This document shows positions 1-64,000 of a stretch of DNA of 64,000 nt, piece after piece (positions within the stretch are counted from its first letter, which is position 1; the number at the start of each line of letters is the position of its first letter). Source of the stretch: Roseobacter denitrificans OCh 114 (lineage in GTDB: Bacteria; Pseudomonadota; Alphaproteobacteria; Rhodobacterales; Rhodobacteraceae); the NCBI RefSeq assembly GCF_000014045.1, contig NC_008209.1:1387001-1451000 (forward strand). Reading direction: 5' to 3'. The notes below the pieces were generated by a model, which ran no database searches, was not told where the DNA came from, and worked only from the letters and a program-made list of their open reading frames with translations. The position numbers were made by a program, and so were the translations under genes.

Positions 1-140
1 TTTCAAGAACCAACGTGACGCCGGGTAAAACGGCCTCAGCCTGTCACGCCGGATCAAGCGCGCGTGAGGGGGCTATCGCCACGCCGGCGCAGGCGTCATG
101 TAAAGTGTCAATTGCAACCGGGCCGCAAAAGGTGACAGTA

Positions 141-872
141 ATGCTTGAAATGACACAAATCCAAAAATCCGGCTGGACGCGCCGACTGCCGCTGATCCTT
201 ATTCTGGCGGTGGCGGCGATCGGGGCGTTCACGCTCAAGGATTATCTGTCGTTCGAGGCCTTGCGCGACAATCGAGAGGCGCTGATTGCGGTGCGCGACA
301 GTCACTTCGCGATAACCGTGCTGGGCTTTGTGCTGACCTATGTCGTGATTGTTGCATTCTCACTGCCCGGCGCATTGATCGCAACGCTGACGGGCGGCTT
401 TCTGTTCGGCACCTTTGGCGGCTCCGCGCTAAGCGTTACCGCTGCAACGCTGGGGGCGACGGTCATTTTTCTGGCCGCGCGCAACGGTTTGGGTGAAAAG
501 CTCAAGGCGCGGATGGATGCAGCCGAGGGCACCGTGGGCAAGATCAGCAAGGGGCTGGATGAAAATCAGTGGTCGATGCTGTTTTTCATGCGGCTGGTGC
601 CTGTGGTGCCGTTCTTCGTGGCCAACCTCGTTCCCGCCTTTCTGGCGGTGCCGCTGCATCGCTATGTCATCTCGACCTTTCTGGGGATTATCCCCGGCTC
701 GCTTGTGTATTCATCGGTGGGTGCGGGGCTGGGGGAGGTGTTCGCCCGAGGCGAGACGCCCAACTTCGGCATCATCTTTGAACCACATATATTACTGCCG
801 ATCCTGGGGTTGAGTGCGCTGTCAGTGCTTCCCGTCCTCATCAAGGCCATCACTGGCAAGAAAGACCTCTGA
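141..872 (+). CDS. TVP38/TMEM64 (VTT-domain) family inner-membrane protein
   Basis: A 243-residue integral membrane protein of the VTT/SNARE-associated (DedA-like) family. An N-terminal membrane segment lies at about residues 14-32. The VTT core follows, with the family's glycine-rich stretches LPGALIATLTGGFLFG and MRLVPVVPFFVANLVPA, then two more hydrophobic segments. The reading frame is open further upstream (to 15), but the ATG at 141 places the start just before the first membrane segment and is preferred; the ATG at 150 is also possible. The stop is one base before the next ATG, so it is coupled to the flavoprotein gene. TVP38 proteins often pair with mercuric-reductase-like flavoproteins. 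Lipid scrambling or ion transport is the family-level suggestion; the substrate is unknown. Confidence 0.85.
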   Translation: MLEMTQIQKSGWTRRLPLILILAVAAIGAFTLKDYLSFEALRDNREALIAVRDSHFAITVLGFVLTYVVIVAFSLPGALIATLTGGFLFGTFGGSALSVTAATLGATVIFLAARNGLGEKLKARMDAAEGTVGKISKGLDENQWSMLFFMRLVPVVPFFVANLVPAFLAVPLHRYVISTFLGIIPGSLVYSSVGAGLGEVFARGETPNFGIIFEPHILLPILGLSALSVLPVLIKAITGKKDL

Positions 873-873
873 C

Positions 874-2292
874 ATGAAACGTATCAAAACCGATGTCCTG
901 ATCATTGGCGCCGGGTCGGGTGGTTTGTCCGTCGCCGCGGGTGCCGCCCAGATGGGGGCAAATGTTGTCCTGCTTGAAGGGCATAAGATGGGCGGCGATT
1001 GTCTGAATTTCGGCTGCGTTCCATCGAAGGCGCTGATTGCCAGCGGTAAGGCGGCGCAAAGCCAGCGCAATGCGTCCCAATACGGCGTCGCCAATGGGCC
1101 GGGTGCGGCGGATTATGCCGCCACCAAGGACCACGTGCATGACGTCATCGCGCAAATTGCGCCGGTCGACAGTCAGGAGCGGTTCGAAGGCTTTGGCATC
1201 AACGTCATCCGTGAGTACGGGCGTTTCATTTCGCCCACTGAGGTGCAGGCGGGCGAGACGGTGATCGCCGCCCGTCGCGTGGTGATCGCCACCGGCTCAT
1301 CACCGCTGGTGCCTCCGATCCCGGGGCTGGGCGATGTGCCTTTCGAGACGAACGAAACGATTTTCGATCTGCGCGACAAGCCGGAACATCTGCTGATCAT
1401 TGGCGGTGGCCCGATTGGCATGGAAATGGCGCAGGCGCACATCCGCCTTGGCTGCGAGGTAACGGTGATCGAGGGCGCGCAGGCCCTCGGCAAGGATGAT
1501 CCCGAACTGGCGGCGGTCGTTCTGGACAGTCTGCGCGCAGAAGGCGTCGTGATCAGGGAACAGACCAAGGCCGCACAGATCAAAGGGGCGGCGGGTGCGA
1601 TCGACGTCATCACGCAGGACGGTGAAACGATTTCAGGCACGCATCTTTTGATGGCCGTGGGGCGCAAGGCGAATATTGACACCCTCGGGCTTGAGGCAGG
1701 CGGGATCAAAACCAAGGGAAACGGAATTGAGGTAGATGCAGGTCTGCGCACCAGCAACCGCAGGGTCTATGCCATTGGCGATGTGGCAGGCGGGCTGCAG
1801 TTTACGCATGTGGCGGGGTATCATGCGGGTGTGATCATCCGATCCATGCTCTTTGGACTGCCGTCAAAGGCCAAGGTGTCCCACATCCCATGGGCGACCT
1901 ATACGGAGCCTGAACTGGCGCAGGTCGGATTGACCGAAGCACAGGCGCGTAAGGAACATGGGACCGCTCTGGAGGTCGTGCGCTTTGACTATGCCCATAA
2001 TGATCGCGCCATTGCAGAGCGCAAGACCACAGGGTTCATCAAGCTGATGGTGCACAAGGGCAGACCGGTGGGCGCGTCCATCGTCGGGTATCAGGCGGGC
2101 GAGTTGATCAACCTCTGGGCGCTGGCGCTGGCCAACCGTATGAAGATGAGCCAGATCGCCGCCATGGTCGCCCCCTATCCCACCATCGGAGAGATCAACA
2201 AACGCGCCGCAGGGGCCTATTACAGTCCGCGACTTTTCGACAATCCCAAGGTCAAAAAGATCGTGGGGCTTGTTCAACGCTACATCCCGTGA
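874..2292 (+). CDS. Mercuric-reductase-like FAD/NAD(P) disulfide oxidoreductase
   Basis: A 472-residue class I flavin disulfide reductase. The FAD-binding motif VLIIGAGSGG is at the N-terminus, the redox-active pair is in GGDCLNFGCVPSK (about residue 45), the NAD(P)-binding motif is IIGGGPIGMEMA (about 175), and the second FAD motif is YAIGDVAGG (about 300). The C-terminal dimerisation domain has APYPTIGE where lipoamide dehydrogenase has a His-containing HPT motif, so it groups with mercuric-reductase-like proteins and not with true lipoamide dehydrogenase. It also lacks the N-terminal metal-binding domain and the C-terminal vicinal cysteines of MerA, so Hg(II) reduction is unlikely. The start at 874 follows the TVP38 stop by one base. 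Its disulfide or small-molecule substrate is unknown. Confidence 0.85.
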   Translation: MKRIKTDVLIIGAGSGGLSVAAGAAQMGANVVLLEGHKMGGDCLNFGCVPSKALIASGKAAQSQRNASQYGVANGPGAADYAATKDHVHDVIAQIAPVDSQERFEGFGINVIREYGRFISPTEVQAGETVIAARRVVIATGSSPLVPPIPGLGDVPFETNETIFDLRDKPEHLLIIGGGPIGMEMAQAHIRLGCEVTVIEGAQALGKDDPELAAVVLDSLRAEGVVIREQTKAAQIKGAAGAIDVITQDGETISGTHLLMAVGRKANIDTLGLEAGGIKTKGNGIEVDAGLRTSNRRVYAIGDVAGGLQFTHVAGYHAGVIIRSMLFGLPSKAKVSHIPWATYTEPELAQVGLTEAQARKEHGTALEVVRFDYAHNDRAIAERKTTGFIKLMVHKGRPVGASIVGYQAGELINLWALALANRMKMSQIAAMVAPYPTIGEINKRAAGAYYSPRLFDNPKVKKIVGLVQRYIP

Positions 2293-2303
2293 AAATCTGA
2301 CAT

Positions 2304-3710
2304 ATGTTCAATTCGCTTTCAGGTCGTCTCATCATTCTGACAACCATCTTTGTGATGATTGCAGAGGTCCTGATTTTTGTGCCCTCGATCGCGCGGTTCC
2401 GCGAGGATTATCTCAACAACAAGCTGGAGCGGGCGCAGATCGCGTCGCTGGCCTTGCTGGCGGATGATATGCTTGACGGCGAGCTGGAAAAGGAGCTGCT
2501 GGAAAACGCGGGCGTTTTCAATGTGGTGCTGCGTCGCGATCAGGTGCGCCAACTCGTGCTGTCCTCCGATATGCCGCAAGCTATCGCGGCCACATATGAC
2601 ATGCGAGACAACTCCGCTGTGGTCTTGATCCGCGATGCGCTGGCGCGTTTTGTCTCACCGCAAAACGAGGTGATCCGCGTGATCGGGGCGCCTGTGCGGG
2701 ATGCGGGCCTGCTGATCGAAATCACGATGGAGACTGATCCATTGCGGATGACGATGATAGATTATGGCATCCGTATTCTGATCCTCTCGGCTGTGATTTC
2801 GGTTATCACCGCCTCTTTGCTGTTCGTGGCGATGCGGGCCCTGTTGCTCAAGCCGATCAAACGGGTGGTGGGGGACATGCAGAATTACGCCGCGGCCCCC
2901 GAGGATGCGCGCCGCATTATTGTGCCCTCTGCCAGTGTGACCGAGTTGCGCGAAGCCGAAGAAGCGTTGCAAAAGCTGGAAACCGACCTGACGCAGGCCT
3001 TGCGCCAAAAGGAGCGGTTGGCGCAGCTGGGTAGTGCTGTGAGCAAGATCAGCCACGATCTGCGCAATATTCTGACCTCGGCTCAGCTATTCACGGACCG
3101 GATCGAGATGAGCGAGGATCCGACCGTCAAGCGGATGGCCCCCAAGCTTGTCGGGTCGATCACGCGGGCAGTTCATCTGTGCGAAAGTACGCTGGCGTTT
3201 GGTAAGGCCGAAGAACCAAGCCCGACGCTCACGCGGCTTGCGCTGCGCGATCTTGTCGATGAAGTGATCGATGGGGAGGTGCTGGCGATCGGTGATCATG
3301 ATGTAGAGATCGTCTGTAAAGTCCCCGCAATGATGATGGTGCGTGCAGACCCGGAGCAGCTTTACCGTGTCATTGCAAACCTGATGCGAAACGCACGTCA
3401 GGCCATCACTGCGACCAGTCAGCCTGGACAGATCAACATCGAGGGCAGGGAGGACGCAGGTGCCTGGTATCTCGATGTCGCAGACACAGGTCCGGGTTTG
3501 CCCCCAAAAGCGCAGGAGTTCCTGTTTGCCCCTTTCCAAGGCGGCGCGCGCAAAGGAGGATCAGGCCTTGGGCTCGCGATTTCCGCCGAGCTCGTCAAAG
3601 GTCACGGCGGTATCCTTGATTTGGCGTGGACCGGACCGGACGGCACGTGTTTCACCATTACGCTGCCCAAAGGGGACGGCACATTGCCCGATCGGCAGCT
3701 GGATACATAA
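2304..3710 (+). CDS. Membrane sensor histidine kinase
   Basis: A 468-residue two-component sensor kinase. One membrane segment lies at about residues 7-27 and a second at about 155-178, enclosing a periplasmic sensor of about 125 residues. A HAMP-like linker and coiled coil (LREAEEALQKLETDLTQAL) follow. The phospho-acceptor His is in KISHDLRN (about residue 251). The ATPase domain has the N-box NLMRNARQA, the G1 box DTGPGLP and the G2 box GGSGLGLAIS. It lies 11 bp after the flavoprotein gene in the same operon. No response regulator gene is adjacent, so the partner is elsewhere. The ligand is unknown. Confidence 0.88.
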   Translation: MFNSLSGRLIILTTIFVMIAEVLIFVPSIARFREDYLNNKLERAQIASLALLADDMLDGELEKELLENAGVFNVVLRRDQVRQLVLSSDMPQAIAATYDMRDNSAVVLIRDALARFVSPQNEVIRVIGAPVRDAGLLIEITMETDPLRMTMIDYGIRILILSAVISVITASLLFVAMRALLLKPIKRVVGDMQNYAAAPEDARRIIVPSASVTELREAEEALQKLETDLTQALRQKERLAQLGSAVSKISHDLRNILTSAQLFTDRIEMSEDPTVKRMAPKLVGSITRAVHLCESTLAFGKAEEPSPTLTRLALRDLVDEVIDGEVLAIGDHDVEIVCKVPAMMMVRADPEQLYRVIANLMRNARQAITATSQPGQINIEGREDAGAWYLDVADTGPGLPPKAQEFLFAPFQGGARKGGSGLGLAISAELVKGHGGILDLAWTGPDGTCFTITLPKGDGTLPDRQLDT

Positions 3711-3778
3711 ACTGCGCGGAGTCCGCCGAGGCCGCACATACAGGCCGAAAACGGGGGTGAAAAAATGACAGCAATTTT

Positions 3779-3812
3779 GATGCCTTTGGGCTTGCATAAA
3801 TCATAAGGCATC
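3779..3812 (+). terminator. Possible terminator hairpin after the kinase gene
   Basis: Perfect 8-bp arms GATGCCTT (3779-3786) and AAGGCATC (3805-3812) enclose an 18-nt loop, 68 bp after the kinase stop. There is no T-run, so intrinsic termination is uncertain. Confidence 0.35.
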
Positions 3813-3830
3813 ACTAAACCACGCGCTAGT

Positions 3831-3907
3831 GGACCGATAGCTCAGCTGGATAGAGTACTTGACTACGAATCAAGGGGTCGGGGGTTCGAATCCTCCTCGG
3901 TCCGCCA
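3831..3907 (+). tRNA. tRNA-Arg (anticodon ACG)
   Basis: A complete 77-nt cloverleaf with encoded CCA. The acceptor stem GGACCGA pairs with TCGGTCC, followed by discriminator G and CCA. The D arm is AGCTCAGCTGGATAGAGT, the anticodon arm is CTTGA-CTACGAA-TCAAG with anticodon ACG, and the T arm contains GGTTCGAATCC. It borders the AT-richer stretch to its right, and tRNA genes are common island integration points. No integrase and no second copy of the tRNA 3' end were seen in the window. Confidence 0.96.
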
Positions 3908-4050
3908 CTTGCATAAATTAAGATACTGATACTTATGTGAAAATAGGGGAGATGACTTTTCATCCCACCACTTTTCCCACCATATGGATCTAGCCAAGCA
4001 TCATCTCTTCTTTCCGCCCATTTCGGGCAATTTAAACGAAGGAAGAGTCA

Positions 4051-4494
4051 ATGAAAGACTTGCAAAACATACTCGATCAGATCAGCAGCCAAGACAAAGC
4101 GTCTTTACTGGCCGCATTAGATAACGCTGGATTTCAAGCTGATGACAGTGACGCAATGCGAAAAGAAAAGTTGCTACAATTGATATCCGATTTTCGCAGC
4201 CTAGCCGGGCGTTGCGGTGTTAGTCATGTGCAATGGCTAGCGGATTGGCACAAGGCCAGAGACGCCGCGGCGGAAGCCTCAGATGATACACCCGAAGAGA
4301 CGGAACACATGGATACTGCCGAAGCGCTTAGCATCCTTTTGGCCAGCACTCCGGCCACTTCGCCAGAAAACCTAATCGCACAAATCGCATGGTTCAAAGA
4401 AGATCTGGGGGATTTCGTCCTGGGCAACACTCTGCCTGATCACGACATGATCTTTGAAGCGTCGTCAAAGGGCGTCGCGAACATCAAAAAGTAA
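4051..4494 (+). CDS. Hypothetical acidic soluble protein
   Basis: A 147-residue protein with no recognised domain. A good Shine-Dalgarno (AAGGAAGAG) stands just before the ATG. The sequence has no signal peptide or membrane segment, is acidic, and appears to be helical, with an Ala/Glu/Asp-rich middle (residues about 68-90). It is the first gene after tRNA-Arg and stands alone in AT-richer DNA, which suggests acquired DNA. No function is assigned. Confidence 0.6.
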   Translation: MKDLQNILDQISSQDKASLLAALDNAGFQADDSDAMRKEKLLQLISDFRSLAGRCGVSHVQWLADWHKARDAAAEASDDTPEETEHMDTAEALSILLASTPATSPENLIAQIAWFKEDLGDFVLGNTLPDHDMIFEASSKGVANIKK

Positions 4495-5875
4495 AACACA
4501 GGGTGGGGTGTCGGCATACCCGATCGACCCCCACCTGCCCCCTTCGCATATGCGCTCAGCGACGGGGTGCCCCCAAAAAATGGGCCCAACGTTTATGCAT
4601 CTAGGCCCCGCATCTAACTCGTAAGCAGTTTTAGTTTTCTGAAATTTTTTTGCGTGGAAATGCCGTGGTAAGTACATTTCCGAGGCAATATGCTTACGAT
4701 GTTCTCGGCCAAATCGAGGCCGCTAGTGCTGCCTTCGTATATCTAAGCTCTCCTTTTAGAAGGTTTCAACACCCACTACCCTGCCACGTTCGATGCCGCC
4801 GGGGGCGTCGGCCCGAACGCTTACCGACCACTAATACACCGTACGAACTCGTCAGGACAAAACGTGTTGAGGCATAACACCGCTCAAGACCATGTTCGAG
4901 GTCGAAGAAACCGGCAAGGAAAAGTTCGTGATTTGAACTTGGCATGACGGACGCTGTCGGAGCAACGGAAACCTGTCAGATCAGATCTGAGCCTCAACAC
5001 GTTAGGTCACTGTCCTAAACGGAAAGTAGAACTGAGTACGTCCTTTCCGGACGCTCCAACTCATGATTGTTTATCCAAAGCCTCAGATGCAAGCCGTGAC
5101 GGCAAATGTAATCGCGCCAAACGACAACTTCTACATCCTTACGGTTTGTTGCTACTCCCTCTTGAACTGCAAGGCACGGGCTAATCATACCTTGCCCTCC
5201 GGCGGTATTTCATTGTTTCGAAACACTTTATTGATAACTCCTTTTCCTATTAACAATAAAAAACAGAATGGACTAAAATCATCTCGGTTTATGTGCTCAG
5301 GTTTCTTTTGGTGAGCCTGTGCCGTTTTAATGTAGATGCTATTGCTCATTTTTGCAGCCTTTTCTTCGAAGGCCAAGGGGCTTTTCCAGCCGGGTAGTAG
5401 ACAGTGCCTGCCCAGATTGTGGAAGCTACTGGTGTGCTCATGTATTGCAATTTCGGCATCACATCGCTTCTTCGAGGGCCGTTACTGCCGCAGCTTAGCG
5501 TGATCGTCTCAAGGTAGGTTTCGACAGCCAATTTGTCGGAATGATTGTCAGCTCTAAGCATTGCCGTCTTGAAATCCTTCAGATGCCGGACTCGCTGACA
5601 ATCGTGAAAACAGTCTTCGCGGCCGCAATCGAAGTGTTGCCATCTCGGCAGGTTTCTGTGCAATCGCCTGCCGAGCAGAGGCTGCATCCTCTTGGCAGAG
5701 ACCACGGCGCCCCAAAGACAGAGCAAACCGCCCACGCATGCGCGAAAGTACCACGATAACTTTTCGCTGGCTTTCGCTGACCGGGCGTTTGCGGAGGACG
5801 CCAATTGGCAGTCTACCGCTCATTAGCTCGCGGAGATGGCAAACCGTTTGACCAGCTTGAAGGAAGCTCATAATC
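4495..5875. other. Gene-poor, AT-richer stretch with no recognisable gene
   Basis: About 1.4 kb in which I find no convincing gene on either strand. The longest open frames (for example about 150 codons on the minus strand, 5346-5804) lack good starts, recognisable motifs and normal codon bias. The base composition resembles that of the flanking hypothetical genes. It may be decayed mobile DNA, but no transposase motif, terminal inverted repeat or target duplication is visible. Confidence 0.5.
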
Positions 5876-5951
5876 GCTACCTCACCGGGGGCGCTTTTTG
5901 GCTGAGATGTACCCTTAGAACCTGAACCAGATAATGCTGGCGGAGGGAGGA
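5876..5951 (+). promoter_or_regulatory. TPP (THI-box) riboswitch aptamer
   Basis: The conserved TPP-aptamer elements occur in the right order: GGGGGC (5887-5892), the pyrimidine-sensor CTGAGA (within 5901-5907), ACCCTT (5911-5916), GAACCTGA (5918-5925), and the pyrophosphate-sensor side TAATGCTGGCGGAGGGA (5932-5948). CCTC at about 5879 and GAGG near 5947 can close P1. The class normally controls thiamine synthesis or transport genes. Here no such gene follows: the first ATG (5960) opens only 20 codons, and the next candidate is the 95-codon frame at 6010. Confidence 0.85.
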
Positions 5952-6009
5952 TACACAACATGAAAATTGGCTTTCCTGTTCACTTTTTCTCCAGGAGAGG
6001 CGCTCGAAA

Positions 6010-6297
6010 GTGCATGAACTAGCTATCGATTGCAAGGGTAGCTGGGATGTCTATCTGCGCAACGAAAAGCTGCGGCTGGCGTTTCGGCTCTACCAAAATC
6101 AGCGCGGTTGTATCCCGTCATCCTATCTTGGTCATTTACGGGACTTCTCTCTGGCGAGCTTGCAAAAGCTCTTCTTGGTTTGGATGGGGATAGATCACGA
6201 ACGAAATAGACCGCACGTTTTCCGAGCCTCTCTGGTGAGCTCTGCCACCTTTCAAGCGGGCGGCAAAAGTAGATTCAAACTACGAGTTATTAACTAA
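6010..6297 (+). CDS. Small hypothetical protein downstream of TPP riboswitch
   Basis: A 95-residue open frame beginning with GTG. A strong Shine-Dalgarno (AGGAGAGG, 5993-6000) lies 9 nt upstream, and it is the first substantial frame after the TPP aptamer. The product is basic, with one moderately hydrophobic stretch (LASLQKLFLVWMGI, about residues 48-61). It resembles no thiamine enzyme or transporter that I know. It may be a real riboswitch-controlled gene or a chance frame in a decayed locus. Confidence 0.35.
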   Translation: MHELAIDCKGSWDVYLRNEKLRLAFRLYQNQRGCIPSSYLGHLRDFSLASLQKLFLVWMGIDHERNRPHVFRASLVSSATFQAGGKSRFKLRVIN

Positions 6298-6446
6298 TTT
6301 TATGGCGTAAATTCAAATAATTGACGCCAAGTTGCACCAAAGACTATGGCGCGAAGCACCACCATTTCGCTTATCGGAATTGCGAGTTGGATAGCAGGAA
6401 TCATCAATGATAAGAAACTGGGATACTAGTCTATGGAGCGGGACCG

Positions 6447-7163
6447 TTGCAAAATAGGATATTCGAAATCTTGGAAAATGTGGCGAAATACGGACCGATT
6501 ACCCTAGATGAACTCGCTCAAAAAACTGCTATCAGTCGATCTGCCACCTTTCGCGGTTTAAAAAGGTTGGAAGACGGTGGATGGATAAGGCTCAGGCTAG
6601 ATGGGCGCCAATATGTGCTCACATCAAGAGTTGAGCAAAAGTTAAATTCGAAAGTTGAACCGAAGAAAGAAATCGAGCAACTCACACCAGTGATCACCCA
6701 AAGCATCGATTTGAAGTCAATAAGAACACGTATTTTTCAACAAGAAACAACCGTATCAGCCGAACTCGTCGATGACAGCATTTACAAGTGCCCTGAACGA
6801 AACGAGCAAGTGATGGCTGCTGATTGTTGTCGCTTCCTTTTACAGGTTCTTCAGTATGCAGGTTTTGCGGTGGGCAAGCCACAGCTGGACGAGGCGCAAC
6901 TTGTGAAAGCCCAAGATATATTAAGGAAGCTCGAAAGCTGTGATTTTGCTATCGTGTCAGAACATCGGTTTTTATGGTTACCTGTGTTCTCCCGATCCTC
7001 CGAAGTATTTCTGTTATGTCTATCTTGTCGAAATCTCGGTCATATCGACAGTAAAGTCGGCCATAAACTTGCTAAAAACCTTAAACAAAATGCGTACGCT
7101 ACAGGTCTGACAACATTTCAAAACCTCAAAATGCCGCGGCTCGGAAGAAGCTCGGCTCACTGA
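6447..7163 (+). CDS. IclR-type winged-helix protein, probable transcription regulator
   Basis: A 238-residue protein starting at TTG 6447. Residues about 1-60 form a winged helix (ILENVAKYGPITLDELAQKT, then SRSATFRGLKRLEDGGWI), like the IclR N-terminus. The remaining 170 residues do not resemble the IclR effector domain. They contain several Cys (CPERNEQ, ADCCRFLLQVL, LLCLSCRNLG), so metal binding or redox sensing is conceivable. It lies in the AT-richer region with no partner gene. The DNA-binding assignment is fairly safe; the regulated genes and ligand are unknown. Confidence 0.6.
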   Translation: MQNRIFEILENVAKYGPITLDELAQKTAISRSATFRGLKRLEDGGWIRLRLDGRQYVLTSRVEQKLNSKVEPKKEIEQLTPVITQSIDLKSIRTRIFQQETTVSAELVDDSIYKCPERNEQVMAADCCRFLLQVLQYAGFAVGKPQLDEAQLVKAQDILRKLESCDFAIVSEHRFLWLPVFSRSSEVFLLCLSCRNLGHIDSKVGHKLAKNLKQNAYATGLTTFQNLKMPRLGRSSAH

Positions 7164-8404
7164 AATGCTCTCAACGCGATTGCTCCAGCTCCGACAAGGC
7201 AAGCAGCCCGGCATATGAACGAAAAGACTCCGCGCCGGAGACTGTTCCGTTTTTCGGCACAAAAACTCAGGCACAGAATTTGCGCCATGCCGCCTTTAAC
7301 TTCACTGGTGTGGAGGCAGAGGTTCTTCTTCCCAACGTCTTGTGGCTGCGTGCTAGCATCTGCACAGCCAGCCAGAACCTCGTCCGAAGTAGACTCTACG
7401 TCACACAACTTTTCAGCCATGACGATCTTAGCTTTTGCCATGGGAAGGACCATTGGACGTGATCGCCTCGGTGGCTTCGTTCACTAATCTTAAGAAATTT
7501 CTGTCCCCCTCAGGTTTAGCAGCAAACGCAGCATCTATTTCAGGGCCTGTTGGCTGATGACATGCGTGGAACATTGGCAGATTTGTCATATCAACCGCAA
7601 ATGGCTGTAAGCCTCTGGTATGGGGAGCAGTTTCCGCGTTCAAACAAGCGAGAACCAAGTAGGCTCGCTGCCTGTAACCCCCTGTCGATAGACCCTTCAA
7701 GATCTCCATCAGTGGTTTCCCATCAGGACTGAGAACACAAGCTGAAAGAACTTTACCCAAAGATATATACCGGGGGGGATGAAGATTAGCACCCAGACGA
7801 TAACGTTCATTTCAGGTTTCATCTTTGCATGTCCCTTAAATTCCTTTGCCCGAGTTCAGCGGATCAGTTTGATCTGGTGAATTTCACGAATTGCGCCGAT
7901 CGGGCAATTTTGGCATTTCGGATTGTGGGATGGCGGTTGCCGCAGTTTCTGACGCTCAGTTCCGCTTCGCAAACACGGGCACTCAGTGCATTTGGCCGTT
8001 GGTGGTGTATTGCAAACGGCCGAGACTGCGGACGAAAATGACACCACTGCGTTTTGCGTTCATGCGCTTCCGGTCACCCTGAGGACGCGGCGTGCAGGTT
8101 ACCTGATAAACAAACTGGCGGCTGTGATTGAGCTTACCGAAACATGGGTGGGCACCGTGTTCTGAGGCATCTAGCGTCGCTGATGTATAGGCGAAGTTTT
8201 GCTGTCAGTTTCGTCAATATCACACACCGAAATTGGTTTTATTGCGTTCAATTCGCCAGTTGGCGGACGCTCCTTTGAAGTAATTCCGGAAAGCGGAATG
8301 GTGGATTCGGGATACCAGTGATTCCCGCATACCGAGAACGCGGGTCATGTTTTGGATGCAGTCGACGGCCACATGATGCCACAAACCACTCAAAGGAGAA
8401 TATC
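7164..8404. other. 1.2-kb region without a convincing gene
   Basis: No recognised gene. Two overlapping minus-strand frames, 7428-7760 (TTG start, 110 codons) and 7157-7453 (98 codons), could be remnants. The longer would extend upstream through a run of seven C (near 7779) only to an in-frame stop with no ATG, as a frameshifted gene might. A further 37-codon minus-strand frame (start 7822) has a hydrophobic N-terminus. No motif identifies any of them. Confidence 0.4.
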
Positions 8405-9580
8405 ATGTCACAAGCCAACAAATACGAGCAGCAGATGCTGGATTTGATAAATGCAGACCGTGCAAAAGTCGGCCTCGATCCTTTAGTATTCAACTCAGAC
8501 CTCAATGAAGCCGGTGAAGACCACAGCGCATGGATGCTGGACAACGATCGCTTCAGTCACACTGGTGCTGACGGATCCAATTCGCGCGAGCGTATCGAGG
8601 CTTCAGGCTATGAATTGGAAGGAAACTGGAAAACCGGCGAAAACATAGCCTGGGTCAACGAAGCCGGTGACAATGGCTTGTCAGACGAAGTTGCCCGGCT
8701 GCACACCAACCTGATGAACAGCCCCGAACATCGTGCAAACCTGTTGAACCCGGACTTCAAGGAAATCGGGATTGGTATCGAAGCCGGTGATTTTGTTGAC
8801 GATGGGCAGACGCTTGATGCGGTATTTGTCACCCAGAACTTTGGTACAACGAGCGCAAATACCGTCGTACTTCCCGATGCAGATACGGACGCTCCGAGCG
8901 TGGTGGAACCAACACCTGCCGTGGTTGAAGACACAGCACCTGCAGAACCGGAAGTGACGGAATCAGAAATCACTGCCGGAACCGGCTTTGATATCGAACA
9001 GTTCATGGCTTCGCGAGGTTTCAGTATAATTCAAGAGACAACCGAAGACGTTGAAGAAACGAGCACGGGCAGCTCAAACACTCAAACCACCAGAAGCAGT
9101 GTCGAAGTCACGTCAGTTGCCAGCGGCACGGATGGTCCGTCGGTGGATGTGCAAGGCGAAGGGAATTTCAGTGGTCAGGGATCAGCAACAGTTGATGATG
9201 TAACTGCAGAAGACGCGGGTTCGGCAGCCATCGCCATCCCCAGTACACAAGCTCCCATCGTTTCCAGAGTCCGCGATGAAGGGACGGGCGTGTGCGACGA
9301 TGCAGGAGCTATGGAACTCGGCTCCGATGACTTCGTCTTTGAGTTTGGCCCCAACGTGCGAACGGAATCCGGGTCAACGATCAGCAGCGCCAGTATCAGA
9401 TCGCTCGCCAGTTCAGAGAATGGCCCAACCGTCGAGGTTCTGGCCATGGAGGGAGACACTGATCTATTCGGAGCCGCCAGCAGCAATGGCGAAACGCAAA
9501 ACATCGCGTTGAGTATGTCAGCTTCTTCCGATTTGGCATCGTTCAGCGGCCCCGAATTCTTCGATGAGTACATATTCTAA
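8405..9580 (+). CDS. CAP/SCP (YkwD-like) domain protein
   Basis: A 391-residue protein whose ATG at 8405 follows AAAGGAGAA. The CAP domain spans about residues 5-150: NADRAKVGLDPL, the His-containing EDHSAWM and FSHTG, and NLMNSPEHRANLLNP followed by EIGIGI. The remaining 240 residues are low-complexity, rich in Ser, Thr, Asp, Glu and Val, and end with an acidic/hydrophobic tail (EFFDEYIF). There is no Sec or Tat signal. CAP proteins are normally extracellular, and such a C-terminus is typical of type I secretion substrates, so export by that route is inferred. No RTX nonapeptides and no adjacent secretion genes were seen. Confidence 0.78.
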   Translation: MSQANKYEQQMLDLINADRAKVGLDPLVFNSDLNEAGEDHSAWMLDNDRFSHTGADGSNSRERIEASGYELEGNWKTGENIAWVNEAGDNGLSDEVARLHTNLMNSPEHRANLLNPDFKEIGIGIEAGDFVDDGQTLDAVFVTQNFGTTSANTVVLPDADTDAPSVVEPTPAVVEDTAPAEPEVTESEITAGTGFDIEQFMASRGFSIIQETTEDVEETSTGSSNTQTTRSSVEVTSVASGTDGPSVDVQGEGNFSGQGSATVDDVTAEDAGSAAIAIPSTQAPIVSRVRDEGTGVCDDAGAMELGSDDFVFEFGPNVRTESGSTISSASIRSLASSENGPTVEVLAMEGDTDLFGAASSNGETQNIALSMSASSDLASFSGPEFFDEYIF

Positions 9581-9588
9581 ACGCAGTG

Positions 9589-9611
9589 AGAGGGGTCTCT
9601 ACGACCCCTCT
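9589..9611 (+). terminator. Hairpin after the CAP-domain gene
   Basis: Perfect 9-bp arms AGAGGGGTC (9589-9597) and GACCCCTCT (9603-9611) with a 5-nt loop, 8 bp after the stop. No T-run follows, so it may act as a 3'-end stabiliser or a weak terminator. Confidence 0.55.
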
Positions 9612-9814
9612 GGTCACTATATCAATCGCCCCGGTTTTTCCGGAGACTATTGAGTTCGTATTTCAAGCCGCGATTTTATCTGCATTCAGGCTCGCTAAAC
9701 CCGTCAAACTTACCCATGGCAGCACCTGCCAGAACGCAAGGCAATGCGCTTGCCAGTGCTTGTGTACAAATAAATTTAGTAATACGACTGCCGCATCATT
9801 TTCGAGGTGGAAGT

Positions 9815-10939
9815 ATGCAAAAAACTGTCGTCAACAGCTGGAACGAATGGGACCCGCTCAAGCATGTGATTGTGGGCCGTGCCGATGACTGCCATATCCC
9901 CCCTGAAGAGCCTGCTCTTGACGCGAAAGTGCCGGAGGACAGCGACATGCGCGGCCAGTGGGGGCGCAGGCCACAAGAAACAATTGATCGCGCAAACGAA
10001 CTTTTGGATAATTTCGCATCCATTCTCGAATCCCGTGGTATTCGGGTCGACCGTCCCACACCCATTGATCATTCCAAGCCCGCGATGACCCCTGATTTTC
10101 GAACAGAAAGCCAGTTCGGGTGCATGCCGCCGCGTGATGTTCTCCTGACAGTCGGCTCGGAAATGCTCGAAGCAACAATGTCCTATCGTTGTCGCTGGTT
10201 TGAATATCTGAACTATCGACCGCTCATGCAGCAGTACTTCGAGCATGATCCCAACTTCCGCCATGAGAGTGCGCCCAAACCCCGTTTGACGGATGCAGAC
10301 TACCATCCCGATTACCTGAGCGACAAAATCGGTGTCGAAAAGCGCCTGAAATGGACCGCTGAAAAGTTCTTTGTGACCACCGAAGAAGAGCCGCTTTTTG
10401 ATGCCGCCGATGTTCTGCGTTTCGGTCGCGATCTCGTGGTGCAGCATGGGTTTACCACCAACCTGAAAGGTATTGAATGGCTGCGTCGGCACTTCCCCGA
10501 CCATCGCGTTCACACCGTCAATTTTCCGGGCGATCCCTATCCGATACATATCGATGCGACGTTCACACCGTTGCGCCCCGGTCTGATCCTCAACAATCCG
10601 CAGCGCCGCTTGCCCGAGGAACAGCGCAAGATGTACCGGGACAATGACTGGGAAATCGTGGATGCGGCACAGCCCGCCCATAACACGCCACCGCCACTGT
10701 GCTATTCGTCCACATGGCTTTCGATGAACGTGCTCGTGCTTGATCCCAAGACAGTCTGTGTGGAAAAATCGGAAGTTTACCAAGCTGAACAGATGGACAA
10801 GCTTGGCATGGAGGTCGTGGAGGTGGAGTTGCGTGACGCCTATGCTTTTGGCGGCGGCTTGCATTGCTGCACGGCGGATGTGTTCCGAGAGGGTACATGT
10901 GAAGATTATTTCCCGAATATGGACCAATCGTCGGTTTGA
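9815..10939 (+). CDS. Glycine amidinotransferase (AGAT)-family enzyme
   Basis: A 374-residue amidinotransferase that moves the amidino group of arginine to an amine acceptor, via a covalent amidino-cysteine in the known family members. The catalytic triad aligns with human AGAT: Asp196 in FDAAD, His245 in IHIDATF, and Cys351 in GGGLHCCTADV. The family signatures NSWNEWDPLKHVIVGRA at the N-terminus and GIEWLRRHFPDHRVH are also present. The start at 9815 matches the family N-terminus and follows GAGGTGG. Relatives include arginine:glycine, arginine:lysine and inosamine-phosphate amidinotransferases. No methyltransferase or antibiotic gene is adjacent, so the acceptor is unresolved; guanidinoacetate formation is the default guess. 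Confidence 0.88.
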   Translation: MQKTVVNSWNEWDPLKHVIVGRADDCHIPPEEPALDAKVPEDSDMRGQWGRRPQETIDRANELLDNFASILESRGIRVDRPTPIDHSKPAMTPDFRTESQFGCMPPRDVLLTVGSEMLEATMSYRCRWFEYLNYRPLMQQYFEHDPNFRHESAPKPRLTDADYHPDYLSDKIGVEKRLKWTAEKFFVTTEEEPLFDAADVLRFGRDLVVQHGFTTNLKGIEWLRRHFPDHRVHTVNFPGDPYPIHIDATFTPLRPGLILNNPQRRLPEEQRKMYRDNDWEIVDAAQPAHNTPPPLCYSSTWLSMNVLVLDPKTVCVEKSEVYQAEQMDKLGMEVVEVELRDAYAFGGGLHCCTADVFREGTCEDYFPNMDQSSV

Positions 10940-11081
10940 ATGACGCCTCCGCTTGGCCCTGCGCCGGTTTCGCGGAAGGTAGGTTCGGTATGTATTCAGG
11001 GCCGCCGTCGCCAACGGTCGGCTGGCATGAGCGACATGTCGTGCGGGGTAGCGGCCTTGACCGCGAGGAGGCGGCCCGATG

Positions 11082-11105
11082 GTGCCCGCAGGCTGCCACG
11101 GGCAC
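11082..11105. terminator. Hairpin between convergent genes
   Basis: Arms GTGCCCG (11082-11088) and CGGGCAC (11099-11105) lie in the 177-bp gap between the convergent amidinotransferase and matB genes. Without a T-run on either strand this is only a possible terminator. Confidence 0.35.
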
Positions 11106-11116
11106 ATTCGGCATCT

Positions 11117-12634
11117 TCAAGCGGGCGCGAACAGATCCTGGAATTGCGCGCGCAGCGCCTTCTTTTGCACCTTGCCCATCGTGTTGCGTGGCAGTTCCGG
11201 CAGTACGATCAGTTTTTGAGGGTGCTTGAAGCGCGCCAGTGATGCGCTGATATTTTGCTTGATGGCATCAAGGTCGGGTTCTGCACCGGGCTCAGCCACG
11301 AGAATGCCCACGACAGTCTCGCCAAAATCGGGATGCGGAACACCGATGACAGCGCTTTCCAGAACGCCTGCTTCGCGATCGAGCAAAAGCTCGATTTCTT
11401 TGGGATAGATGTTGTAGCCGCCGGAGATGATCAGATCCTTGTTGCGCCCGACGATGTGCAAATAGCCATCCTGATCAATCTGCCCGAGGTCGCCGGTGAT
11501 GAAAAAACCGTTCTCCCGCAACTCTTCGGCGGTTTTTTCCGGCATCTGCCAATAGCCCTTGAATACGTTGGGCCCGCGCACCTCGATCTGCCCGATCTCG
11601 CCCTGCGGCAGCGTGGCACCGGTTTTGCTATCGGTGATCTTGAGTTCGACGCCCGGAAGGGGAAAGCCTACGGTCCCCGCCCGGCGTTCGCCGGCGTATG
11701 GGTTGGAGGTATTCATATTCGTCTCGGTCATGCCGTAGCGTTCGAGAATGCGGTGGCCGGTGCGTTTTTCAAACTGTACATGGGTCTCTGCGAGCAGCGG
11801 CGCACTGCCAGATATGAACAGCCGCATGTTTTGCGCCACGTTCTTGGTGAACCGAGGGTCCTCCAGCAGGCGGGTGTAAAAGGTCGGAACGCCCATCATG
11901 ACTGTGGCCGTCGGCATCCGATCAAGGACGACGTCGAGATCGAATTTCGGCATGAAGACCATTTTGCAGCCCGCAAACAGCGATATGTTTGTCGCCACAA
12001 AAAGCCCATGAGTGTGAAAAATTGGCAGCGCATGCAGCAGAACGTCTTTTGAGGTAAACGCCCATTCAGAGGTCAACACCTTGCTGTTGGAAAGCAGGTT
12101 GCCTTGGGTGAGCATCGCCCCCTTGGACCGCCCCGTTGTGCCGGAAGTATAGAGAAATGCGGCCAGATCGTCTTCTGATCGCGCGACTGTTTCAAAGGTG
12201 GTGGGCATGCCCTCGGCCCTTGATGCAAAACTGCCGCTGCCATCACTGTTCATCGTTTCAAGCACAGCACCGGTTGTTTGCGCAATGGGCGTCAGGGCGT
12301 CGTATCTACGGCCATCGCACAGGATGACCCGCGCGCCGCTGTTTTGCACAAAATACGATACCTCATCTGCCGTATAGGCCGTGTTCAAGGGCAGAAACAC
12401 GATCCCGGCTTGGACGCATGCGGCGTAGATGGCCAGCGCCTGGGGGGATTTTGCAATCTGAACTGCAATCCGCTCCCCCGGCTGAACCCCGAGGTGCGTC
12501 AATACATGCGCATATTGCGCGGCCAACTCAAGATACGCCTTGTGGTTGATCGTTGCACCATCCACCAATTCCAGAAAAGGGGTCTCCTTTCCCTGATGAC
12601 GCCCGAAAAATGTATCATAGAGAGGGTTTGCCAT
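11117..12634 (-). CDS. matB: Malonyl-CoA synthetase
   Basis: A 505-residue acyl-adenylate-forming ligase that makes malonyl-CoA from malonate, CoA and ATP. The AMP-binding P-loop motif is LYTSGTTGRSKGAM (about residue 165). The hinge region YLHIVGRNKDLIISGGYNIYP (about 385-405) and the C-terminal lysine motif NTMGKVQKK (about 490) are present. Two bases separate it from the upstream decarboxylase gene, giving the matAB arrangement. The specificity call rests on this pairing with malonyl-CoA decarboxylase and on the overall MatB likeness. Acetyl-CoA is the end product of the pair, in the cytoplasm. Confidence 0.92.
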   Translation of the reverse strand: MANPLYDTFFGRHQGKETPFLELVDGATINHKAYLELAAQYAHVLTHLGVQPGERIAVQIAKSPQALAIYAACVQAGIVFLPLNTAYTADEVSYFVQNSGARVILCDGRRYDALTPIAQTTGAVLETMNSDGSGSFASRAEGMPTTFETVARSEDDLAAFLYTSGTTGRSKGAMLTQGNLLSNSKVLTSEWAFTSKDVLLHALPIFHTHGLFVATNISLFAGCKMVFMPKFDLDVVLDRMPTATVMMGVPTFYTRLLEDPRFTKNVAQNMRLFISGSAPLLAETHVQFEKRTGHRILERYGMTETNMNTSNPYAGERRAGTVGFPLPGVELKITDSKTGATLPQGEIGQIEVRGPNVFKGYWQMPEKTAEELRENGFFITGDLGQIDQDGYLHIVGRNKDLIISGGYNIYPKEIELLLDREAGVLESAVIGVPHPDFGETVVGILVAEPGAEPDLDAIKQNISASLARFKHPQKLIVLPELPRNTMGKVQKKALRAQFQDLFAPA

Positions 12635-12636
12635 GT

Positions 12637-13881
12637 TCAGGTTCCTAAACTTGTGGTCACTGATCCGCTGAGTGCTTTGACGGTTGTGGAGGCGACGACG
12701 ATCTTGTCACCGACGAATTTCTCGTGGTTTTGCGAGATTTGAGAGAGGTCGTAAAGATAGTTGACCATCGCGCCGTTGGATTGTTTGCGCCCGTTCGGTG
12801 AAACATCTGCCTCCGCGTGAACTGCATGGACCAAAGCGCCATTGCCAAGGTGGAAGCGTGCGACCGGGTCAAAGGGCATGCCGTCTGATCGCTTGGCTTC
12901 CAGCAGATAGTGCGCTGCGAGGGCCTGCGTGTCGGCGTCTTTGAGCGCGTCGATATCGGCATCCTGAAGCCATCTGTTCAATCCGGGGATCGGGGACAGC
13001 GTAACGAAGGTCGTAAGCCCCGGCAAATCCTTGGCCAGATCAGCGACAACTTGTTTGATCAGTGAGTTGCCGAATGAAATACCCGCCAGCCCCGACTGGC
13101 AGTTCGAGATGGAATAGAAGACGGCCGTGTCTGCGTCCTGCGCCGTGATCACATCCCGTTCATCGGCCAGCAAATCCTGCACTGAACTGGGCACACCCTC
13201 GGTCAATGCGACCTCGACAAAAATTAACGGCTCATCCGCCATTGAGGGGTGAAAGAAACCAAAGCAGCGTCTGTCGCTCGGTTGCAGCCTGCGCCGCAGT
13301 TCATCCCAGCTGTCAATTTCATGCACGGCTTCATAGGCGATGATCTGTTCAAGGATATTCGCCGGGCTGGACCAGTCAATCGGGCGCAAAACGAGAAAGC
13401 CGCGATTGAACCATGACGAAAACAGATGTTTGAAATCCACATCAACGGGTTCGAGATCGGGGTGGTCTTTCATCATCCGCAACAGGTCTTTGCGCATCTG
13501 CACCAACTGTCCCGTCGCCCCCGGCACCTGATTCAGACGTCGCGCCAATTCCTGACGCCGAGGTTCGCAAGCTGCGGCAAAGGCACGATATGTGTCTTTG
13601 CCCGGGTTGTTCTTATAGGCTTCCAGCGTGTGTGTGACCGCGTCCGGGTCAATCTCAAGATCATGCGCCATGAAGCCAAAAAGGGCGGTTTTTTCTGCCT
13701 CAGTCATTGCGGCGTAGCGATCCAGCAGGTTGCGCGCCAGCGTGACACCTGAAACTTCGCCGTGGCTGCTCAGCAGCGCTTCGCAGAGTTCGCAGGTTGT
13801 CCGGCTGTCCACCTCATCCGAGAGAGCCTGCTGGTATCGCCGCTCAAAAAGGGTCGAGATCAATCCGCCGAAATAGCTCAT
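12637..13881 (-). CDS. matA: Malonyl-CoA decarboxylase
   Basis: A 414-residue malonyl-CoA decarboxylase that converts malonyl-CoA to acetyl-CoA and CO2. The N-terminal helical region is followed by the catalytic GNAT-like part with the family motifs FYSISNCQSGLAGISFGN (about residues 250-270) and RFHLGNGALVHAVH near the C-terminus. There is no mitochondrial-type targeting extension. The start overlaps the end of the TRAP large-permease gene by 4 nt (ATGA), showing translational coupling. Confidence 0.93.
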   Translation of the reverse strand: MSYFGGLISTLFERRYQQALSDEVDSRTTCELCEALLSSHGEVSGVTLARNLLDRYAAMTEAEKTALFGFMAHDLEIDPDAVTHTLEAYKNNPGKDTYRAFAAACEPRRQELARRLNQVPGATGQLVQMRKDLLRMMKDHPDLEPVDVDFKHLFSSWFNRGFLVLRPIDWSSPANILEQIIAYEAVHEIDSWDELRRRLQPSDRRCFGFFHPSMADEPLIFVEVALTEGVPSSVQDLLADERDVITAQDADTAVFYSISNCQSGLAGISFGNSLIKQVVADLAKDLPGLTTFVTLSPIPGLNRWLQDADIDALKDADTQALAAHYLLEAKRSDGMPFDPVARFHLGNGALVHAVHAEADVSPNGRKQSNGAMVNYLYDLSQISQNHEKFVGDKIVVASTTVKALSGSVTTSLGT

Positions 13882-15194
13882 ACGGCCTCACCCATGATCA
13901 CATCAGGCAGCCATGTCGCGATGCCCGGAAAGAAGCACAGCAGAATGATCGCAATGACCATGCAGGCCACGAAGGGCAGGGACCCCTTGAGGATCGTCTT
14001 GAGCGAAATATCCGGCGCGATGCCGTTGATCACATAGAGGTTCAGACCCACGGGCGGCGATATCAATCCGATCTCCATATTGATGGTCAGAACCACCGCA
14101 AACCAGATGGGATCAAAACCAGCCGTGGTAATGATTGGAAGCAGGATCGGTGCGGCCATCAGGATCACCGCCACCGGCGGCAGGAAGAACCCGGCCACCA
14201 GCAGGAACAGCATCACAAAACCCATGAGAACCCAGCGGTTTACATCCAGTGTCCCGATCCATTCCGCGATGGCTTGCGTGATGAAGAGGCTTGAAAGCAT
14301 GTAGGAAAAGACACCGGCGGCTGCGATGATGAACATGATCATCACGCTTTCCTTGGTACTGTCGCGCAGCACCACCCACAGGTCTTTGGGGTTCCACAGT
14401 TTGTAAATGATGATCGCGATCAACAGACAGAGCAATGCACCGACGGCGGCCGTCTCGGACGGTGTCGCGATGCCGCCATACATGGCATAGAGAACGCCCA
14501 CGATGATGGCGAGGAACGGCAGGACGCGCGGCAGGATTTCAAACTTTTCCTTCCAACTGTAGACGCGCGACGCCAGCAGCATCTGGTCGCCGCTTTTCCA
14601 TGTGGAATACAGCGACCACGCCATGAAAAGGCCCACTAGCAAAAGCCCCGGGATCACGCCGGCCAGAAACAAACGACCAATCGAGGTTTCGGTCGCGATG
14701 CCGTAGACAATCATCGTGACTGACGGCGGGATTAGAATACCGAGTGTTCCCCCGGCCGCGATGGACCCCGCCGCGACCCCGTCGGGATAGCCGCGTTTGC
14801 GCATCTCGGGGATGCCCATCTTGCCGATGGCAGCACAGGTCGCAGGGCTTGATCCCGACATGGCCGAAAAGAGCGCGCAGGCCCCGAGGTTGGAAATCAC
14901 CAGCCCGCCCGGCACGCGGGTCAGCCAGCGTTCAAGCGCCTCATAAAGGTCAGCCCCCGCCCGCGTCGATGCGATGGAAGAGCCCATGATGATGAACATC
15001 GGGATCGCCAGCAGGGCAAAATTGTCAAGCTTGCCAAACAGAATTTCAGGGATCAGTTCAAGCGAGCGCAGCCCATCGAAGATCAGCAAGAAGCCGGTGG
15101 ATACAATCAGCAGCCCAAGGGCCACCGACACCCCGGAAAACAGCACGAGAATAGTGGCGAGTGCGACAATGCCGCCGAGCAGGATCGGGTCCAT
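13878..15194 (-). CDS. matM: TRAP transporter large permease (DctM type), malonate
   Basis: A 438-residue DctM-family protein with about 12 membrane segments and the family motifs PMFIIMGSSIAS, SGSSPATCAAIG and GILIPPSVTMIVYG. It forms the sodium-coupled translocation channel of a TRAP transporter. It is co-transcribed with the small permease and binding protein and with matAB, so malonate is the likely substrate. The ATG abuts the small-permease stop (positions 15192-15196). Confidence 0.9.
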   Translation of the reverse strand: MDPILLGGIVALATILVLFSGVSVALGLLIVSTGFLLIFDGLRSLELIPEILFGKLDNFALLAIPMFIIMGSSIASTRAGADLYEALERWLTRVPGGLVISNLGACALFSAMSGSSPATCAAIGKMGIPEMRKRGYPDGVAAGSIAAGGTLGILIPPSVTMIVYGIATETSIGRLFLAGVIPGLLLVGLFMAWSLYSTWKSGDQMLLASRVYSWKEKFEILPRVLPFLAIIVGVLYAMYGGIATPSETAAVGALLCLLIAIIIYKLWNPKDLWVVLRDSTKESVMIMFIIAAAGVFSYMLSSLFITQAIAEWIGTLDVNRWVLMGFVMLFLLVAGFFLPPVAVILMAAPILLPIITTAGFDPIWFAVVLTINMEIGLISPPVGLNLYVINGIAPDISLKTILKGSLPFVACMVIAIILLCFFPGIATWLPDVIMGEAV

Positions 15195-15742
15195 TATTCG
15201 TCCTCCAGTCCAAAGGGGGTGTCGATTTTCAGCAGCACTGCGACCAGATCAGCGATCAGTTGCAGCAGGAACAGGCCAAACCCGACAGGGATCGCGAGAT
15301 AGGGAATCCAGAGCCTGACCGCCCAGATGGTGTCGGATTTCCAGTTGCGCTCGTAGGCGAGATGCCAATGCTCAAATCCGTAGAACAGAACGATTGCGAC
15401 CATCACAATCGAAAGTGTCATCGTGAGGATATACATGTAGTAACGCGCACCCGGTGACAGCGCGAGTGGGATCAGGTCGACATTCACATGTCCGCGCAGT
15501 TGCTGCACGTAGGGCAGCCCGACCAATGTGGCACCGATCGCAAGATAAATGACGGCTTCGGTTTGCCAGACCGTCGATTGGTTCAACACGAAACGCACGA
15601 AAATCATCTGGCAGGTGATGGCGACCGCCGCAACGATCATGGCCGCCGAGCACCAACCGGCGAGGGTAGATAGGACCGCCACGCCGCGCAGAAAAGGGTT
15701 ATTGCCCGTACGCGCGGTGACGGCTGAGCTTTGACCAGCCAT
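15194..15742 (-). CDS. matQ: TRAP transporter small permease (DctQ type), malonate
   Basis: A 182-residue DctQ-family membrane protein with four predicted membrane segments and the DctQ-like stretch WQTEAVIYLAIGATLVGLPY. The frame is open upstream to 15796, but the ATG at 15742 gives the normal family length and follows an AAGGAAAA Shine-Dalgarno. It partners with the large permease encoded next. Confidence 0.88.
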   Translation of the reverse strand: MAGQSSAVTARTGNNPFLRGVAVLSTLAGWCSAAMIVAAVAITCQMIFVRFVLNQSTVWQTEAVIYLAIGATLVGLPYVQQLRGHVNVDLIPLALSPGARYYMYILTMTLSIVMVAIVLFYGFEHWHLAYERNWKSDTIWAVRLWIPYLAIPVGFGLFLLQLIADLVAVLLKIDTPFGLEDE

Positions 15743-15818
15743 GTCGATTTTCCTTTTAGAAGTAAGAGTTTCGGAGCATTGCGGCGACCGCTGCATTGCG
15801 CGGTCGCCCTATGCCGGG

Positions 15819-16808
15819 TTACTCGACGGCCAGCGCCATATCGAGCAAGGCCTGCCCGTCTGGCACATCCTCCACGAAGGCCTTGTAAGAGGTCTCTTGC
15901 GCCAGTGCGCGCCATTCTTCGAAGTCTTCCGCTGTCATCGCGGCGATTTCAACGCCGGCGTCTTCAAAGACCTTTACCGAGGCGGCATCCTGCTTTTTCG
16001 CTTCTTCCAGATAGAAGGCCTCGGCTTTTTCCGCAGCCGCCAGCAGGGCGTTTTGCTGTTCTTCCGACAGGCCTTCAAAGGTGGATTTGTTCATCAGAAG
16101 CGGCTGATACATGAACCACAATGCGAAATCCTCCGTCGCAGGCGTGTAGCAGGAGACCTGCTCGTAAATCCGATAGGACACGAAGGACGAGGAGGATGTG
16201 TTCGCGGCATTCAGAATACCGGTTTGCATGGCGTTGTAGATCTCTGAAGACGCCATGGATGTGATCGACGCATTCGCGCCCGCCAGCATCTGCTCGAAGG
16301 CCTTGCCCGCAGCACGTGTCTGCAAACCATCCACATCGGCAGGGCTGGTGATGCATTTGTCTTTGCCCACGAAACCACCGGCCAGATAGCCGTGGACCAG
16401 CACCATGACATCATCCTCTGCCATCTTTTCCTCAAGGGCGGCCATATAGGGCGATGCGCTCAAACGGGCGGCGTGGTCATGGTTTTTCACAAGGCCCGGC
16501 ATCAGCGTCAGGTTGAACGCTGGCTGCTGACCGCCTGCGTAGCTCAATGGCAGAACGGTCATGTCCAATTGCCCGCGCGTCAGGGGGCGGTATTGTTCGC
16601 GGGGTTTGAACAGCGATCTGGAAGGGAAAATCTTGATCTCCAGATCCACATCAGCCTCAGCGACACCATCGGCAACCATTTGCGCGACCTGATGGCGAAT
16701 GTCCTGGTTGGACCACTGGTGAGACAGGCGAAGCTCGGTCGCATGTGCCATCGCCCCGAGGCCCATTGCCGCCGCCACCGCGACTGTCGTTAGAAATTTC
16801 GTTTTCAT
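15819..16808 (-). CDS. matP: TRAP transporter substrate-binding protein (DctP type), malonate
   Basis: A 329-residue DctP-family periplasmic binding protein. The signal peptide MKTKFLTTVAVAAAMGLGAM ends at AHA (about residue 23). The family Arg and its surroundings are in LQTRAAGKAFEQMLAGANA. The ATG at 16808 follows GGGAGGAAACC, so the longer frame to 16874 is not used. It is the first gene of the operon, divergent from the GntR regulator. Substrate assignment to malonate rests on the operon. Confidence 0.88.
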   Translation of the reverse strand: MKTKFLTTVAVAAAMGLGAMAHATELRLSHQWSNQDIRHQVAQMVADGVAEADVDLEIKIFPSRSLFKPREQYRPLTRGQLDMTVLPLSYAGGQQPAFNLTLMPGLVKNHDHAARLSASPYMAALEEKMAEDDVMVLVHGYLAGGFVGKDKCITSPADVDGLQTRAAGKAFEQMLAGANASITSMASSEIYNAMQTGILNAANTSSSSFVSYRIYEQVSCYTPATEDFALWFMYQPLLMNKSTFEGLSEEQQNALLAAAEKAEAFYLEEAKKQDAASVKVFEDAGVEIAAMTAEDFEEWRALAQETSYKAFVEDVPDGQALLDMALAVE

Positions 16809-16885
16809 GGTTTCCTCCCAAAGGTGAGCCGACTCCCTAGGGTCGGCAGTAATCCACCATTGCTCATTTGGCATTCCCAGTCAAC

Positions 16886-16901
16886 ATTCTTGTATACAAT
16901 A
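16886..16901. promoter_or_regulatory. Probable MatR operator
   Basis: The perfect palindrome TTGTATACAA (16890-16899) sits in the TRAP/matR divergent gap, within ATTCTTGTATACAATA. The operator described for Rhizobium MatR, as I recall it, is TCTTGTATACACGA. The shared core TCTTGTATACA makes this the likely GntR-family binding site for both promoters. Confidence 0.75.
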
Positions 16902-16946
16902 TAATAAATATTGCGTTTTGTGACGTATTTATAGTATCCGTTTCCT

Positions 16947-17594
16947 ATGGAGCTGAAGCGCGCAGAACAGATTGCAGACTCCCTTGAACAACTCGTTTTC
17001 CAAGGGAAATACAAAGACGGTCAACGGCTTGACGAGATCAAGCTCGCGGCGCGTTTCAATGTATCCCGCACCCCGATCCGCGAAGCGCTGCAGCGGCTGG
17101 TCATGTCCGGCATGGCCGAACAAATACCGCGCAAAGGCGTTTTCGTGCGCCAGCCCGGCCCTGTGGAATTGCTGGAAATGTTTGAAACCATGGCCGAACT
17201 TGAGGCGGCCTGTGGTCGGTTTGCTGCGGTGCGAATGACGGATGAGGGATTGGAGCGACTTGCAGATGCGAACGTCCGGTGCAAGGCAGCGGTCGAAAAG
17301 AAAGACGCCGCCGGATATTATCAGGAGAACGAGGCGTTTCATCGGGAAATCTATCACGGGGCCACGAATGCCTACCTGCGAAACGAAGCCTTGCGGCTGC
17401 AGAACCGGCTCAAGCCTTATCGCCGGGTGCAGTTGCGCTTCAGGGGGCGCATGGCCCAGTCGCTCGCCGAACATGAAGAGATCATCGAGGCGCTTCGGTC
17501 CGGAGAGGCTGAGCTTGCCGCAACACTGCTGCGCGCCCACGTCACGGTTCAAGGTGAGAAATTCCAGCAACTGATGGCGGGACTGAAGAACTAG
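16947..17594 (+). CDS. matR: GntR/FadR-family regulator of malonate operon
   Basis: A 215-residue GntR regulator of the FadR (FCD) subfamily. The winged helix-turn-helix spans about residues 5-70 (FNVSRTPIREALQRLVMSG). The helical FCD effector domain follows, with metal-ligand residues of the Asp/His type in NEAFHREIYHGA and a C-terminal His in LRAHVTV. It is divergently transcribed from the mat operon, with a palindromic operator between. Malonate is the expected effector by analogy to characterised MatR proteins. Confidence 0.87.
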   Translation: MELKRAEQIADSLEQLVFQGKYKDGQRLDEIKLAARFNVSRTPIREALQRLVMSGMAEQIPRKGVFVRQPGPVELLEMFETMAELEAACGRFAAVRMTDEGLERLADANVRCKAAVEKKDAAGYYQENEAFHREIYHGATNAYLRNEALRLQNRLKPYRRVQLRFRGRMAQSLAEHEEIIEALRSGEAELAATLLRAHVTVQGEKFQQLMAGLKN

Positions 17595-17821
17595 GTCCGG
17601 TTATCAAACCGCGACGGGTGCCAATTCGAAATCGGGCGGGGCTGTCCTCATCAGTCAAAAACATCCTTGCCTCGGGCTGTTGCGATACTTCGGTCGGCCG
17701 AAAGTGGCACAGCGATGAGCCATGAAGCGCATGCTGTGCGCATAGGTCGTAACTTGCCGGACTGTCACCCGGCAGTGTGCAGTGACTTGAACTTGATCAC
17801 GCGGCAGGGGCCGTTCGGCGC

Positions 17822-18070
17822 TCAGGTCTTTGTCTTGCGCTTGGCGGCAGCCTTTTTGGCGGCGGGCTTTTTCGATGCCGCTGCTGGTTTGCGCGTCGCT
17901 GCGGCACTGGCTTTCTTCGCCGGTTTCTTGGCTTTTGGCTGGCTGGTTTTGAGCATTTCAACCGCGCGCATCCAGTGCGCGTGCTCTTGTCCCGCCGGTT
18001 GGCCCTCGTTGAGCCAGATGAAATACGCGGCTTCACGGACGGTGGATTCATCAATGTGTTTTTCGGTCAT
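17822..18070 (-). CDS. DUF2934 protein with lysine/alanine-rich tail
   Basis: An 82-residue protein with an AAGGAG Shine-Dalgarno. Residues about 5-42 match DUF2934 (IDESTVREAAYFIWLNEGQP, then HWMRAVEML). Residues about 45-82 form a strongly basic Lys/Ala/Pro tail with repeated PAKK/PAAKK/AAAKRK units, resembling the tails of histone H1-like bacterial proteins. DNA or RNA association is therefore plausible but not shown. It is a single gene. Confidence 0.8.
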   Translation of the reverse strand: MTEKHIDESTVREAAYFIWLNEGQPAGQEHAHWMRAVEMLKTSQPKAKKPAKKASAAATRKPAAASKKPAAKKAAAKRKTKT

Positions 18071-18378
18071 AGCAAAACTCCTTGTTGCCGAAACAGGATG
18101 TGTTAGCGCTAACCAAAATGCTGCACGTGCACAATAGTCTGCGGGCGCTCTGGTGGAAAATGTTACCCAAACGCCCCGCCAACCCGACCCGGCTGCGACA
18201 CGGGGCCAACCCTGACGGGCGGCGAGGCTGCGAAATTGTCATCTCGCCGCGTGTTTGCTGCTGTTTTCTTGCAATCCAAAGCGTCATGCGGAAAACCTCG
18301 ATCACATAACGCTGCCTGAAATCAAAGATTTCAACGCGTTACGTGATATTCGATGTGTGAGGTATTTGGTCAGACGCT
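18071..18378. other. Intergenic region between mtlK and DUF2934 genes
   Basis: A 308-bp gap. Its right third is the palindromic repeat at 18278-18380. The left part holds the leader of the DUF2934 gene, including the palindrome TGTTAGCGCTAAC (18100-18112). No gene is seen. Confidence 0.6.
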
Positions 18379-18380
18379 TT
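18278..18380. repeat. Palindromic intergenic repeat, copy 1
   Basis: A 103-bp element bounded by perfect 8-bp inverted ends AAAGCGTC (18278-18285) and GACGCTTT (18373-18380). Inside are nested inverted segments: ATCAC/GTGAT, TAACGC/GCGTTA and TGAAATC/GATTTCA around an AAA loop. It abuts the mtlK stop codon. A second, diverged copy occurs at 57670-57773. Confidence 0.85.
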
Positions 18381-19860
18381 ATGCGCGCGCACTCTTGGTA
18401 TATTCGACAAGAGCAGCCTGGCAGCCTTGCGACCAGATCATCTCCAACCACCTGATAAATGCCCGAGAGAACGTGGGGTTTTCCAATAGATCCCCGTATA
18501 GATTGGTCTGCTCAAGCCATGCCACGGGGCGTGTTTTTGCAGCCAAGGCAGCATCTTTGAGCGCATCCCAGATAGGATCGTTTGCGGCGATCTCAGAGCC
18601 ATCTTCGCGCGTACCTGCACACATGCGCGCCCAGAGGGCCTCAACCAGCGCGAGCCCTTCAATGGATCGCCCTGCAGCCAGTTGATCGCGCAGAATGGGC
18701 AGCACGAATCCGGTGTGACGCGCGGAGCCGTCAAAGGCCACGCGACGTGTCGTGTCGACAATCTGCGGGTTCGCGAACCGCTGCTCGATCAGGTCAACGT
18801 ATTCTGCCGGTGTCTTTCCCGGCACCGGCGCGACAGTCGGCGCAATCTCGCTTCTCTGGACCGCGCCGAAGAAGGCGCGAATGTTGGGATCGGCCATACA
18901 GCCTGCAATCGTCTCAATCCCGAGGGTTTCACCAACATTTGCAATGACCTGATGGCCCGCGTTCAGAATGCGGATTTTCATCGTCTCATATGCGTGGACA
19001 TCATCCGTGAATGTCGCGCCGGTTTGTTCCCAATCCGGACGGCCTGCGCAAAATGCGTCTTCGATGACCCATTGACGGAAGGCTTCATGCGTCACTACTG
19101 CGTTGTCCTTGATCCCGAAATCGCGGGCAAGGGCGAGCTCCTTGGGACCGGTGGCAGGCGCAATGCAATCAACCATCGAATTGGGGAAGGCCCCATTTTC
19201 ATCGATCCAACCGGCAAGAGCAGGATCGGACATGCGAGCGAGCGATACCACCGTCTGTCGCAGAATATCGCCATTGCCCTGCAGATTGTCACAGCTTTGG
19301 CAGGTAAAAGGCAGATGCCCGGCAGCACGACGGGCGCGAAGTGCGGCGATGATTGCGCCAAACGCCGTGCGCGGCGTATCGACATGTGCAGCATCGTGAA
19401 GCATGTCTTCGTGGCTGGCATCAAACCCCTTGGTGACCGGGTCGATATAGTACCCGCTTTCGGTAACGGTCATCGAGACGATCCGGATGGAAGGGTCCGC
19501 CATCTGACGGATCAGCGCGCCATTTCCATCCTCGATCGGCAGGTAGTCGATCATCGAACCCACCACCTCAGCCGAGGTTTTCCGAGGGTCCAGTTCGATC
19601 AGCGTGGTAAGGCAGTCCTGCGCCATCAGTTTTTCGCGCATCGCGGTATCGTAGGGGCGCACCCCCGCTCCGATGATGGCCCAGTCATGCGCTTTGCCGT
19701 CCTGCATCAGACGGTGCAGATACCAGGCCTGATGCGCACGATGGAAATTACCGACACCGATGTGAACAATGCCCGGTGTCAGGGCCCCGCGATCATAGTT
19801 TGGACGTTCAACGCGCAGTCGATCCAGCGTCGCATTTGAAAGGGCGATCAGTTCATCCAT
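18379..19860 (-). CDS. mtlK: Mannitol 2-dehydrogenase (long-chain polyol dehydrogenase)
   Basis: A 493-residue NAD-dependent polyol dehydrogenase converting D-mannitol to D-fructose. The Rossmann-like N-terminus has HIGVGNFHRAHQAWY. The family's catalytic K-x(4)-N-x2-H signature is in KIRILNAGHQ (about residue 295). It follows the ABC transporter genes on the same strand after a 182-bp gap. The Rhodobacter sphaeroides polyol operon also carries the sorbitol dehydrogenase smoS at this point; no short-chain dehydrogenase gene is present here. Activity on D-arabinitol and sorbitol is also possible. Confidence 0.9.
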   Translation of the reverse strand: MDELIALSNATLDRLRVERPNYDRGALTPGIVHIGVGNFHRAHQAWYLHRLMQDGKAHDWAIIGAGVRPYDTAMREKLMAQDCLTTLIELDPRKTSAEVVGSMIDYLPIEDGNGALIRQMADPSIRIVSMTVTESGYYIDPVTKGFDASHEDMLHDAAHVDTPRTAFGAIIAALRARRAAGHLPFTCQSCDNLQGNGDILRQTVVSLARMSDPALAGWIDENGAFPNSMVDCIAPATGPKELALARDFGIKDNAVVTHEAFRQWVIEDAFCAGRPDWEQTGATFTDDVHAYETMKIRILNAGHQVIANVGETLGIETIAGCMADPNIRAFFGAVQRSEIAPTVAPVPGKTPAEYVDLIEQRFANPQIVDTTRRVAFDGSARHTGFVLPILRDQLAAGRSIEGLALVEALWARMCAGTREDGSEIAANDPIWDALKDAALAAKTRPVAWLEQTNLYGDLLENPTFSRAFIRWLEMIWSQGCQAALVEYTKSARA

Positions 19861-19915
19861 GGTCCAATATCCACGTTAAAAGGTTGTGCGATGATAGGGA
19901 TTGCGGCGCGGCCCG

Positions 19916-20033
19916 CCGGACAGACATCCGTTTGGGTCAGGTAAGCCATGGTGCCGCCGCGCCTGCCTGTTTTGCGCAGCATGGGGTCGCGCGACCCGTC
20001 GGGCGTCACGTGTTATCCGGGATGTCTGTCCGG
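19916..20033. repeat. Inverted-repeat element between smoK and mtlK
   Basis: Perfect 14-bp inverted arms, CCGGACAGACATCC (19916-19929) and GGATGTCTGTCCGG (20020-20033), enclose 90 bp that itself contains the palindrome GGGTCGCGCGACCC. It fills most of the intergenic gap inside the operon. It could fold as an RNA processing, stabilising or attenuating structure, or be a small mobile remnant. No target duplication is evident. Confidence 0.75.
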
Positions 20034-20042
20034 GCACCTGCA

Positions 20043-21047
20043 TCAGTCTATCCGGAGGCCTTGATCATTGAACTTGTGCAGCTTGTCCAATTGGGGGGTC
20101 AGAAAGATTGGGTCGCCGTGTTTGACCTGAATATCGCCAGTGATGCGCACGGTGATCATATCCCCAAGGCCTGTATCATGGACGTGGATGAAGGTATCAG
20201 AGCCGAGGTGTTCTGCAACGCCGACGCGTCCTTCCCACATGCCTTCGGTCATGCTTACGTCCGTATGTTCGGGGCGGATGCCGATGGTTGCCGCATTGTG
20301 TTTTGCGGCCTCGGGCCCCTTGATCAGGTTCATCTTGGGAGAGCCGATGAAGCCCGCCACGAACTCGTTGCGCGGGGCGTGATAGAGGTCAAGCGGGGAG
20401 CCGACCTGCTCGATAAAGCCTGCGCGCAGTACCACGATCTTGTCGGCCATGGTCATCGCTTCGACCTGATCGTGGGTGACGTAGATCATGGTCGTCTTGA
20501 GCCGCTCGTGCAGCTCGCTGATCTCGAGGCGCATGCCCACACGCAATGCCGCATCAAGGTTCGACAAAGGCTCGTCAAACAGAAACGCAGAAGGTTCACG
20601 CACAATCGAGCGGCCGATGGCGACCCGCTGACGCTGCCCGCCGGACAACTGGCCGGGCTTGCGGTCCAGATAATCCGTGAGGTTCAGCGCCTTGGCAGCC
20701 CCTTCGATGCGGCGCTTCTGCTCATCCTCCGGCACGCCTGCCATCTTCATTGGAAAGGCGATGTTCTTGCGCACCGACATATGCGGATAAAGCGCGTAGG
20801 ACTGGAACACCATGGCCAGGCCGCGTTTGGCGGGGGGGACGTTGGTGGCGTCTGCGCCGTCGATCTCGATATGCCCCGACGTGATGTCTTCAAGCCCCGC
20901 GATCAGCCGCAGCAAGGTGGATTTACCGCAGCCCGAAGGGCCGACAAACACCGTGAACTCGCCATCTTCGATGGTCAGATCCAGCGGTGGGATGACCTGA
21001 GTTTCACCGAAGCTTTTGGTCACCTGGTTGAGTTTGATTTGTCCCAT
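20043..21047 (-). CDS. smoK: Polyol ABC transporter ATP-binding protein
   Basis: A 334-residue MalK/UgpC-type ATPase. Walker A is [12 protein letters not shown] (about residue 37), the signature is [13 protein letters not shown] (about 135) and Walker B is [12 protein letters not shown] (about 155). A C-terminal TOBE/OB regulatory domain begins at about 235. It energises the mannitol/sorbitol permease encoded just upstream and lies 12 bp after smoG. Confidence 0.92.
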
Positions 21048-21059
21048 TGGTCAAATTCC

Positions 21060-21890
21060 TTATTTTACGGCGCCGAAGGTGAGGCCGCTGACAAGTTGTT
21101 TCTGGCTGAACCAGCCGAGGATGAGGATCGGTGCGATGGCCATGGTCGAGGCCGCACTGAGCTTGGCGAAAAACAATCCCTCCGGGCTGGAGTAGCTTGC
21201 GATGAAAGCCGTCAGAGGTGCCGCATTGGCCGCTGTGAGGTTCAGGGTCCAGAAAGCTTCGTTCCACGCGAGGATAAAGTTCAGCAGCACGGTCGAGGCG
21301 ATGCCCGGAATGGCCATCGGGGTCAGCACATAGAGGATTTCCTCTTTGAGGGAGGCCCCGTCCATCCGCGCCGCTTCCAGAATTTCGCCCGGAATCTCGC
21401 GGAAATAAGTGTAAAGCATCCAGACGATGATTGGCAGGTTCATCAGCATCAGAACGATGACCAGACCGACACGGCTGTCCAGAATTCCGAGATTGATGAA
21501 GATCAGGTAGATCGGATAAAGCACACCCACCGCTGGCAACATTTTGGTGGACAACATCCAAAGCAGGATGTCCTTGGTCCGCTTGGAGGGCACAAAGGCC
21601 ATGGACCATGCTGCGGGCACCGCGACGATGATGCCCAGAATGGTTGAACCGCCCGCGATGATAATCGAATTCCACAGGAATTTGGCGTAGTTTGACCGCT
21701 CCATCACGGCTTCGTAGTTTTCCAGCGTCCAGTCAAAGGCGAGGAACACCGGTGGATCCGCAATCGCTGTGGCTTCGGTTTTGAAGCTGGTCAGGATCGT
21801 CCAGAGGATCGGAAAGAAAATCAGCAGACCGATACCCCATGCCAGTGCGGTATTGATGAGCTTACGTTGTTGTGTAACTGCGCGGGCCAT
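21060..21890 (-). CDS. smoG: Polyol ABC transporter permease
   Basis: A 276-residue MalG-type permease with six membrane segments and the ATPase-contacting EAA loop EAARMDGASLKEEILYVLTP (about residues 180-200). It pairs with the permease encoded upstream, from which it is separated by 10 bp. Polyol specificity is inferred from the operon and likeness to Rhodobacter SmoG. Confidence 0.9.
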   Translation of the reverse strand: MARAVTQQRKLINTALAWGIGLLIFFPILWTILTSFKTEATAIADPPVFLAFDWTLENYEAVMERSNYAKFLWNSIIIAGGSTILGIIVAVPAAWSMAFVPSKRTKDILLWMLSTKMLPAVGVLYPIYLIFINLGILDSRVGLVIVLMLMNLPIIVWMLYTYFREIPGEILEAARMDGASLKEEILYVLTPMAIPGIASTVLLNFILAWNEAFWTLNLTAANAAPLTAFIASYSSPEGLFFAKLSAASTMAIAPILILGWFSQKQLVSGLTFGAVK

Positions 21891-21900
21891 TATGTCCTCC

Positions 21901-22767
21901 TCACGCGTCGAGATTCTTGCCGACGATGCGCATCAGGAAGATGGCAACGATATTGGCGAGAATGATTGCATAGACACCACCGGCAGACCCAAGTCCGACG
22001 TTCTGGCTTTCGAGCACGCGCTGATAGATCAGGTAGGTCAGCGTGCGGGTGCCAAAGGCGCCGCCTGTTGTCACGAAGATCTCAGCAAAGACCGCCAGCA
22101 AGAATATGGTCTGGATCAGGATCACAATCGTGATCGCACGGCCAAGGTGTGGCAGGATGATGTAGCCAAAGCGCTTGATCGGCGGGGCACCGTCCATTTC
22201 GGCGGCTTCCAGCTGCTCGCTGTCGAGCGACTGAATGGCCGTCAGCAGGATCAGCGTCGCAAAGGGTAGCCATTGCCAGGATACGATCATTACGATCGAG
22301 GGCATGGAGGCCTCCGAAAGCCAGGCGACCGGCTCCGCGCCGAAGAACTTCCATAAATGCGCAAACAATCCATTCACCGGATCCATGAACATGTTCTTCC
22401 AGACCAGCGCCGAGACGGTGGGCATGACAAAGAACGGGGCGATCACGAGGATGCGCACGATCCCCTGTCCCCACATGGGCTGGTTGAGCAGGATGGCCAG
22501 CAGGATGCCAAGCACAACAGTGATGATAAGAACACCACCCACAATCGTCAGGGTGGCGACAACAGAAGGCCAAAAGGCACTGGAACTTACAAACCGAACA
22601 TAATTGTCAAAACCAACCCATCCAAGATCACCGCCCCGAAGCGGCAGGTATTGTTTGAACGAGAACGTCAGGGTCATGATCAGGGGAACAAGCATCCAGC
22701 CGAGGAGCAGGACGACCGCAGGGGCCATCATCAGGCGGGCCGCTGATCGAGAGTGTTGGGTTGCCAT
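21901..22767 (-). CDS. smoF: Polyol ABC transporter permease
   Basis: A 288-residue MalF-type permease with six membrane segments and the EAA loop EAAEMDGAPPIKRFGYIILP (about residue 195). The frame is open upstream to 22821, but the ATG at 22767 follows an AGGAGG Shine-Dalgarno and gives the family length. It forms the channel with SmoG. Confidence 0.9.
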   Translation of the reverse strand: MATQHSRSAARLMMAPAVVLLLGWMLVPLIMTLTFSFKQYLPLRGGDLGWVGFDNYVRFVSSSAFWPSVVATLTIVGGVLIITVVLGILLAILLNQPMWGQGIVRILVIAPFFVMPTVSALVWKNMFMDPVNGLFAHLWKFFGAEPVAWLSEASMPSIVMIVSWQWLPFATLILLTAIQSLDSEQLEAAEMDGAPPIKRFGYIILPHLGRAITIVILIQTIFLLAVFAEIFVTTGGAFGTRTLTYLIYQRVLESQNVGLGSAGGVYAIILANIVAIFLMRIVGKNLDA

Positions 22768-22838
22768 GGGGCATACCTCCTGTGTTGATCGCCGGTGGGT
22801 GATCTTAAAACGGAGCTGCAATATTGAAAGAGAAGAAA

Positions 22839-22873
22839 CCCGGGGAGCACATGGGGGAATTGTGCCCCCCGGG
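22839..22873 (-). promoter_or_regulatory. Strong stem-loop between smoE and smoF
   Basis: The segments CCCGGGGAGCAC (22839-22850) and GTGCCCCCCGGG (22862-22873) pair with one A-C mismatch. A GC-rich hairpin placed after a binding-protein gene and before the permease genes commonly protects the upstream mRNA and lowers permease expression; that role is inferred here. Confidence 0.7.
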
Positions 22874-22886
22874 TCAGGAGGAGCGC

Positions 22887-24194
22887 TTAGCGGTAGCCAG
22901 CAGCTTCCATCGCGTCGTTGGTCAGCGCCTGTGCTTTGGCAAGCGCTTCTTCCACGGTCTGTTGACCTGCATAGACAGCCGAGAATTCCTGGCTGACTTC
23001 AGTTGCGATACCGGCAAACTCAGGGATCGCCGCAAACTGGATACCTACGTAAGGCACTGGTTTGACGGTCGGGTTGCTGGGGTCAGCCGCAAGGATCGAA
23101 TCCAGTGTCATCTGCGCGAAGGGAACCTCTTTGTAATTCGGGTTTTCATAGAGCGATGTGCGCGCACCGGGAGGGACGTTCGCCCAACCTTCGTTCGCAG
23201 CGACCAGTTCGATGTATTCTTTCGAGGTTGCCCATTCGATGAACTCTTTGGCGGCATCTTCTTTCTGCGTACCGGCAGGGATCGCCAGCGCCCAGGCCCA
23301 GAGCCAGTTCGCACGCTTCTCAACGCCTTCAGCGTTTGGTGCCAGCGCAAAGCCGACGCTGTCCGCAACGGTTGAATCGTTCGGGTTGGTCACGAAGGAC
23401 GCCGCAACGGTCGCGTCGATCCACATGCCGCATTTGCCCTGCTGGAACAGGTTCAGGTTCTCGTTGAAACCGTTGGTCGCATAGCCGGTCGGGCCGGATT
23501 CAGACATCATTTCGGTGAAGAAGGTCAGCGCTTCCTTCCACTCTGGCTGGTCGAACTGTGCATTCCATTCCTCATCAAACCAGCGTGCCCCGAAAGAGTT
23601 CGCCGTCACGGTGATGAACGCGCCACCTTCGCCCCAACCGGCCTTGCCGCGTAGGCAGATGCCGTTGATGTCGGCGTCACGATCGGTCATCGCCGCCGCC
23701 GCCTCACGAATGAACTGCCATGTGGGTGCGGTCGGCATTTCGAGCCCCGCCGCTTCCATCAGGTCGGTGCGGTACATGATCATGGAGCTTTCCCCATAAA
23801 ATGGCGCCGCGTACAGCGTGCCGTCGTGGCTGAGGCCGCCGCGCATTGCGGGCAGAATGTCATCCACGTCATATTCGGCGGAAAAATCATCGAGAGGGAC
23901 CAGCCAGCCATTGGCGCCCCAGATCGGCGTTTCATACATGCCGATTGTCATGATATCAAAGGATCCGCCCTTGGCCGCGATATCTGTTGTGACACGCTGA
24001 CGGAGGACGTTTTCCTCCAATGTGACCCACTCCACGGTGTGGCCGGTCTTGTCAGTGAAATCCTGTGTCAGACCCTGCATGCGGATCATGTCGCCGTTGT
24101 TGACTGTGGCAATTACCAAATTTTCGGCAAATGCACCGCCAGACATGACAAGTGCCATCGCCGTCGCAGTGCAAAGTGTTGTTATACGTGACAT
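22887..24194 (-). CDS. smoE: Polyol ABC transporter substrate-binding protein
   Basis: A 435-residue family 1 periplasmic binding protein. The signal peptide is MSRITTLCTATAMALVMSGG, with cleavage after AFA. The mature protein starts with the family pattern NLVIATVNNGDMIRMQ and ends with the helix VEEALAKAQALTNDAMEAAG. The ATG at 24194 follows AGGAGGAG, so the longer frame to 24230 is rejected. It is the first gene of the polyol operon. The motif at 24259-24276, shared with the regulator promoter, lies 65 bp upstream. Confidence 0.9.
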   Translation of the reverse strand: MSRITTLCTATAMALVMSGGAFAENLVIATVNNGDMIRMQGLTQDFTDKTGHTVEWVTLEENVLRQRVTTDIAAKGGSFDIMTIGMYETPIWGANGWLVPLDDFSAEYDVDDILPAMRGGLSHDGTLYAAPFYGESSMIMYRTDLMEAAGLEMPTAPTWQFIREAAAAMTDRDADINGICLRGKAGWGEGGAFITVTANSFGARWFDEEWNAQFDQPEWKEALTFFTEMMSESGPTGYATNGFNENLNLFQQGKCGMWIDATVAASFVTNPNDSTVADSVGFALAPNAEGVEKRANWLWAWALAIPAGTQKEDAAKEFIEWATSKEYIELVAANEGWANVPPGARTSLYENPNYKEVPFAQMTLDSILAADPSNPTVKPVPYVGIQFAAIPEFAGIATEVSQEFSAVYAGQQTVEEALAKAQALTNDAMEAAGYR

Positions 24195-24258
24195 CCCGAA
24201 ACTCCTCCTGGTTGGATGATGGTTAATCACTAACAGGGGAGATGGCGCGAAGTCAATT

Positions 24259-24276
24259 AAAAGTTATCGCGCGTAA
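24259..24276. promoter_or_regulatory. Probable operator upstream of smoE
   Basis: The 18-mer AAAAGTTATCGCGCGTAA lies 65 bp upstream of smoE. Its exact reverse complement occurs at 25363-25380 before the LacI regulator gene. The core TTATCGCGCGTAA is nearly palindromic with a CG centre, as in LacI-family operators. Confidence 0.75.
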
Positions 24277-24308
24277 ATAAAAGGCGAGGCGCATGTCAAA
24301 ACAAGTGC

Positions 24309-25340
24309 TTAGGCGGAATCCCTCATGATCAGGCGACCATAAAACGTCGTTTCTGTGCGATCCGAGAGCCGGTCATTATTTTCCAACATGCCAAAAAGTT
24401 CGCTGACGGCGCGATTCGCGATGGTTTCGTAGTCTTGTGCGATTGTCGTGAGCGGCGGGCATGTGAATTGTGAGAAGGGATGGTCATCATGCCCGGCGAT
24501 GCGCAGATCGCAATCCGCACCATGGCCCACCCGCAACCCAAGGCTATAGGCGGCGGATAGCATCCCAATTGCCAGACGGTCGTTGCTGCACAGGATCGTG
24601 TTCGTGCTGAATTCTTTTGCAGACAAAAACCGCCCGCCCTCTGTGCGTCCGATCTCCTCAAAGTTCCAGCCCTCGCCATCAGCCTGAAAGATGCGCGGCG
24701 CATGCCCGTGGCGCTCCATACTTTGAATGTAGGCCTGCCGACGCTTGTTTGCGTTGGGGTTAGAGGGATATTTCATTTCAAAAAAACAGGGTGCTTCGCC
24801 ACTACGACAAAGGTATTCCACCATTAAATCAACACTTTGATAGTTGTCCGTACCCACAAAGGCCTGACCGATGCCATCCATATTGGCGTCAAACAGAACC
24901 AGCGGAAAGTCATCGTCAAAACTCTTGACGGCATCTGCGTCAGACATGCGACCGAAAGGTGCAAGCAGAACCCCCGCCGGTTTGAGGGACCGCAAGGAAT
25001 TCAGATTGTCCCGCTCCATCTCCGGGCTGCCGTGCGAACTTTGTAAAATCGGGCTATAACCAGCTGCGATGCAGGCAAGCTCAACCCGCCTGCCAATCTC
25101 CGAAAAAAAAGGGTCTGCAAGGTTTGGTACGACGATTCCTATGTTCTTGGTCGTTCGCCTGTTCTGGTTTATGGCGAAAACATTGGGCTGGTAGTCGTAT
25201 TGCTTGAGGGACGCCTCGATCTTCGCACGTGTCGAGGAGCGTACGCTTTCCGGATCATTGAAGTACTTTGAAACGGTTGGGCGGGAAATGCCGCTGAGCG
25301 CGGCAAATTCTTCCATATTGCGAATTTTTGAGTGTCCCAT
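24309..25340 (-). CDS. LacI-family transcriptional regulator of polyol operon
   Basis: A 343-residue LacI regulator. The N-terminal helix-turn-helix and hinge are in FAALSGISRPTVSKYFNDP and KQYDYQPNVFA. The periplasmic-binding-like effector core follows (NIGIVVPNLADPFFSEIGRR). The ATG at 25340 places the helix-turn-helix at the N-terminus; the frame is open upstream to 25454. It lies 114 bp upstream of smoE on the same strand. A polyol such as mannitol or sorbitol is the likely effector. Confidence 0.9.
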   Translation of the reverse strand: MGHSKIRNMEEFAALSGISRPTVSKYFNDPESVRSSTRAKIEASLKQYDYQPNVFAINQNRRTTKNIGIVVPNLADPFFSEIGRRVELACIAAGYSPILQSSHGSPEMERDNLNSLRSLKPAGVLLAPFGRMSDADAVKSFDDDFPLVLFDANMDGIGQAFVGTDNYQSVDLMVEYLCRSGEAPCFFEMKYPSNPNANKRRQAYIQSMERHGHAPRIFQADGEGWNFEEIGRTEGGRFLSAKEFSTNTILCSNDRLAIGMLSAAYSLGLRVGHGADCDLRIAGHDDHPFSQFTCPPLTTIAQDYETIANRAVSELFGMLENNDRLSDRTETTFYGRLIMRDSA

Positions 25341-25797
25341 TTTTACCCCTGACGGTAAAAAATTACGCGCGATAACTTTTTTACCGTACAAAAACCCTCT
25401 GTAAGCCGTCAAGGGCATTCGTGACCAGAGGCCGTAAACGGGCTCGGGCGACACGGAATCTGCCTATGAGCGATGCGCATTTATACTGCCTGTGCATTTT
25501 CAAAGGTGCCCGCTGAACAAGTATCAGCTGTGTCGGGTCGGTTGGTGTTTTGAGTTGAACTGTCTATACGCGGCACCTTCTGACCCTTGCAGATGCTTAA
25601 AGAAGCTTGCCTCGGCGCGGCCGGGATGGCCTTCCTAACGGCCTGAAGGTTTTTGTCTCATCTACGTATTCGAGTATGTCGTGTTCCAGGTCCTCAAAAC
25701 GGCCACCCGGGCAAGTTGTCTTCTCGAAGGTCGGTTGATCATTTCAGACAAAGCGTCGCTTGTCGGTCCAATCGCATTGAGTGACGGGTGCAACCAG
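25341..25797. other. Intergenic region upstream of the LacI regulator
   Basis: A 457-bp gap holding the regulator's operator/promoter at 25352-25387. The remainder, up to the end of the kinase gene at 25798, contains no gene or RNA that I recognise. Confidence 0.5.
25352..25387. promoter_or_regulatory. Operator at the LacI regulator's own promoter
   Basis: Perfect 11-bp inverted arms ACGGTAAAAAA (25352-25362) and TTTTTTACCGT (25377-25387) flank the 14-nt core TTACGCGCGATAAC. Core plus right flank is the exact complement of the motif before smoE. It lies 12-47 bp upstream of the start codon, suggesting autoregulation. Confidence 0.75.
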
Positions 25798-26538
25798 TTA
25801 AAGCCCTATTTTGAAACGCATCTCCAAGGCAGTGTTAAACTGGGCATCCGGTTCAATCCACGCAAGTTCGCCGCCGTGGTTGTGAACTATCTTGCGTACG
25901 ATAGCCAATCCCATGCCGCTCCCCTCAACTTCGTCACGCGGTTTAAGCGTCGACATCGCTTCGAACACACGGTCGCGGTACTTCTCTGCGATGCCCGGCC
26001 CGTCATCTTGAACGCAGATTACGATTTCGCCTGCCAAGGTAAGTGAGCTCAGATGAATGTGACCGCTTGATTTATCATGGTGTTTGATGGCGTTGGATAT
26101 CAGGGCCGACAAAAGCGTCAGCATGTCATGTTCACCAAACTTCATACTCTTGCATTGAAAGTCGTGCGTCACTCGAAAAGACCTGGGGAGCGACACTTGG
26201 TCAAGTACAAGGTCCAGCGCCTCGTGAAAATCAACCAGTCGCGTCGACTGTAGCCTGCCGACCCTTGAGTAAGCGAGAAGGTCCGAGAGCATCCGATCGA
26301 GGCGTCGCGTCTGTGTTTCCAACAGGTCAAAATTCTCAGCCATTGGTTTGGACATCGAATGCCCGGCTGAAACAAAGTCCTCTTTTATCCACTGCGGCAC
26401 TTCCAGCAGTGCCCGAACCGAATTGCCGACATCATGGCTCAGTAAATACACGAGGTCTTCAAAGTCCTTTGAACTATTGTGCTCAACGGCCACATTCGAC
26501 ATGACAGTATACTGACGACCTTCACAAGAATTGATCAT
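25798..26538 (-). CDS. Soluble histidine kinase without a sensor domain
   Basis: A 246-residue protein that is almost entirely kinase core. The phospho-acceptor is in YLLSHDVGNSVRALL (about residue 35), the N-box region is LISNAIKHHDK, the G1 box is DDGPGIAEKYR and the G2 box is EGSGMGLAIVRK. The ATG at 26538 with AAAGG upstream is preferred to the TTG at 26553. There is no membrane segment or input domain. Its ATPase end shares the string PRDEVEGSG with the membrane kinase at 28207-30150, so the two are close relatives. It may be a second input to the same response regulator. Confidence 0.82.
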   Translation of the reverse strand: MINSCEGRQYTVMSNVAVEHNSSKDFEDLVYLLSHDVGNSVRALLEVPQWIKEDFVSAGHSMSKPMAENFDLLETQTRRLDRMLSDLLAYSRVGRLQSTRLVDFHEALDLVLDQVSLPRSFRVTHDFQCKSMKFGEHDMLTLLSALISNAIKHHDKSSGHIHLSSLTLAGEIVICVQDDGPGIAEKYRDRVFEAMSTLKPRDEVEGSGMGLAIVRKIVHNHGGELAWIEPDAQFNTALEMRFKIGL

Positions 26539-26614
26539 GGAATACCTTTGCAACAGACTGGTGTCAGTATACCTCTGAGCGCCTTAAAACCGGATTAATG
26601 GGCCTGCGTTTGCA

Positions 26615-28087
26615 TCAACTCAGGTCTCTCAGTGCGAGTCCGATTTGTTTTGGATACTTGGCGCGCAATTGTGCCCAACGCGCCTTCTGGTTCTTTTGCC
26701 CGGAGGTGTTCGTGATCGACCACCATCTGTTTGACACGCGCTCAAGGGCGTTTTTAGGGCTAACCTCTCCTGTCAGTGCACGCATCAACCATTCGTTTAA
26801 GACACGGAAATACTCCCCCTGATTCTGCAGGTACAAGTCCGGAATGGCGGATTCGAGGCTGGCGCGCTGGACGGAAAGAAATTCAGCCGTATAGGCTTCC
26901 TTAATTCCTGCGTCTTCATAGTGTTCGGCGCGGAAGGGGTCAAAAAAGCCGTCTTTCTGGCGGACAGCCAAGGTCGACATTTCAGGCGTTGAGGCGAAAA
27001 GACAGAACAAATAGGCCACTTCCGGCTGTCGGCTGTTGCTGGCGACAACGTAGTTCCATCCCCAGTTGAAATAGGGCATGGCCAACGGTTTGCCTTGCAG
27101 GATGCCGCCCGGTATCGGCCCGTATACCATTTGGTTGCGTATGTCCGACTGTGTCGCGTTCAGGTGTTTTTGTGAGCCGCCCCAGCCAATGTTGCAGTAG
27201 ACATCGCCCTGACTGTATCGCTCCCAGTTTTCGAACAAACCCAACCGAGACGCTTCGGGCGCAAGATGCGCGGTGGCCCTGATCATTTCTTCCAGCGCTT
27301 CAACGCCTTCGTCAGAGGCCACCTGCGGGGTCATTTCAGTGGAAAAAGGCCATACACCCTTGGCATGGAACCTGATCCACCACTCCCAGGCCAGGTAATT
27401 GGGGGTTCTGAACAACAGACCGCCCCACTTTCCCTCATCTGGCCGGTTGAAGAAGTCCATCTGGCGGTCGAGTTCTTCCCACGTGTCAGGGATCTTCAGG
27501 GCCCGTCCGTACCTGTCTGAATATCGCGCCTGTTCCTGTGAATCCTCCAGCATCCCCTTGTGGTAGAACATGGTGTAAGCGTCGCCATCCGCTTGAAACC
27601 CGTATATTTTCCCGTCGAATGTGTCGCCCACGCTGAATATAATGCCATCCCTGAAGCCAGCCGGCTCATACCTGTCCGCGTATTGGGAAATGGGGAGAAT
27701 TGCGCCGGATGCGACCAGATCAGGCACCCCGAAGGTTGCAGGCAAGGCGACGTCATAGGTGTCAGTTCCAGTGAGAGCGTCCAGATAAAGTTCGGTGTTG
27801 ATTTCGTCAAAATCGGCTTCGTGCAAAAGAACTTCGACCCCGGTCATTTCGCGGAATGCCGTGATCACAGGCCCGACATTCGCGCGCGCGCCACGCGGCA
27901 GCAAAAGACGCAACTTCAGGTTTTTGCCACCGGCCAAAGCACGCACATGTTCTGCAACAATATCGTGCAATAGCGGTTCAGAGGCCCGAGCCGTCTGCAG
28001 CGGGTTCAAAAACGCGGTTGAGGCGGTCACGCCAGCCAATACAGAACGGCGGCTGAGGTGGCCGTGCGTCGATGGTTTATTGCTCAT
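26615..28087 (-). CDS. Lone ABC-type extracellular solute-binding protein (Tat-exported)
   Basis: A 490-residue family 1 (sugar-type) binding protein. The twin-arginine signal peptide has LSRRSVLAGVTAS followed by a hydrophobic stretch and ARAS. The binding-protein fold is indicated by LRLLLPRGARANVGPVITAFREMTG and the ligand-domain pattern GKIYGFQADGDAYTMFYHK. No permease or ATPase gene is nearby. It lies between two histidine kinases and is divergent from the membrane kinase. A role presenting a ligand to that kinase is more likely than transport, although an unlinked permease cannot be excluded. Confidence 0.8.
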   Translation of the reverse strand: MSNKPSTHGHLSRRSVLAGVTASTAFLNPLQTARASEPLLHDIVAEHVRALAGGKNLKLRLLLPRGARANVGPVITAFREMTGVEVLLHEADFDEINTELYLDALTGTDTYDVALPATFGVPDLVASGAILPISQYADRYEPAGFRDGIIFSVGDTFDGKIYGFQADGDAYTMFYHKGMLEDSQEQARYSDRYGRALKIPDTWEELDRQMDFFNRPDEGKWGGLLFRTPNYLAWEWWIRFHAKGVWPFSTEMTPQVASDEGVEALEEMIRATAHLAPEASRLGLFENWERYSQGDVYCNIGWGGSQKHLNATQSDIRNQMVYGPIPGGILQGKPLAMPYFNWGWNYVVASNSRQPEVAYLFCLFASTPEMSTLAVRQKDGFFDPFRAEHYEDAGIKEAYTAEFLSVQRASLESAIPDLYLQNQGEYFRVLNEWLMRALTGEVSPKNALERVSNRWWSITNTSGQKNQKARWAQLRAKYPKQIGLALRDLS

Positions 28088-28206
28088 TCCAACTGCCGAT
28101 CTCTTAGGAGCGCACTGAGCGGAGCATTATAGAAGATCATTAAGGCTCCATTAATTCTCAAAGGCTACCGTCGTGCAGGGCGCGTCGCCTTACAGGAAAT
28201 ACCAAG

Positions 28207-30150
28207 ATGTTTTCGCAAGAAAGATATGCAGTGGCGGGTGGAATCGTTCTTCGCCTTCGCGTTGTGTTCTTGTCGATTTTCCTGATCCTTCTCGCGACAT
28301 TGATTGTCGGAACCAGCCAGATAAAAATCCAGAAAGCGTCCGTAAAACAGCTGACGGAGTCATCCGTGCCTGTGTTTGTGCGTGCCGAAGAGATGGTGCG
28401 CAACCTGACGCAACTCCTGTTGCTGGTTCAGAAAATTGACTCCGTCAGCAGTCTGGACGAATTGCCGCCTTTATCAGAGCAGCTTCAGTCCAAACTCGCC
28501 ATTCTACGCTCGAACAAAACAAACATTTCAGAGTCGCCGATCTCCGTCGAGATCACAGACAGCATACTGGCCGCGCTGAGCAAAATCGACGTCGGGTTTT
28601 CCAAGGTTCTGGCGGAAAAAAAGGAAATCATCCTGCATGAACAGAACCTGTTGCAACAGGTCGAATCCCTCGAAGAGGTGCGGGAAGATATCCGCGCTTC
28701 GTTAGAGGATCTCTCTTACAGCGTCGCCCTGTCAGAAGGCGAAAACATACAGTACTTTCAGCTGCCCATTCCTGAAAACACCCAGACACAATACCGGCTG
28801 AACTTGGTTCTCGCGACGACGATCACCAAGATTTCGTTGGACGTTGAATCCGTCGTCGATACAGCCATTGGACTGCGAAACATACCTGACGCGGACCAGC
28901 TTTACATCACCCAGCAAGCGTTGCGGGCAAAACTGCGCGGGATTGTCGTTTTGATCGGACAGTTGGGGGAAAGCAGCTACCGAACTGAGTTGGCGCGGTC
29001 GGTTGTTGATATACGCAATCTGCTTTTCGGTGCGGGGGGCATGGTCAACGAAGTCGCTGAACTATTGGCGCAAAGGGCTTCGCTGGAAACCGAGAGAAGC
29101 GCACAGTTCGTGCCGATAGAAACGGTCTCGCGGCTGTCTGATCAGCTGACAAAAACGGCGCAACGCGAAATTGACCTCGCGGCTCAGAAACTCAAAGCGA
29201 TTACAGACAACATGACCATCGTGTTCACGCTTGCTGCCGTCCTGTCCTTTTTTGCAATTCTCTGGACGGTCGTTTTCGTCGTTGAAAAGCAAATCAATCA
29301 GAGAATGGCGGGGCTGACCCGCTCTGTTCTGGCTATCGCAGGGGGTGAGACGGATCACGAGGTGGAAGTGTCGGGGCAGGATGAGCTTGGGAAAATGGCC
29401 AAAGCTCTTGAGGTGTTCAAGCTTAACGCGAAAGAGCTGCACCGTTCCAATGCCGAGTTGGAAAAGTTTGCCTATGTTGCAGCACATGACCTGCGTTCCC
29501 CTCTGCGCGCAATTCAGGACCTGACCGAATGGACGTTGGAGGATGAGGAAACCGTGCTTTCTGCCGATGGGTTGGAAAACATGACGCTCTTGCAAAAACG
29601 AACGCTCCGGTTGAACAACCTGCTTTCCGACCTTCTCGAATACGCGCGCGCAGGTCAGGAAAACGACGATCTGATTCACGTTTCTCTTCGGGAAGTCGTT
29701 ATTGAAACGGCCGAACTGCTGGACCCTGAGAAACGGTTTCAGATCAGCTTTCAGGGCACCTGCGACAGGGTCGTCGTCTTCGCGACGCCCGTCAGACAAA
29801 TCCTGCTGAACCTGATCAACAACGCGATGAAACATCACGACAGGGAAAAAGGAAAGATAACCGTGACCACACACTGCGATGCGGGTCGGATCATTTTCAC
29901 AGTGGAAGATGACGGCCCCGGTATCCTGCCGCAGTACCATGGCCGCATCTTTGGTCTCTTTCAGACACTGAGGCCACGCGATGAGGTGGAAGGCAGTGGA
30001 CTTGGCCTCGCCATCATCAGCAAACTTTTGGCGCATTACAAAGGCACCATCAGTGTGACCTCAGACCCGGAAATCCGCCGCGGAACCATCTTCACCTTTG
30101 ATATGCCGGAGATGTCCGCAGACATGAAAGCACCCAATCTGGCTGCTTAG
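28207..30150 (+). CDS. Membrane sensor histidine kinase with HAMP domain
   Basis: A 647-residue kinase. The ATG follows AGGAAA. Membrane segments at about residues 17-37 and 335-357 enclose a helical periplasmic domain of about 300 residues with several coiled-coil stretches (for example EQNLLQQVESLEEVREDIRA). A HAMP linker with GGETDHEVEVSGQDELGKMA follows. The phospho-acceptor is in YVAAHDLRSPLRAIQ (about residue 430). The ATPase core has LINNAMKHHD, DDGPGILPQYH and EGSGLGLAI. A response regulator gene follows by 21 bp. A large helical periplasmic region is suited to binding a partner protein such as the adjacent solute-binding protein. Confidence 0.88.
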   Translation: MFSQERYAVAGGIVLRLRVVFLSIFLILLATLIVGTSQIKIQKASVKQLTESSVPVFVRAEEMVRNLTQLLLLVQKIDSVSSLDELPPLSEQLQSKLAILRSNKTNISESPISVEITDSILAALSKIDVGFSKVLAEKKEIILHEQNLLQQVESLEEVREDIRASLEDLSYSVALSEGENIQYFQLPIPENTQTQYRLNLVLATTITKISLDVESVVDTAIGLRNIPDADQLYITQQALRAKLRGIVVLIGQLGESSYRTELARSVVDIRNLLFGAGGMVNEVAELLAQRASLETERSAQFVPIETVSRLSDQLTKTAQREIDLAAQKLKAITDNMTIVFTLAAVLSFFAILWTVVFVVEKQINQRMAGLTRSVLAIAGGETDHEVEVSGQDELGKMAKALEVFKLNAKELHRSNAELEKFAYVAAHDLRSPLRAIQDLTEWTLEDEETVLSADGLENMTLLQKRTLRLNNLLSDLLEYARAGQENDDLIHVSLREVVIETAELLDPEKRFQISFQGTCDRVVVFATPVRQILLNLINNAMKHHDREKGKITVTTHCDAGRIIFTVEDDGPGILPQYHGRIFGLFQTLRPRDEVEGSGLGLAIISKLLAHYKGTISVTSDPEIRRGTIFTFDMPEMSADMKAPNLAA

Positions 30151-30171
30151 ACCCCCCTGGAAGGCAAAAAT

Positions 30172-30633
30172 ATGGATGCTGAAGTACAAAAAACGGCAAC
30201 ACAGGTTGATACCGCGCCGGTGAAGTTCTTGATCGTGGATGACGATCAGGTGAGTGTGATGGCGATCAAACGCGCTTTGAAAAAGCTCAGGATCATCAAC
30301 CCGGTTCTGGTTGCGAAGGACGGTCAGCAGGCCCTCGATCTGCTCAGAGGTGAATGCGGACAAGACAAGCTTCTTCCGCCCTTTTTGATCACCCTCGATT
30401 TGAACATGCCGCGTATGGACGGTTTCGAGTTTCTCGATGAAGTGCGCAAAGACCCGCAATTGCATCAGGCCGTCATCTTCGTGCTTTCCACGTCCGACGC
30501 GCCAAAGGACGTCGATGCGGCCTATGAGAAGAACATCGCCGGCTATATTGTAAAGAATGATCTGGGAAACAGTTTTATCAAGGCAATCAACATGATCGAC
30601 TCCTACGCCAGAATTGTCGAGTTGCCAAAGTGA
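30172..30633 (+). CDS. Single-domain (Rcp1-like) response regulator
   Basis: A 153-residue receiver-only protein with no output domain. The acidic pocket is in LIVDDDQ, the phospho-acceptor Asp is in TLDLNMPRMDGFEFL (about residue 81), the switch Ser/Thr in VLSTSD and the conserved Lys in IVKND. It has the longer alpha4-beta5 region typical of Rcp1-type regulators paired with bacteriophytochrome-like kinases. Its gene follows the kinase by 21 bp. Output must be through protein contact or phosphotransfer to another regulator. Confidence 0.88.
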   Translation: MDAEVQKTATQVDTAPVKFLIVDDDQVSVMAIKRALKKLRIINPVLVAKDGQQALDLLRGECGQDKLLPPFLITLDLNMPRMDGFEFLDEVRKDPQLHQAVIFVLSTSDAPKDVDAAYEKNIAGYIVKNDLGNSFIKAINMIDSYARIVELPK

Positions 30634-30873
30634 ACCAGAGTGTTTCATCCAGTCGCTGAGACTGCTGTTTTATCCGGGTTGACAGTGTTCTCACCGTTTC
30701 GCGCAGCAGGTTCTGAACGATAAATATCAGTCGTGATGAAGTCGACAACCCGTCAGCCCTTTGAAACACGCGCGCGGATTGGGCATCTGCCAGTGGTCAA
30801 TGTGGTTGCTTCATATCATTGCCTGCACTAACGCTGGGACAGGTTTCTGCTTAATCCCCGAACAAGGCTCGCT

Positions 30874-32202
30874 ATGTCCGAACGTGTCAATTCCACACCA
30901 CTGGAGACCATTTTAAGCAGGATAACGCAAAAAAAGGCCGTCATCGGCATAATCGGGATGGGGTATGTCGGTATTCCTCTCGCGGTGGCCGTGGGGCGGG
31001 CGGGGTATCCTGTTATCGGATTTGATGTCCTTGATGCGCGCATTGAACAGCTGAACACCTGCCAGAGCCCGATTGGTCAAATCCCGAATTCAGCATTGGA
31101 AGAGATTTCAAAGACCGGTTTTGTCGCCACGGGTGATTTCGCGCGCGTCTGTGAATGCGACGCGCTTATGATCTGTGTGCCGACACCGCTGGACAAGATG
31201 CGCGAACCTGACCTGAGTTTTATCATATCCACGATGGAAACGATTGCGCCCCACCTGAGGGCCGGTCAGATATTGGCGTTGGAAAGCACCACGTGGCCTG
31301 GCACCACGTATGAGGTTCTAAAGCCCTACATCGCGCGCACCGGCCTGACTGTGGGTACTGATTTCTTCCTTGTCTATTCGCCGGAACGCGAGGATCCGGG
31401 CAATGCCGATTTCAACACGCAGTCAATCCCCAAAGTACTGGGGGGCGATACGCAGGCGTGCCGTGACGTGGGCGTCGCCCTTTACAGCGCATTCATCGAC
31501 CAGGTTGTTCCGGTCAGTTCCACCAAGGCCGCGGAAATGACCAAACTGCTTGAGAACATTCAGCGGGCCGTGAACATCGGGCTGATGAACGAGATGAAAG
31601 TCGTCGCGGATGCGATGGACCTTGATATCCACGAAGTCATTGATGCCGCTGCGACCAAACCATTCGGGTTTGTCCCGTATTATCCCGGTCCCGGCATTGG
31701 CGGGCATTGCATCCCGATTGACCCGTTTTATCTGACGTGGAAAGCGCGGGAATTTGGTCTGCACACACGATTTATCGAGCTTGCGGGTGAGATCAACGCA
31801 TCGATGCCGTCCTATGTTGTCAACAAACTCATCCGAGCCTTATCCGAGCGTGGCAAGGCGTTGAAGGGCGCAAAAGTCATGGTTCTGGGGATCGCCTACA
31901 AACGCGATATCGAAGATGTGCGCGAAAGCCCCTCCGTGCTGATCATGGAGTTGTTGCGCGACTGGCATGTCGACCTTTCCTATTCCGACCCGCATGTGCC
32001 GGTATTCCCCGTGATGCGTGAACATCAATTCGATCTGTCATCGACACCTTTGACCCCTGAAACCCTTGCAGAGCAGGATGCCGTTCTGCTGCTGACGGAT
32101 CACACGGGTTTCGACTATGATATGATCGCCGAACATGCGCCTTTGCTGATCGACACACGGGGCGTTTATCGCCGTCGCGGCCAAAACGTTCCCACGGCGT
32201 AA
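30874..32202 (+). CDS. UDP-N-acetyl-sugar 6-dehydrogenase family (WbpA/WecC-like)
   Basis: A 442-residue UDP-glucose/GDP-mannose dehydrogenase family enzyme, oxidising C6 of a UDP-hexose to a uronate in two NAD-dependent steps. The NAD motif is [20 protein letters not shown]. The catalytic Cys lies in [16 protein letters not shown] (about residue 270). The C-terminal UDP-binding domain has [18 protein letters not shown]. The GGHCIPIDP form and the downstream sequence point to UDP-GlcNAc/UDP-ManNAc enzymes. No polysaccharide genes are adjacent, so the exact substrate is open. Confidence 0.88.
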
Positions 32203-32222
32203 TGGCGCGCAGTCGGCGCCAT
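32202..32222. terminator. Hairpin between convergent genes
   Basis: Arms ATGGCGC (32202-32208) and GCGCCAT (32216-32222) begin at the stop codon of the dehydrogenase gene and lie between it and the convergent formamidase-family gene. There is no T-run. Confidence 0.4.
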
Positions 32223-32257
32223 ACCCCAACCCATCTGGTGCGTAGCAGCTATCGCCA

Positions 32258-33196
32258 CTACCCCAAGGCAGATTTCGGGAAGTAGAAGCTTACCACCCAA
32301 TTGGGCATGTCCACGATTTCCGATATCCGCAAGTCGCCCGCAACGCTGCACAGCATGTAAGCCTCAACGGGTGCAATGCCGCAGGTCGCGCAGATCCAAT
32401 CAATCATCTGTCGGACCGCATCACGCGATGACTGCATAAGGTCAGGACCGATGCCCGTCGTGATCCGGTATCCTTGCTGGTCAATATGATTGGTGACGGG
32501 GCCGCTGGTTTCGAGCCGTGGGAAGGGGGATTGCGTGCCTTTTATCAGATCGACCTTGATCTCAACATCCATCGGGCTTTCGATGGCGGTGCCGCAGATC
32601 TCGCCGTCGCCCTGTGCCGCATGGGTGTCACCGAGTGACAGCAAACCACCCGCTACCTCGACCGGCAGGTAGAGCGTCGTGCCCAAACAATTGTCGCGGA
32701 TGTCCAGATTGCCGCCCACGCGGCGCGGCGGTACGACGCTGTGCTGCCCTGCTTCGGCCAGCGCCAGCCCGATCGTCCCGACGAAGGGTTTCAACGCAAC
32801 CTGACCGAAGGGCGCGAATACGGCGGGTCTGGCAAGCCCGGTGTCGTAGGACCAGACATGCAGGGCCGGATCGGGAAAGTCATCGGCCAGCAGCCCGAAG
32901 CCCGGAATATTCGCCGTCCAGCCCCAGCCCGAGGCATGAAAGGCCTGAAAAGTGATCGCGACGGTATCGCCCGGTTCGGCCCCCTCCACGTAAATCGGGC
33001 CGGTTACCGGATTGACCTTGTCAAAATCCAGCGCCTTCAGATCATCCAGGGTCGCCTGCGCATGCAATTGCCCGCCGGAGGCATCTATCGTCTCAACCGC
33101 GATGGTCTCTCCGGGGGCCACGCTGAGCACGGGGTCGATCGCATTGTCCCAGCCAAGGTGATGGTGGTGCTTGTGGATCGTGTGATTGCAGCTCAT
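32258..33196 (-). CDS. Acetamidase/formamidase-family amidase
   Basis: A 312-residue FmdA/AmdA-family metal-dependent amidase. Family features are HLGWDNAIDPVLSVAPGE at the N-terminus, VTGPIYVEGAEPGDTVAI, and the core LGDTHAAQGDGEICGTAIES (about residues 195-215). It acts on short amides, giving ammonia and a carboxylate. The ATG at 33196 (MSCNHTIHKHHHH) is preferred to the one at 33220. It lies 103 bp after the davB-like gene on the same strand, so it probably belongs to that amide-catabolic cluster. Confidence 0.85.
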   Translation of the reverse strand: MSCNHTIHKHHHHLGWDNAIDPVLSVAPGETIAVETIDASGGQLHAQATLDDLKALDFDKVNPVTGPIYVEGAEPGDTVAITFQAFHASGWGWTANIPGFGLLADDFPDPALHVWSYDTGLARPAVFAPFGQVALKPFVGTIGLALAEAGQHSVVPPRRVGGNLDIRDNCLGTTLYLPVEVAGGLLSLGDTHAAQGDGEICGTAIESPMDVEIKVDLIKGTQSPFPRLETSGPVTNHIDQQGYRITTGIGPDLMQSSRDAVRQMIDWICATCGIAPVEAYMLCSVAGDLRISEIVDMPNWVVSFYFPKSALG

Positions 33197-33299
33197 GTTT
33201 GGCCTCCGCTTCGGTGACATGCTGATCGTTGTGGGTGCGTTATGGATCGTGACCAGATTACCGCGTCCATGGCAAAAGGACAGTGCGCCGGTATGCGGG

Positions 33300-34949
33300 T
33301 CATGCGCTCAACCTCACGGGTCCGTGTTTTTCATAGGCCTCCAGCGGTGAAGGATTGGCAGGCGAGGGGGTGCCGCCGAAATGGGCGATGATCCCGGCCA
33401 CGGCATTGAGCGAGGTTTGCACAGCCCCCTCGACCCATGCAGGCGTCCAGCTAACGCCATCTCCGGCGAGGAAAATACCGCGTTCGCGCGCGGGCATGTC
33501 GCTTTGTACGAAATGCCCGAACATGCGGTGATTATAGCGGTAGTGGCCGGGCAAAGCGCCTTTGAAAGCGCCAAGGAAATTCTGATCCGCCTCCCAACTG
33601 ACGGTGATCGGATCGCCCAGAATATGGCTGCGGATATCCACGTCGGGATAGATTTTCGCCAAGGCCGCGAGGGCCAGTTCCACGCGTTGCTCAACCGGCA
33701 GGGGCAGCACCTTGAGCGCGTCGGTCATCCAAGCGTAGCTGAGGCAGATCACCGAGGGTTTGTCCGGCCCGTTGTCAAACAGATAGGTGCCCCGCGTCAT
33801 CCGGTCCGTGAGGGTCATCGACATCGTATCACGGCCCGTGACGGGGTGTTTGTCTTTCCAGAAGGGGCGATCCACCATCACGAAGGTCTTGGCCGATTGC
33901 ATGTAGCGGGTCCGGTCCAGCGCCATCCACAGGTCTTGCGAAAACAGGGATTCTTCGGTGTCGATCTGCGTGCTTAGCAGATGCGTCTGACAGGTGACGA
34001 GCACGGCGTCAAACCCTTCCGCACGCCCCCAGGCATCCGTGACCTCGATCTGGCCAGCGTCCAGCCGCCGGATGCGCTTGGCGCCCGAGCGCGTCGCCCC
34101 GTCATTGAGCGATCGCAGCGATGTGCCGGCGGGCCAGTGGACAAGGCGGTCGGGTTTATGCTGCCAGAGCTTGCGCGGCACCTGTTCCACCCCACCAACC
34201 ATATAGCGTTGGTGATCGTCACATTCGGTGACGTTGACGCGCAGGATCTCCAGCATGGAATTGGGAAAATCACTGTCCCAGCCGCCCGTGCCGAAACCGA
34301 CCTGCCCGAACACCTCGCGGTGGTGAAAAGTAAGCTTCTTGAATGCCTCGGAGGAGGCCACGAAGTCATAAAAGGTACGCTCGTCCCATGCGGTGACAAT
34401 CGGGTTCCAGATTTCCTTGATACGCGGGATGTCGCGGTCACGTATCGCCTGTTTCAGGGCGCTGAAATTGGCCTCCTGTTCCAGTGCGGCGTCATAGGCC
34501 TGCGCGACCTCATGAAAGAGCGGTGGCAAGTCCTGCAAGGTCTGCGCGTAATAGGTCTTGCCCAGCAGGTCGATCACCGTTGATCCCGCAGCGGGGGTCA
34601 GCGGGTTGGGGAAGGGTTTGCTTTGAATGCCGAGCAGATCAACATAATGGTAGAACCCGGTGCTGGAGACGGGAAACCGCATGCCGCCTAATTCCGCGAT
34701 GACGCCTTCGGCACCTTCGAAAGGTTGCGAGCGCAGGCGCCCGCCGAATTGACCGGGTTCAAACAGGATCGGGCACAGGCCAAGCTTCATCAACTCATAG
34801 CCCGCGATTACCCCAGCAGCACCCGCGCCGATGATGGCGACGTGCGCGCCGTGCGCTGCGGCAGGCAAAGTGGCCAGCCCGTCGGGATGCGCGATCCAGT
34901 CGTCATAGGCAAAGGGAAAGTCGGGTCCAAAGACGGTGACAGGCTTCAT
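33300..34949 (-). CDS. davB: L-lysine 2-monooxygenase (DavB-like FAD amino-acid monooxygenase)
   Basis: A 549-residue flavin monooxygenase that oxidatively decarboxylates an L-amino acid to its amide; for lysine the product is 5-aminovaleramide. The FAD motif VAIIGAGAAGVIAGYELMK is at about residue 34. The family segment AELGGMRFPVSSTGFYHYVD and the end FLAGDGVSWTPAWVEGAVQ are present. From memory of Pseudomonas putida DavB, the match is close along the whole length. Relatives include tryptophan 2-monooxygenase IaaM, but this sequence follows the DavB pattern. It overlaps the davA-like gene by 4 nt. Confidence 0.9.
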   Translation of the reverse strand: MKPVTVFGPDFPFAYDDWIAHPDGLATLPAAAHGAHVAIIGAGAAGVIAGYELMKLGLCPILFEPGQFGGRLRSQPFEGAEGVIAELGGMRFPVSSTGFYHYVDLLGIQSKPFPNPLTPAAGSTVIDLLGKTYYAQTLQDLPPLFHEVAQAYDAALEQEANFSALKQAIRDRDIPRIKEIWNPIVTAWDERTFYDFVASSEAFKKLTFHHREVFGQVGFGTGGWDSDFPNSMLEILRVNVTECDDHQRYMVGGVEQVPRKLWQHKPDRLVHWPAGTSLRSLNDGATRSGAKRIRRLDAGQIEVTDAWGRAEGFDAVLVTCQTHLLSTQIDTEESLFSQDLWMALDRTRYMQSAKTFVMVDRPFWKDKHPVTGRDTMSMTLTDRMTRGTYLFDNGPDKPSVICLSYAWMTDALKVLPLPVEQRVELALAALAKIYPDVDIRSHILGDPITVSWEADQNFLGAFKGALPGHYRYNHRMFGHFVQSDMPARERGIFLAGDGVSWTPAWVEGAVQTSLNAVAGIIAHFGGTPSPANPSPLEAYEKHGPVRLSA

Positions 34950-35731
34950 GTGATGTCTCCATAAAGGTCAGGGCGACGATCCTGCAGATGGGTTTGCGAT
35001 TGCCGTGCACGCGCGAGGTCCGCCCGGTCGAGGGTCGCAAAGAGCATCGCTTCTGCCTTTTCTGCTCTCACATGATCCTGGCCGTCCGGCCCGGATAGAC
35101 AGGACAGGCCATTATAGGTGAATTGCGCTTCGGCCCCGATGTAGTTGCAATAGGCCACGTAAACGCCGTTTTCCTCTGCGCGGGCCGGGACCAGACGTGT
35201 GTTGATGCTGTCAAAGGGTTCCATATTGGCGGTGGGTGTCAGGATAACCTCGGCTCCGCGCAGCGCCAGCGATCTTATCAGTTCGGGGAATTCAACGTCA
35301 TAGCAAATCGCGAGGCCGACCTTCCAACCCGCTAAGTCAAAGACCTCTGACAGTGCGGCACCCGCGCTGAACTGCGCGCGATCCACATCCCCGAAAAGAT
35401 GCGTTTTGTGATAGCGGGCGACCTGCGTGCCCGTGTTGTCGATGACCACGCAGGCGTTATGGGGCAGGGGGGGCGCGGGCAGGGTCAGGCCCACGACCAA
35501 TGCGATGTCCTGCGTCTTGGCAATCGACGTGAGGCTGTCCAGCACCTCTGCGGCATGATCTGCATGTGTGGCGATGCGCTCCGGCCCGATGTTATACCCG
35601 CCCACGAACATTTCAGGCGTGATCAACACATCCGCCCCTTGCGTGGCGGCGGATGTCGCAGCCTCGCGCAGCGCCGTCAGTGCCGCGGCGATGCCTGTTC
35701 TCGGATGGGTCTGCCACAGCGCGAGTTTCAT
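34946..35731 (-). CDS. davA: 5-aminovaleramide amidase (DavA-like nitrilase-superfamily)
   Basis: A 261-residue nitrilase-superfamily amidase that should hydrolyse 5-aminovaleramide to 5-aminovalerate and ammonia. The catalytic Glu is in TPEMFVGGYNIG (about residue 39), the Lys in RYHKTHLFGD (about 112) and the Cys in GLAICYDVEFPE (about 145). The family segment LTPTANMEPFD follows. The sequence pattern is close to P. putida DavA, and coupling to davB strengthens the call. The start is 9 bp after the glutamine-synthetase-like gene. Confidence 0.9.
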   Translation of the reverse strand: MKLALWQTHPRTGIAAALTALREAATSAATQGADVLITPEMFVGGYNIGPERIATHADHAAEVLDSLTSIAKTQDIALVVGLTLPAPPLPHNACVVIDNTGTQVARYHKTHLFGDVDRAQFSAGAALSEVFDLAGWKVGLAICYDVEFPELIRSLALRGAEVILTPTANMEPFDSINTRLVPARAEENGVYVAYCNYIGAEAQFTYNGLSCLSGPDGQDHVRAEKAEAMLFATLDRADLARARQSQTHLQDRRPDLYGDIT

Positions 35732-35740
35732 CGGGTATCC

Positions 35741-37048
35741 TCAGTACGTGTCGGCATAGGCGGCACATTTCGCATCGGTGTCCATGTCCGCCAGATGTGC
35801 GATCTCTGCGCGTTTGTGCGCGAGGTAAACTTGGGCAAATTGCGTCGGGAACCAGCCTCTGACCGTATCACTGGTGGCAAAGGCATCAAGGGCGGCTTCC
35901 AGCGTTTTGGGCAAGCGCGTGAAACCGCGCGCGCCCAATTCAGCAGGCGAGAGCAGCGACAGGTCTTCTTGTGTTGCGGCAGGCGCGCTCAGGCCGTCCT
36001 CGATCCCCTGACAGCCCGCATGGACCACCGCCGCCAGTGCCAGATGGGGGCAGGCGGCGGCATCCGCTGCGCGGTATTCGATGTTGAACTGCCGCGCGAC
36101 GGAGGCAGGGTCCCGCGTTGTGACGGGACACACCCGCAACGATGCCTCGCGGTCGCGAAAGCCAAGGTTGTTATAGGCCGCCGACCAGCGGTGCGGCGTC
36201 AGACGTTCATATGACACCACAGACGGAGCTGTGAGCGCGAGGATATTGCCCATGTATCTTAACACGCCGGCGGCGAAAGCGTCTGTCAGCTTGGACATGC
36301 CGCACGGGCCGTTTTCGTCATGGGTCAGCGGCGCGCCCTCATCATCGCGGAAACTCATGTGGATGTGCACGCCGTTCCCCACGGAGGCGACGTCAAGGAT
36401 CGGGGCAAAGGTTGCGGCCTCTCCCAGATGGGTGGCCGCAGAGCGGGTCAATTCACGCAGGATGACCGCCTGATCGGCGGATTTGATGCCGATTTCCGGG
36501 GCGACGACGACCTCAAACTGGTTGGGGCCGTATTCCTTCATGACACTGTCCGGGGACAGCCCCGCCTGTTTCAGCGCCCCCATCAGGGTTTCGAGCAACG
36601 CGCGCTGGCGCTCAAAGGCGCCGCGCCCGAAGCCTTGGTTGGGCTGGCCTGTGCCCTTCAGTTGAAACTCATGTTCAAAGGCGGAAAACAGGCGCGCGCC
36701 CGACAGGCGGTGCAGCCTGTCGAGAGCGTCGCGCAGAATGTGCCGGGTGCAGAAATCCCAAGGTGCGCCGTCCAGAGTTACGATATCGCCAAGCATGAAA
36801 TGCTCCGCCGGGCACTCACCAAAGGCGACCTTCACGTCGCAAGCGGGATCAGGCACCAGCAGCAGATCCCCCAAAGAGCCGAAAGGGCTGTCGGCGATAC
36901 TGTCAAAGCAGGTAATCTGCACGTTCGTTGGCACCCAGCCCACACCACGCTTGAGCCGTTTTTCAAGCTGATCTGCGGGAAAAGCCTTGCCGCGTACCTT
37001 GCCTGCGATGTCGCAGGTGGCGGCGAAAATCAATGGCATCGGTGTCAT
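35741..37048 (-). CDS. Glutamine-synthetase-family gamma-glutamyl ligase
   Basis: A 435-residue GS-fold ligase. Catalytic-domain motifs include YGPNQFEVVVAPE, GNGVHIHMSFRDD (about residue 245), the ATP/Glu-binding loop RLTPHRWSAAYNNLGFRDRE (about 285) and FNIEYRAADAAACPHLALAA. Its divergence from housekeeping GlnA and its location beside amine-oxidising and amidase genes suggest gamma-glutamylation of an amine, as in PuuA-type polyamine enzymes. The amine acceptor is not determinable from sequence. It overlaps the RpiR regulator gene by 4 nt. Confidence 0.82.
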   Translation of the reverse strand: MTPMPLIFAATCDIAGKVRGKAFPADQLEKRLKRGVGWVPTNVQITCFDSIADSPFGSLGDLLLVPDPACDVKVAFGECPAEHFMLGDIVTLDGAPWDFCTRHILRDALDRLHRLSGARLFSAFEHEFQLKGTGQPNQGFGRGAFERQRALLETLMGALKQAGLSPDSVMKEYGPNQFEVVVAPEIGIKSADQAVILRELTRSAATHLGEAATFAPILDVASVGNGVHIHMSFRDDEGAPLTHDENGPCGMSKLTDAFAAGVLRYMGNILALTAPSVVSYERLTPHRWSAAYNNLGFRDREASLRVCPVTTRDPASVARQFNIEYRAADAAACPHLALAAVVHAGCQGIEDGLSAPAATQEDLSLLSPAELGARGFTRLPKTLEAALDAFATSDTVRGWFPTQFAQVYLAHKRAEIAHLADMDTDAKCAAYADTY

Positions 37049-37902
37049 TCAATACTGTCCTTTTTGGTGACGCGCAGCTTGTCCCAGCTTTCGATCCGGT
37101 CCTTTGTATGCGCCCAGTTGTCTTCGGCAATGCGGGTGACGATCGCCTCTGTAATGGCGAGGGCGGAGGAATAGGTGTCCCACAGGGTGCCGGATTCGAT
37201 GGGCACGGGTAAAACGTCAGAAGCATGCCGCGCGACGGGCGAAATCCACTTGTCGGTCATGACCACAACACGCGCTCCCCGCTCGTTGCGCGCCAACCCG
37301 GCAAGGGATGCCAGCGCCTTTTGATAGCGGCGAAAGTCCACAACGAAAAAGATATCCCCCCCCTTCATCCGCAGCAGGTATTCCGGCCATGTTTCCGGAT
37401 CAGACGGCAGATGATAAACACCCCGCCGCGCCTGACGCAGGTGAAAGGACAGATGGGCCGCAATCGTGTCGCTGATCCGCCCGCCAATCACATAAATACT
37501 GTGTTTGGGGTTGGCCAGCAGCGCGCAGACCCGGTTGAACTGCTCTTCGGTAATCGCGTCACCGGCGATGGCCATTTGCGCGCTGGCTTTCGCCAGAAAA
37601 TCAGACAGGTAGTCGCCTTCAATATGGCGATCACCCACGTGCATCTCGACCGGGCTGCGGTCGCCGTCTTTCAGTTCGGCGATCAGCGCACGGTGGAACT
37701 CCTGATACCCGGAAAGGCCGATCTTGGTCATGAAACGCGAAATCGACGGGGCGGATACCTCTGAGCGTTTGGCAAGATCCTGAATGGAGGACAGCCCTGC
37801 ATAGGGGTAGTCCGAAAGGATCGCCGCCGCCAGTTTGCGCTCACCTTTGGTGAAGGTGTCGGAGGCTTGTTCTATTTTATATCTGATCTGCATATGAGGC
37901 AT
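37045..37902 (-). CDS. RpiR/MurR-family transcriptional regulator
   Basis: A 285-residue RpiR-family protein. The N-terminal helix-turn-helix spans about residues 1-75 (LAKRSEVSAPSISRFMTKIG), and the SIS domain at about 125-260 includes NPKHSIYVIGGRISDTIAA. SIS domains usually bind phosphosugars, but RpiR members near amine- and amino-acid-use genes are known. The GGAG 9 nt before the ATG at 37902 supports this start. It heads the operon that includes the ligase and dav genes and is divergent from the hydrolase-transporter operon. Confidence 0.87.
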   Translation of the reverse strand: MPHMQIRYKIEQASDTFTKGERKLAAAILSDYPYAGLSSIQDLAKRSEVSAPSISRFMTKIGLSGYQEFHRALIAELKDGDRSPVEMHVGDRHIEGDYLSDFLAKASAQMAIAGDAITEEQFNRVCALLANPKHSIYVIGGRISDTIAAHLSFHLRQARRGVYHLPSDPETWPEYLLRMKGGDIFFVVDFRRYQKALASLAGLARNERGARVVVMTDKWISPVARHASDVLPVPIESGTLWDTYSSALAITEAIVTRIAEDNWAHTKDRIESWDKLRVTKKDSIE

Positions 37903-37931
37903 GCGTCTGCTCCGGTTAGGTATAGCGTGAG

Positions 37932-37991
37932 TGAAAAAATAATTTCAGTCAATTCAATTCTCTTGACTTTGGAAGTTTTCATTCGTCTACT
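37932..37991 (+). promoter_or_regulatory. Divergent promoter with palindromic site (probable RpiR operator)
   Basis: TGAAA-N6-TTTCA (37932-37947) is a perfect palindromic half-site pair. A plausible sigma-70 promoter follows on the plus strand: TTGACT (37963-37968), a 17-bp spacer, then TCTACT (37986-37991). These lie between the RpiR gene and the divergent hydrolase operon. Confidence 0.6.
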
Positions 37992-38002
37992 TTCTGCAAC
38001 TT

Positions 38003-38824
38003 GTGGGGAACGCCTTGACTCAATCAAACGCCATCGACGCGTCACATGCGCGAAATGCACGCCAGGGGACTGGTCCGCTGTTGGGTGCGCAGGATCCCGC
38101 GCCAATTGAAGTGTGCCATGCGGAGTCCGCCGCGCCGTTGCTGCTGTTGTGTGAACATGCCGGTCAGGTCGTGCCGCAAGCCTTGGGCGGTTTGGGGTTG
38201 CCTGAGGGGGCAATAGACGGGCACATCGGCTGGGACATCGGTGCGGAAAAGCTGGCCCGTGCGCTCGCGGAACGGCTGCAGTGCCCGCTGATCCTGCAAC
38301 GCTACAGCCGCCTTGTGATTGACTGCAATCGGCCGCCCGGGTCCGAAGGGTCCATTCCGACGCTCAGCGATGATGTGCCTGTGCCGGGAAACATGGGGCT
38401 GACGGCCCATGACCGTCATCTGCGCCAGCAAGAGATTTTTGATCCGATGAACGATGCGATCACTGCTGCTTTTGAAACGCACCCCCGGCATACGGTGTTT
38501 TCCATCCATTCCTACACGCGCCACTTTCAGGGCGAAGACAGGCAGTGGGATGCGGGGTTTCTGACCCGGCAGGATGTAAAGACCGCGCAGGGTCTGATGT
38601 CGTCGATCTCAAACGCCGCGCCGGAACTGACACTGGCCCTGAACCAACCCTATCAGATTGATGACGCCAGTGATTGGTTCATCCCCCAGCACGCCGAGGC
38701 ACGTCGGTTGCAACACGCGTTGATCGAGGTGCGCAACGATCATTTGCGCGATGCTGACGGTGTGGCGCGCTGGGCCGGTCTGTTGGCCCCTGCGATCCGG
38801 TCCATTCTGGAGGATACCCCATGA
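38003..38824 (+). CDS. N-formylglutamate amidohydrolase-family protein
   Basis: A 273-residue HutG-like zinc hydrolase. Family motifs are LLLLCEHAGQVVPQALGGLG (about residue 48), GHIGWDIGAEKLARAL, QRYSRLVIDCNRPPG (about 100) and TVFSIHSYTRHFQG (about 170). It starts at GTG 38003 (or TTG 38015). True HutG acts in histidine breakdown, but no hut genes are here, so another N-acyl or gamma-glutamyl amide substrate is likely. The stop overlaps the next start by 4 nt. Confidence 0.82.
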   Translation: MGNALTQSNAIDASHARNARQGTGPLLGAQDPAPIEVCHAESAAPLLLLCEHAGQVVPQALGGLGLPEGAIDGHIGWDIGAEKLARALAERLQCPLILQRYSRLVIDCNRPPGSEGSIPTLSDDVPVPGNMGLTAHDRHLRQQEIFDPMNDAITAAFETHPRHTVFSIHSYTRHFQGEDRQWDAGFLTRQDVKTAQGLMSSISNAAPELTLALNQPYQIDDASDWFIPQHAEARRLQHALIEVRNDHLRDADGVARWAGLLAPAIRSILEDTP

Positions 38825-39462
38825 CCCTGACCCGAAATGTGCCCCTGGTTCCAGAGCAATCCGCGCTGTTGTTCATTGACGTGCAGAACTTTGCCGCGCA
38901 CCGCGAAGGCGGTGAATTCAAAGATCTGGATGCGGCGGAGTTCACGTCGAAATACGGGTGGTTCTTTGATGAGCTGGACGCGCGCGTGATTCCAAATATG
39001 CAAGCGATCCAGACCGCCAGTCGCGCGGCGGGCATCGAGGTGATGTATACCACGATCGAAAGCCTGACGCTGGATGGGCGCGATCGGTCGCTGGATTACA
39101 AGATCACCGGGTTCAACGTGCCCAAAGGGTCATGGGACGGCAAGGTCATCGACCAGATCGCGCCGCGCGGCGATGAAATCGTGCTGCCGAAATCCTCTTC
39201 CTCGGTCTTTGTGTCGACCCATATCGACTATGTGCTGCGCAACCTCGGCGTCAAGCAATTGGTGCTCTGCGGTCTGATCACGGATCAATGCGTGGAAAGT
39301 GCGATCCGCGATGCTTGCGATCTGGGCTATCTGGTCACACAGGTTGTGGATGCATGCCTGACCTACACGCCGGAGCGGCACGAAAATTCGCTCAGCACCA
39401 TCAAAGGTTATTGTCGTCAGGTGACCACGGCGGATTTGCTGGCAGAACTGGGCGGGCTGTGA
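38821..39462 (+). CDS. Isochorismatase-family cysteine hydrolase
   Basis: A 213-residue cysteine hydrolase. The catalytic triad of the family is visible: Asp in LLFIDVQNF (about residue 20), Lys in LPKSSSSVF (about 124) and Cys in LCGLITDQCVESAIRDAC (about 160). Members hydrolyse amides such as nicotinamide, N-carbamoyl compounds, ureidoacrylate or biuret. Translational coupling to the HutG-like gene and co-direction with an ABC importer suggest a catabolic amidase. Confidence 0.85.
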   Translation: MTLTRNVPLVPEQSALLFIDVQNFAAHREGGEFKDLDAAEFTSKYGWFFDELDARVIPNMQAIQTASRAAGIEVMYTTIESLTLDGRDRSLDYKITGFNVPKGSWDGKVIDQIAPRGDEIVLPKSSSSVFVSTHIDYVLRNLGVKQLVLCGLITDQCVESAIRDACDLGYLVTQVVDACLTYTPERHENSLSTIKGYCRQVTTADLLAELGGL

Positions 39463-39505
39463 TGACCACGTTCACTCAGAAGCAACAGGCCCGCAGGAGG
39501 GTCGC

Positions 39506-40216
39506 ATGCTCGAGTTGAACGGCATTGATAAATCCTTTGGTGGCGTGCACGCGGTGCGCAACGTCTCTCTGACACTTGCTGCCGGAGAAGTGCGGGGCCT
39601 GATCGGGCCGAATGGTGCGGGCAAATCCACGCTCGTCAATCTGATCTCCGGTCTGCTCGTGCCAACGGCGGGTACGATCACGCTTGAGGGTCAGCCCATA
39701 ACCCGTCAAAGCGCCCACGAGCGTGCCCGCAAGGGCATTGCACGCACGTTTCAGAACCTGCGCGTTTTTCCAAGCCTGACCGTCGAGCAGAACATAGATG
39801 TGGCGCGCTATGCGGGTCGGGGTGCGCCCTTGCCCGAGGCGGCGATTGATGAATTCGGGCTGCGGCGCAAGCTGACACAGCGGGCCAATGCCCTGTCCTA
39901 CGGCGATCAACGACGGCTGGAAATCGTACGGGGGCTGGCGTTGCGGCCCAAGGTTCTGATGCTGGATGAACCTGCGGCGGGCATGAACGAAGAAGAGACC
40001 GAAGCCCTTGGGCGGGCGCTCACATGGGTGCAGCGTGAGGCGGAATGTGCGCTGTTCGTAATCGACCACGACCTGAAGTTCATCATGAACCTGTGCGAGC
40101 GGATTACCGTGCTCGACATGGGCGCGATCATTGCCGAGGGCACCCCCGAAGAGGTCACCAAGAACCCAAAGGTTGTCACCGCCTACCTCGGAGAAGACGC
40201 AGGCACTGACGCCTGA
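39506..40216 (+). CDS. livG: Branched-chain-type ABC transporter ATP-binding protein (LivG)
   Basis: A 236-residue LivG-type ATPase. Walker A is GPNGAGKSTLVN (about residue 36), the signature region is LSYGDQRRLEIVRGLALRP (about 130) and Walker B is VLMLDEPAAGMN (about 153), with the LivG-typical NLRVFPSLTVEQN insertion. An AGGAGG precedes the ATG. It is the first gene of a five-gene importer. The substrate is unlikely to be plain leucine given the neighbours; an amino acid, amide or amine is more probable. Confidence 0.9.
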   Translation: MLELNGIDKSFGGVHAVRNVSLTLAAGEVRGLIGPNGAGKSTLVNLISGLLVPTAGTITLEGQPITRQSAHERARKGIARTFQNLRVFPSLTVEQNIDVARYAGRGAPLPEAAIDEFGLRRKLTQRANALSYGDQRRLEIVRGLALRPKVLMLDEPAAGMNEEETEALGRALTWVQREAECALFVIDHDLKFIMNLCERITVLDMGAIIAEGTPEEVTKNPKVVTAYLGEDAGTDA

Positions 40217-40246
40217 GTCCAAGAAACCAACATCAAGGAGAACGTA

Positions 40247-41398
40247 ATGAAAAAGTCCATAATCACCGCGCTGGCATGCACCGCATTGGTGACACCCGCC
40301 TTTGCCCAAGACACCATCAAGATTGGCCTCGGCGTGCCGATGACCGGTGACTATGCGCCCTATTCCGAATGGCAGGGGGCCCGCTGCATGGCTGAAATGA
40401 TCAACGCAGATGGTGGCGTTGACGGCAAGATGATCGAGATTCTGGTGCAGGATTCCGGTGCTGACACGCAGACCGCGATCTCTCTGGCGCAGAAGTTTCT
40501 GGACGAAGGGGCGGTCATGCTGGGCACGATCCCGTTTTCCGACACGATGATACCTGTCGCCCAGATCGCGCAGGGCTATGGCGTGTCGATCTTTCAGCCA
40601 CAATCGACTCAGGTCGAGATGCACGCAGGCATCGTCGATAACTTCTTTACCGGTGTTTCACCTGATCCTTTCACCGCGACAGCAGCCGCCAACTATGCGC
40701 TGGAAAAAGGCGTCAAGAACGTCGTCCTGCTGGCATCTGACGAAGGGGGCAGCTGGTCTGCCAAAACGCCGCTTTGGTTCGGCGAGGTCATCGAAGCAGG
40801 TGGCGGCAAGGTCCTGAGCACGCTGAATTTCAGCTTTGGCACATCTGACTGGTCCCCCCAGATCGCGGAAATGCGCGCACTGGGGGAAGAGGTGGACGCG
40901 GTCTATATCTCTTCGATCATGCCGGATGTCGGCGTCTTGGTGCGCCAGTTGCGCAGTGCTGGCATAGATGCCTGGGTCGTGGGCTCAGATGGTTTTGATG
41001 ACCCGTCGCTGGACGCCATCGGCACGGATGATCCGTCGATCCTTGACAAGGTCTTCTTTGCCACGCTCGCGCCAAGCCAGGCGGACAGCGCGGTCGTCCA
41101 GTTCATGGCTGATTGCAAAGAGATGGGCATCGATGTGCCGGGTCTTTTCCCGGCGACGGGCGCGGATACGGTCAAGGCGCTGGCCTGGGCGGTGGAGCAA
41201 TCGGGCAGCGTGGATCCTGAGACCATCGCCCAAACGATCCGCGACGCGGACAGTATTCCGGTGCTGACCGTGGATAGCATTTCGTTCAAGGAGACCAGGA
41301 CATACGCGCAGCGCACCATTCCCGTCATCGGGTTTAAAGATGGCAAGCGCGTGCTGATTTCGAACGAAATCCCTGAAAACGTGCCGGCCGACTGGTAA
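40247..41398 (+). CDS. ABC transporter substrate-binding protein (LivK/amide type)
   Basis: A 383-residue type I periplasmic binding protein of the Leu/Ile/Val-amide family. The signal peptide is MKKSIITALACTALVTPAFA. The mature N-terminus TIKIGLGVPMTGDYAPYSEW is typical. The central part contains LLASDEGGSWSAKTPLWF and the domain-linker VVGSDGFDDPS. It is located between livG and livF, as the periplasmic receptor of this importer. Confidence 0.9.
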   Translation: MKKSIITALACTALVTPAFAQDTIKIGLGVPMTGDYAPYSEWQGARCMAEMINADGGVDGKMIEILVQDSGADTQTAISLAQKFLDEGAVMLGTIPFSDTMIPVAQIAQGYGVSIFQPQSTQVEMHAGIVDNFFTGVSPDPFTATAAANYALEKGVKNVVLLASDEGGSWSAKTPLWFGEVIEAGGGKVLSTLNFSFGTSDWSPQIAEMRALGEEVDAVYISSIMPDVGVLVRQLRSAGIDAWVVGSDGFDDPSLDAIGTDDPSILDKVFFATLAPSQADSAVVQFMADCKEMGIDVPGLFPATGADTVKALAWAVEQSGSVDPETIAQTIRDADSIPVLTVDSISFKETRTYAQRTIPVIGFKDGKRVLISNEIPENVPADW

Positions 41399-41442
41399 AG
41401 GCAAAGGGGGGCAGGGCTTTATCACCATGCCCCCGTGACCTG

Positions 41443-42147
41443 ATGTTGGATATTCAGAACCTCCGCGTTTCGCATGGCCCCATCGAGGCGGTGCATGGCA
41501 TTTCCCTGCAGGTTGGTGCGGGGAAATGCGTGGTGCTGCTTGGGCCCAATGGCGCGGGGAAAACTTCGACAATCTCGGCCATATGCGGCGTGGCTCAGGC
41601 CAGCGGGAGCATCATGCTGGAGGGTGCGGACCTCAGCGGTGTCAGCGTCGAAGACCGCATCCAGCGTGGCATCGCGGTATCGCCCGAAGGCCGCCGGATT
41701 TTCAGCAACCTGAGCGTGGAGGCGAACCTGCGCCTTGGTGGCGGTATCCGGACGGACAGGGCGGAGGTGCAGCGGGACATCGAGCGCTGGTTTGACACCT
41801 TTCCCATCTTGGGCGAACGCCGCAATCAACCGGGTGGCACGCTGTCGGGGGGCGAGCAACAGATGCTCGCCATCGCGCGCGCCCTGATGTCCAAGCCCAA
41901 GATCCTGCTGCTGGATGAACCCAGCCTCGGGCTCGCGCCCCGTATTGTTGCACAGGTGTTTGATCTCATCGCGCAACTGCGGGCCGACGGTATGACCATC
42001 CTTCTGGTTGAACAAAACGCGCGGCAGGCGCTGAAGATTTCTGACTATGCCTACCTGCTGAACAATGGCCGCATTCAGGCCGAAGGCACCGCCGAGGTGC
42101 TGGGGGGAAGCAAAGACATGATGGCGAAACTGACGGGGCTGGTCTGA
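41443..42147 (+). CDS. livF: Branched-chain-type ABC transporter ATP-binding protein (LivF)
   Basis: A 234-residue LivF-type ATPase. Walker A is GPNGAGKTSTIS (about residue 36), the signature is LSGGEQQMLAIARALM (about 133) and Walker B is ILLLDEPSLGLAP (about 154), followed by the LivF-typical LLVEQNARQAL. Its stop is one base before the livH start. Confidence 0.92.
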   Translation: MLDIQNLRVSHGPIEAVHGISLQVGAGKCVVLLGPNGAGKTSTISAICGVAQASGSIMLEGADLSGVSVEDRIQRGIAVSPEGRRIFSNLSVEANLRLGGGIRTDRAEVQRDIERWFDTFPILGERRNQPGGTLSGGEQQMLAIARALMSKPKILLLDEPSLGLAPRIVAQVFDLIAQLRADGMTILLVEQNARQALKISDYAYLLNNGRIQAEGTAEVLGGSKDMMAKLTGLV

Positions 42148-42148
42148 G

Positions 42149-43045
42149 ATGGAATATGCAGCACAACAGATCATCAACGCGCTGTCATTCGGGGCTGAAT
42201 ACGCGCTTCTGGCACTGGGTCTGGCGATTGTCTTTTCCGTTATGGGTCTGGTGAATTTCGCCCACGGAGAGGTCATTGCCGTTGGCGGCTACACGATGGT
42301 GGCTTTTGCGGCACTGGTGACGGCCAACCCGCTGATTATCGTTGTGGGCGCGGTGGCTGCTGCGGCGCTGACCTCGGTCGCGCTGGAACGGGTCGCCTTC
42401 CGGCCTGTCAGATACGCAGACCCCACCACGGGGCTTTTGACGGCCTTTGGTGTTTCGATCGTGCTGCAAAACCTGTTTTTGCTCTTTATCTCTCCGCGCC
42501 CGATTGCGGTTACATCACTTTATTTTCTGGATGTGCCCGTGACCCTCTTCGGGGTGCAGATATCCTCGTTGCAGATATTCGAATCCATCACGACGGTCGT
42601 GGTCATCGTCGGCCTTGTGCTGTTCCTGCAACGCACCACGCTTGGTCTGGCCATGCGGGCGGCTTCGCTTGATTTCGAGATGGTGCGCCTGACCGGGATC
42701 CGCGCGAACCGCGTCTTTGCGCTGGCTTTCCTGATTTCGGGGTTGCTGGCGGGGCTGGCGTGTATCTTCATCATGGCGCGGCGCGGTTCTGTTGATCCGC
42801 ATTTCGGTTTCAATCCGGTGCTCAAGGCTTTCGTGGCCTGCGTCGTCGGCGGCTTTGGCAGCTTGCCGGGTGCGGTGCTGGGCGGGTTTTTGTTGGGGGC
42901 CGTCGAGGTGAGCATGCTGGTGTTGCTGCCGCAGGAGTATGGGGGCCTCAAGGATGCCTTTGTCTTCGGGATCATCGCGCTGGTTCTTGTGTGGCGCCCC
43001 GATGGTATCCTCAGCCCGGCCAAGGAAAAAGGGGACAAGCTGTGA
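42149..43045 (+). CDS. livH: Branched-chain-type ABC transporter permease (LivH)
   Basis: A 298-residue LivH-type permease with about eight membrane segments, the N-terminal LivH pattern IVFSVMGLVNFAHGEVIAVG and the EAA-like loop AFVACVVGGFGSLPGAVLGG. The last four bases overlap the livM GTG start (GTGA). Confidence 0.9.
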   Translation: MEYAAQQIINALSFGAEYALLALGLAIVFSVMGLVNFAHGEVIAVGGYTMVAFAALVTANPLIIVVGAVAAAALTSVALERVAFRPVRYADPTTGLLTAFGVSIVLQNLFLLFISPRPIAVTSLYFLDVPVTLFGVQISSLQIFESITTVVVIVGLVLFLQRTTLGLAMRAASLDFEMVRLTGIRANRVFALAFLISGLLAGLACIFIMARRGSVDPHFGFNPVLKAFVACVVGGFGSLPGAVLGGFLLGAVEVSMLVLLPQEYGGLKDAFVFGIIALVLVWRPDGILSPAKEKGDKL

Positions 43046-44067
43046 CCCTGACCCGAGGCCAGAAACGCGGGGTACTTGGCGCATGCATGCTGGCCGCCAT
43101 CCTCATTTTGATCGGGGTGCTGGCCACCTTCTTTGCCTCCAAATACCAGTTGCGCCTGATCTACAGCGCCTATGTGAACCTGATTGTCGTCCTTGGCCTG
43201 CAGGTGTTCATGGGCAATTCGCGGCTCACAAATCTGAGCCACAGTGCATTCATGGGCATCGGTGCCTATGCGGCGGCCATCAGTGTCACCCCTGTGGCGA
43301 TGAAACAGATATCGCTGCCTGATGCTCCGTGGGGCCTGAATGCCTTTGCGCTGGACCCGCTGACATCCGCGATTGTCGCGTTGCTGATCACCGGGGCTAT
43401 CGCGTTTCTGGTGGGTATCTTTATCGTGCGGATGACCGGGACCGGGGCCACCATCGCGACCCTTGCTATTCTGGTGATCGTGCATTCCATATTCCTTTAC
43501 CGCACGGATATTTTCAAAGGCAATCAGGCGTTCTTTGGCATACCGCAGGTCTTTTCGCTGACGTCGATCGTGATCCTTGCGGTGGTCGTCGTCTTTATCG
43601 TGCGCGGGTTCCGCGAAAGCCCATGGGGTGTCATGCTGCGCGCCTCGGCGGATGACGAAACCGGGTCTGCGGCGATGGGCGTCAATGTGGTGCGCCTGCG
43701 CCTGATCGCCTGGGTGCTGTCGGGTCTGATCCTTGCGGGTGCCGGAATCGCCTATGCCTATTTCCTTGGTACGATCTCTGCGCGGCCTTTCTATTTCAAC
43801 CATGTGTTTCTGACACTCGCGATGCTGATCTTTGGGGGCATGCGCACGGTGACGGGCGCGGTGTTGGGTACATTTGCGATCTCATTCGGGTTGGAGGTTG
43901 TGCGCTGGCTGGAAACCGGCCCGGTGATCGTCGGGATTGATTTTCCCGAAGTGCTGGGCCTGTCCGGCGTGATGCTCGGCCTTGTCATCGTTCTGACCAT
44001 GGCGTTGCGCCCGGTGGGCGTTATGGGCGACCGCGAAATCGAGGAACTGGTGCTGAGGGACAAGTGA
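43042..44067 (+). CDS. livM: Branched-chain-type ABC transporter permease (LivM)
   Basis: A 341-residue LivM-type permease. It starts at GTG 43042, overlapping the livH stop. LivM patterns are GNSRLTNLSHSAFMGIGAYA near the N-terminus, FRESPWGVMLRASADDETGS at about residue 200, and FGGMRTVTGAVLGTF. It is the last gene of the importer operon. Confidence 0.9.
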   Translation: MTLTRGQKRGVLGACMLAAILILIGVLATFFASKYQLRLIYSAYVNLIVVLGLQVFMGNSRLTNLSHSAFMGIGAYAAAISVTPVAMKQISLPDAPWGLNAFALDPLTSAIVALLITGAIAFLVGIFIVRMTGTGATIATLAILVIVHSIFLYRTDIFKGNQAFFGIPQVFSLTSIVILAVVVVFIVRGFRESPWGVMLRASADDETGSAAMGVNVVRLRLIAWVLSGLILAGAGIAYAYFLGTISARPFYFNHVFLTLAMLIFGGMRTVTGAVLGTFAISFGLEVVRWLETGPVIVGIDFPEVLGLSGVMLGLVIVLTMALRPVGVMGDREIEELVLRDK

Positions 44068-44255
44068 TGTGTCACCTTGCGTGCTGATCGCGCAGGTAAC
44101 CGCGCCGCCCGGCAGGTTTCGACGACAATCCAATCACCCGAAAGACGCAGGAAACGCCCCCGCATATGACCCGCCCGGATCAGGGTGCCGCGTCAAGAGG
44201 TCAGCCGGTAGTGCGTTGCCACAATAAAGGGCTCAGTCCCGCCAGCGCCTTACGG

Positions 44256-45314
44256 TTATACGGGCGGGCTGAACCCGAGGATGAGCTGGCGCAGGCCGAT
44301 GGCAGCGCCGATCATGATGCAGGCAAAGGTAAGCGGCGCGCCGTAGGAAAGCACAGAGAAGGCAGACAGGCCCTGACCCACACTGCACCCGACGGCAATG
44401 ATTGCGCCCGCCCCCATGAGCGCACCGCCAAGAATCTGACGGCGCAATTCCCTCGCATCGTCGCAGGCTTCCCATCTGAACTGACCCTTGATGAGACTGC
44501 CGATCAGCGCGCCAAGGACGACGCCGATCACCGACCCGGTGCCAAAGCTGATCGAATTGCCGGAGGATGTCATCGCGTAGATCAGTGTTTCACCGATGGG
44601 GGCGGAAAACGTGTGGCTGACAACGCGCGTTGCGTCATAACCATTGTTTGCAACCCATTGCGTTCCGGCCCAGGCGGAGACGATGGTGAGGCCCACGACA
44701 GCGCCCCAGATGATATGGCTCGTTGAGGCGCGCAGTTCTCTGCTCAGTAGCGTAAGCGCGAGGATTGCGCATCCTATTGCCATCCCGACGCCATTGACGG
44801 GCAGGGCGGTCGCCCCGGCCAGCGCATGGGCGAATGACGGGGCGGCGGTGGTGGGTTCTGTCGCCCCGAACAGCCAGATGCGCAGACCTGAAAACGGCCC
44901 GCCCAGCGTCATATATGCCGAGATGCCCATGACAAGTACTATCAGCAGCGCGCGCAAATCACCGCCCCCGACCCGCGCCAAAGCGCCGTAGCCGCAGTTC
45001 CCCGCCAGTGCCATGCCATAGCCAAAAAGCAAGCCGCCGACGATGCTCGCCACAGGGTTCCACGCGATCGAGAGATAAAGCGTCTGTTGCAGGTCCAGCA
45101 ATCCCATCGCCGACAGGCCAAAGGTGCCAAAGACGGCCACGCCGATGGCGATGCCCCACATGCGCAGCCTCAGCGCGTTTTCGCCGTAATGGAGGTCTTC
45201 GATCGCGCCGAGGGTGCAAAAGCGTCCTATCCGCGCGGCAAACCCCAGAAAAATACCGCCCACGAGCCCGATAAGAGCGACGAGGCTGGATTCGGACATC
45301 AGATCAAGCATCAT
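44256..45314 (-). CDS. soxT: YeeE/YedE-family transporter (SoxT-like, copy 1)
   Basis: A 352-residue integral membrane protein of the YeeE/YedE family, with two sulfur-transport repeats. Conserved Cys motifs are in RIGRFCTLGAIED (about residue 32), AGNCGYGALARVGGGDLRAL (about 107) and AVGCSVGQGLSAF (about 315). YeeE of E. coli imports thiosulfate, so sulfur-compound transport is likely. It lies 30 bp downstream of soxR in the minus-strand soxS-soxR-soxT block. A second homologue is at 56604-57671. Confidence 0.87.
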   Translation of the reverse strand: MMLDLMSESSLVALIGLVGGIFLGFAARIGRFCTLGAIEDLHYGENALRLRMWGIAIGVAVFGTFGLSAMGLLDLQQTLYLSIAWNPVASIVGGLLFGYGMALAGNCGYGALARVGGGDLRALLIVLVMGISAYMTLGGPFSGLRIWLFGATEPTTAAPSFAHALAGATALPVNGVGMAIGCAILALTLLSRELRASTSHIIWGAVVGLTIVSAWAGTQWVANNGYDATRVVSHTFSAPIGETLIYAMTSSGNSISFGTGSVIGVVLGALIGSLIKGQFRWEACDDARELRRQILGGALMGAGAIIAVGCSVGQGLSAFSVLSYGAPLTFACIMIGAAIGLRQLILGFSPPV

Positions 45315-45344
45315 TGCTAGAGGTCAGGCGATTGGACGTGCGCC

Positions 45345-45737
45345 TTACTTGTCCTGACAGAACAGCTCATAAACCACTTCCATGATTTGTTTGGGGCGGT
45401 CATCCGCAAGGCTGTAATAGATTGTCTTGCCGTCACGCCGCGGCGTCACGAGTCCCTCAAGGCGCAAACGAGACAACTGCTGCGAAACGGCGGCCTGACG
45501 TGCGGACAGCAGTGTTTCAAGCTCGGTCACGGATTTCTCGCCGGATGCAAGATGGCAAAGGATCATCAACCGGCCCTCATGGCTGATTGCCTTGAGGAAA
45601 TTGGCTGCTTCGACGGCATTGGCTGCCATCTTGTCCAAATCTTCCGCACACATGTTCGCGTCAAAAACTGGAAGGCCCATCTTCTGCCCGATGCTGGAAT
45701 TTGTATCGGCTTCAACAGCCGGGGTTTGTTTGTTCAT
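45345..45737 (-). CDS. soxR: ArsR-family sulfur-responsive repressor SoxR
   Basis: A 130-residue ArsR-family regulator. The winged helix includes VTELETLLSARQAAVSQQLSRL. Cysteines stand at positions 30, 61 (RLMILCHL) and 127 (YELFCQDK). Cys61 and Cys127 match the pair that forms per/polysulfide bridges in SqrR, BigR and YgaV, so persulfide sensing is expected. The ATG at 45737 is preferred; a TTG at 45761 is possible. The family's ATTC-N8-GAAT type of site occurs at 47587-47602 and 59659-59674. Confidence 0.9.
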   Translation of the reverse strand: MNKQTPAVEADTNSSIGQKMGLPVFDANMCAEDLDKMAANAVEAANFLKAISHEGRLMILCHLASGEKSVTELETLLSARQAAVSQQLSRLRLEGLVTPRRDGKTIYYSLADDRPKQIMEVVYELFCQDK

Positions 45738-45788
45738 AAGGGGGCCTGACCTTTCCTTCAACGGCCTATTGCGCCGCAGCCCGGTATT

Positions 45789-46157
45789 TTATTCAAGTAT
45801 GGCAATATTTGCGTTAACGAGCATTTGCGCCAACAGGCCCCAGAAGAAATCTTCGCCCGGATAGCCTTCGATGCGCGACACTTCCACGCCATCCACCATC
45901 AGCACGAACGTCGGGGTGTAATGCAGCGCGCGCGCAAAGCTGAGCCTCTCGGGTCGCGGCGCGTGGATGTCCATACGCTGCAGCGGCGCGGCTTTTCCTT
46001 CGCCGGTTTTCGGATAGATATCCGCGATTTCCTCATTCCAGCGGGCGCACCAGATGCAACCCTTTTCCTCCACCATCACCAGCCGTGTGTCCGCCAGAAC
46101 AGGATACGTACCGGCCAAAACCAGCAGGCTCGAAAAAAGGAGGGCGCGAAGGAACAT
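45789..46157 (-). CDS. soxS: Periplasmic thioredoxin-like SoxS
   Basis: A 122-residue secreted thioredoxin-fold protein. The signal peptide is MFLRALLFSSLLVLAGTYPV, with cleavage after LAD or VLA. The redox pair Cys34-Cys37 is in EKGCIWCARWNEE, and the cis-Pro is in YTPTFVLMV. SoxS is thought to keep the SoxY carrier in the reduced active state. It is divergent from soxV with a 70-bp shared control region. Confidence 0.9.
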   Translation of the reverse strand: MFLRALLFSSLLVLAGTYPVLADTRLVMVEEKGCIWCARWNEEIADIYPKTGEGKAAPLQRMDIHAPRPERLSFARALHYTPTFVLMVDGVEVSRIEGYPGEDFFWGLLAQMLVNANIAILE

Positions 46158-46185
46158 GTCAAATTGACCTTTAATCTACAAATAA

Positions 46186-46206
46186 CGTAATATGAATATG
46201 TGAATA
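46186..46206. promoter_or_regulatory. Possible weak SoxR site in the soxS-soxV gap
   Basis: ATAT-N8-GAAT (46190-46205) within an AT-rich segment differs at two positions from ATTC-N8-GAAT. SoxR has been reported to bind the equivalent soxS-soxV gap in a related thiosulfate oxidiser. Confidence 0.4.
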
Positions 46207-46227
46207 ATACAAGGCTCGGGCGTTGTC

Positions 46228-46968
46228 ATGATGGATATCACCTTTCTGGGCGCTGCCCTTGCCGGTTTGTTGTCGTTTCTGTCCCCCTGTATCCTGCCGA
46301 TGGTGCCTTTTTATCTGAGTTATCTTGCCGGTGTTGGCATGAACCAGATTTCCGCCGACGCACAGATTGATGCCCGCACACGCACGCGCGCCGTTCTGGC
46401 GGCCTGTTGCTTTGCCGCAGGTGTGATCACGATCTTTGTGGGCCTTGGCGCCGCGGCAACGCTGTTCGGGCAGGTCGTGCGCGACTATTTCGACATCCTG
46501 CGCTGGATCGCTGCGGCGATCATTATCGCGATGGGCCTGCATTTTCTGGGCGTGATCCGGATCGGCGTTTTGTACCGACAACTGCGTACGGATACCGGCG
46601 GGGCGTTGAGTGTCAGCTATGCAGGTGCCTATGTGATCGGCCTTGCCTTTGCCTTTGGCTGGACGCCCTGTGTCGGGCCGGTCCTTGCGGCCATTCTGTT
46701 CACGGCAGCGGGGGCTGATACGGCATCGACGGGTGCCTGGCTGCTGTTCGTCTATGGTGTGGGCATGACTGCGCCCTTTGTGCTGGCGGCCTTGTTTATC
46801 GCGCCCTTCATGCGCTGGATGCACCGGTTTCGCCGTCATTTGGGGCGGATTGAAAAGGCGATGGGGGTGATGCTGATCGTCTTTGGCCTGCTGATCGCGA
46901 CAAACTCAATGAATTACATCGCACTGCTGATGCTGGAGGTCTTTCCAAACTTTGGCGTGCTTGGATAA
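46228..46968 (+). CDS. soxV: CcdA-family thiol-disulfide transporter SoxV
   Basis: A 246-residue DsbD/CcdA-type membrane protein with six membrane segments. Its two conserved Cys are in LSFLSPCILPMVPFYLSYL (about residue 23) and GWTPCVGPVLAAILF (about 150). It carries electrons from cytoplasmic thioredoxin to periplasmic SoxW and SoxS. Two adjacent ATGs (46228, 46231) are both possible. It is the first gene of the plus-strand sox operon. Confidence 0.93.
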   Translation: MMDITFLGAALAGLLSFLSPCILPMVPFYLSYLAGVGMNQISADAQIDARTRTRAVLAACCFAAGVITIFVGLGAAATLFGQVVRDYFDILRWIAAAIIIAMGLHFLGVIRIGVLYRQLRTDTGGALSVSYAGAYVIGLAFAFGWTPCVGPVLAAILFTAAGADTASTGAWLLFVYGVGMTAPFVLAALFIAPFMRWMHRFRRHLGRIEKAMGVMLIVFGLLIATNSMNYIALLMLEVFPNFGVLG

Positions 46969-46983
46969 AGGGGAGGAAACCTC

Positions 46984-47547
46984 ATGAGAAAACTGTTCAC
47001 TGCATGTGTTGCACTGGTCATAATGGCCACGGGGGCTGTGGCTGCAAATCTGGGGGATGACGGGCTGCACAAAGCGCCGTGGATGCGCGATACGTTCAAG
47101 GACCTGTCGGAGGACCTTGCCGAGGCGAATGCCGAGGGCAAACGCCTGATGGTCATCATCGAACAGCGTGGCTGCATCTATTGTACCAAGATGCATGAAG
47201 AGGTGTTTCCGATTGATGAAATCGCCGCCTATATCGAGGAAAACTACTTTGTCGTGCAGATCAACATGTTCGGTGACATCGAGGTGACAGACTTTGACGG
47301 CGAGGCCTTGCCGGAGAAGGAAATGGTCAGGAAATGGGGCGCATTATTCACGCCCATGATCCTGTTTTTCCCGACGGAGGTCGAGGATGGCGTTTCTGCG
47401 GGCAAGGCCGCCGTTGCAACAATGCCCGGTGCCTTTGGGCGTTACACGACCTTTAACATGCTGAACTGGGTCGTGGAGGAAGGCTATGACGCAGACGAAG
47501 GTTTCCAGCGATATCATGCGCGCAAATTCGCAGAGCAGTCGAAATAA
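46984..47547 (+). CDS. soxW: Periplasmic thioredoxin SoxW
   Basis: A 187-residue secreted thioredoxin-fold protein. The signal peptide MRKLFTACVALVIMATGAVA ends at AA (about residue 21). The redox pair Cys64-Cys67 is in EQRGCIYCTKMHEE. The ATG follows GGGAGGAAA. It is reduced by SoxV, and its gene follows soxV by 15 bp. Confidence 0.92.
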   Translation: MRKLFTACVALVIMATGAVAANLGDDGLHKAPWMRDTFKDLSEDLAEANAEGKRLMVIIEQRGCIYCTKMHEEVFPIDEIAAYIEENYFVVQINMFGDIEVTDFDGEALPEKEMVRKWGALFTPMILFFPTEVEDGVSAGKAAVATMPGAFGRYTTFNMLNWVVEEGYDADEGFQRYHARKFAEQSK

Positions 47548-47584
47548 AGCGCAAAAACAAGCGGTTCCGACGTATCACATAATA

Positions 47585-47604
47585 AAATTCAATTAGTTGA
47601 ATTT
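47585..47604. promoter_or_regulatory. SoxR operator upstream of soxX
   Basis: AAATTCAA (47585-47592), TTAG, then TTGAATTT (47597-47604): a perfect inverted repeat containing ATTC-N8-GAAT, the motif described for SqrR-type persulfide repressors. The soxW-soxX gap is also a reported SoxR target in Pseudaminobacter. It lies 63 bp upstream of the soxX ATG. Confidence 0.85.
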
Positions 47605-47666
47605 GTTGTTGCGTCAACGCGATCCTGTGCGCTACGGTATACGAAATGCAGCGTTTGGGAGGACGT

Positions 47667-48140
47667 ATGAGGATTTCCGTAATTTTGGCTTCGCTCGTGG
47701 GGCTCGCTGGTTCAGGTGCGCTGGCCGAGGAGGTTGCACCCACCGCTGTCAGTTTCAACGAAGGCGCGGTGGAGCAGTCATTGACCGGTGTTCCCGGTGA
47801 TCCTGCAAATGGCCGTCTGATCGTCGGCGACAAGGGGCAGGGCAATTGCGTGGCCTGCCATCAGGTCAGCGATCTGGCGGATGTGCCGTGGCATGGTGAA
47901 ATCGGCCCGATGCTGGATGGCACCGCCGACCGCTGGTCCGAGGCGGAGTTGCGCGGCATAGTCGTGAACGCCAAGATCATGTTCGAGGACAGCATGATGC
48001 CATCCTTTTACAAGACGGAAGGGTTCATACGCCCCGGCAATGCCTACACGGGCAAAGCCGCTGATGAGACGTTCGGGCCGCTTCTGAGCGCCCAGCAGGT
48101 TGAAGACGTCGTTGCCTATCTCACGACGCTCAAGGAATAA
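47667..48140 (+). CDS. soxX: Cytochrome c SoxX
   Basis: A 157-residue monohaem c-type cytochrome. The signal peptide is MRISVILASLVGLAGSGALA. The haem site is Cys61-x2-Cys64-His65 in GNCVACHQV, and the likely Met axial ligand lies in MFEDSMMPSFYK. With SoxA it oxidatively conjugates thiosulfate to the SoxY cysteine. The ATG at 47667 follows GGGAGGA, so the upstream ATG at 47646 is not used. Confidence 0.94.
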   Translation: MRISVILASLVGLAGSGALAEEVAPTAVSFNEGAVEQSLTGVPGDPANGRLIVGDKGQGNCVACHQVSDLADVPWHGEIGPMLDGTADRWSEAELRGIVVNAKIMFEDSMMPSFYKTEGFIRPGNAYTGKAADETFGPLLSAQQVEDVVAYLTTLKE

Positions 48141-48188
48141 TCCAAACCCTTTCGGACGCAGTCTGAAAGAGAATGAAGGAGATCAAGA

Positions 48189-48605
48189 ATGGAACTGACA
48201 CGACGAAATGCAATCTTGATGGGGACGGGGGCGCTCTTGATTGCGGGTGTTCCATTGCGCGTCTCCTCTGCAACGGAAGATGCAATTGCTGCCTTCACGG
48301 GCGGTGCCGACGTGGGTGTGGGCGATATCAGCCTGATTGCCCCCGAGATTGCCGAAAACGGCAATACGGTGCCGATCGAAGTCGCCTCGGAAACGGCTGC
48401 GGAAATCCTCGTGCTGGCCACGGGCAATCCGACGCCCGGTGTGGCCATCTTCAAGTTTGGACCGCTTTCGGCCTCGCGCGCTGCGTCCACCCGTATCCGC
48501 CTCGCTGGTACGCAGGATGTCGTGGCAATCGCCAAGCTTGAGGATGGGTCGTTCGTGCAAGCCTCCAGCACGGTCAAGGTAACAATCGGCGGCTGCGGCG
48601 GCTAA
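48189..48605 (+). CDS. soxY: Sulfur carrier SoxY
   Basis: A 138-residue carrier protein. The twin-arginine signal peptide has LTRRNAILMGTGALLIAG. The mature domain is Ig-like and ends with the swinging arm GGCGG, whose Cys136 carries the sulfur intermediates. A Shine-Dalgarno (GAAGGAGA) precedes the ATG. It functions as a heterodimer with SoxZ, encoded 20 bp later. Confidence 0.96.
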   Translation: MELTRRNAILMGTGALLIAGVPLRVSSATEDAIAAFTGGADVGVGDISLIAPEIAENGNTVPIEVASETAAEILVLATGNPTPGVAIFKFGPLSASRAASTRIRLAGTQDVVAIAKLEDGSFVQASSTVKVTIGGCGG

Positions 48606-48625
48606 AGCGATCAAGGAGATTTAAC

Positions 48626-48958
48626 ATGGCGTCAGGTGTAAAACCCCGCGTGAAAGTACCCAAAACGGCGGCGGTCGGTGACACGATCACCATCAAGACG
48701 CTGATCAGCCACAAGATGGAATCCGGTCAGCGTAAAGACAAAGAAGGTAATGTCATCCCGCGTTCGATCATCAACCGCTTCACCTGCGATTTTAACGGTG
48801 AAAACGTGGTGGACGTAAAGATGGAACCTGCGATTTCCACCAACCCCTATTTTGAGTTCGAAGCAAAGGTCCCCGAGGCCGGTGAGTTCAAATTCACATG
48901 GTACGATGACGACGGCTCCGTCTACGAGACATCCAAATCAATCGCGATCAGCGGATAA
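48626..48958 (+). CDS. soxZ: SoxZ, partner of the SoxY carrier
   Basis: A 110-residue Ig-like protein without a signal peptide, as usual for SoxZ, which is co-exported with Tat-dependent SoxY. Family segments are KVPKTAAVGDTITIKTLISH, MESGQRKDKEGNVIPR and EFKFTWYDDDGSVYE. The start follows AAGGAG. Confidence 0.95.
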   Translation: MASGVKPRVKVPKTAAVGDTITIKTLISHKMESGQRKDKEGNVIPRSIINRFTCDFNGENVVDVKMEPAISTNPYFEFEAKVPEAGEFKFTWYDDDGSVYETSKSIAISG

Positions 48959-48983
48959 GCGCATCATTCTTGGGAGGGATACC

Positions 48984-49829
48984 ATGCGGAGAATAACAAG
49001 CGCTGTGCTGGCGACGTTTTTGACAATACCGGGCGCTTTCGCTGAACCGGTGGACGATCAACTGGTGGTAAACGAAGACATTTCCATCGTGACGCGCACC
49101 GCGGCACCGGCGCATGTGTCGGACGCGCTGGATGAAGTCATGTCAGGGTGGCTGTTTCGTGGCACTGAAACACGCGCCATGCAGGCGGATGATTTCGACA
49201 ACCCCGGCATGATCTTTGTCGAACAGGCGCTGGAGGTCTGGGAGACGGCAGAGGGCACGGAAGGTAAATCCTGTGCGGCCTGTCACAATGACATCGACAG
49301 CATGGCCGGCGTCAAAGCGACGTATCCAAAATGGAATGAAGCCGCCGGCGAAGTACGCACCTTGCAGATGCAGGTGAACGATTGCCGCACCAACCGCATG
49401 GGGGCCGAGGCGTGGAAATACGACAGCGGTGATGCGATCAACATGGAAGCGGCCCTTGCGTCGGTGTCGCGTGGCATGCCGGTGAACGTTGCGATTGACG
49501 GTCCCGCGCAATCCGCCTGGGAACTTGGTAAGGAGCTCTATTACACCCGCACCGGCCAGTTGGAGTTGTCCTGTTCGAACTGCCATGAGGACAACTATGG
49601 CATGATGATCCGGGCGGATCACCTGAGCCAGGGCCAAATCAACGGCTTTCCGGTCTACCGGTTGAAAAACACCAAGCTGAACGGGGTACACTCGCGCTTC
49701 AAGGGGTGCGTTCGCGATACCCGCGCGGAAACATACAGCCCCGGCAGTGCCGAGTTCGTGGCACTGGAGCTTTATGTCGCCTCACGCGGCAATGGCCTGA
49801 GCGTCGAAGGACCTTCCGTTCGAAACTGA
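48984..49829 (+). CDS. soxA: Dihaem cytochrome c SoxA
   Basis: A 281-residue L-cysteine S-thiosulfotransferase subunit. The signal peptide ends at AFA-E (about residue 20). Two haem sites are visible, Cys97-x2-Cys100-His101 and Cys197-x2-Cys200-His201, so this is the dihaem form. The catalytic persulfide cysteine is Cys242 in FKGCVRDTRAE. The ATG at 48984 follows GGGAGGGA; the overlapping longer frame into soxZ is rejected. A hairpin terminator follows the gene. Confidence 0.95.
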   Translation: MRRITSAVLATFLTIPGAFAEPVDDQLVVNEDISIVTRTAAPAHVSDALDEVMSGWLFRGTETRAMQADDFDNPGMIFVEQALEVWETAEGTEGKSCAACHNDIDSMAGVKATYPKWNEAAGEVRTLQMQVNDCRTNRMGAEAWKYDSGDAINMEAALASVSRGMPVNVAIDGPAQSAWELGKELYYTRTGQLELSCSNCHEDNYGMMIRADHLSQGQINGFPVYRLKNTKLNGVHSRFKGCVRDTRAETYSPGSAEFVALELYVASRGNGLSVEGPSVRN

Positions 49830-49840
49830 ACAAAAAAAAA

Positions 49841-49870
49841 GCCCCGCCCGAGAGATCGGCGCGGGGTTTT
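49841..49870 (+). terminator. Intrinsic terminator between soxA and soxB
   Basis: GC-rich stem arms CCCCGCCCGA (49842-49851) and TCGGCGCGGGG (49856-49866), followed by TTTT and preceded by nine A. It lies 12 bp after the soxA stop and inside the otherwise continuous soxXYZA-BCDEF series. Confidence 0.85.
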
Positions 49871-49926
49871 CTGGCACATGACTAATTCAATAAACCGCAT
49901 ATGTTTTTGCGACTGGGAGTTTCGGG

Positions 49927-51630
49927 ATGATATCTCGCCGTGATTTTTTGCAAACCAGCATGGCAGCAACGGCGCTTTTGGGGGCCTCTGGCTTCGGGAA
50001 CTGGTCCCGTCTGGCGGCGCAGCAGGCGCTGACGCAAGACAAGCTGCTCGAGTTTGACACCTTCGGCAATGTGTCGCTGATCCATATCACGGACATACAT
50101 GCACAACTCAAACCGATCTATTTTCGCGAGCCCTCAATTAACATCGGCGTCGGCGACAACAGGGGTGCCGTGCCGCACATCACGGGTGCTGAGTTTCGCA
50201 AACTCTATGGGATTGCGGATGGCAGCCCGTCGGCCTACGCGCTGACCTATGATGATTTCACCGCTTTGGCGCAAAGTTATGGGCGTGTAGGCGGATTGGA
50301 CCGTGTCGCGACCGTGATCAATGCGATCCGTGCGGACCGCCCTGATGCCCTGTTGTTGGACGGCGGGGACACATGGCACGGCAGCTACACCTGCTTCCAC
50401 ACGCAAGGGCAGGACATGGTGAATGTCATGAATGCGCTGAAACCGGATGCGATGACGTTCCATTGGGAATTCACGCTGGGCTCTGATCGCGTCAATGAAA
50501 TTGTGGAAGGGCTGCCCTTCGCCGCCCTCGGGCAGAACATTTTTGACGCGGAATGGGACGAGCCTGCGGAATTGTTTCCACCTTTTCAGTTCTTTGAGCG
50601 GGGCGGCGTCAAGATCGCCGTGATCGGTCAGGCCTTTCCCTATATGCCGATTGCGAACCCGGGCTGGATGTTTCCTGAATATTCATTCGGCATCCGCGAT
50701 GAGAACATGCAGGAGATGGTTGATCAGGTCCGCGCGCAGGGTGCTGAACTGGTGGTGTGCCTGTCGCATAATGGCTTTGACGTGGACAAGCAGATGGCGG
50801 GCAAAGTGACCGGCATCGACGTCATCCTGTCGGGCCACACCCATGATGCGCTGCCCGAACCGGTGCTTGTGGGTGACACGATCATCGTGGCCTCCGGATC
50901 GAATGGGAAATTCGTCAGCCGTGTGGATCTGGATGTGCGCGACGGGCGGATGATGGGGTTCCGTCACAAGCTGATCCCGATTTTTTCCGATGTGATCGCG
51001 CCTGATCCGGAGGTTGCGAAAGTCATTGATGACCAGCGGGCACCCCATATGGATAAGCTGAGCGAAGTCATTGGCCGCACGGGCGAGGATCAACTGCTCT
51101 ACCGGCGCGGTAATTTCAACGGGACGTGGGATGATCTGCTCTGCGATGCGCTGATTTCCGAGCGGGAAGCAGACATCGCGCTCAGCCCCGGCGTGCGCTG
51201 GGGGCCGTCGATCCTGCCGGGGCAGGACATCACCCGCGAAGACATCTGGAATGTTACCTCGATGAGCTATGGTGCCGCGTATCGTACCGAAATGACCGGA
51301 GAATTCCTGCATGTGGTTCTTGAGGATGTGGCCGACAACCTGTTCAACCCGGACCCCTATTACCAGCAGGGTGGGGATATGGTGCGGGTTGGCGGCCTTG
51401 GCTACCGCATTGATGTGACAAAACCGCAGGGCAGCCGGATCACGGAAATGACCCTGCTCAAGACGGGTGAGGCGATTGACCCTGCCAGAACCTATCAGGT
51501 TGCGGGCTGGGCCTCGGTCAATGAAGGCACCGAGGGGCCTGCGATCTGGGATGTGGTTGAGGCGCATATCGCCAAGCAGGGGGTCATCTCGCTTGATCCC
51601 AACAACAGTGTGCAAGTGGTCGGCGCATGA
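49927..51630 (+). CDS. soxB: Thiosulfohydrolase SoxB
   Basis: A 567-residue 5'-nucleotidase-family dimanganese enzyme that hydrolyses the terminal sulfone from SoxY-bound S-thiosulfonate. The Tat signal is SRRDFLQTSMAATALLG. Metal-binding motifs are LIHITDIHAQLKP (about residue 57), LLLDGGDTWHG (about 142), FHWEFTLGSD (about 179) and LSGHTHDALPEP (about 300). Its ATG lies downstream of the soxA terminator. Confidence 0.96.
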   Translation: MISRRDFLQTSMAATALLGASGFGNWSRLAAQQALTQDKLLEFDTFGNVSLIHITDIHAQLKPIYFREPSINIGVGDNRGAVPHITGAEFRKLYGIADGSPSAYALTYDDFTALAQSYGRVGGLDRVATVINAIRADRPDALLLDGGDTWHGSYTCFHTQGQDMVNVMNALKPDAMTFHWEFTLGSDRVNEIVEGLPFAALGQNIFDAEWDEPAELFPPFQFFERGGVKIAVIGQAFPYMPIANPGWMFPEYSFGIRDENMQEMVDQVRAQGAELVVCLSHNGFDVDKQMAGKVTGIDVILSGHTHDALPEPVLVGDTIIVASGSNGKFVSRVDLDVRDGRMMGFRHKLIPIFSDVIAPDPEVAKVIDDQRAPHMDKLSEVIGRTGEDQLLYRRGNFNGTWDDLLCDALISEREADIALSPGVRWGPSILPGQDITREDIWNVTSMSYGAAYRTEMTGEFLHVVLEDVADNLFNPDPYYQQGGDMVRVGGLGYRIDVTKPQGSRITEMTLLKTGEAIDPARTYQVAGWASVNEGTEGPAIWDVVEAHIAKQGVISLDPNNSVQVVGA

Positions 51631-52946
51631 GCGGACCCAAACGACAGGAGACAGGCGGCATGGCCGAGCATGACAACAAACCAGACGGCACCTCGCGGCG
51701 TGCGTTCTTGCGCGGGGCAGCAGCCGTTAGCGCGGGCGCGCTGAGCGCGACAGCGGCGCGCAGCCAAACCCCCGACCCTTTGATCACCGAAGTGCAGGAA
51801 TGGGCGCAGGGCTTTGGCGATGGCGTCGATGAAACCCCCTATGGTCTGCCCATCGCGCATGAACGTGACGTGATCCGTCGCAATGTCGAATGGCTGACGG
51901 CGGATACGGTCAGTTCGATTAACTTCACGCCCATTCACGCATTGGACGGCACGATCACGCCGCAAGGCTGCGCGTTCGAGCGTCATCATTCAGGCGCGAT
52001 TGATCTGAAGAAAGAAGACTATCGCCTGATGATCAATGGTCTGGTCGATACCCCGCTGGTCTTCACCTACGGCGATCTTGAACGCTTCCCGCGCGAAAAC
52101 CACGTCTATTTCTGCGAATGTGCGGCGAATACCGGCATGGAATGGGCCGGCGCGCAACTGAATGGCGCGCAATTCACCCATGGTATGATCCACAATATGG
52201 AATATACCGGCGTACCCCTGCGCATGTTGCTGGAGGAAGCCGGGCTCGACACGGCGGGTGATCTCAAGGACAAATGGGTCTTTGTGGAAGGGGCGGATGC
52301 CTCGTCCAATGGCCGCTCGATCCCCATGGAAAAGGCGCTGGATGATTGCCTGATCGCGTTCAAGGCCAATGGCGAAGCGCTGCGCAAGGAACATGGCTAT
52401 CCGGTGCGCCTTGTTGTGCCCGGATGGGAAGGCAACATGTGGGTGAAATGGATCCGCCGCATCGAAGTGATGGACGGCCCCGTCGAAAGCCGCGAAGAGA
52501 CGTCGAAATATACCGATACCCTTGCGGATGGTATCAGCCGCAAGTGGACATGGGCGATGGATGCAAAGTCTGTCGTGACCAGCCCAAGCCCGCAATCCCC
52601 CATCACCCATGGCAAGGGACCGCTGGTGATCAGTGGTCTGGCATGGTCGGGCAATGGTGCTATCACCCGTGTCGATGTGTCCAAGGATGGCGGCATGAGT
52701 TGGCAAACCGCGCGGCTTGCCAAACCGGGTGAGAAAATGGCCCTGACACGTTTTTACCTTGATACGGAGTGGGACGGGTCGGAAATGCTGCTGCAGAGCC
52801 GGGCCATGGACGACACAGGATATGTACAGCCCACCAAGGCGCAGCTGCGCGAAGTGCGCGGATTGAATTCGATTTACCACAACAACTGCATCCAGACATG
52901 GCTGGTACGCGCGAATGGAGAGACTGAAAATGTCGAAGTTTCTTAA
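51627..52946 (+). CDS. soxC: Sulfane dehydrogenase molybdenum subunit SoxC
   Basis: A 439-residue sulfite-oxidase-family molybdoprotein. A Tat signal is at residues about 20-45 (SRRAFLRGAAAVSAGALS). The Moco domain has the likely ligand Cys in YFCECAANTGMEW (about residue 168), and the C-terminal dimerisation domain begins about residue 310. It oxidises the SoxY-bound sulfane sulfur with SoxD. The ATG at 51627 overlaps the soxB stop by 4 nt; the internal ATG at 51660 is an alternative start. Confidence 0.94.
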   Translation: MSGPKRQETGGMAEHDNKPDGTSRRAFLRGAAAVSAGALSATAARSQTPDPLITEVQEWAQGFGDGVDETPYGLPIAHERDVIRRNVEWLTADTVSSINFTPIHALDGTITPQGCAFERHHSGAIDLKKEDYRLMINGLVDTPLVFTYGDLERFPRENHVYFCECAANTGMEWAGAQLNGAQFTHGMIHNMEYTGVPLRMLLEEAGLDTAGDLKDKWVFVEGADASSNGRSIPMEKALDDCLIAFKANGEALRKEHGYPVRLVVPGWEGNMWVKWIRRIEVMDGPVESREETSKYTDTLADGISRKWTWAMDAKSVVTSPSPQSPITHGKGPLVISGLAWSGNGAITRVDVSKDGGMSWQTARLAKPGEKMALTRFYLDTEWDGSEMLLQSRAMDDTGYVQPTKAQLREVRGLNSIYHNNCIQTWLVRANGETENVEVS

Positions 52947-53967
52947 ATCAACCGTTGCCCTGACCGCGCTGTCCCTGATGGCCGCACCTGCGATGGCGGA
53001 CAGGCTCGGCCTTGGCCGGGCGGCACTGCCCGAGGAAATCGCCGCGTGGGATGGGGATGTGCGCCCCGACGGCACTGGGCTGCCCGTGGGGTCAGGGGAT
53101 GCGATCATCGGCGAGGAAATATTTGCCACCCAATGCGCGGCCTGTCATGGCGATTTTGCCGAAGGCATCGACAATTGGCCCAAACTGGCCGGTGGGATCG
53201 ACACGCTTTATCACGACGATCCGCTCAAGACGGTCGGGTCCTATTGGCCCTATCTGTCGACGGCTTTTGACTATATCAAACGCTCGATGCCCTATGGCAA
53301 CGCAGGGACGCTGAGCGATGATGAGACATATGCGCTGCTTGCCTATATTCTCTATTCAAACGATCTGATTGACGATGACTTTGTGCTGTCCAATGAGACG
53401 TTTTTCGACGTTGAGATGCCGAACGCGGATGGGTTCATCATCGATGACCGGGCCGAGACGGAATATGCGCAATGGCGCGGTGAGCCCTGCATGGAAAACT
53501 GCAAACCCGAACCTGTAAGCGTCACCATGCGCGCCATGGTCCTTGACGTCACACCGCAGGAAGAGGCTGAGGCCCCTGCCGAGGGGACGATTGTCGCTGA
53601 GAGCGCGGCACAGGCCGAACCCGAGGTCGTCGCAGCATTATTCGATGCAGACCTTGCCGAAGAGGGCGAGAAGGTGTTTCGCAAGTGCAAATCCTGTCAT
53701 CAGGTGGGGGAGGATGCGAAAAACCGTGTCGGTCCGATCCTGAACGGAATTGTCGGCAAGCCTGCCGGTGCGGTCGAGGGTTTCAGGTATTCCAAACCCA
53801 TGGCCGCTGCCGGTGAGGAAGGATTGGTCTGGAGCGAAGCCGAACTGATCGCCTTTCTGGCCAATCCGAAAGACTACATGAGGGGCACCAAGATGGCCTT
53901 CGCCGGGCTGAGGAAAGAAGACGATCTGGTGGCGGTTGTCGAATACCTCAAATCGTTCGGGGACTAG
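52930..53967 (+). CDS. soxD: Dihaem cytochrome c SoxD
   Basis: A 345-residue cytochrome subunit of sulfane dehydrogenase. The signal peptide is MSKFLKSTVALTALSLMAAP. Haem sites are Cys69-x2-Cys72-His73 (QCAACH) and KCKSCH at about residues 249-254, with a Glu/Ala-rich linker between. The ATG at 52930, inside the soxC end, follows GGAGAG. It receives electrons from SoxC. Confidence 0.93.
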   Translation: MSKFLKSTVALTALSLMAAPAMADRLGLGRAALPEEIAAWDGDVRPDGTGLPVGSGDAIIGEEIFATQCAACHGDFAEGIDNWPKLAGGIDTLYHDDPLKTVGSYWPYLSTAFDYIKRSMPYGNAGTLSDDETYALLAYILYSNDLIDDDFVLSNETFFDVEMPNADGFIIDDRAETEYAQWRGEPCMENCKPEPVSVTMRAMVLDVTPQEEAEAPAEGTIVAESAAQAEPEVVAALFDADLAEEGEKVFRKCKSCHQVGEDAKNRVGPILNGIVGKPAGAVEGFRYSKPMAAAGEEGLVWSEAELIAFLANPKDYMRGTKMAFAGLRKEDDLVAVVEYLKSFGD

Positions 53968-53971
53968 GGCG

Positions 53972-54676
53972 ATGCGCGTGTTCTTTTCGACTTTGGCCGG
54001 TCTTGCCCTTGCTTTGGCAGCGGGGGGCGCGGTGGCCAGTGGTTTGGGCGATGCGGACAAGGGCCGGGAGGTGTTCCGTCAATGCGCATTCTGCCATGCG
54101 GTGGGGGAGGGGGCTGAAAATGGCATCGGCCCCCATTTGAACGGTGTGTTTGGCCGCGCGGCAGGGCGCATTGAGGGGGTGCAATACTCCAAGAGCATGA
54201 TCCGGATGGGCAATGACGGCCTGATCTGGACGGCGCAAACCCTTGACGCCTACATCGAAAACCCGCGCGCCTTGGTCTCCAAAACACGGATGAGTTTCCG
54301 GGGCATCAAAAACGAACAAGAACGCTCCGACCTCATGGCGTATTTGCGCCGTTACTCCGATGATCCGGGCAACATCCCCGAAGCCGAACCGACCGCGACG
54401 GGCACCGATCATGATCTGGACCCGGTGATCCTCGCCATTCAGGGGGATCCTGAATACGGCGAATACCTCGCAAGTGAGTGCAAGACCTGCCACCAGACAA
54501 GTGGCGCAAACGATGGTATTCCTGGAATTACGCAATGGCCGACGGAGGATTTCGTAGTGGCCATGCACGCCTACAAACGCAAGCTCAGACCCCATCCCGT
54601 CATGCAGATGATGGCGGGGCGGTTGTCAAATGACGAAATAGCGGCGCTGGCCGCATATTTTCAGGACCTCGAATAA
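53972..54676 (+). CDS. soxE: Dihaem c-type cytochrome SoxE
   Basis: A 234-residue secreted cytochrome. The signal peptide is MRVFFSTLAGLALALAAGGA. Haem sites are QCAFCH at about residues 37-42 and ECKTCH at about 169-174. It resembles the SoxE described in Paracoccus and the dihaem subunit of flavocytochrome c sulfide dehydrogenase; its gene precedes the flavoprotein soxF. It is 5 bp after soxD. Confidence 0.9.
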   Translation: MRVFFSTLAGLALALAAGGAVASGLGDADKGREVFRQCAFCHAVGEGAENGIGPHLNGVFGRAAGRIEGVQYSKSMIRMGNDGLIWTAQTLDAYIENPRALVSKTRMSFRGIKNEQERSDLMAYLRRYSDDPGNIPEAEPTATGTDHDLDPVILAIQGDPEYGEYLASECKTCHQTSGANDGIPGITQWPTEDFVVAMHAYKRKLRPHPVMQMMAGRLSNDEIAALAAYFQDLE

Positions 54677-54704
54677 CGGGGCCAAACTCTGGGAGGAGAG
54701 AACG

Positions 54705-55973
54705 ATGACACTTAAAAGACGCGCCTTTCTGGGCACGGGTGCCGCCGCAATGGGAACCCTTGCGGCGCCCGCCGTTTTTGCGGCTGGCCACGGCAAACCA
54801 CAGGTGGTTGTTGTCGGTGGGGGCGCAGGCGGTGCGACCGCTGCGCGCTATATCGCCAAGGACAGCAAGGGTGAGGTCGGGGTCACCTTGATCGAGCCGA
54901 CACGCCAGTATTACACCTGCTTCTTTTCGAACCTCTATATCGGCGGGTTCAAAGAGATGGGGCAGCTCGGTCATTCCTATGGTGGCCTTGCTGCCAGTGG
55001 TGTGAATGTTGTGCATGATTGGGCCACGGGCGTTGATCGCGATTCCAAGACGGTTGCGCTGGCGGGGGGCGGATCGGTTCCCTACGACAAGCTGATCCTG
55101 TCGCCCGGCATTGATTTTGTCGAGGGCGCGGTCGAGGGATGGGACCTTTCTGCGCAAAATGCGATGCCACATGCCTATAAGGGGGGATCGCAAACGGAAT
55201 TGCTCAAGGCGCAACTGATGGCGATGCCGCAGGGCTGCACCTATGCGATGGTCGCACCGCCCAACCCCTACCGCTGCCCCCCCGGTCCTTATGAACGGGT
55301 GTCGATGGTGGCGCATTACCTCAAGGCGAACAATCCGACGGCCAAGATCATTATTGCTGATCCGAAAGCCAAGTTCTCAAAACAAGCGCTGTTTGAGGAA
55401 GGCTGGGCGGATCACTACGCAGGCATGATCGACTGGGTGGGTGACGATTTCGGCGGCGGCAATGTAGCAGTTGACGCGGATGCGATGACCTTGTCGATCG
55501 ATGGTGAAGTCACAAATGTCGATGTCTGCAATGTCATCCCCGCCATGAAAGCGGGTCATATTGCCACGCTTGCCGGTGTGACAGACGGAAACTGGGCCCC
55601 TGTGAATGCGCACGATATGTCGTCAAAGGCGGATGCGGATATCTATGTTCTGGGCGATGCTGCGCAGCAGGGGGATATGCCAAAGTCGGGCTATTCGGCC
55701 AATTCGCAGGCAAAGGTATGTGCCAATGCGGTGCGCGGTGCGCTGACCGGGTCCAAAGTCTTCCCGGCCAAGTTCTCCAACACCTGCTGGTCGCTGATCG
55801 ACACCAACAACGGCGTCAAGGTCGGTGCGACCTATGAGGCGACCGAGGAAAAGATCGCCAAGGTTGACGGTTTCATCTCGGCGACGGGCGAGACCGCAGA
55901 ACTGCGCAAGACGACCTATGAGGAATCCGAAGGGTGGTATACCGGTATCACCGCCGACATGTTCGGAGCTTAG
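54705..55973 (+). CDS. soxF: Flavoprotein SoxF (sulfide dehydrogenase-type)
   Basis: A 422-residue FCSD/SQR-family FAD protein. The Tat signal is KRRAFLGTGAAAMGTLAAPA. The FAD motif is VVVVGGGAGGATAARYI (about residue 28). The redox cysteines expected of flavocytochrome c are present in YYTCFFSNLYIGG and NPYRCPPGPYER. The C-terminal domain has NTCWSLIDTNNGVKVGATYE. With SoxE it probably oxidises sulfide or stimulates the Sox system. Confidence 0.92.
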   Translation: MTLKRRAFLGTGAAAMGTLAAPAVFAAGHGKPQVVVVGGGAGGATAARYIAKDSKGEVGVTLIEPTRQYYTCFFSNLYIGGFKEMGQLGHSYGGLAASGVNVVHDWATGVDRDSKTVALAGGGSVPYDKLILSPGIDFVEGAVEGWDLSAQNAMPHAYKGGSQTELLKAQLMAMPQGCTYAMVAPPNPYRCPPGPYERVSMVAHYLKANNPTAKIIIADPKAKFSKQALFEEGWADHYAGMIDWVGDDFGGGNVAVDADAMTLSIDGEVTNVDVCNVIPAMKAGHIATLAGVTDGNWAPVNAHDMSSKADADIYVLGDAAQQGDMPKSGYSANSQAKVCANAVRGALTGSKVFPAKFSNTCWSLIDTNNGVKVGATYEATEEKIAKVDGFISATGETAELRKTTYEESEGWYTGITADMFGA

Positions 55974-56053
55974 GCTGAAACGGAGAGGGCTTTGATCACG
56001 CGCAAGGCTCTCTTTGACCATATCGCTGATTTGAACTGCGAAAGGGGACGGAT

Positions 56054-56494
56054 ATGCGAATATTACTTTGGGCGGGGCTGACCTGCGTGGTCACTTTCGG
56101 GGTGGCACAGGCGCAGGATACTTCTGTGGTATATCCGTTTGACGGCAGTTTTGATGATGCTGCCTTCAGCGTGGAAAACGCGATCCTCGGCGAAGGGCTG
56201 GTGATTGATTACGTCAGTCACACGGGCGAGATGCTCAACCGGACGGGCGGAGACCTCGGCAGTGATGTAAAACTGTTTGAAGCGGCGGACATCTACGTGT
56301 TCTGTTCTGCTGTGGTGTCGCGCAAAGTGATGGAAGCGGATCCCATGAACATCGCGCATTGCCCCTACGGCATCTTTGTTGCCGAACGCGCAGGCGAGGT
56401 GATGGTGGGATACCGAACCTATCCCGAAGGCCCCATGCAAGAGGTTCAATCGCTGCTCGATGGCATCGCGCGCGAGGCGGTTGGATTGGAGTAA
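56054..56494 (+). CDS. Secreted DUF302-domain protein
   Basis: A 146-residue protein with a signal peptide (MRILLWAGLTCVVTFGVAQA) and a DUF302 fold (YPFDGSFDDAAFSVENAILG, then CPYGIFVAERAG). Two cysteines remain in the mature part (YVFCSAV and AHCPYG). DUF302 proteins are often found beside sox and other sulfur genes, but their role is unknown. It is co-directional with soxF and 80 bp behind it. Confidence 0.8.
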   Translation: MRILLWAGLTCVVTFGVAQAQDTSVVYPFDGSFDDAAFSVENAILGEGLVIDYVSHTGEMLNRTGGDLGSDVKLFEAADIYVFCSAVVSRKVMEADPMNIAHCPYGIFVAERAGEVMVGYRTYPEGPMQEVQSLLDGIAREAVGLE

Positions 56495-56603
56495 TCGCCC
56501 AGGGTTCTTCAAAAATGCTGCCCGCTGCGCTCCGGTCATTGATCTGCATCAGGGTGTTTGCGGCCAAAGCCGTGTTGGCTCTGACCAAGAACAAGGCACA
56601 GAG

Positions 56604-57671
56604 ATGATCGAAGGGCTCCTGGATCAATTTGGTGAGGGTGCCGTGCTTGCGGGCGCGGGGGCGTTGACGGGCGTTCTGTTCGGCGTCATGGCGCAACATT
56701 CCCGGTTCTGCCTGCGCGCGGCCACGGTCGAAGTCTCGACCGCGTCCCTTGGGCCACGTCTGGCAATATGGCTGATCGCGTTTTGTGCGGCGGTCCTCTT
56801 CGTGCAGGGCGCGATTGCTCTGAACGTTCTGGATGTCTCTGCCAGCCGCCAGTTGTCTGCCACCGGCAGCATGTCGGGGGCGATCATCGGCGGGCTGTTG
56901 TTCGGGTCGGGTATGATCCTTGCGCGCGGCTGCGCGAGCCGTCTGCTGGTGCTGTCGGCCACAGGAAACCTGAGAGCGCTGATCACCGGCCTCGTCCTGA
57001 CCCTTGTGGCGCAAGCGTCCTTGCGCGGAGTGCTCTCTCCGCTGCGCGAAAACCTCTCCGGTCTCTGGCTGATTGAGGGGGGGCAGGGGCGCAATATCAT
57101 GTCCTATTTCGGTTTGACGCCCCTGTTGTTGAGCGTGCTGGCAGGCATCGGGCTTTGTCTGGCTGTCGTGCTGGCGCAGCAGCGCGCGGTCAAAGGGACC
57201 CAGGCTTTCGCTGCCGCTGGCGTGGGGGCGGCTGTGGCGCTTGGCTGGATGCTGACCTATGCCGTGGCGCAGGTCTCCTTCGAAATCGTGCCGATTGCTT
57301 CCGTGACCTTTACGGGGCCTTCGGCGGATACGCTGATGGGGCTGGTGAACACTTCGGATTTGCCGCTTGGGTTCGGTGTCGGCTTGGTACCGGGGGTGTT
57401 TATCGGCGCGGGCGCCATGGCCTTGTTGACCCGCGAGGCCGCATTGGAACGCTTTGGCGCAGATACCCCGATGGAACGGTACTTGATCGGCGCTGTTTTC
57501 ATGGGGTTTGGCAGCATGCTGGCGGGCGGTTGTGCGGTGGGGGCGGGCATGTCCGGCGGGGCGATCTTTGCATTGACCGCATGGGTTGCGCTGTTTTGCA
57601 TGTGGCTGGGCGCGATGGTGACCCATGTCATCCTGGCCCGGGTTCACGACCGCAGGGCAACACTGGCTTAA
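56604..57671 (+). CDS. YeeE/YedE-family transporter (SoxT-like, copy 2)
   Basis: A 355-residue YeeE/YedE membrane protein with two sulfur-transport repeats. Cys motifs are AQHSRFCLRAATVE (about residue 31), ARGCASRLLVLSATGNLRAL (about 112) and AGGCAVGAGMSGGAIFALT (about 312). The ATG at 56604 gives the family length; the frame is open further upstream. It is a distant paralogue of the protein at 44256-45314, and the pair bracket the sox genes. One may import thiosulfate and the other another sulfur species or sulfite/sulfur product; the direction is not predictable. Confidence 0.85.
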   Translation: MIEGLLDQFGEGAVLAGAGALTGVLFGVMAQHSRFCLRAATVEVSTASLGPRLAIWLIAFCAAVLFVQGAIALNVLDVSASRQLSATGSMSGAIIGGLLFGSGMILARGCASRLLVLSATGNLRALITGLVLTLVAQASLRGVLSPLRENLSGLWLIEGGQGRNIMSYFGLTPLLLSVLAGIGLCLAVVLAQQRAVKGTQAFAAAGVGAAVALGWMLTYAVAQVSFEIVPIASVTFTGPSADTLMGLVNTSDLPLGFGVGLVPGVFIGAGAMALLTREAALERFGADTPMERYLIGAVFMGFGSMLAGGCAVGAGMSGGAIFALTAWVALFCMWLGAMVTHVILARVHDRRATLA

Positions 57672-57773
57672 AGCGTCATGGGAAACACCTGAATCACCCA
57701 TTGCTGTGTGAAACCAAAGGTTTCAAAGCGGTGGGTGATACGCGGTTATAATGGTAATTTCATCAGACGCTAT
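57670..57773. repeat. Palindromic intergenic repeat, copy 2
   Basis: A 104-bp element starting at the transporter stop codon with AAAGCGTC (57670-57677) and ending GACGCTAT (57766-57773). Nested stems are ATCACCCA/TGGGTGAT and GAAACC/GGTTTC around AAA. It fills the gap between two convergent genes. It aligns with 18278-18380, but with different paired bases in the stems. Confidence 0.85.
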
Positions 57774-57779
57774 AGGCCG

Positions 57780-58724
57780 CTATTCGAACTCCATCTGCTC
57801 AAAGACGCGACCTGCGTTCTTGGTTGCCAGTTCTTCGAATGTGTCCAGATGCGCATAGGGTGACTGATCAACATAATAGGCTTCGGCAAGACCGCCGCCT
57901 TCCTCCAGAAGCGCCCCGATCTGCCCGCGCAAGAACACGAGGTAATCGAGGGTATAGCGGCGCACCTGATCCATATTTGTCGGATGGCCGTGACCGGGAA
58001 TGACATAGGTCGCGGCGAGGGGTTCGAATTCAGTTTCCCATGTCTCAATCCACTCTGCGGTCATTGTATCTTCAAAGATCGGCAGCATGCGTTCGTGAAA
58101 GGCCATGTCGCCGGAAATCACCATGCTTTGCTGCGGTAGCCATACGATGATATCGCCCGGACTATGCGCGGGACCAAGGTAGCGCGCCTCGATCTGCATG
58201 CCGCCCATCTCAACGGTGTAACTGTCCTCAAAAGTGATCGACGGGGCGGCAAGCCAGGTTTTATCCGCCCGTTCCCTGACCCGCGCGATGGCGGCTTGCA
58301 AAGAGGCATCGCCATTCTCCTCAAACGCTGCGGCCGCGTCCACATGTGCCACGATATCGACGCCAAGGTCGGCCCAATACGAATTGCCCAGCATCGCGTG
58401 GCCCTGACCGTTTTCGTTGATCACCAGTTTGACCGGCTGATCCGTCACGGCTTTGATCTCGGCATGAAGCGCCTCGGCCAGCAGATAGGAGGCGCCCGCG
58501 TTGATCACCACCACGCCGTCGCCGGTGACAATAAAGCTGAGGTTGTTGTTATGGCCTGCGTTTTCGTAGGTGGGCGGGGCGGTCGCACCGATCGCCGAAA
58601 ACACGTGCGGAATGACCTCGACCGGTTTGGCATAGAGCATCGAGGCGGGGTACTGATCGGGGATGTCTTCGCTGGCCATCACCGGACCACACAGCAAAGC
58701 GAGTGCGAGGCTTGCGTGTTTCAT
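57780..58724 (-). CDS. Metallo-beta-lactamase-fold protein with degenerate zinc motif (SoxH-like)
   Basis: A 314-residue secreted MBL-fold protein. The signal peptide is MKHASLALALLCGPVMAS. The canonical HxHxDH metal motif is replaced by E104-N-G-Q-G-H109 in NENGQGHAMLGN. Later motifs remain: LGPAHSPGD (His/Asp) and IPGHGHPTN. The binuclear zinc site is therefore at least half lost. ATG 58724 has AAGGAGGG at good spacing; ATG 58730 overlaps the upstream stop and is an alternative. It resembles SoxH-type proteins at the end of sox clusters; function unknown. Confidence 0.82.
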   Translation of the reverse strand: MKHASLALALLCGPVMASEDIPDQYPASMLYAKPVEVIPHVFSAIGATAPPTYENAGHNNNLSFIVTGDGVVVINAGASYLLAEALHAEIKAVTDQPVKLVINENGQGHAMLGNSYWADLGVDIVAHVDAAAAFEENGDASLQAAIARVRERADKTWLAAPSITFEDSYTVEMGGMQIEARYLGPAHSPGDIIVWLPQQSMVISGDMAFHERMLPIFEDTMTAEWIETWETEFEPLAATYVIPGHGHPTNMDQVRRYTLDYLVFLRGQIGALLEEGGGLAEAYYVDQSPYAHLDTFEELATKNAGRVFEQMEFE

Positions 58725-58726
58725 GC

Positions 58727-59644
58727 TCATCCCTCCTTCACAAACGTATACCCGTCTGTGCCTTTCTCTACATGGCCCACGCCGTTGCCGGTCAGGTGAA
58801 AACCGATCACGCGGGTCTTTTCAAGCGCCAGTTGATCCATCAGCGAAACGCGTGTGGCGGCGGCGGCCTCCGGGTTCTGGTCCGCGCCGGAATGCCACTG
58901 CGGCCGTGCAAAGGCGATATGATCGTTGCCGATGGAATCGCCGAGGATCATCACCGCGTCACTGCCGTCCCGCACCTCAAAGGCCATGTGACCCGGTGTG
59001 TGCCCAAAGGTGGCCCGCGCGGCGACACCGCCGATGATCTCATCACCGTCATTGAGAAAGCTGATCTGGTCTTCGATCATCTCAAGGCGCCGTTTCGCAC
59101 CTACGGCAAAGGAAGCGCGCGCCTCACCGATGTCATCCACGGTATTGGGGTTCATCCAATACTCCCATTCCGCTTTGCCGATCATGTAGCTGGCATTGGC
59201 AAACAGCGGGTCGTCGAAATCATCCAAGAGCCCCCACAGGTGATCGGGATGGGCATGCGTGAAGATGACGTCGGTTATGTCTTCCGGGGCAACGCCGAGG
59301 GCATCAAGGGAGTTCACAATGGCCCCCGTGTTCGGGGAGAACCCAGGACCAGACCCCACGTCGAAGAGGACCGTCCGCGCGCCCCGTCGCAATAGGGTCA
59401 CGTTGCAGGGCGGCGTCAGCGTGTCGGGGGATTGACCGTAGCGCGCGAGTATCGGCAACAACTCGTTTTTAGGCATTGGATCAAAGATGAAACCGCCCGG
59501 TAAGGTCAACGAACCGTCGCTGACGACATCAAGCCTCGTGCTGCCGACCATCACCTGCGCATGGGCCTGTGTCGCGTGCAGACCAAGCATCGCAGTCGCC
59601 GTCAGCCCTGCGCCCTGTTTCAAAAGCCTTCGTCTGCCGCGCAT
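58727..59644 (-). CDS. Metallo-beta-lactamase-fold hydrolase (intact zinc motif)
   Basis: A 305-residue secreted MBL-fold protein. A Tat-like signal (MRGRRRLLKQGAGLTATAML) ends near AHAQ. Zinc ligands are complete: HAHPDH in VIFTHAHPDHLWGL (about residue 125), His in FGHTPGHMAFEV, Asp in MILGDSIG, and His in VIGFHLTG. The ATG at 59644 follows GGGGGA; 59656 is possible. It is translated just ahead of the degenerate MBL gene and carries a SoxR-type site at 59659-59674. The substrate is unknown; a sulfur or thiol-ester compound is conceivable. Confidence 0.85.
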   Translation of the reverse strand: MRGRRRLLKQGAGLTATAMLGLHATQAHAQVMVGSTRLDVVSDGSLTLPGGFIFDPMPKNELLPILARYGQSPDTLTPPCNVTLLRRGARTVLFDVGSGPGFSPNTGAIVNSLDALGVAPEDITDVIFTHAHPDHLWGLLDDFDDPLFANASYMIGKAEWEYWMNPNTVDDIGEARASFAVGAKRRLEMIEDQISFLNDGDEIIGGVAARATFGHTPGHMAFEVRDGSDAVMILGDSIGNDHIAFARPQWHSGADQNPEAAAATRVSLMDQLALEKTRVIGFHLTGNGVGHVEKGTDGYTFVKEG

Positions 59645-59992
59645 ATTTTCCCCCATCAATTCTATTATATGAATGTGATTGATTGTATGGCATGACGCAA
59701 GCACTATCGTTGATCGCGGGTTTTCGCTGTCATGCTCGGCGCTGGCCCCCGGTCTTGCATGACACCGGCTGCTTCTGATGCTTTTTGCGGCGCAGGATTG
59801 GGCAACTGCCTGCGATAATTCGGTTTTTCGACTATTTGCGCGCGGCCAGCATCATTGCTCAAAATCACCTTGGCAGATGCAATGGATAGATTTTGCCGTG
59901 TGAGCGGTGGCTAGAAATTCCTTGACTCAATTCCAAGCCTATTGTCTCGTTTGTATGCGAACAAAAAAATGATATCCATCGGGAGAGTAAAA
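59645..59992. other. Intergenic region between divergent MBL and TAXI genes
   Basis: A 348-bp gap. It contains the SoxR-type site at 59659-59674 close to the MBL start, and on the right a TTGACT box (59922-59927) that may serve the TAXI operon, though no good -10 is evident. Nothing else is recognised. Confidence 0.5.
59659..59674. promoter_or_regulatory. SoxR-type operator before the MBL gene pair
   Basis: ATTC-TATTATAT-GAAT is a perfect ATTC-N8-GAAT, the same motif as upstream of soxX. It lies 15-30 bp upstream of the MBL start codon at 59644. Confidence 0.7.
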
Positions 59993-60982
59993 TTGCCTAG
60001 ATTATTTCAGTTTGTCGCAGCCGCCGCGATCTCCGGCGTTGCATTTTCAGCATCCGCACCGGCCCATGCCGGAAACAACATCACGCTTTGTGGTGGCAGC
60101 CCGGGTGGTCTGTGGTCCCTGTTGGGCGCTGGCATCGACGCCGCCGTGCGAAAGGTCGATCCGGAGTCGAATGTGACCTATCAAACATCCAGCGGTGGCT
60201 TTGCCAATATCGTGCAGGTCAATCAGGGCAAGTGTGATCTGGCCATCGTTCACGTCGGCGAGGTGGCCATCGCCGCGCGGGGCGAAGCCCCGTTCAGGGA
60301 GCCGACGGGCGGTGTTGCTGCTGTTGCGCTTCTTTACAACTGGGCGCCGATGCAATGGGTCACGGACAAATCCTTTGCGCAGGAGAACGGGATTGAATCC
60401 ATCAGTGATCTGGCGGCGCTGGAAGGCGAATACAATCTGGTGGTAAACCGCCGAGGCATCCTGCCGTCGATCCTAGCGGAGAAGTCGCTCGAAGCCTCGG
60501 GCATAACCTTTGAGGCCATCGAAGGCAAAGGCGGCAGTGTGCAGTTTCAGGGCTCCAGCACTGCCTCCGAGATCATGCAGAACGGGCGTGCGGATACGTG
60601 GGTCAACGCAACATTCGTCGGAAGCGGAAGCATCAATTCCATCGCGTCAAAGCGGGACCTGACGTTGTTGTCCGTCTCCGATGATGTGATCGCCGCCATG
60701 CAGGACGCCTATGGCTCAACGGCTGTGACCATCCCGGCAGGTGCCTACGAATGGCTTGATCGCGACATCAAGACCTTTGGCGCACAGGCGGCACTGATCG
60801 CCGCAGAAGGGGCTGATCCCGAAATCGTCGGTCTGGTTGCCAAGGCGATCTACGAAAACGTCGGCGAAATTCAGGGTGTGCACAAAGCCATGGGGGCCTT
60901 CAACGCAGACCTCGGGGCCTCGATCACGCTGATCGACTACCACCCTGCGGCGATGGCTGCGATCAAGGCTGCTGGCAGCTAA
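59993..60982 (+). CDS. TAXI-family TRAP solute-binding protein
   Basis: A 329-residue TAXI-type periplasmic binding protein. A GGGAGAG Shine-Dalgarno (59981-59987) points to TTG 59993 as start, giving the signal peptide of about 26 residues ending in APAHA. ATG 59969 would add eight residues. The mature sequence opens with NITLCGGSPGGLWSLLGAGI, the TAXI family pattern, and includes NQGKCDLAIVHVGEVA. It delivers substrate to the fused permease encoded next. Substrate unknown. Confidence 0.87.
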   Translation: MPRLFQFVAAAAISGVAFSASAPAHAGNNITLCGGSPGGLWSLLGAGIDAAVRKVDPESNVTYQTSSGGFANIVQVNQGKCDLAIVHVGEVAIAARGEAPFREPTGGVAAVALLYNWAPMQWVTDKSFAQENGIESISDLAALEGEYNLVVNRRGILPSILAEKSLEASGITFEAIEGKGGSVQFQGSSTASEIMQNGRADTWVNATFVGSGSINSIASKRDLTLLSVSDDVIAAMQDAYGSTAVTIPAGAYEWLDRDIKTFGAQAALIAAEGADPEIVGLVAKAIYENVGEIQGVHKAMGAFNADLGASITLIDYHPAAMAAIKAAGS

Positions 60983-61063
60983 ACCGCGCGATCATTCCGG
61001 CGTGGGCACAAGGGGCGCGCCGGTGTGTACTCGCGTGCTGTTGAGACGATCGAAAGGCACCCA

Positions 61064-62989
61064 ATGTCGGCACCTGGAATACTTGGGCTTCTCTTCTCCA
61101 CAGGATCCCGCCGCAGCATCAAGGGGCGTTTGTACTGGCCCATCCGGCTTTACACCGCGCTGTTTTCTGTCTGGGTCATGTGGGCGGCAACGCTGTCGCG
61201 GATTGATGCGCTGTCTCTGACGGTCATTTTCCTGTGCCTGATATATGTACCCGCGTTTCTGCTCATCGGTGCCACAGACAGATCAGGGACAAAGGCCACG
61301 CTGCCGGACTGGATCCTGTCCTTGGCGGCGGCTGCCTGTGCCTGCTATTTCATCATTAAAATTCCCGAAACAGCCTCCCGGATCAGCCTGTTTGACCAGC
61401 TGAGCACCGATCAGTTCATTATGGCGTCCATCCTGATCCTGCTGACGCTTGAGATCACCCGGCGCACGGTTGGCCTGTTTCTGATGTGCATCGTTCTGAC
61501 CTTCATCATCTACAATCTCTATGGGCATCTGATCAGCGGCCCGCTGGGGCACGGGTATATCTCGCTCAACCACTTTGTGGACATCAACATCTACACCACC
61601 GACGGATTGTTCGGCGTGCCGGTGCGCGTGGCGGCCACATATGCGTTCCTCTTCGTCATGTTCGGCACGTTTCTGGAGCGAGCCAAGGGGGGCGCGTTTT
61701 TCTTTAACCTTGCGGCGACGATTTCGGGCCGGTCCGTGGGTGGCCCTGCAAAGATCGCCGTGGTCTCATCGGCGTTGTTCGGCACCATGTCAGGCAGCCC
61801 CACATCCGACGTTGTGGCCACCGGGTCGATCACGATCCCGATGATGAAAAGGCTGGGCTATGACCGTAGTCTGGCCGCCGGTGTTGAGGTCGCCTCGTCG
61901 ACGGGCGGTAGCCTCTTGCCGCCGGTCATGGGCTCTGCCGCCTTTATCATGGCCGAACTGATCGGCGTTGGATACGGAGAGATCGTCATCGCCGCGCTTT
62001 TGCCTGCGTTGCTCTATTATGTTGGCATCTCCATTCAGGTGCACCTGCGCTCCGTCGCGCTGAACCTTGCGCCGCTGGATGCATCCGAGGTGCCGACCTT
62101 GGGCGAAACGATGCGTCAGGGCTGGCAGTTTCTCCTGCCGATCGTGGGTTTGATCGTTTTGCTGGTGATGGGCTATTCACCGACAATGGTCGCAGTCTTC
62201 AGCGCGATTGCGGTCTGGGTTGTTTCGCAATTCAACCCGCACACGCGCCTTGGGCTTAAGGCGACCATCGAAGCCCTGTCAGATACCGCCATTCGCATGA
62301 TTGGCGTCACCGGTGCCTGCGCCGCAGCGGGGCTGGTCATCGGTGGTATTACCATGACCGGGCTGGCGTCAAAGTTCTCCTTCATCGCTTTTGCGGCTGC
62401 GGGTGACAACATCATGATCATCCTGATGCTCAGCGCGGTTGTGACCATCGTTCTGGGTCTGGGCATGCCCACGCCCAGTGCCTATGTGCTCGCGGCTGTT
62501 CTGATCGGCCCCACTTTGGTGAACGACTTTGGCTTTCAGGAATTGAACGCGCATCTGTTCCTGCTTTATTTTGCGGTGATGTCTGCGATGACGCCGCCGG
62601 TTGCGGTGGCGGCCTATGCGGCGGCGGCCATATCCGGGGCCAATCCGCTCAAGATCGCGGTGGTTGCGATGCGCCTGTCCATCGTGGCCTTTGTCGTGCC
62701 CTTCATGTTCGTGGCGAACCCTTTGGTGCTGCAACCCTTTTCCAGCGTCGAGGCGATGCTGGTCAGCGCCGGTGTGGCCTTCGCCTGCGTGCTGGTCGCC
62801 TGCGCGTCAGAGGCAAAGTGGCATGACCGTTGGTCCATGCCCACGCGTGTCGGAATGCTCCTCAGCGCCGCGTTGCTGGCGGTTCCGGACACGAATGTCA
62901 AAATCATCGGCTGTGTCAGCGGGCTGATGCTGCTCACCTTCGCCATCAAGAAGTTCAAAGACCAATACGGACGCCTCGTTACCTCATGA
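61064..62989 (+). CDS. TAXI-type TRAP transporter fused permease
   Basis: A 641-residue membrane protein combining DctQ-like and DctM-like parts, with at least 15 hydrophobic segments. DctM motifs are FGTMSGSPTSDVVATGSITIP (about residue 250), VEVASSTGGSLLPPVMGSA and GLGMPTPSAYVLAA (about 465). The ATG at 61064 follows GAAAGG; a GTG at 61025 is less likely. It lies 81 bp after the binding protein gene. Confidence 0.9.
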   Translation: MSAPGILGLLFSTGSRRSIKGRLYWPIRLYTALFSVWVMWAATLSRIDALSLTVIFLCLIYVPAFLLIGATDRSGTKATLPDWILSLAAAACACYFIIKIPETASRISLFDQLSTDQFIMASILILLTLEITRRTVGLFLMCIVLTFIIYNLYGHLISGPLGHGYISLNHFVDINIYTTDGLFGVPVRVAATYAFLFVMFGTFLERAKGGAFFFNLAATISGRSVGGPAKIAVVSSALFGTMSGSPTSDVVATGSITIPMMKRLGYDRSLAAGVEVASSTGGSLLPPVMGSAAFIMAELIGVGYGEIVIAALLPALLYYVGISIQVHLRSVALNLAPLDASEVPTLGETMRQGWQFLLPIVGLIVLLVMGYSPTMVAVFSAIAVWVVSQFNPHTRLGLKATIEALSDTAIRMIGVTGACAAAGLVIGGITMTGLASKFSFIAFAAAGDNIMIILMLSAVVTIVLGLGMPTPSAYVLAAVLIGPTLVNDFGFQELNAHLFLLYFAVMSAMTPPVAVAAYAAAAISGANPLKIAVVAMRLSIVAFVVPFMFVANPLVLQPFSSVEAMLVSAGVAFACVLVACASEAKWHDRWSMPTRVGMLLSAALLAVPDTNVKIIGCVSGLMLLTFAIKKFKDQYGRLVTS

Positions 62990-63032
62990 AACAAACAACC
63001 CGTGATCTGGCCGTCTAAAGAAAGGCATGAAT

Positions 63033-63869
63033 ATGCTCCTCGACCTGCGAAAAATGAACCAACTCATCGACCTTTGGCTGGATGAGGACGTCAACTATTA
63101 TGACCTTACCGCAAAGATCATGGTGGATGATGACGCGGTGGCCAAATTCGGGATGAACGCGCGCGAACCGATCACCCTTTCGGGGTTGAAGCTGGCGGAA
63201 ATGGTGTTTCGCAAAATGGACCCCGAGTGCACGTTTGAGACTTCGCGAAAGGATGGCGAGCGCGTTGAAACAGGCGAGACATTTGCCGTGATCACCGGGA
63301 ATGCGCAGGCACTGCTGACGGCGGAGCGGGTTGCGCTGAACCTCGTCCAACGGATGTGCGGCATTGCCGGTCTGACAGCGCAATATGTCAAGGAGATCGA
63401 AGGCACTGGCGCGATCTTGCTGGATTCGCGCAAGACAACGCCTGGTCTGCGCATGATCGAAAAGTATGCCGTGGTCTGTGGGGGCGGGCGCAGCCACCGG
63501 CTGGGACTGGATAGCGGCATCATGCTGAAAGACAACCACATCGCCGTCGCAGGCAGCATTGCCGCAGCCGTCCAGCGCGCCAAGGCCAAAGCCCCGATGC
63601 TGACCAAGATCGAAGTTGAGGCGGACCGTCTGGATCAGGTCCGCGAAGCACTTGATGCAGGCGTGGATGTCATCATGCTGGACAACATGAGCAATGACGA
63701 TATGCGCAAAGCCGTTAAAATCGTGGACAAACGCATTCCGCTGGAATGTTCGGGCGGTGTGCGGCTCGATACGATCCGCGCGAAAGCCGAAACCGGCGTG
63801 GATTTTGTGTCGGTGGGCCGCATCACGCAGTCAGCGACCTGTGTTGATATCGGCCTCGACGACCTCTGA
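63033..63869 (+). CDS. NadC-like nicotinate-nucleotide pyrophosphorylase
   Basis: A 278-residue type II phosphoribosyltransferase of the quinolinate PRTase family. Substrate- and PRPP-binding motifs are [12 protein letters not shown] (about residue 133), [20 protein letters not shown] and LKDNHIAV, with the acidic residues in EVEAD and IMLDNMSN. These match NadC better than the molybdenum-associated ModD. ATG 63033 has AAAGG at 8-nt spacing; 63027 is too close. Location after a TAXI-TRAP transporter, away from nadA/nadB, suggests a second copy tied to an imported pyridine carboxylate. Confidence 0.82.
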
Positions 63870-63892
63870 TCTGGACCAGGAAAGGGTTAATC

Positions 63893-64000
63893 GTGCCGGG
63901 TACGCTGTTTCTCATTGTCGGTCCAAGTGGCGTTGGCAAGGACACCTTGCTGGAGGGCGCGCGCGATCGTCTGGCAACGAGCCGGTGGTTTTCCTTCCCG
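63893..64000 (+). CDS. phnN: Ribose 1,5-bisphosphokinase PhnN (5' part)
   Basis: The first 36 codons of a gene cut by the window end. It starts at GTG with AAAGGG upstream. The P-loop [16 protein letters not shown] near the N-terminus is the PhnN form (GKD instead of GKT/S). PhnN makes PRPP from ribose 1,5-bisphosphate in phosphonate breakdown. Its position after a PRPP-using NadC-like gene may be coincidental. Confidence 0.8.

Follow-up and report, generated by a model that had tools for sequence, protein, structure and literature searches.

A palindromic element of mostly 106 bp, found in a 64,000-nucleotide stretch of the Roseobacter denitrificans OCh 114 chromosome (hereafter the window), is very probably a nonautonomous MITE of the IS630/Tc1-mariner type that survives at gene ends through the stop codons it rebuilds. 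We propose that an IS630-family transposase recognizes its terminal inverted repeats of about 22 bp. The element enters at the TA inside Y-TA-R, preferably CTAG, and duplicates that TA. In the right phase, Y-TA-R is a stop codon on one or both strands, and the TA together with the A of the element's left end or the G of its right end recreates the stop and keeps the protein intact. As their scarcity suggests, insertions inside genes and between divergent genes would be purged and those between tandem genes would be rarer per site, leaving survivors at gene ends, mostly in convergent gene gaps and in 4-nt double-stop overlaps. The palindrome itself would be upheld by transposing lineages rather than by selection at each resident site.

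Copies in the window and in other genomes

Copy A lies at 57669..57775 (+) of the window (genome position 1444669) and copy B at 18277..18382 (+); both boundaries include the flanking TA and one further base, copy A being TA, 102 bp, TA and that base, in a long imperfect hairpin. Its TAs at 57669..57670 and 57773..57774 are presumed to be the target duplication, the duplication itself having been seen at other copies. The left terminal inverted repeat (57671..57692, +) reads AAGCGTCATGGGAAACACCTGA; the right one (57751..57772, −) is diverged and holds GACGCT at 57766-57771. On the left, a Sulf_transp gene (PF04143; 56460..57671, +) ends in the TAA at 57669-57671, which is the left TA plus the first A of the element. 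On the right is a convergent gene of the metallo-beta-lactamase superfamily (PF00753; 57780..58730, −), whose stop codon begins 5 bp past copy A. In copy B the left TA reads CA, and the right end with its TA builds the TAA stop (18379..18381, −) of a mannitol dehydrogenase family gene (PF01232, PF08125; 18379..19860, −).

A sequence-only reading of the window had claimed two palindromic copies, at 18278-18380 and 57670-57773, that differ in named stem positions and begin or end exactly at a stop codon. Both are located there and fold far better than shuffled sequence (z −5.3 to −6.6 on either strand, with none of 200 shuffles folding as well), the stem differences are present, and the two stops are the TAA codons at 57669-57671 (+ frame) and 18379-18381 (− frame). 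The claim that the repeat is present twice holds for the window copies; the genome contains at least 150. Rfam returned no match to the element in a gathering search of the window or in a search of copy A at E ≤ 1, and a known Rfam family was rejected on that basis. In the same window, Rfam marks a TPP riboswitch at 5877-5965 (+) and a tRNA gene at 3831-3904 (+). No copy at E ≤ 1 turned up on 64 named contigs surrounding relatives of the Sulf_transp gene, and in congeners the flanks of copy A were too diverged in alignment for a clean empty site, the R. litoralis site being filled.

A DNA search of the R. denitrificans genome gave at least 40 places at E ≤ 1.2e-7, the query included, among the 40 of 77 candidates scored. 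A covariance model (R1), aligned from 30 of these loci (the 57669 copy among them) plus the second window copy, gave at least 150 matches in the genome, the weakest at E 1e-4. All 150 candidates scored, of 2,014, matched, so the true copy number may exceed 150. Two further copies were found in fetched stretches beyond these matches. The working set of 151 copies used below comprises 149 chromosomal R1 matches and these two; the plasmid copy C3:46213 was left out.

Element length, which counts both TAs and one further base, is mostly 106 bp (80-108 among R1 matches), too short for a transposase gene. The order is TA, AAGCGTCATGCGAAAAACCTGA, core, a 10-nt asymmetric piece, the inverse of GAGCGTCTGACGAAATACCTGA, and TA, where AAGCGTCATGCGAAAAACCTGA and GAGCGTCTGACGAAATACCTGA are the imperfect terminal inverted repeats (~22 bp) and the core is ATCACGTAACGC-TGCC-TGAAATC-AAA-GATTTCA-AC-GCGTTACGTGAT. 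Two same-strand copies stand head to tail with overlapping ends (L140, G000:C1:952780-952987), as if one had inserted at the other's end. Four other copies are nearly identical in sequence to the one at 4030310, each with 1 to 3 differing positions.

The distribution is patchy. R. litoralis holds 85 copies (one at 92032-92138 in NC_015741.1) and two other genomes of the genus hold 32 and 32; eight of the 19 genomes of the genus, R. denitrificans among the 19, have no match. Under stricter filters, and with 13 candidates scored per genome, which makes copy numbers there lower bounds, a family survey matched 25 of 295 genomes, R. denitrificans included; a class survey, also under stricter filters, matched 2 of 337, R. 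denitrificans and one other of the same family. In other genera the copies mostly retain the core and a length of 106 nt, and their arms differ yet pair. The core is shared by three copies from congeners and another genus (L036, L038, L289) whose arms differ but pair (for example AGCACAATGCG/CGCATTGTGCT), as though the ends of different insertion sequences carried a single core.

Comparison with 1.2 Mb fetched from R. litoralis bears directly on mobility; for 22 of the 151 copies, the sequence on either side could be located there. By script, 5 sites were filled, 5 clean empty and 12 other. R1 confirmed four of the five filled sites in R. litoralis (1444669, which is window 57669; 1692166; 1741526; 2213216) and did not confirm the fifth (3360197, gap 282); some copies are older or were acquired before the two species diverged. 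Three sites in R. litoralis are exactly empty: 1597076 (CTAG), 2234573 (TTAG in R. litoralis, CTAG by the R. denitrificans flanks) and 3273173 (CTAA). Each has a single TA in R. litoralis and, in R. denitrificans, a TA on both sides of the element. The element has therefore moved since the two species split. The other two sites tagged clean have 5 and 8 unmatched bases. Sites 1597076 and 2234573 are classed as convergent double stops in R. denitrificans, and the R. litoralis letters there stop on both strands. Near R. denitrificans position 1529145, R. litoralis has a copy of its own at a gene's TAA stop (L270:9381-9486); the orthologous R. denitrificans gene apparently lacks the element and stops at TGA. 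Together, the many copies, terminal inverted repeats, TA duplication and patchy distribution uphold the nonautonomous mobile element that the sequence-only reading had named as one alternative.

Target sites and stop codons

A pyrimidine (C or T) precedes the left TA in 95% of the 151 copies, and a purine (G or A) follows the right TA in 93%. Both TAs are kept in 52 of the 151, and 48 of these fit Y-TA-R (CTAG 16, TTAG 13, CTAA 13, TTAA 6); as background, these four tetramers account for 7.8% of the NTAN sites sampled.

We then took the longest open frame reaching each end of the 151 copies and counted those of at least 80 codons. Left frames of this length reach 82 copies, 61 of them in one phase (p 4e-14 against one in three), and 56 stop exactly in the first three bases (TAA 36, TGA 15, TAG 5). 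Right frames reach 89 copies, 69 in one phase (p 2e-17 against one in three), and 51 stop at the TA plus the element's first base (TAG 40, TAA 9, TGA 2). The element explains the common short ending of roughly a hundred open frames in R. denitrificans (56 left, 51 right). Another 17 right frames pass the first stop position and end at an in-frame TGA nine bases further in, for example at genome positions 2632373, 93840 and 342112; such frames would carry a small C-terminal tail coded by the element. Further in-phase stops follow at both ends, which read TAA AGC GTC ATG CGA AAA ACC TGA (left) and TAG AGC GTC TGA CGA AAT ACC TGA (right).

At least one exact frame stop falls in a terminal repeat in 88 of the 151 copies, and both convergent frames stop there in 19; in 31, neither side has a frame of 80 codons. 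The left stop triplet is kept in 56 of 61 copies where a frame uses it versus 58 of 90 otherwise, and the right one in 51 of 69 versus 34 of 82. A long frame also ends exactly in the terminal repeat in 10 of the 12 copies in the R. litoralis 1.2 Mb, four of the 12 being common to R. denitrificans. Among 21 copies from relatives, three from R. litoralis (L226, L267, L268) were set aside; the remaining 18 show an exact stop in 10 (one of which, L031, is an R. litoralis copy also counted in the 1.2-Mb set), the backup TGA in 1 and neither in 7. The element starts with A at its left end and with G at its right end, so that TA and this base together spell TAA or TAG. Insertion in a stop codon thus leaves the protein intact, and by rebuilding the stop it lands in, the element fits between adjacent genes and does little harm. 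The coincidence with stop codons is genuine and holds generally; the insertion target explains it best.

Genomic context was classified with simple, rough gene calls (932 genes in 1.01 Mb, elements removed by script) in a sample chosen around the copies, which covers just a quarter of the chromosome yet includes nearly all of them. We classified 150 junctions, one overlapping tandem copy being skipped, and all other Y-TA-R sites; a TA was assumed at junctions where one end had it. Ninety-seven junctions lie between convergent genes, 35 between tandem genes, 2 between divergent genes and 16 inside called genes, in a sample whose adjacent gene pairs are 533 tandem, 173 convergent and 109 divergent. 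Occupancy is that of Y-TA-R sites with the background scaled by 4.08, and the values are estimates since the gene calls are rough. It is 51% at convergent double stops (21 junctions, 5 background sites), 19% at convergent sites with one stop (45 and 43) and 4% at those with none (31 and 99). For tandem genes the figures are 3% with one stop (12 and 65) and 1% with none (23 and 371), and they are 0.14% between divergent genes (2 and 176) and 0.06% inside called genes (16 junctions, 15 not Y-TA-R and 1 Y-TA-R, with 424 background sites). A further 106 background Y-TA-R sites lie at edges.

This estimate puts the occupied share of the 4-nt stop-over-stop overlaps at about half. The unoccupied ones can also be gauged from R. 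litoralis, where 1.2 Mb contains 12 double-stop overlaps among 151 convergent pairs, occupied ones not counted. That rate corresponds to ~41 per R. denitrificans-sized chromosome; in R. denitrificans itself, 21 are filled and an estimated ~20 empty. Double stops differ from the other classes at p 1e-19, and within convergent spacers sites with a stop are preferred over those without (Y-TA-R junctions 61 and 18 versus background 48 and 99; odds ratio 7, p 1e-10). Without the assumed TA, an earlier run counted 15 junctions at double stops, 37 and 9 at one-stop sites and 32 in genes, so the assumption shifts ~16 junctions out of genes. With it, 106 of the 150 junctions fit Y-TA-R and 44 do not; these misfits, and the keeping of TA at both ends in only 52 of 151 copies, count against the MITE reading.

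Target choice plus purging does not obviously suffice for the difference between double-stop and other convergent Y-TA-R sites (51% versus 4%). There is a modest chance that the insertion step is itself directed to colliding gene ends, in addition to any bias in survival, with 4-nt double-stop overlaps as the foremost target. Residents may then act as ~106-nt insulators between genes that once overlapped; under such homing, TA duplication and the terminal A or G would restore both stops of the overlap. We consider it rather unlikely that the MITE has become useful, its hairpin easing transcriptional interference at overlapping convergent stops, either as a spacer or as a roadblock in both directions, so that insertions there are favoured. 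Such use would fit the 21 of 26 sampled double-stop overlaps that are occupied, versus 18 of 117 other convergent Y-TA-R sites, and the observed-to-expected ratios from the tetramer alone (7.3 versus 2.1). The same pattern would arise, however, if insertions elsewhere damaged terminators in the other convergent spacers; moreover, R. litoralis has lost part of the double-stop copy 1479985, and resident copies are free of visible RNA-pairing constraint.

Read as a MITE that persists at rebuilt stops, the element offers a simple sequence route to a safe harbour, since Y-TA-R targeting plus a stop-completing first base is harmless precisely at gene-ending TAs. It also supplies insertions, known in both their earlier and present states, that part formerly overlapping genes, and it lets one test directly whether targeting, purging or use lies behind the preference of bacterial repeats for gene ends.

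Pairing in the hairpin

The preserved pairing between the two window copies had been taken from sequence as a sign of selection on structure, with a role in 3'-end processing, termination or mRNA protection. We examined this in an alignment blind to structure that held 146 of the 151 own copies (five were dropped for length) and 18 others. The own copies show 1,100 one-sided stem cells versus 78 compensatory ones, with 61 two-sided non-pairing; the 18 others show 94, 47 and 5, respectively. One-sided changes in the own copies comprise 294 G-U, 299 A-C and 462 others, and the counts of G-U and A-C are 57 and 65 in copies with a left frame only and 76 and 82 in those with a right frame only. As G-U is about as frequent as A-C, pairing in a transcript is not visibly protected. 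Stem 3 has 39 compensatory cells against a shuffled mean of 19 and maximum of 32, and stems 1, 2 and 4 fall inside the shuffled range. The arms of subfamilies from other genera co-vary. We read this decay pattern as pairing that is kept in transposing lineages and lost freely in resident copies.

An intrinsic terminator was considered and rejected: a run of 5 T within 9 nt after the hairpin occurs in 0 of 151 copies on the + strand and 1 of 151 on the − strand, and a terminator scan at both window copies found no terminator-like site.

It is thus very unlikely that the element is a structured RNA selected at each gene end for processing, termination or protection. Strong hairpins on both strands, the gene-end location, the compensatory differences between subfamilies and the stem 3 excess within the genome would all suit such an RNA. 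The resident copies, however, decay without visible RNA-pairing constraint, and a per-site RNA role is therefore not supported: one-sided changes far outnumber compensatory ones, G-U is unbiased against A-C even where a single frame reaches the copy, T-runs are all but absent from the 151 copies, neither window copy has a terminator-like site, and the element finds no match in Rfam or in 8 of the genus's 19 genomes. The expectation of many copies at gene ends with covarying pairs was borne out for the copies, and for covariation only between subfamilies and in stem 3. Neither selection on structure at single sites nor a termination, processing or protection role finds support in these counts.

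The mobilizing enzyme and known systems

We infer an IS630-family enzyme as the mobilizer because the ends of IS630 remnants in congeners resemble terminal repeats of sister subfamilies, those of R. denitrificans itself matching only at 16-17 of 25 positions. A DDE_3 (PF13358) search of the R. denitrificans genome found no match at E ≤ 1e-3 and two weak ones at 0.0017, and the lack of a strong match in its own genome counts against the MITE reading. Orphan MITEs are known, and a matching autonomous IS630 in the same genome is a feature of some MITEs only. Across the 19 genomes of the genus and 18 chosen genomes, the PF13358 search gave fragments and weak matches. One genome (G002) holds a single 1,172-bp IS630 candidate with ends paired at 19 of 24 positions; around a transposase frame in another (G100), the script found no terminal-repeat pair. 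The IS630 ends are TAAAGCGTTTCGACATTAACCTGAG, from a DDE_3 fragment on an R. litoralis plasmid, and TAAAGCGTTTTGTATTTAATCTGAG, from the 1,172-bp element. IS630 remnant ends agree with the sister-subfamily terminal repeats (L290, L291) at 19-21 of 25 positions, TAAAGCGTTTCGACATTAACCTGAG and TAAAGCGTTTTGTATTTAATCTGAG at 21 and 20; among 36,729 control 25-mers, 20 or more was reached by 1 and 19 or more by 4. Against R. denitrificans' own terminal repeat the two ends score 17 and 16 of 25, which also counts against the MITE reading.

None of the papers listed by our literature searches names the Roseobacter repeat family in its title or abstract. In the text of PMC3141670, 'repeat' occurs a single time, where the methods speak of protein domains, and 'palindrom' is absent; the text of a 2024 review (PMC10969869) lacks 'stop codon' and 'IS630'. 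The published descriptions that we found include no TA-type MITE docking in stops of both strands and filling a sizeable fraction of double-stop overlaps.

To our knowledge, GTAG-tagged REPs have no TA duplication, and an IS200/IS605-type enzyme would not be expected to make one. As described, these REPs measure 20-40 bp, depend on tyrosine transposases and lie between tandem or convergent ORFs, to which their termini often supply a TAG stop (PMC3733652); that repeat ends supply stop codons is accordingly already reported. The Roseobacter element resembles them in gene-end location and stop supply and differs in length and probable enzyme type. A REP proper (GTAG/CGTC, a 20-40 bp palindrome with a one-sided tag) was rejected, the element being mostly 106 bp, other genera included. 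That the element is a REP/BIME-like repeat whose mover is a RAYT-type tyrosine transposase is scarcely credible: the palindrome, the gene-end location and the stop codons that REP ends also give to ORFs (PMC3733652) would suit it, but not ~106 bp versus 20-40 bp, the TA duplication at empty sites or the likeness of terminal repeats, in sister subfamilies, to IS630 ends.

Returning to the IS630-type MITE, the preferred reading, IS630 itself is described as entering TA and duplicating it (PMC2170065); it is an autonomous insertion sequence with a transposase gene, unlike the Roseobacter element. The Correia/NEMIS repeats of Neisseria are described as ~107 bp (and 155 bp), with terminal repeats, target duplication and TA ends (PMC2229807). 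By description they are like the Roseobacter element in length, terminal repeats, target duplication and TA ends; their terminal repeats are 24 bp, and the account mentions no precise stop-codon pattern.

The preference of the Roseobacter element for CTAG has a counterpart in IS630, which reportedly favours the TA in CTAG (Tenzen and Ohtsubo are said to have found this in 1991). Nearest in kind, by description, is RUP, an IS630-Spn1 MITE of 107 bp with 108-110 copies, self-pairing terminal repeats, a TA target and over-representation between convergent genes (PMC2229807, PMC3049150). The two are alike in size, convergent bias and proposed IS630 mobilization, and the RUP host belongs to another phylum than R. 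denitrificans. An IS630 partner in its own genome is proposed for RUP, whereas none was found for the Roseobacter element. The Roseobacter element docks exactly in stop codons, a feature that the RUP accounts leave unmentioned, and it is convergent in 97 of 150 cases versus 23 of 88 for RUP.
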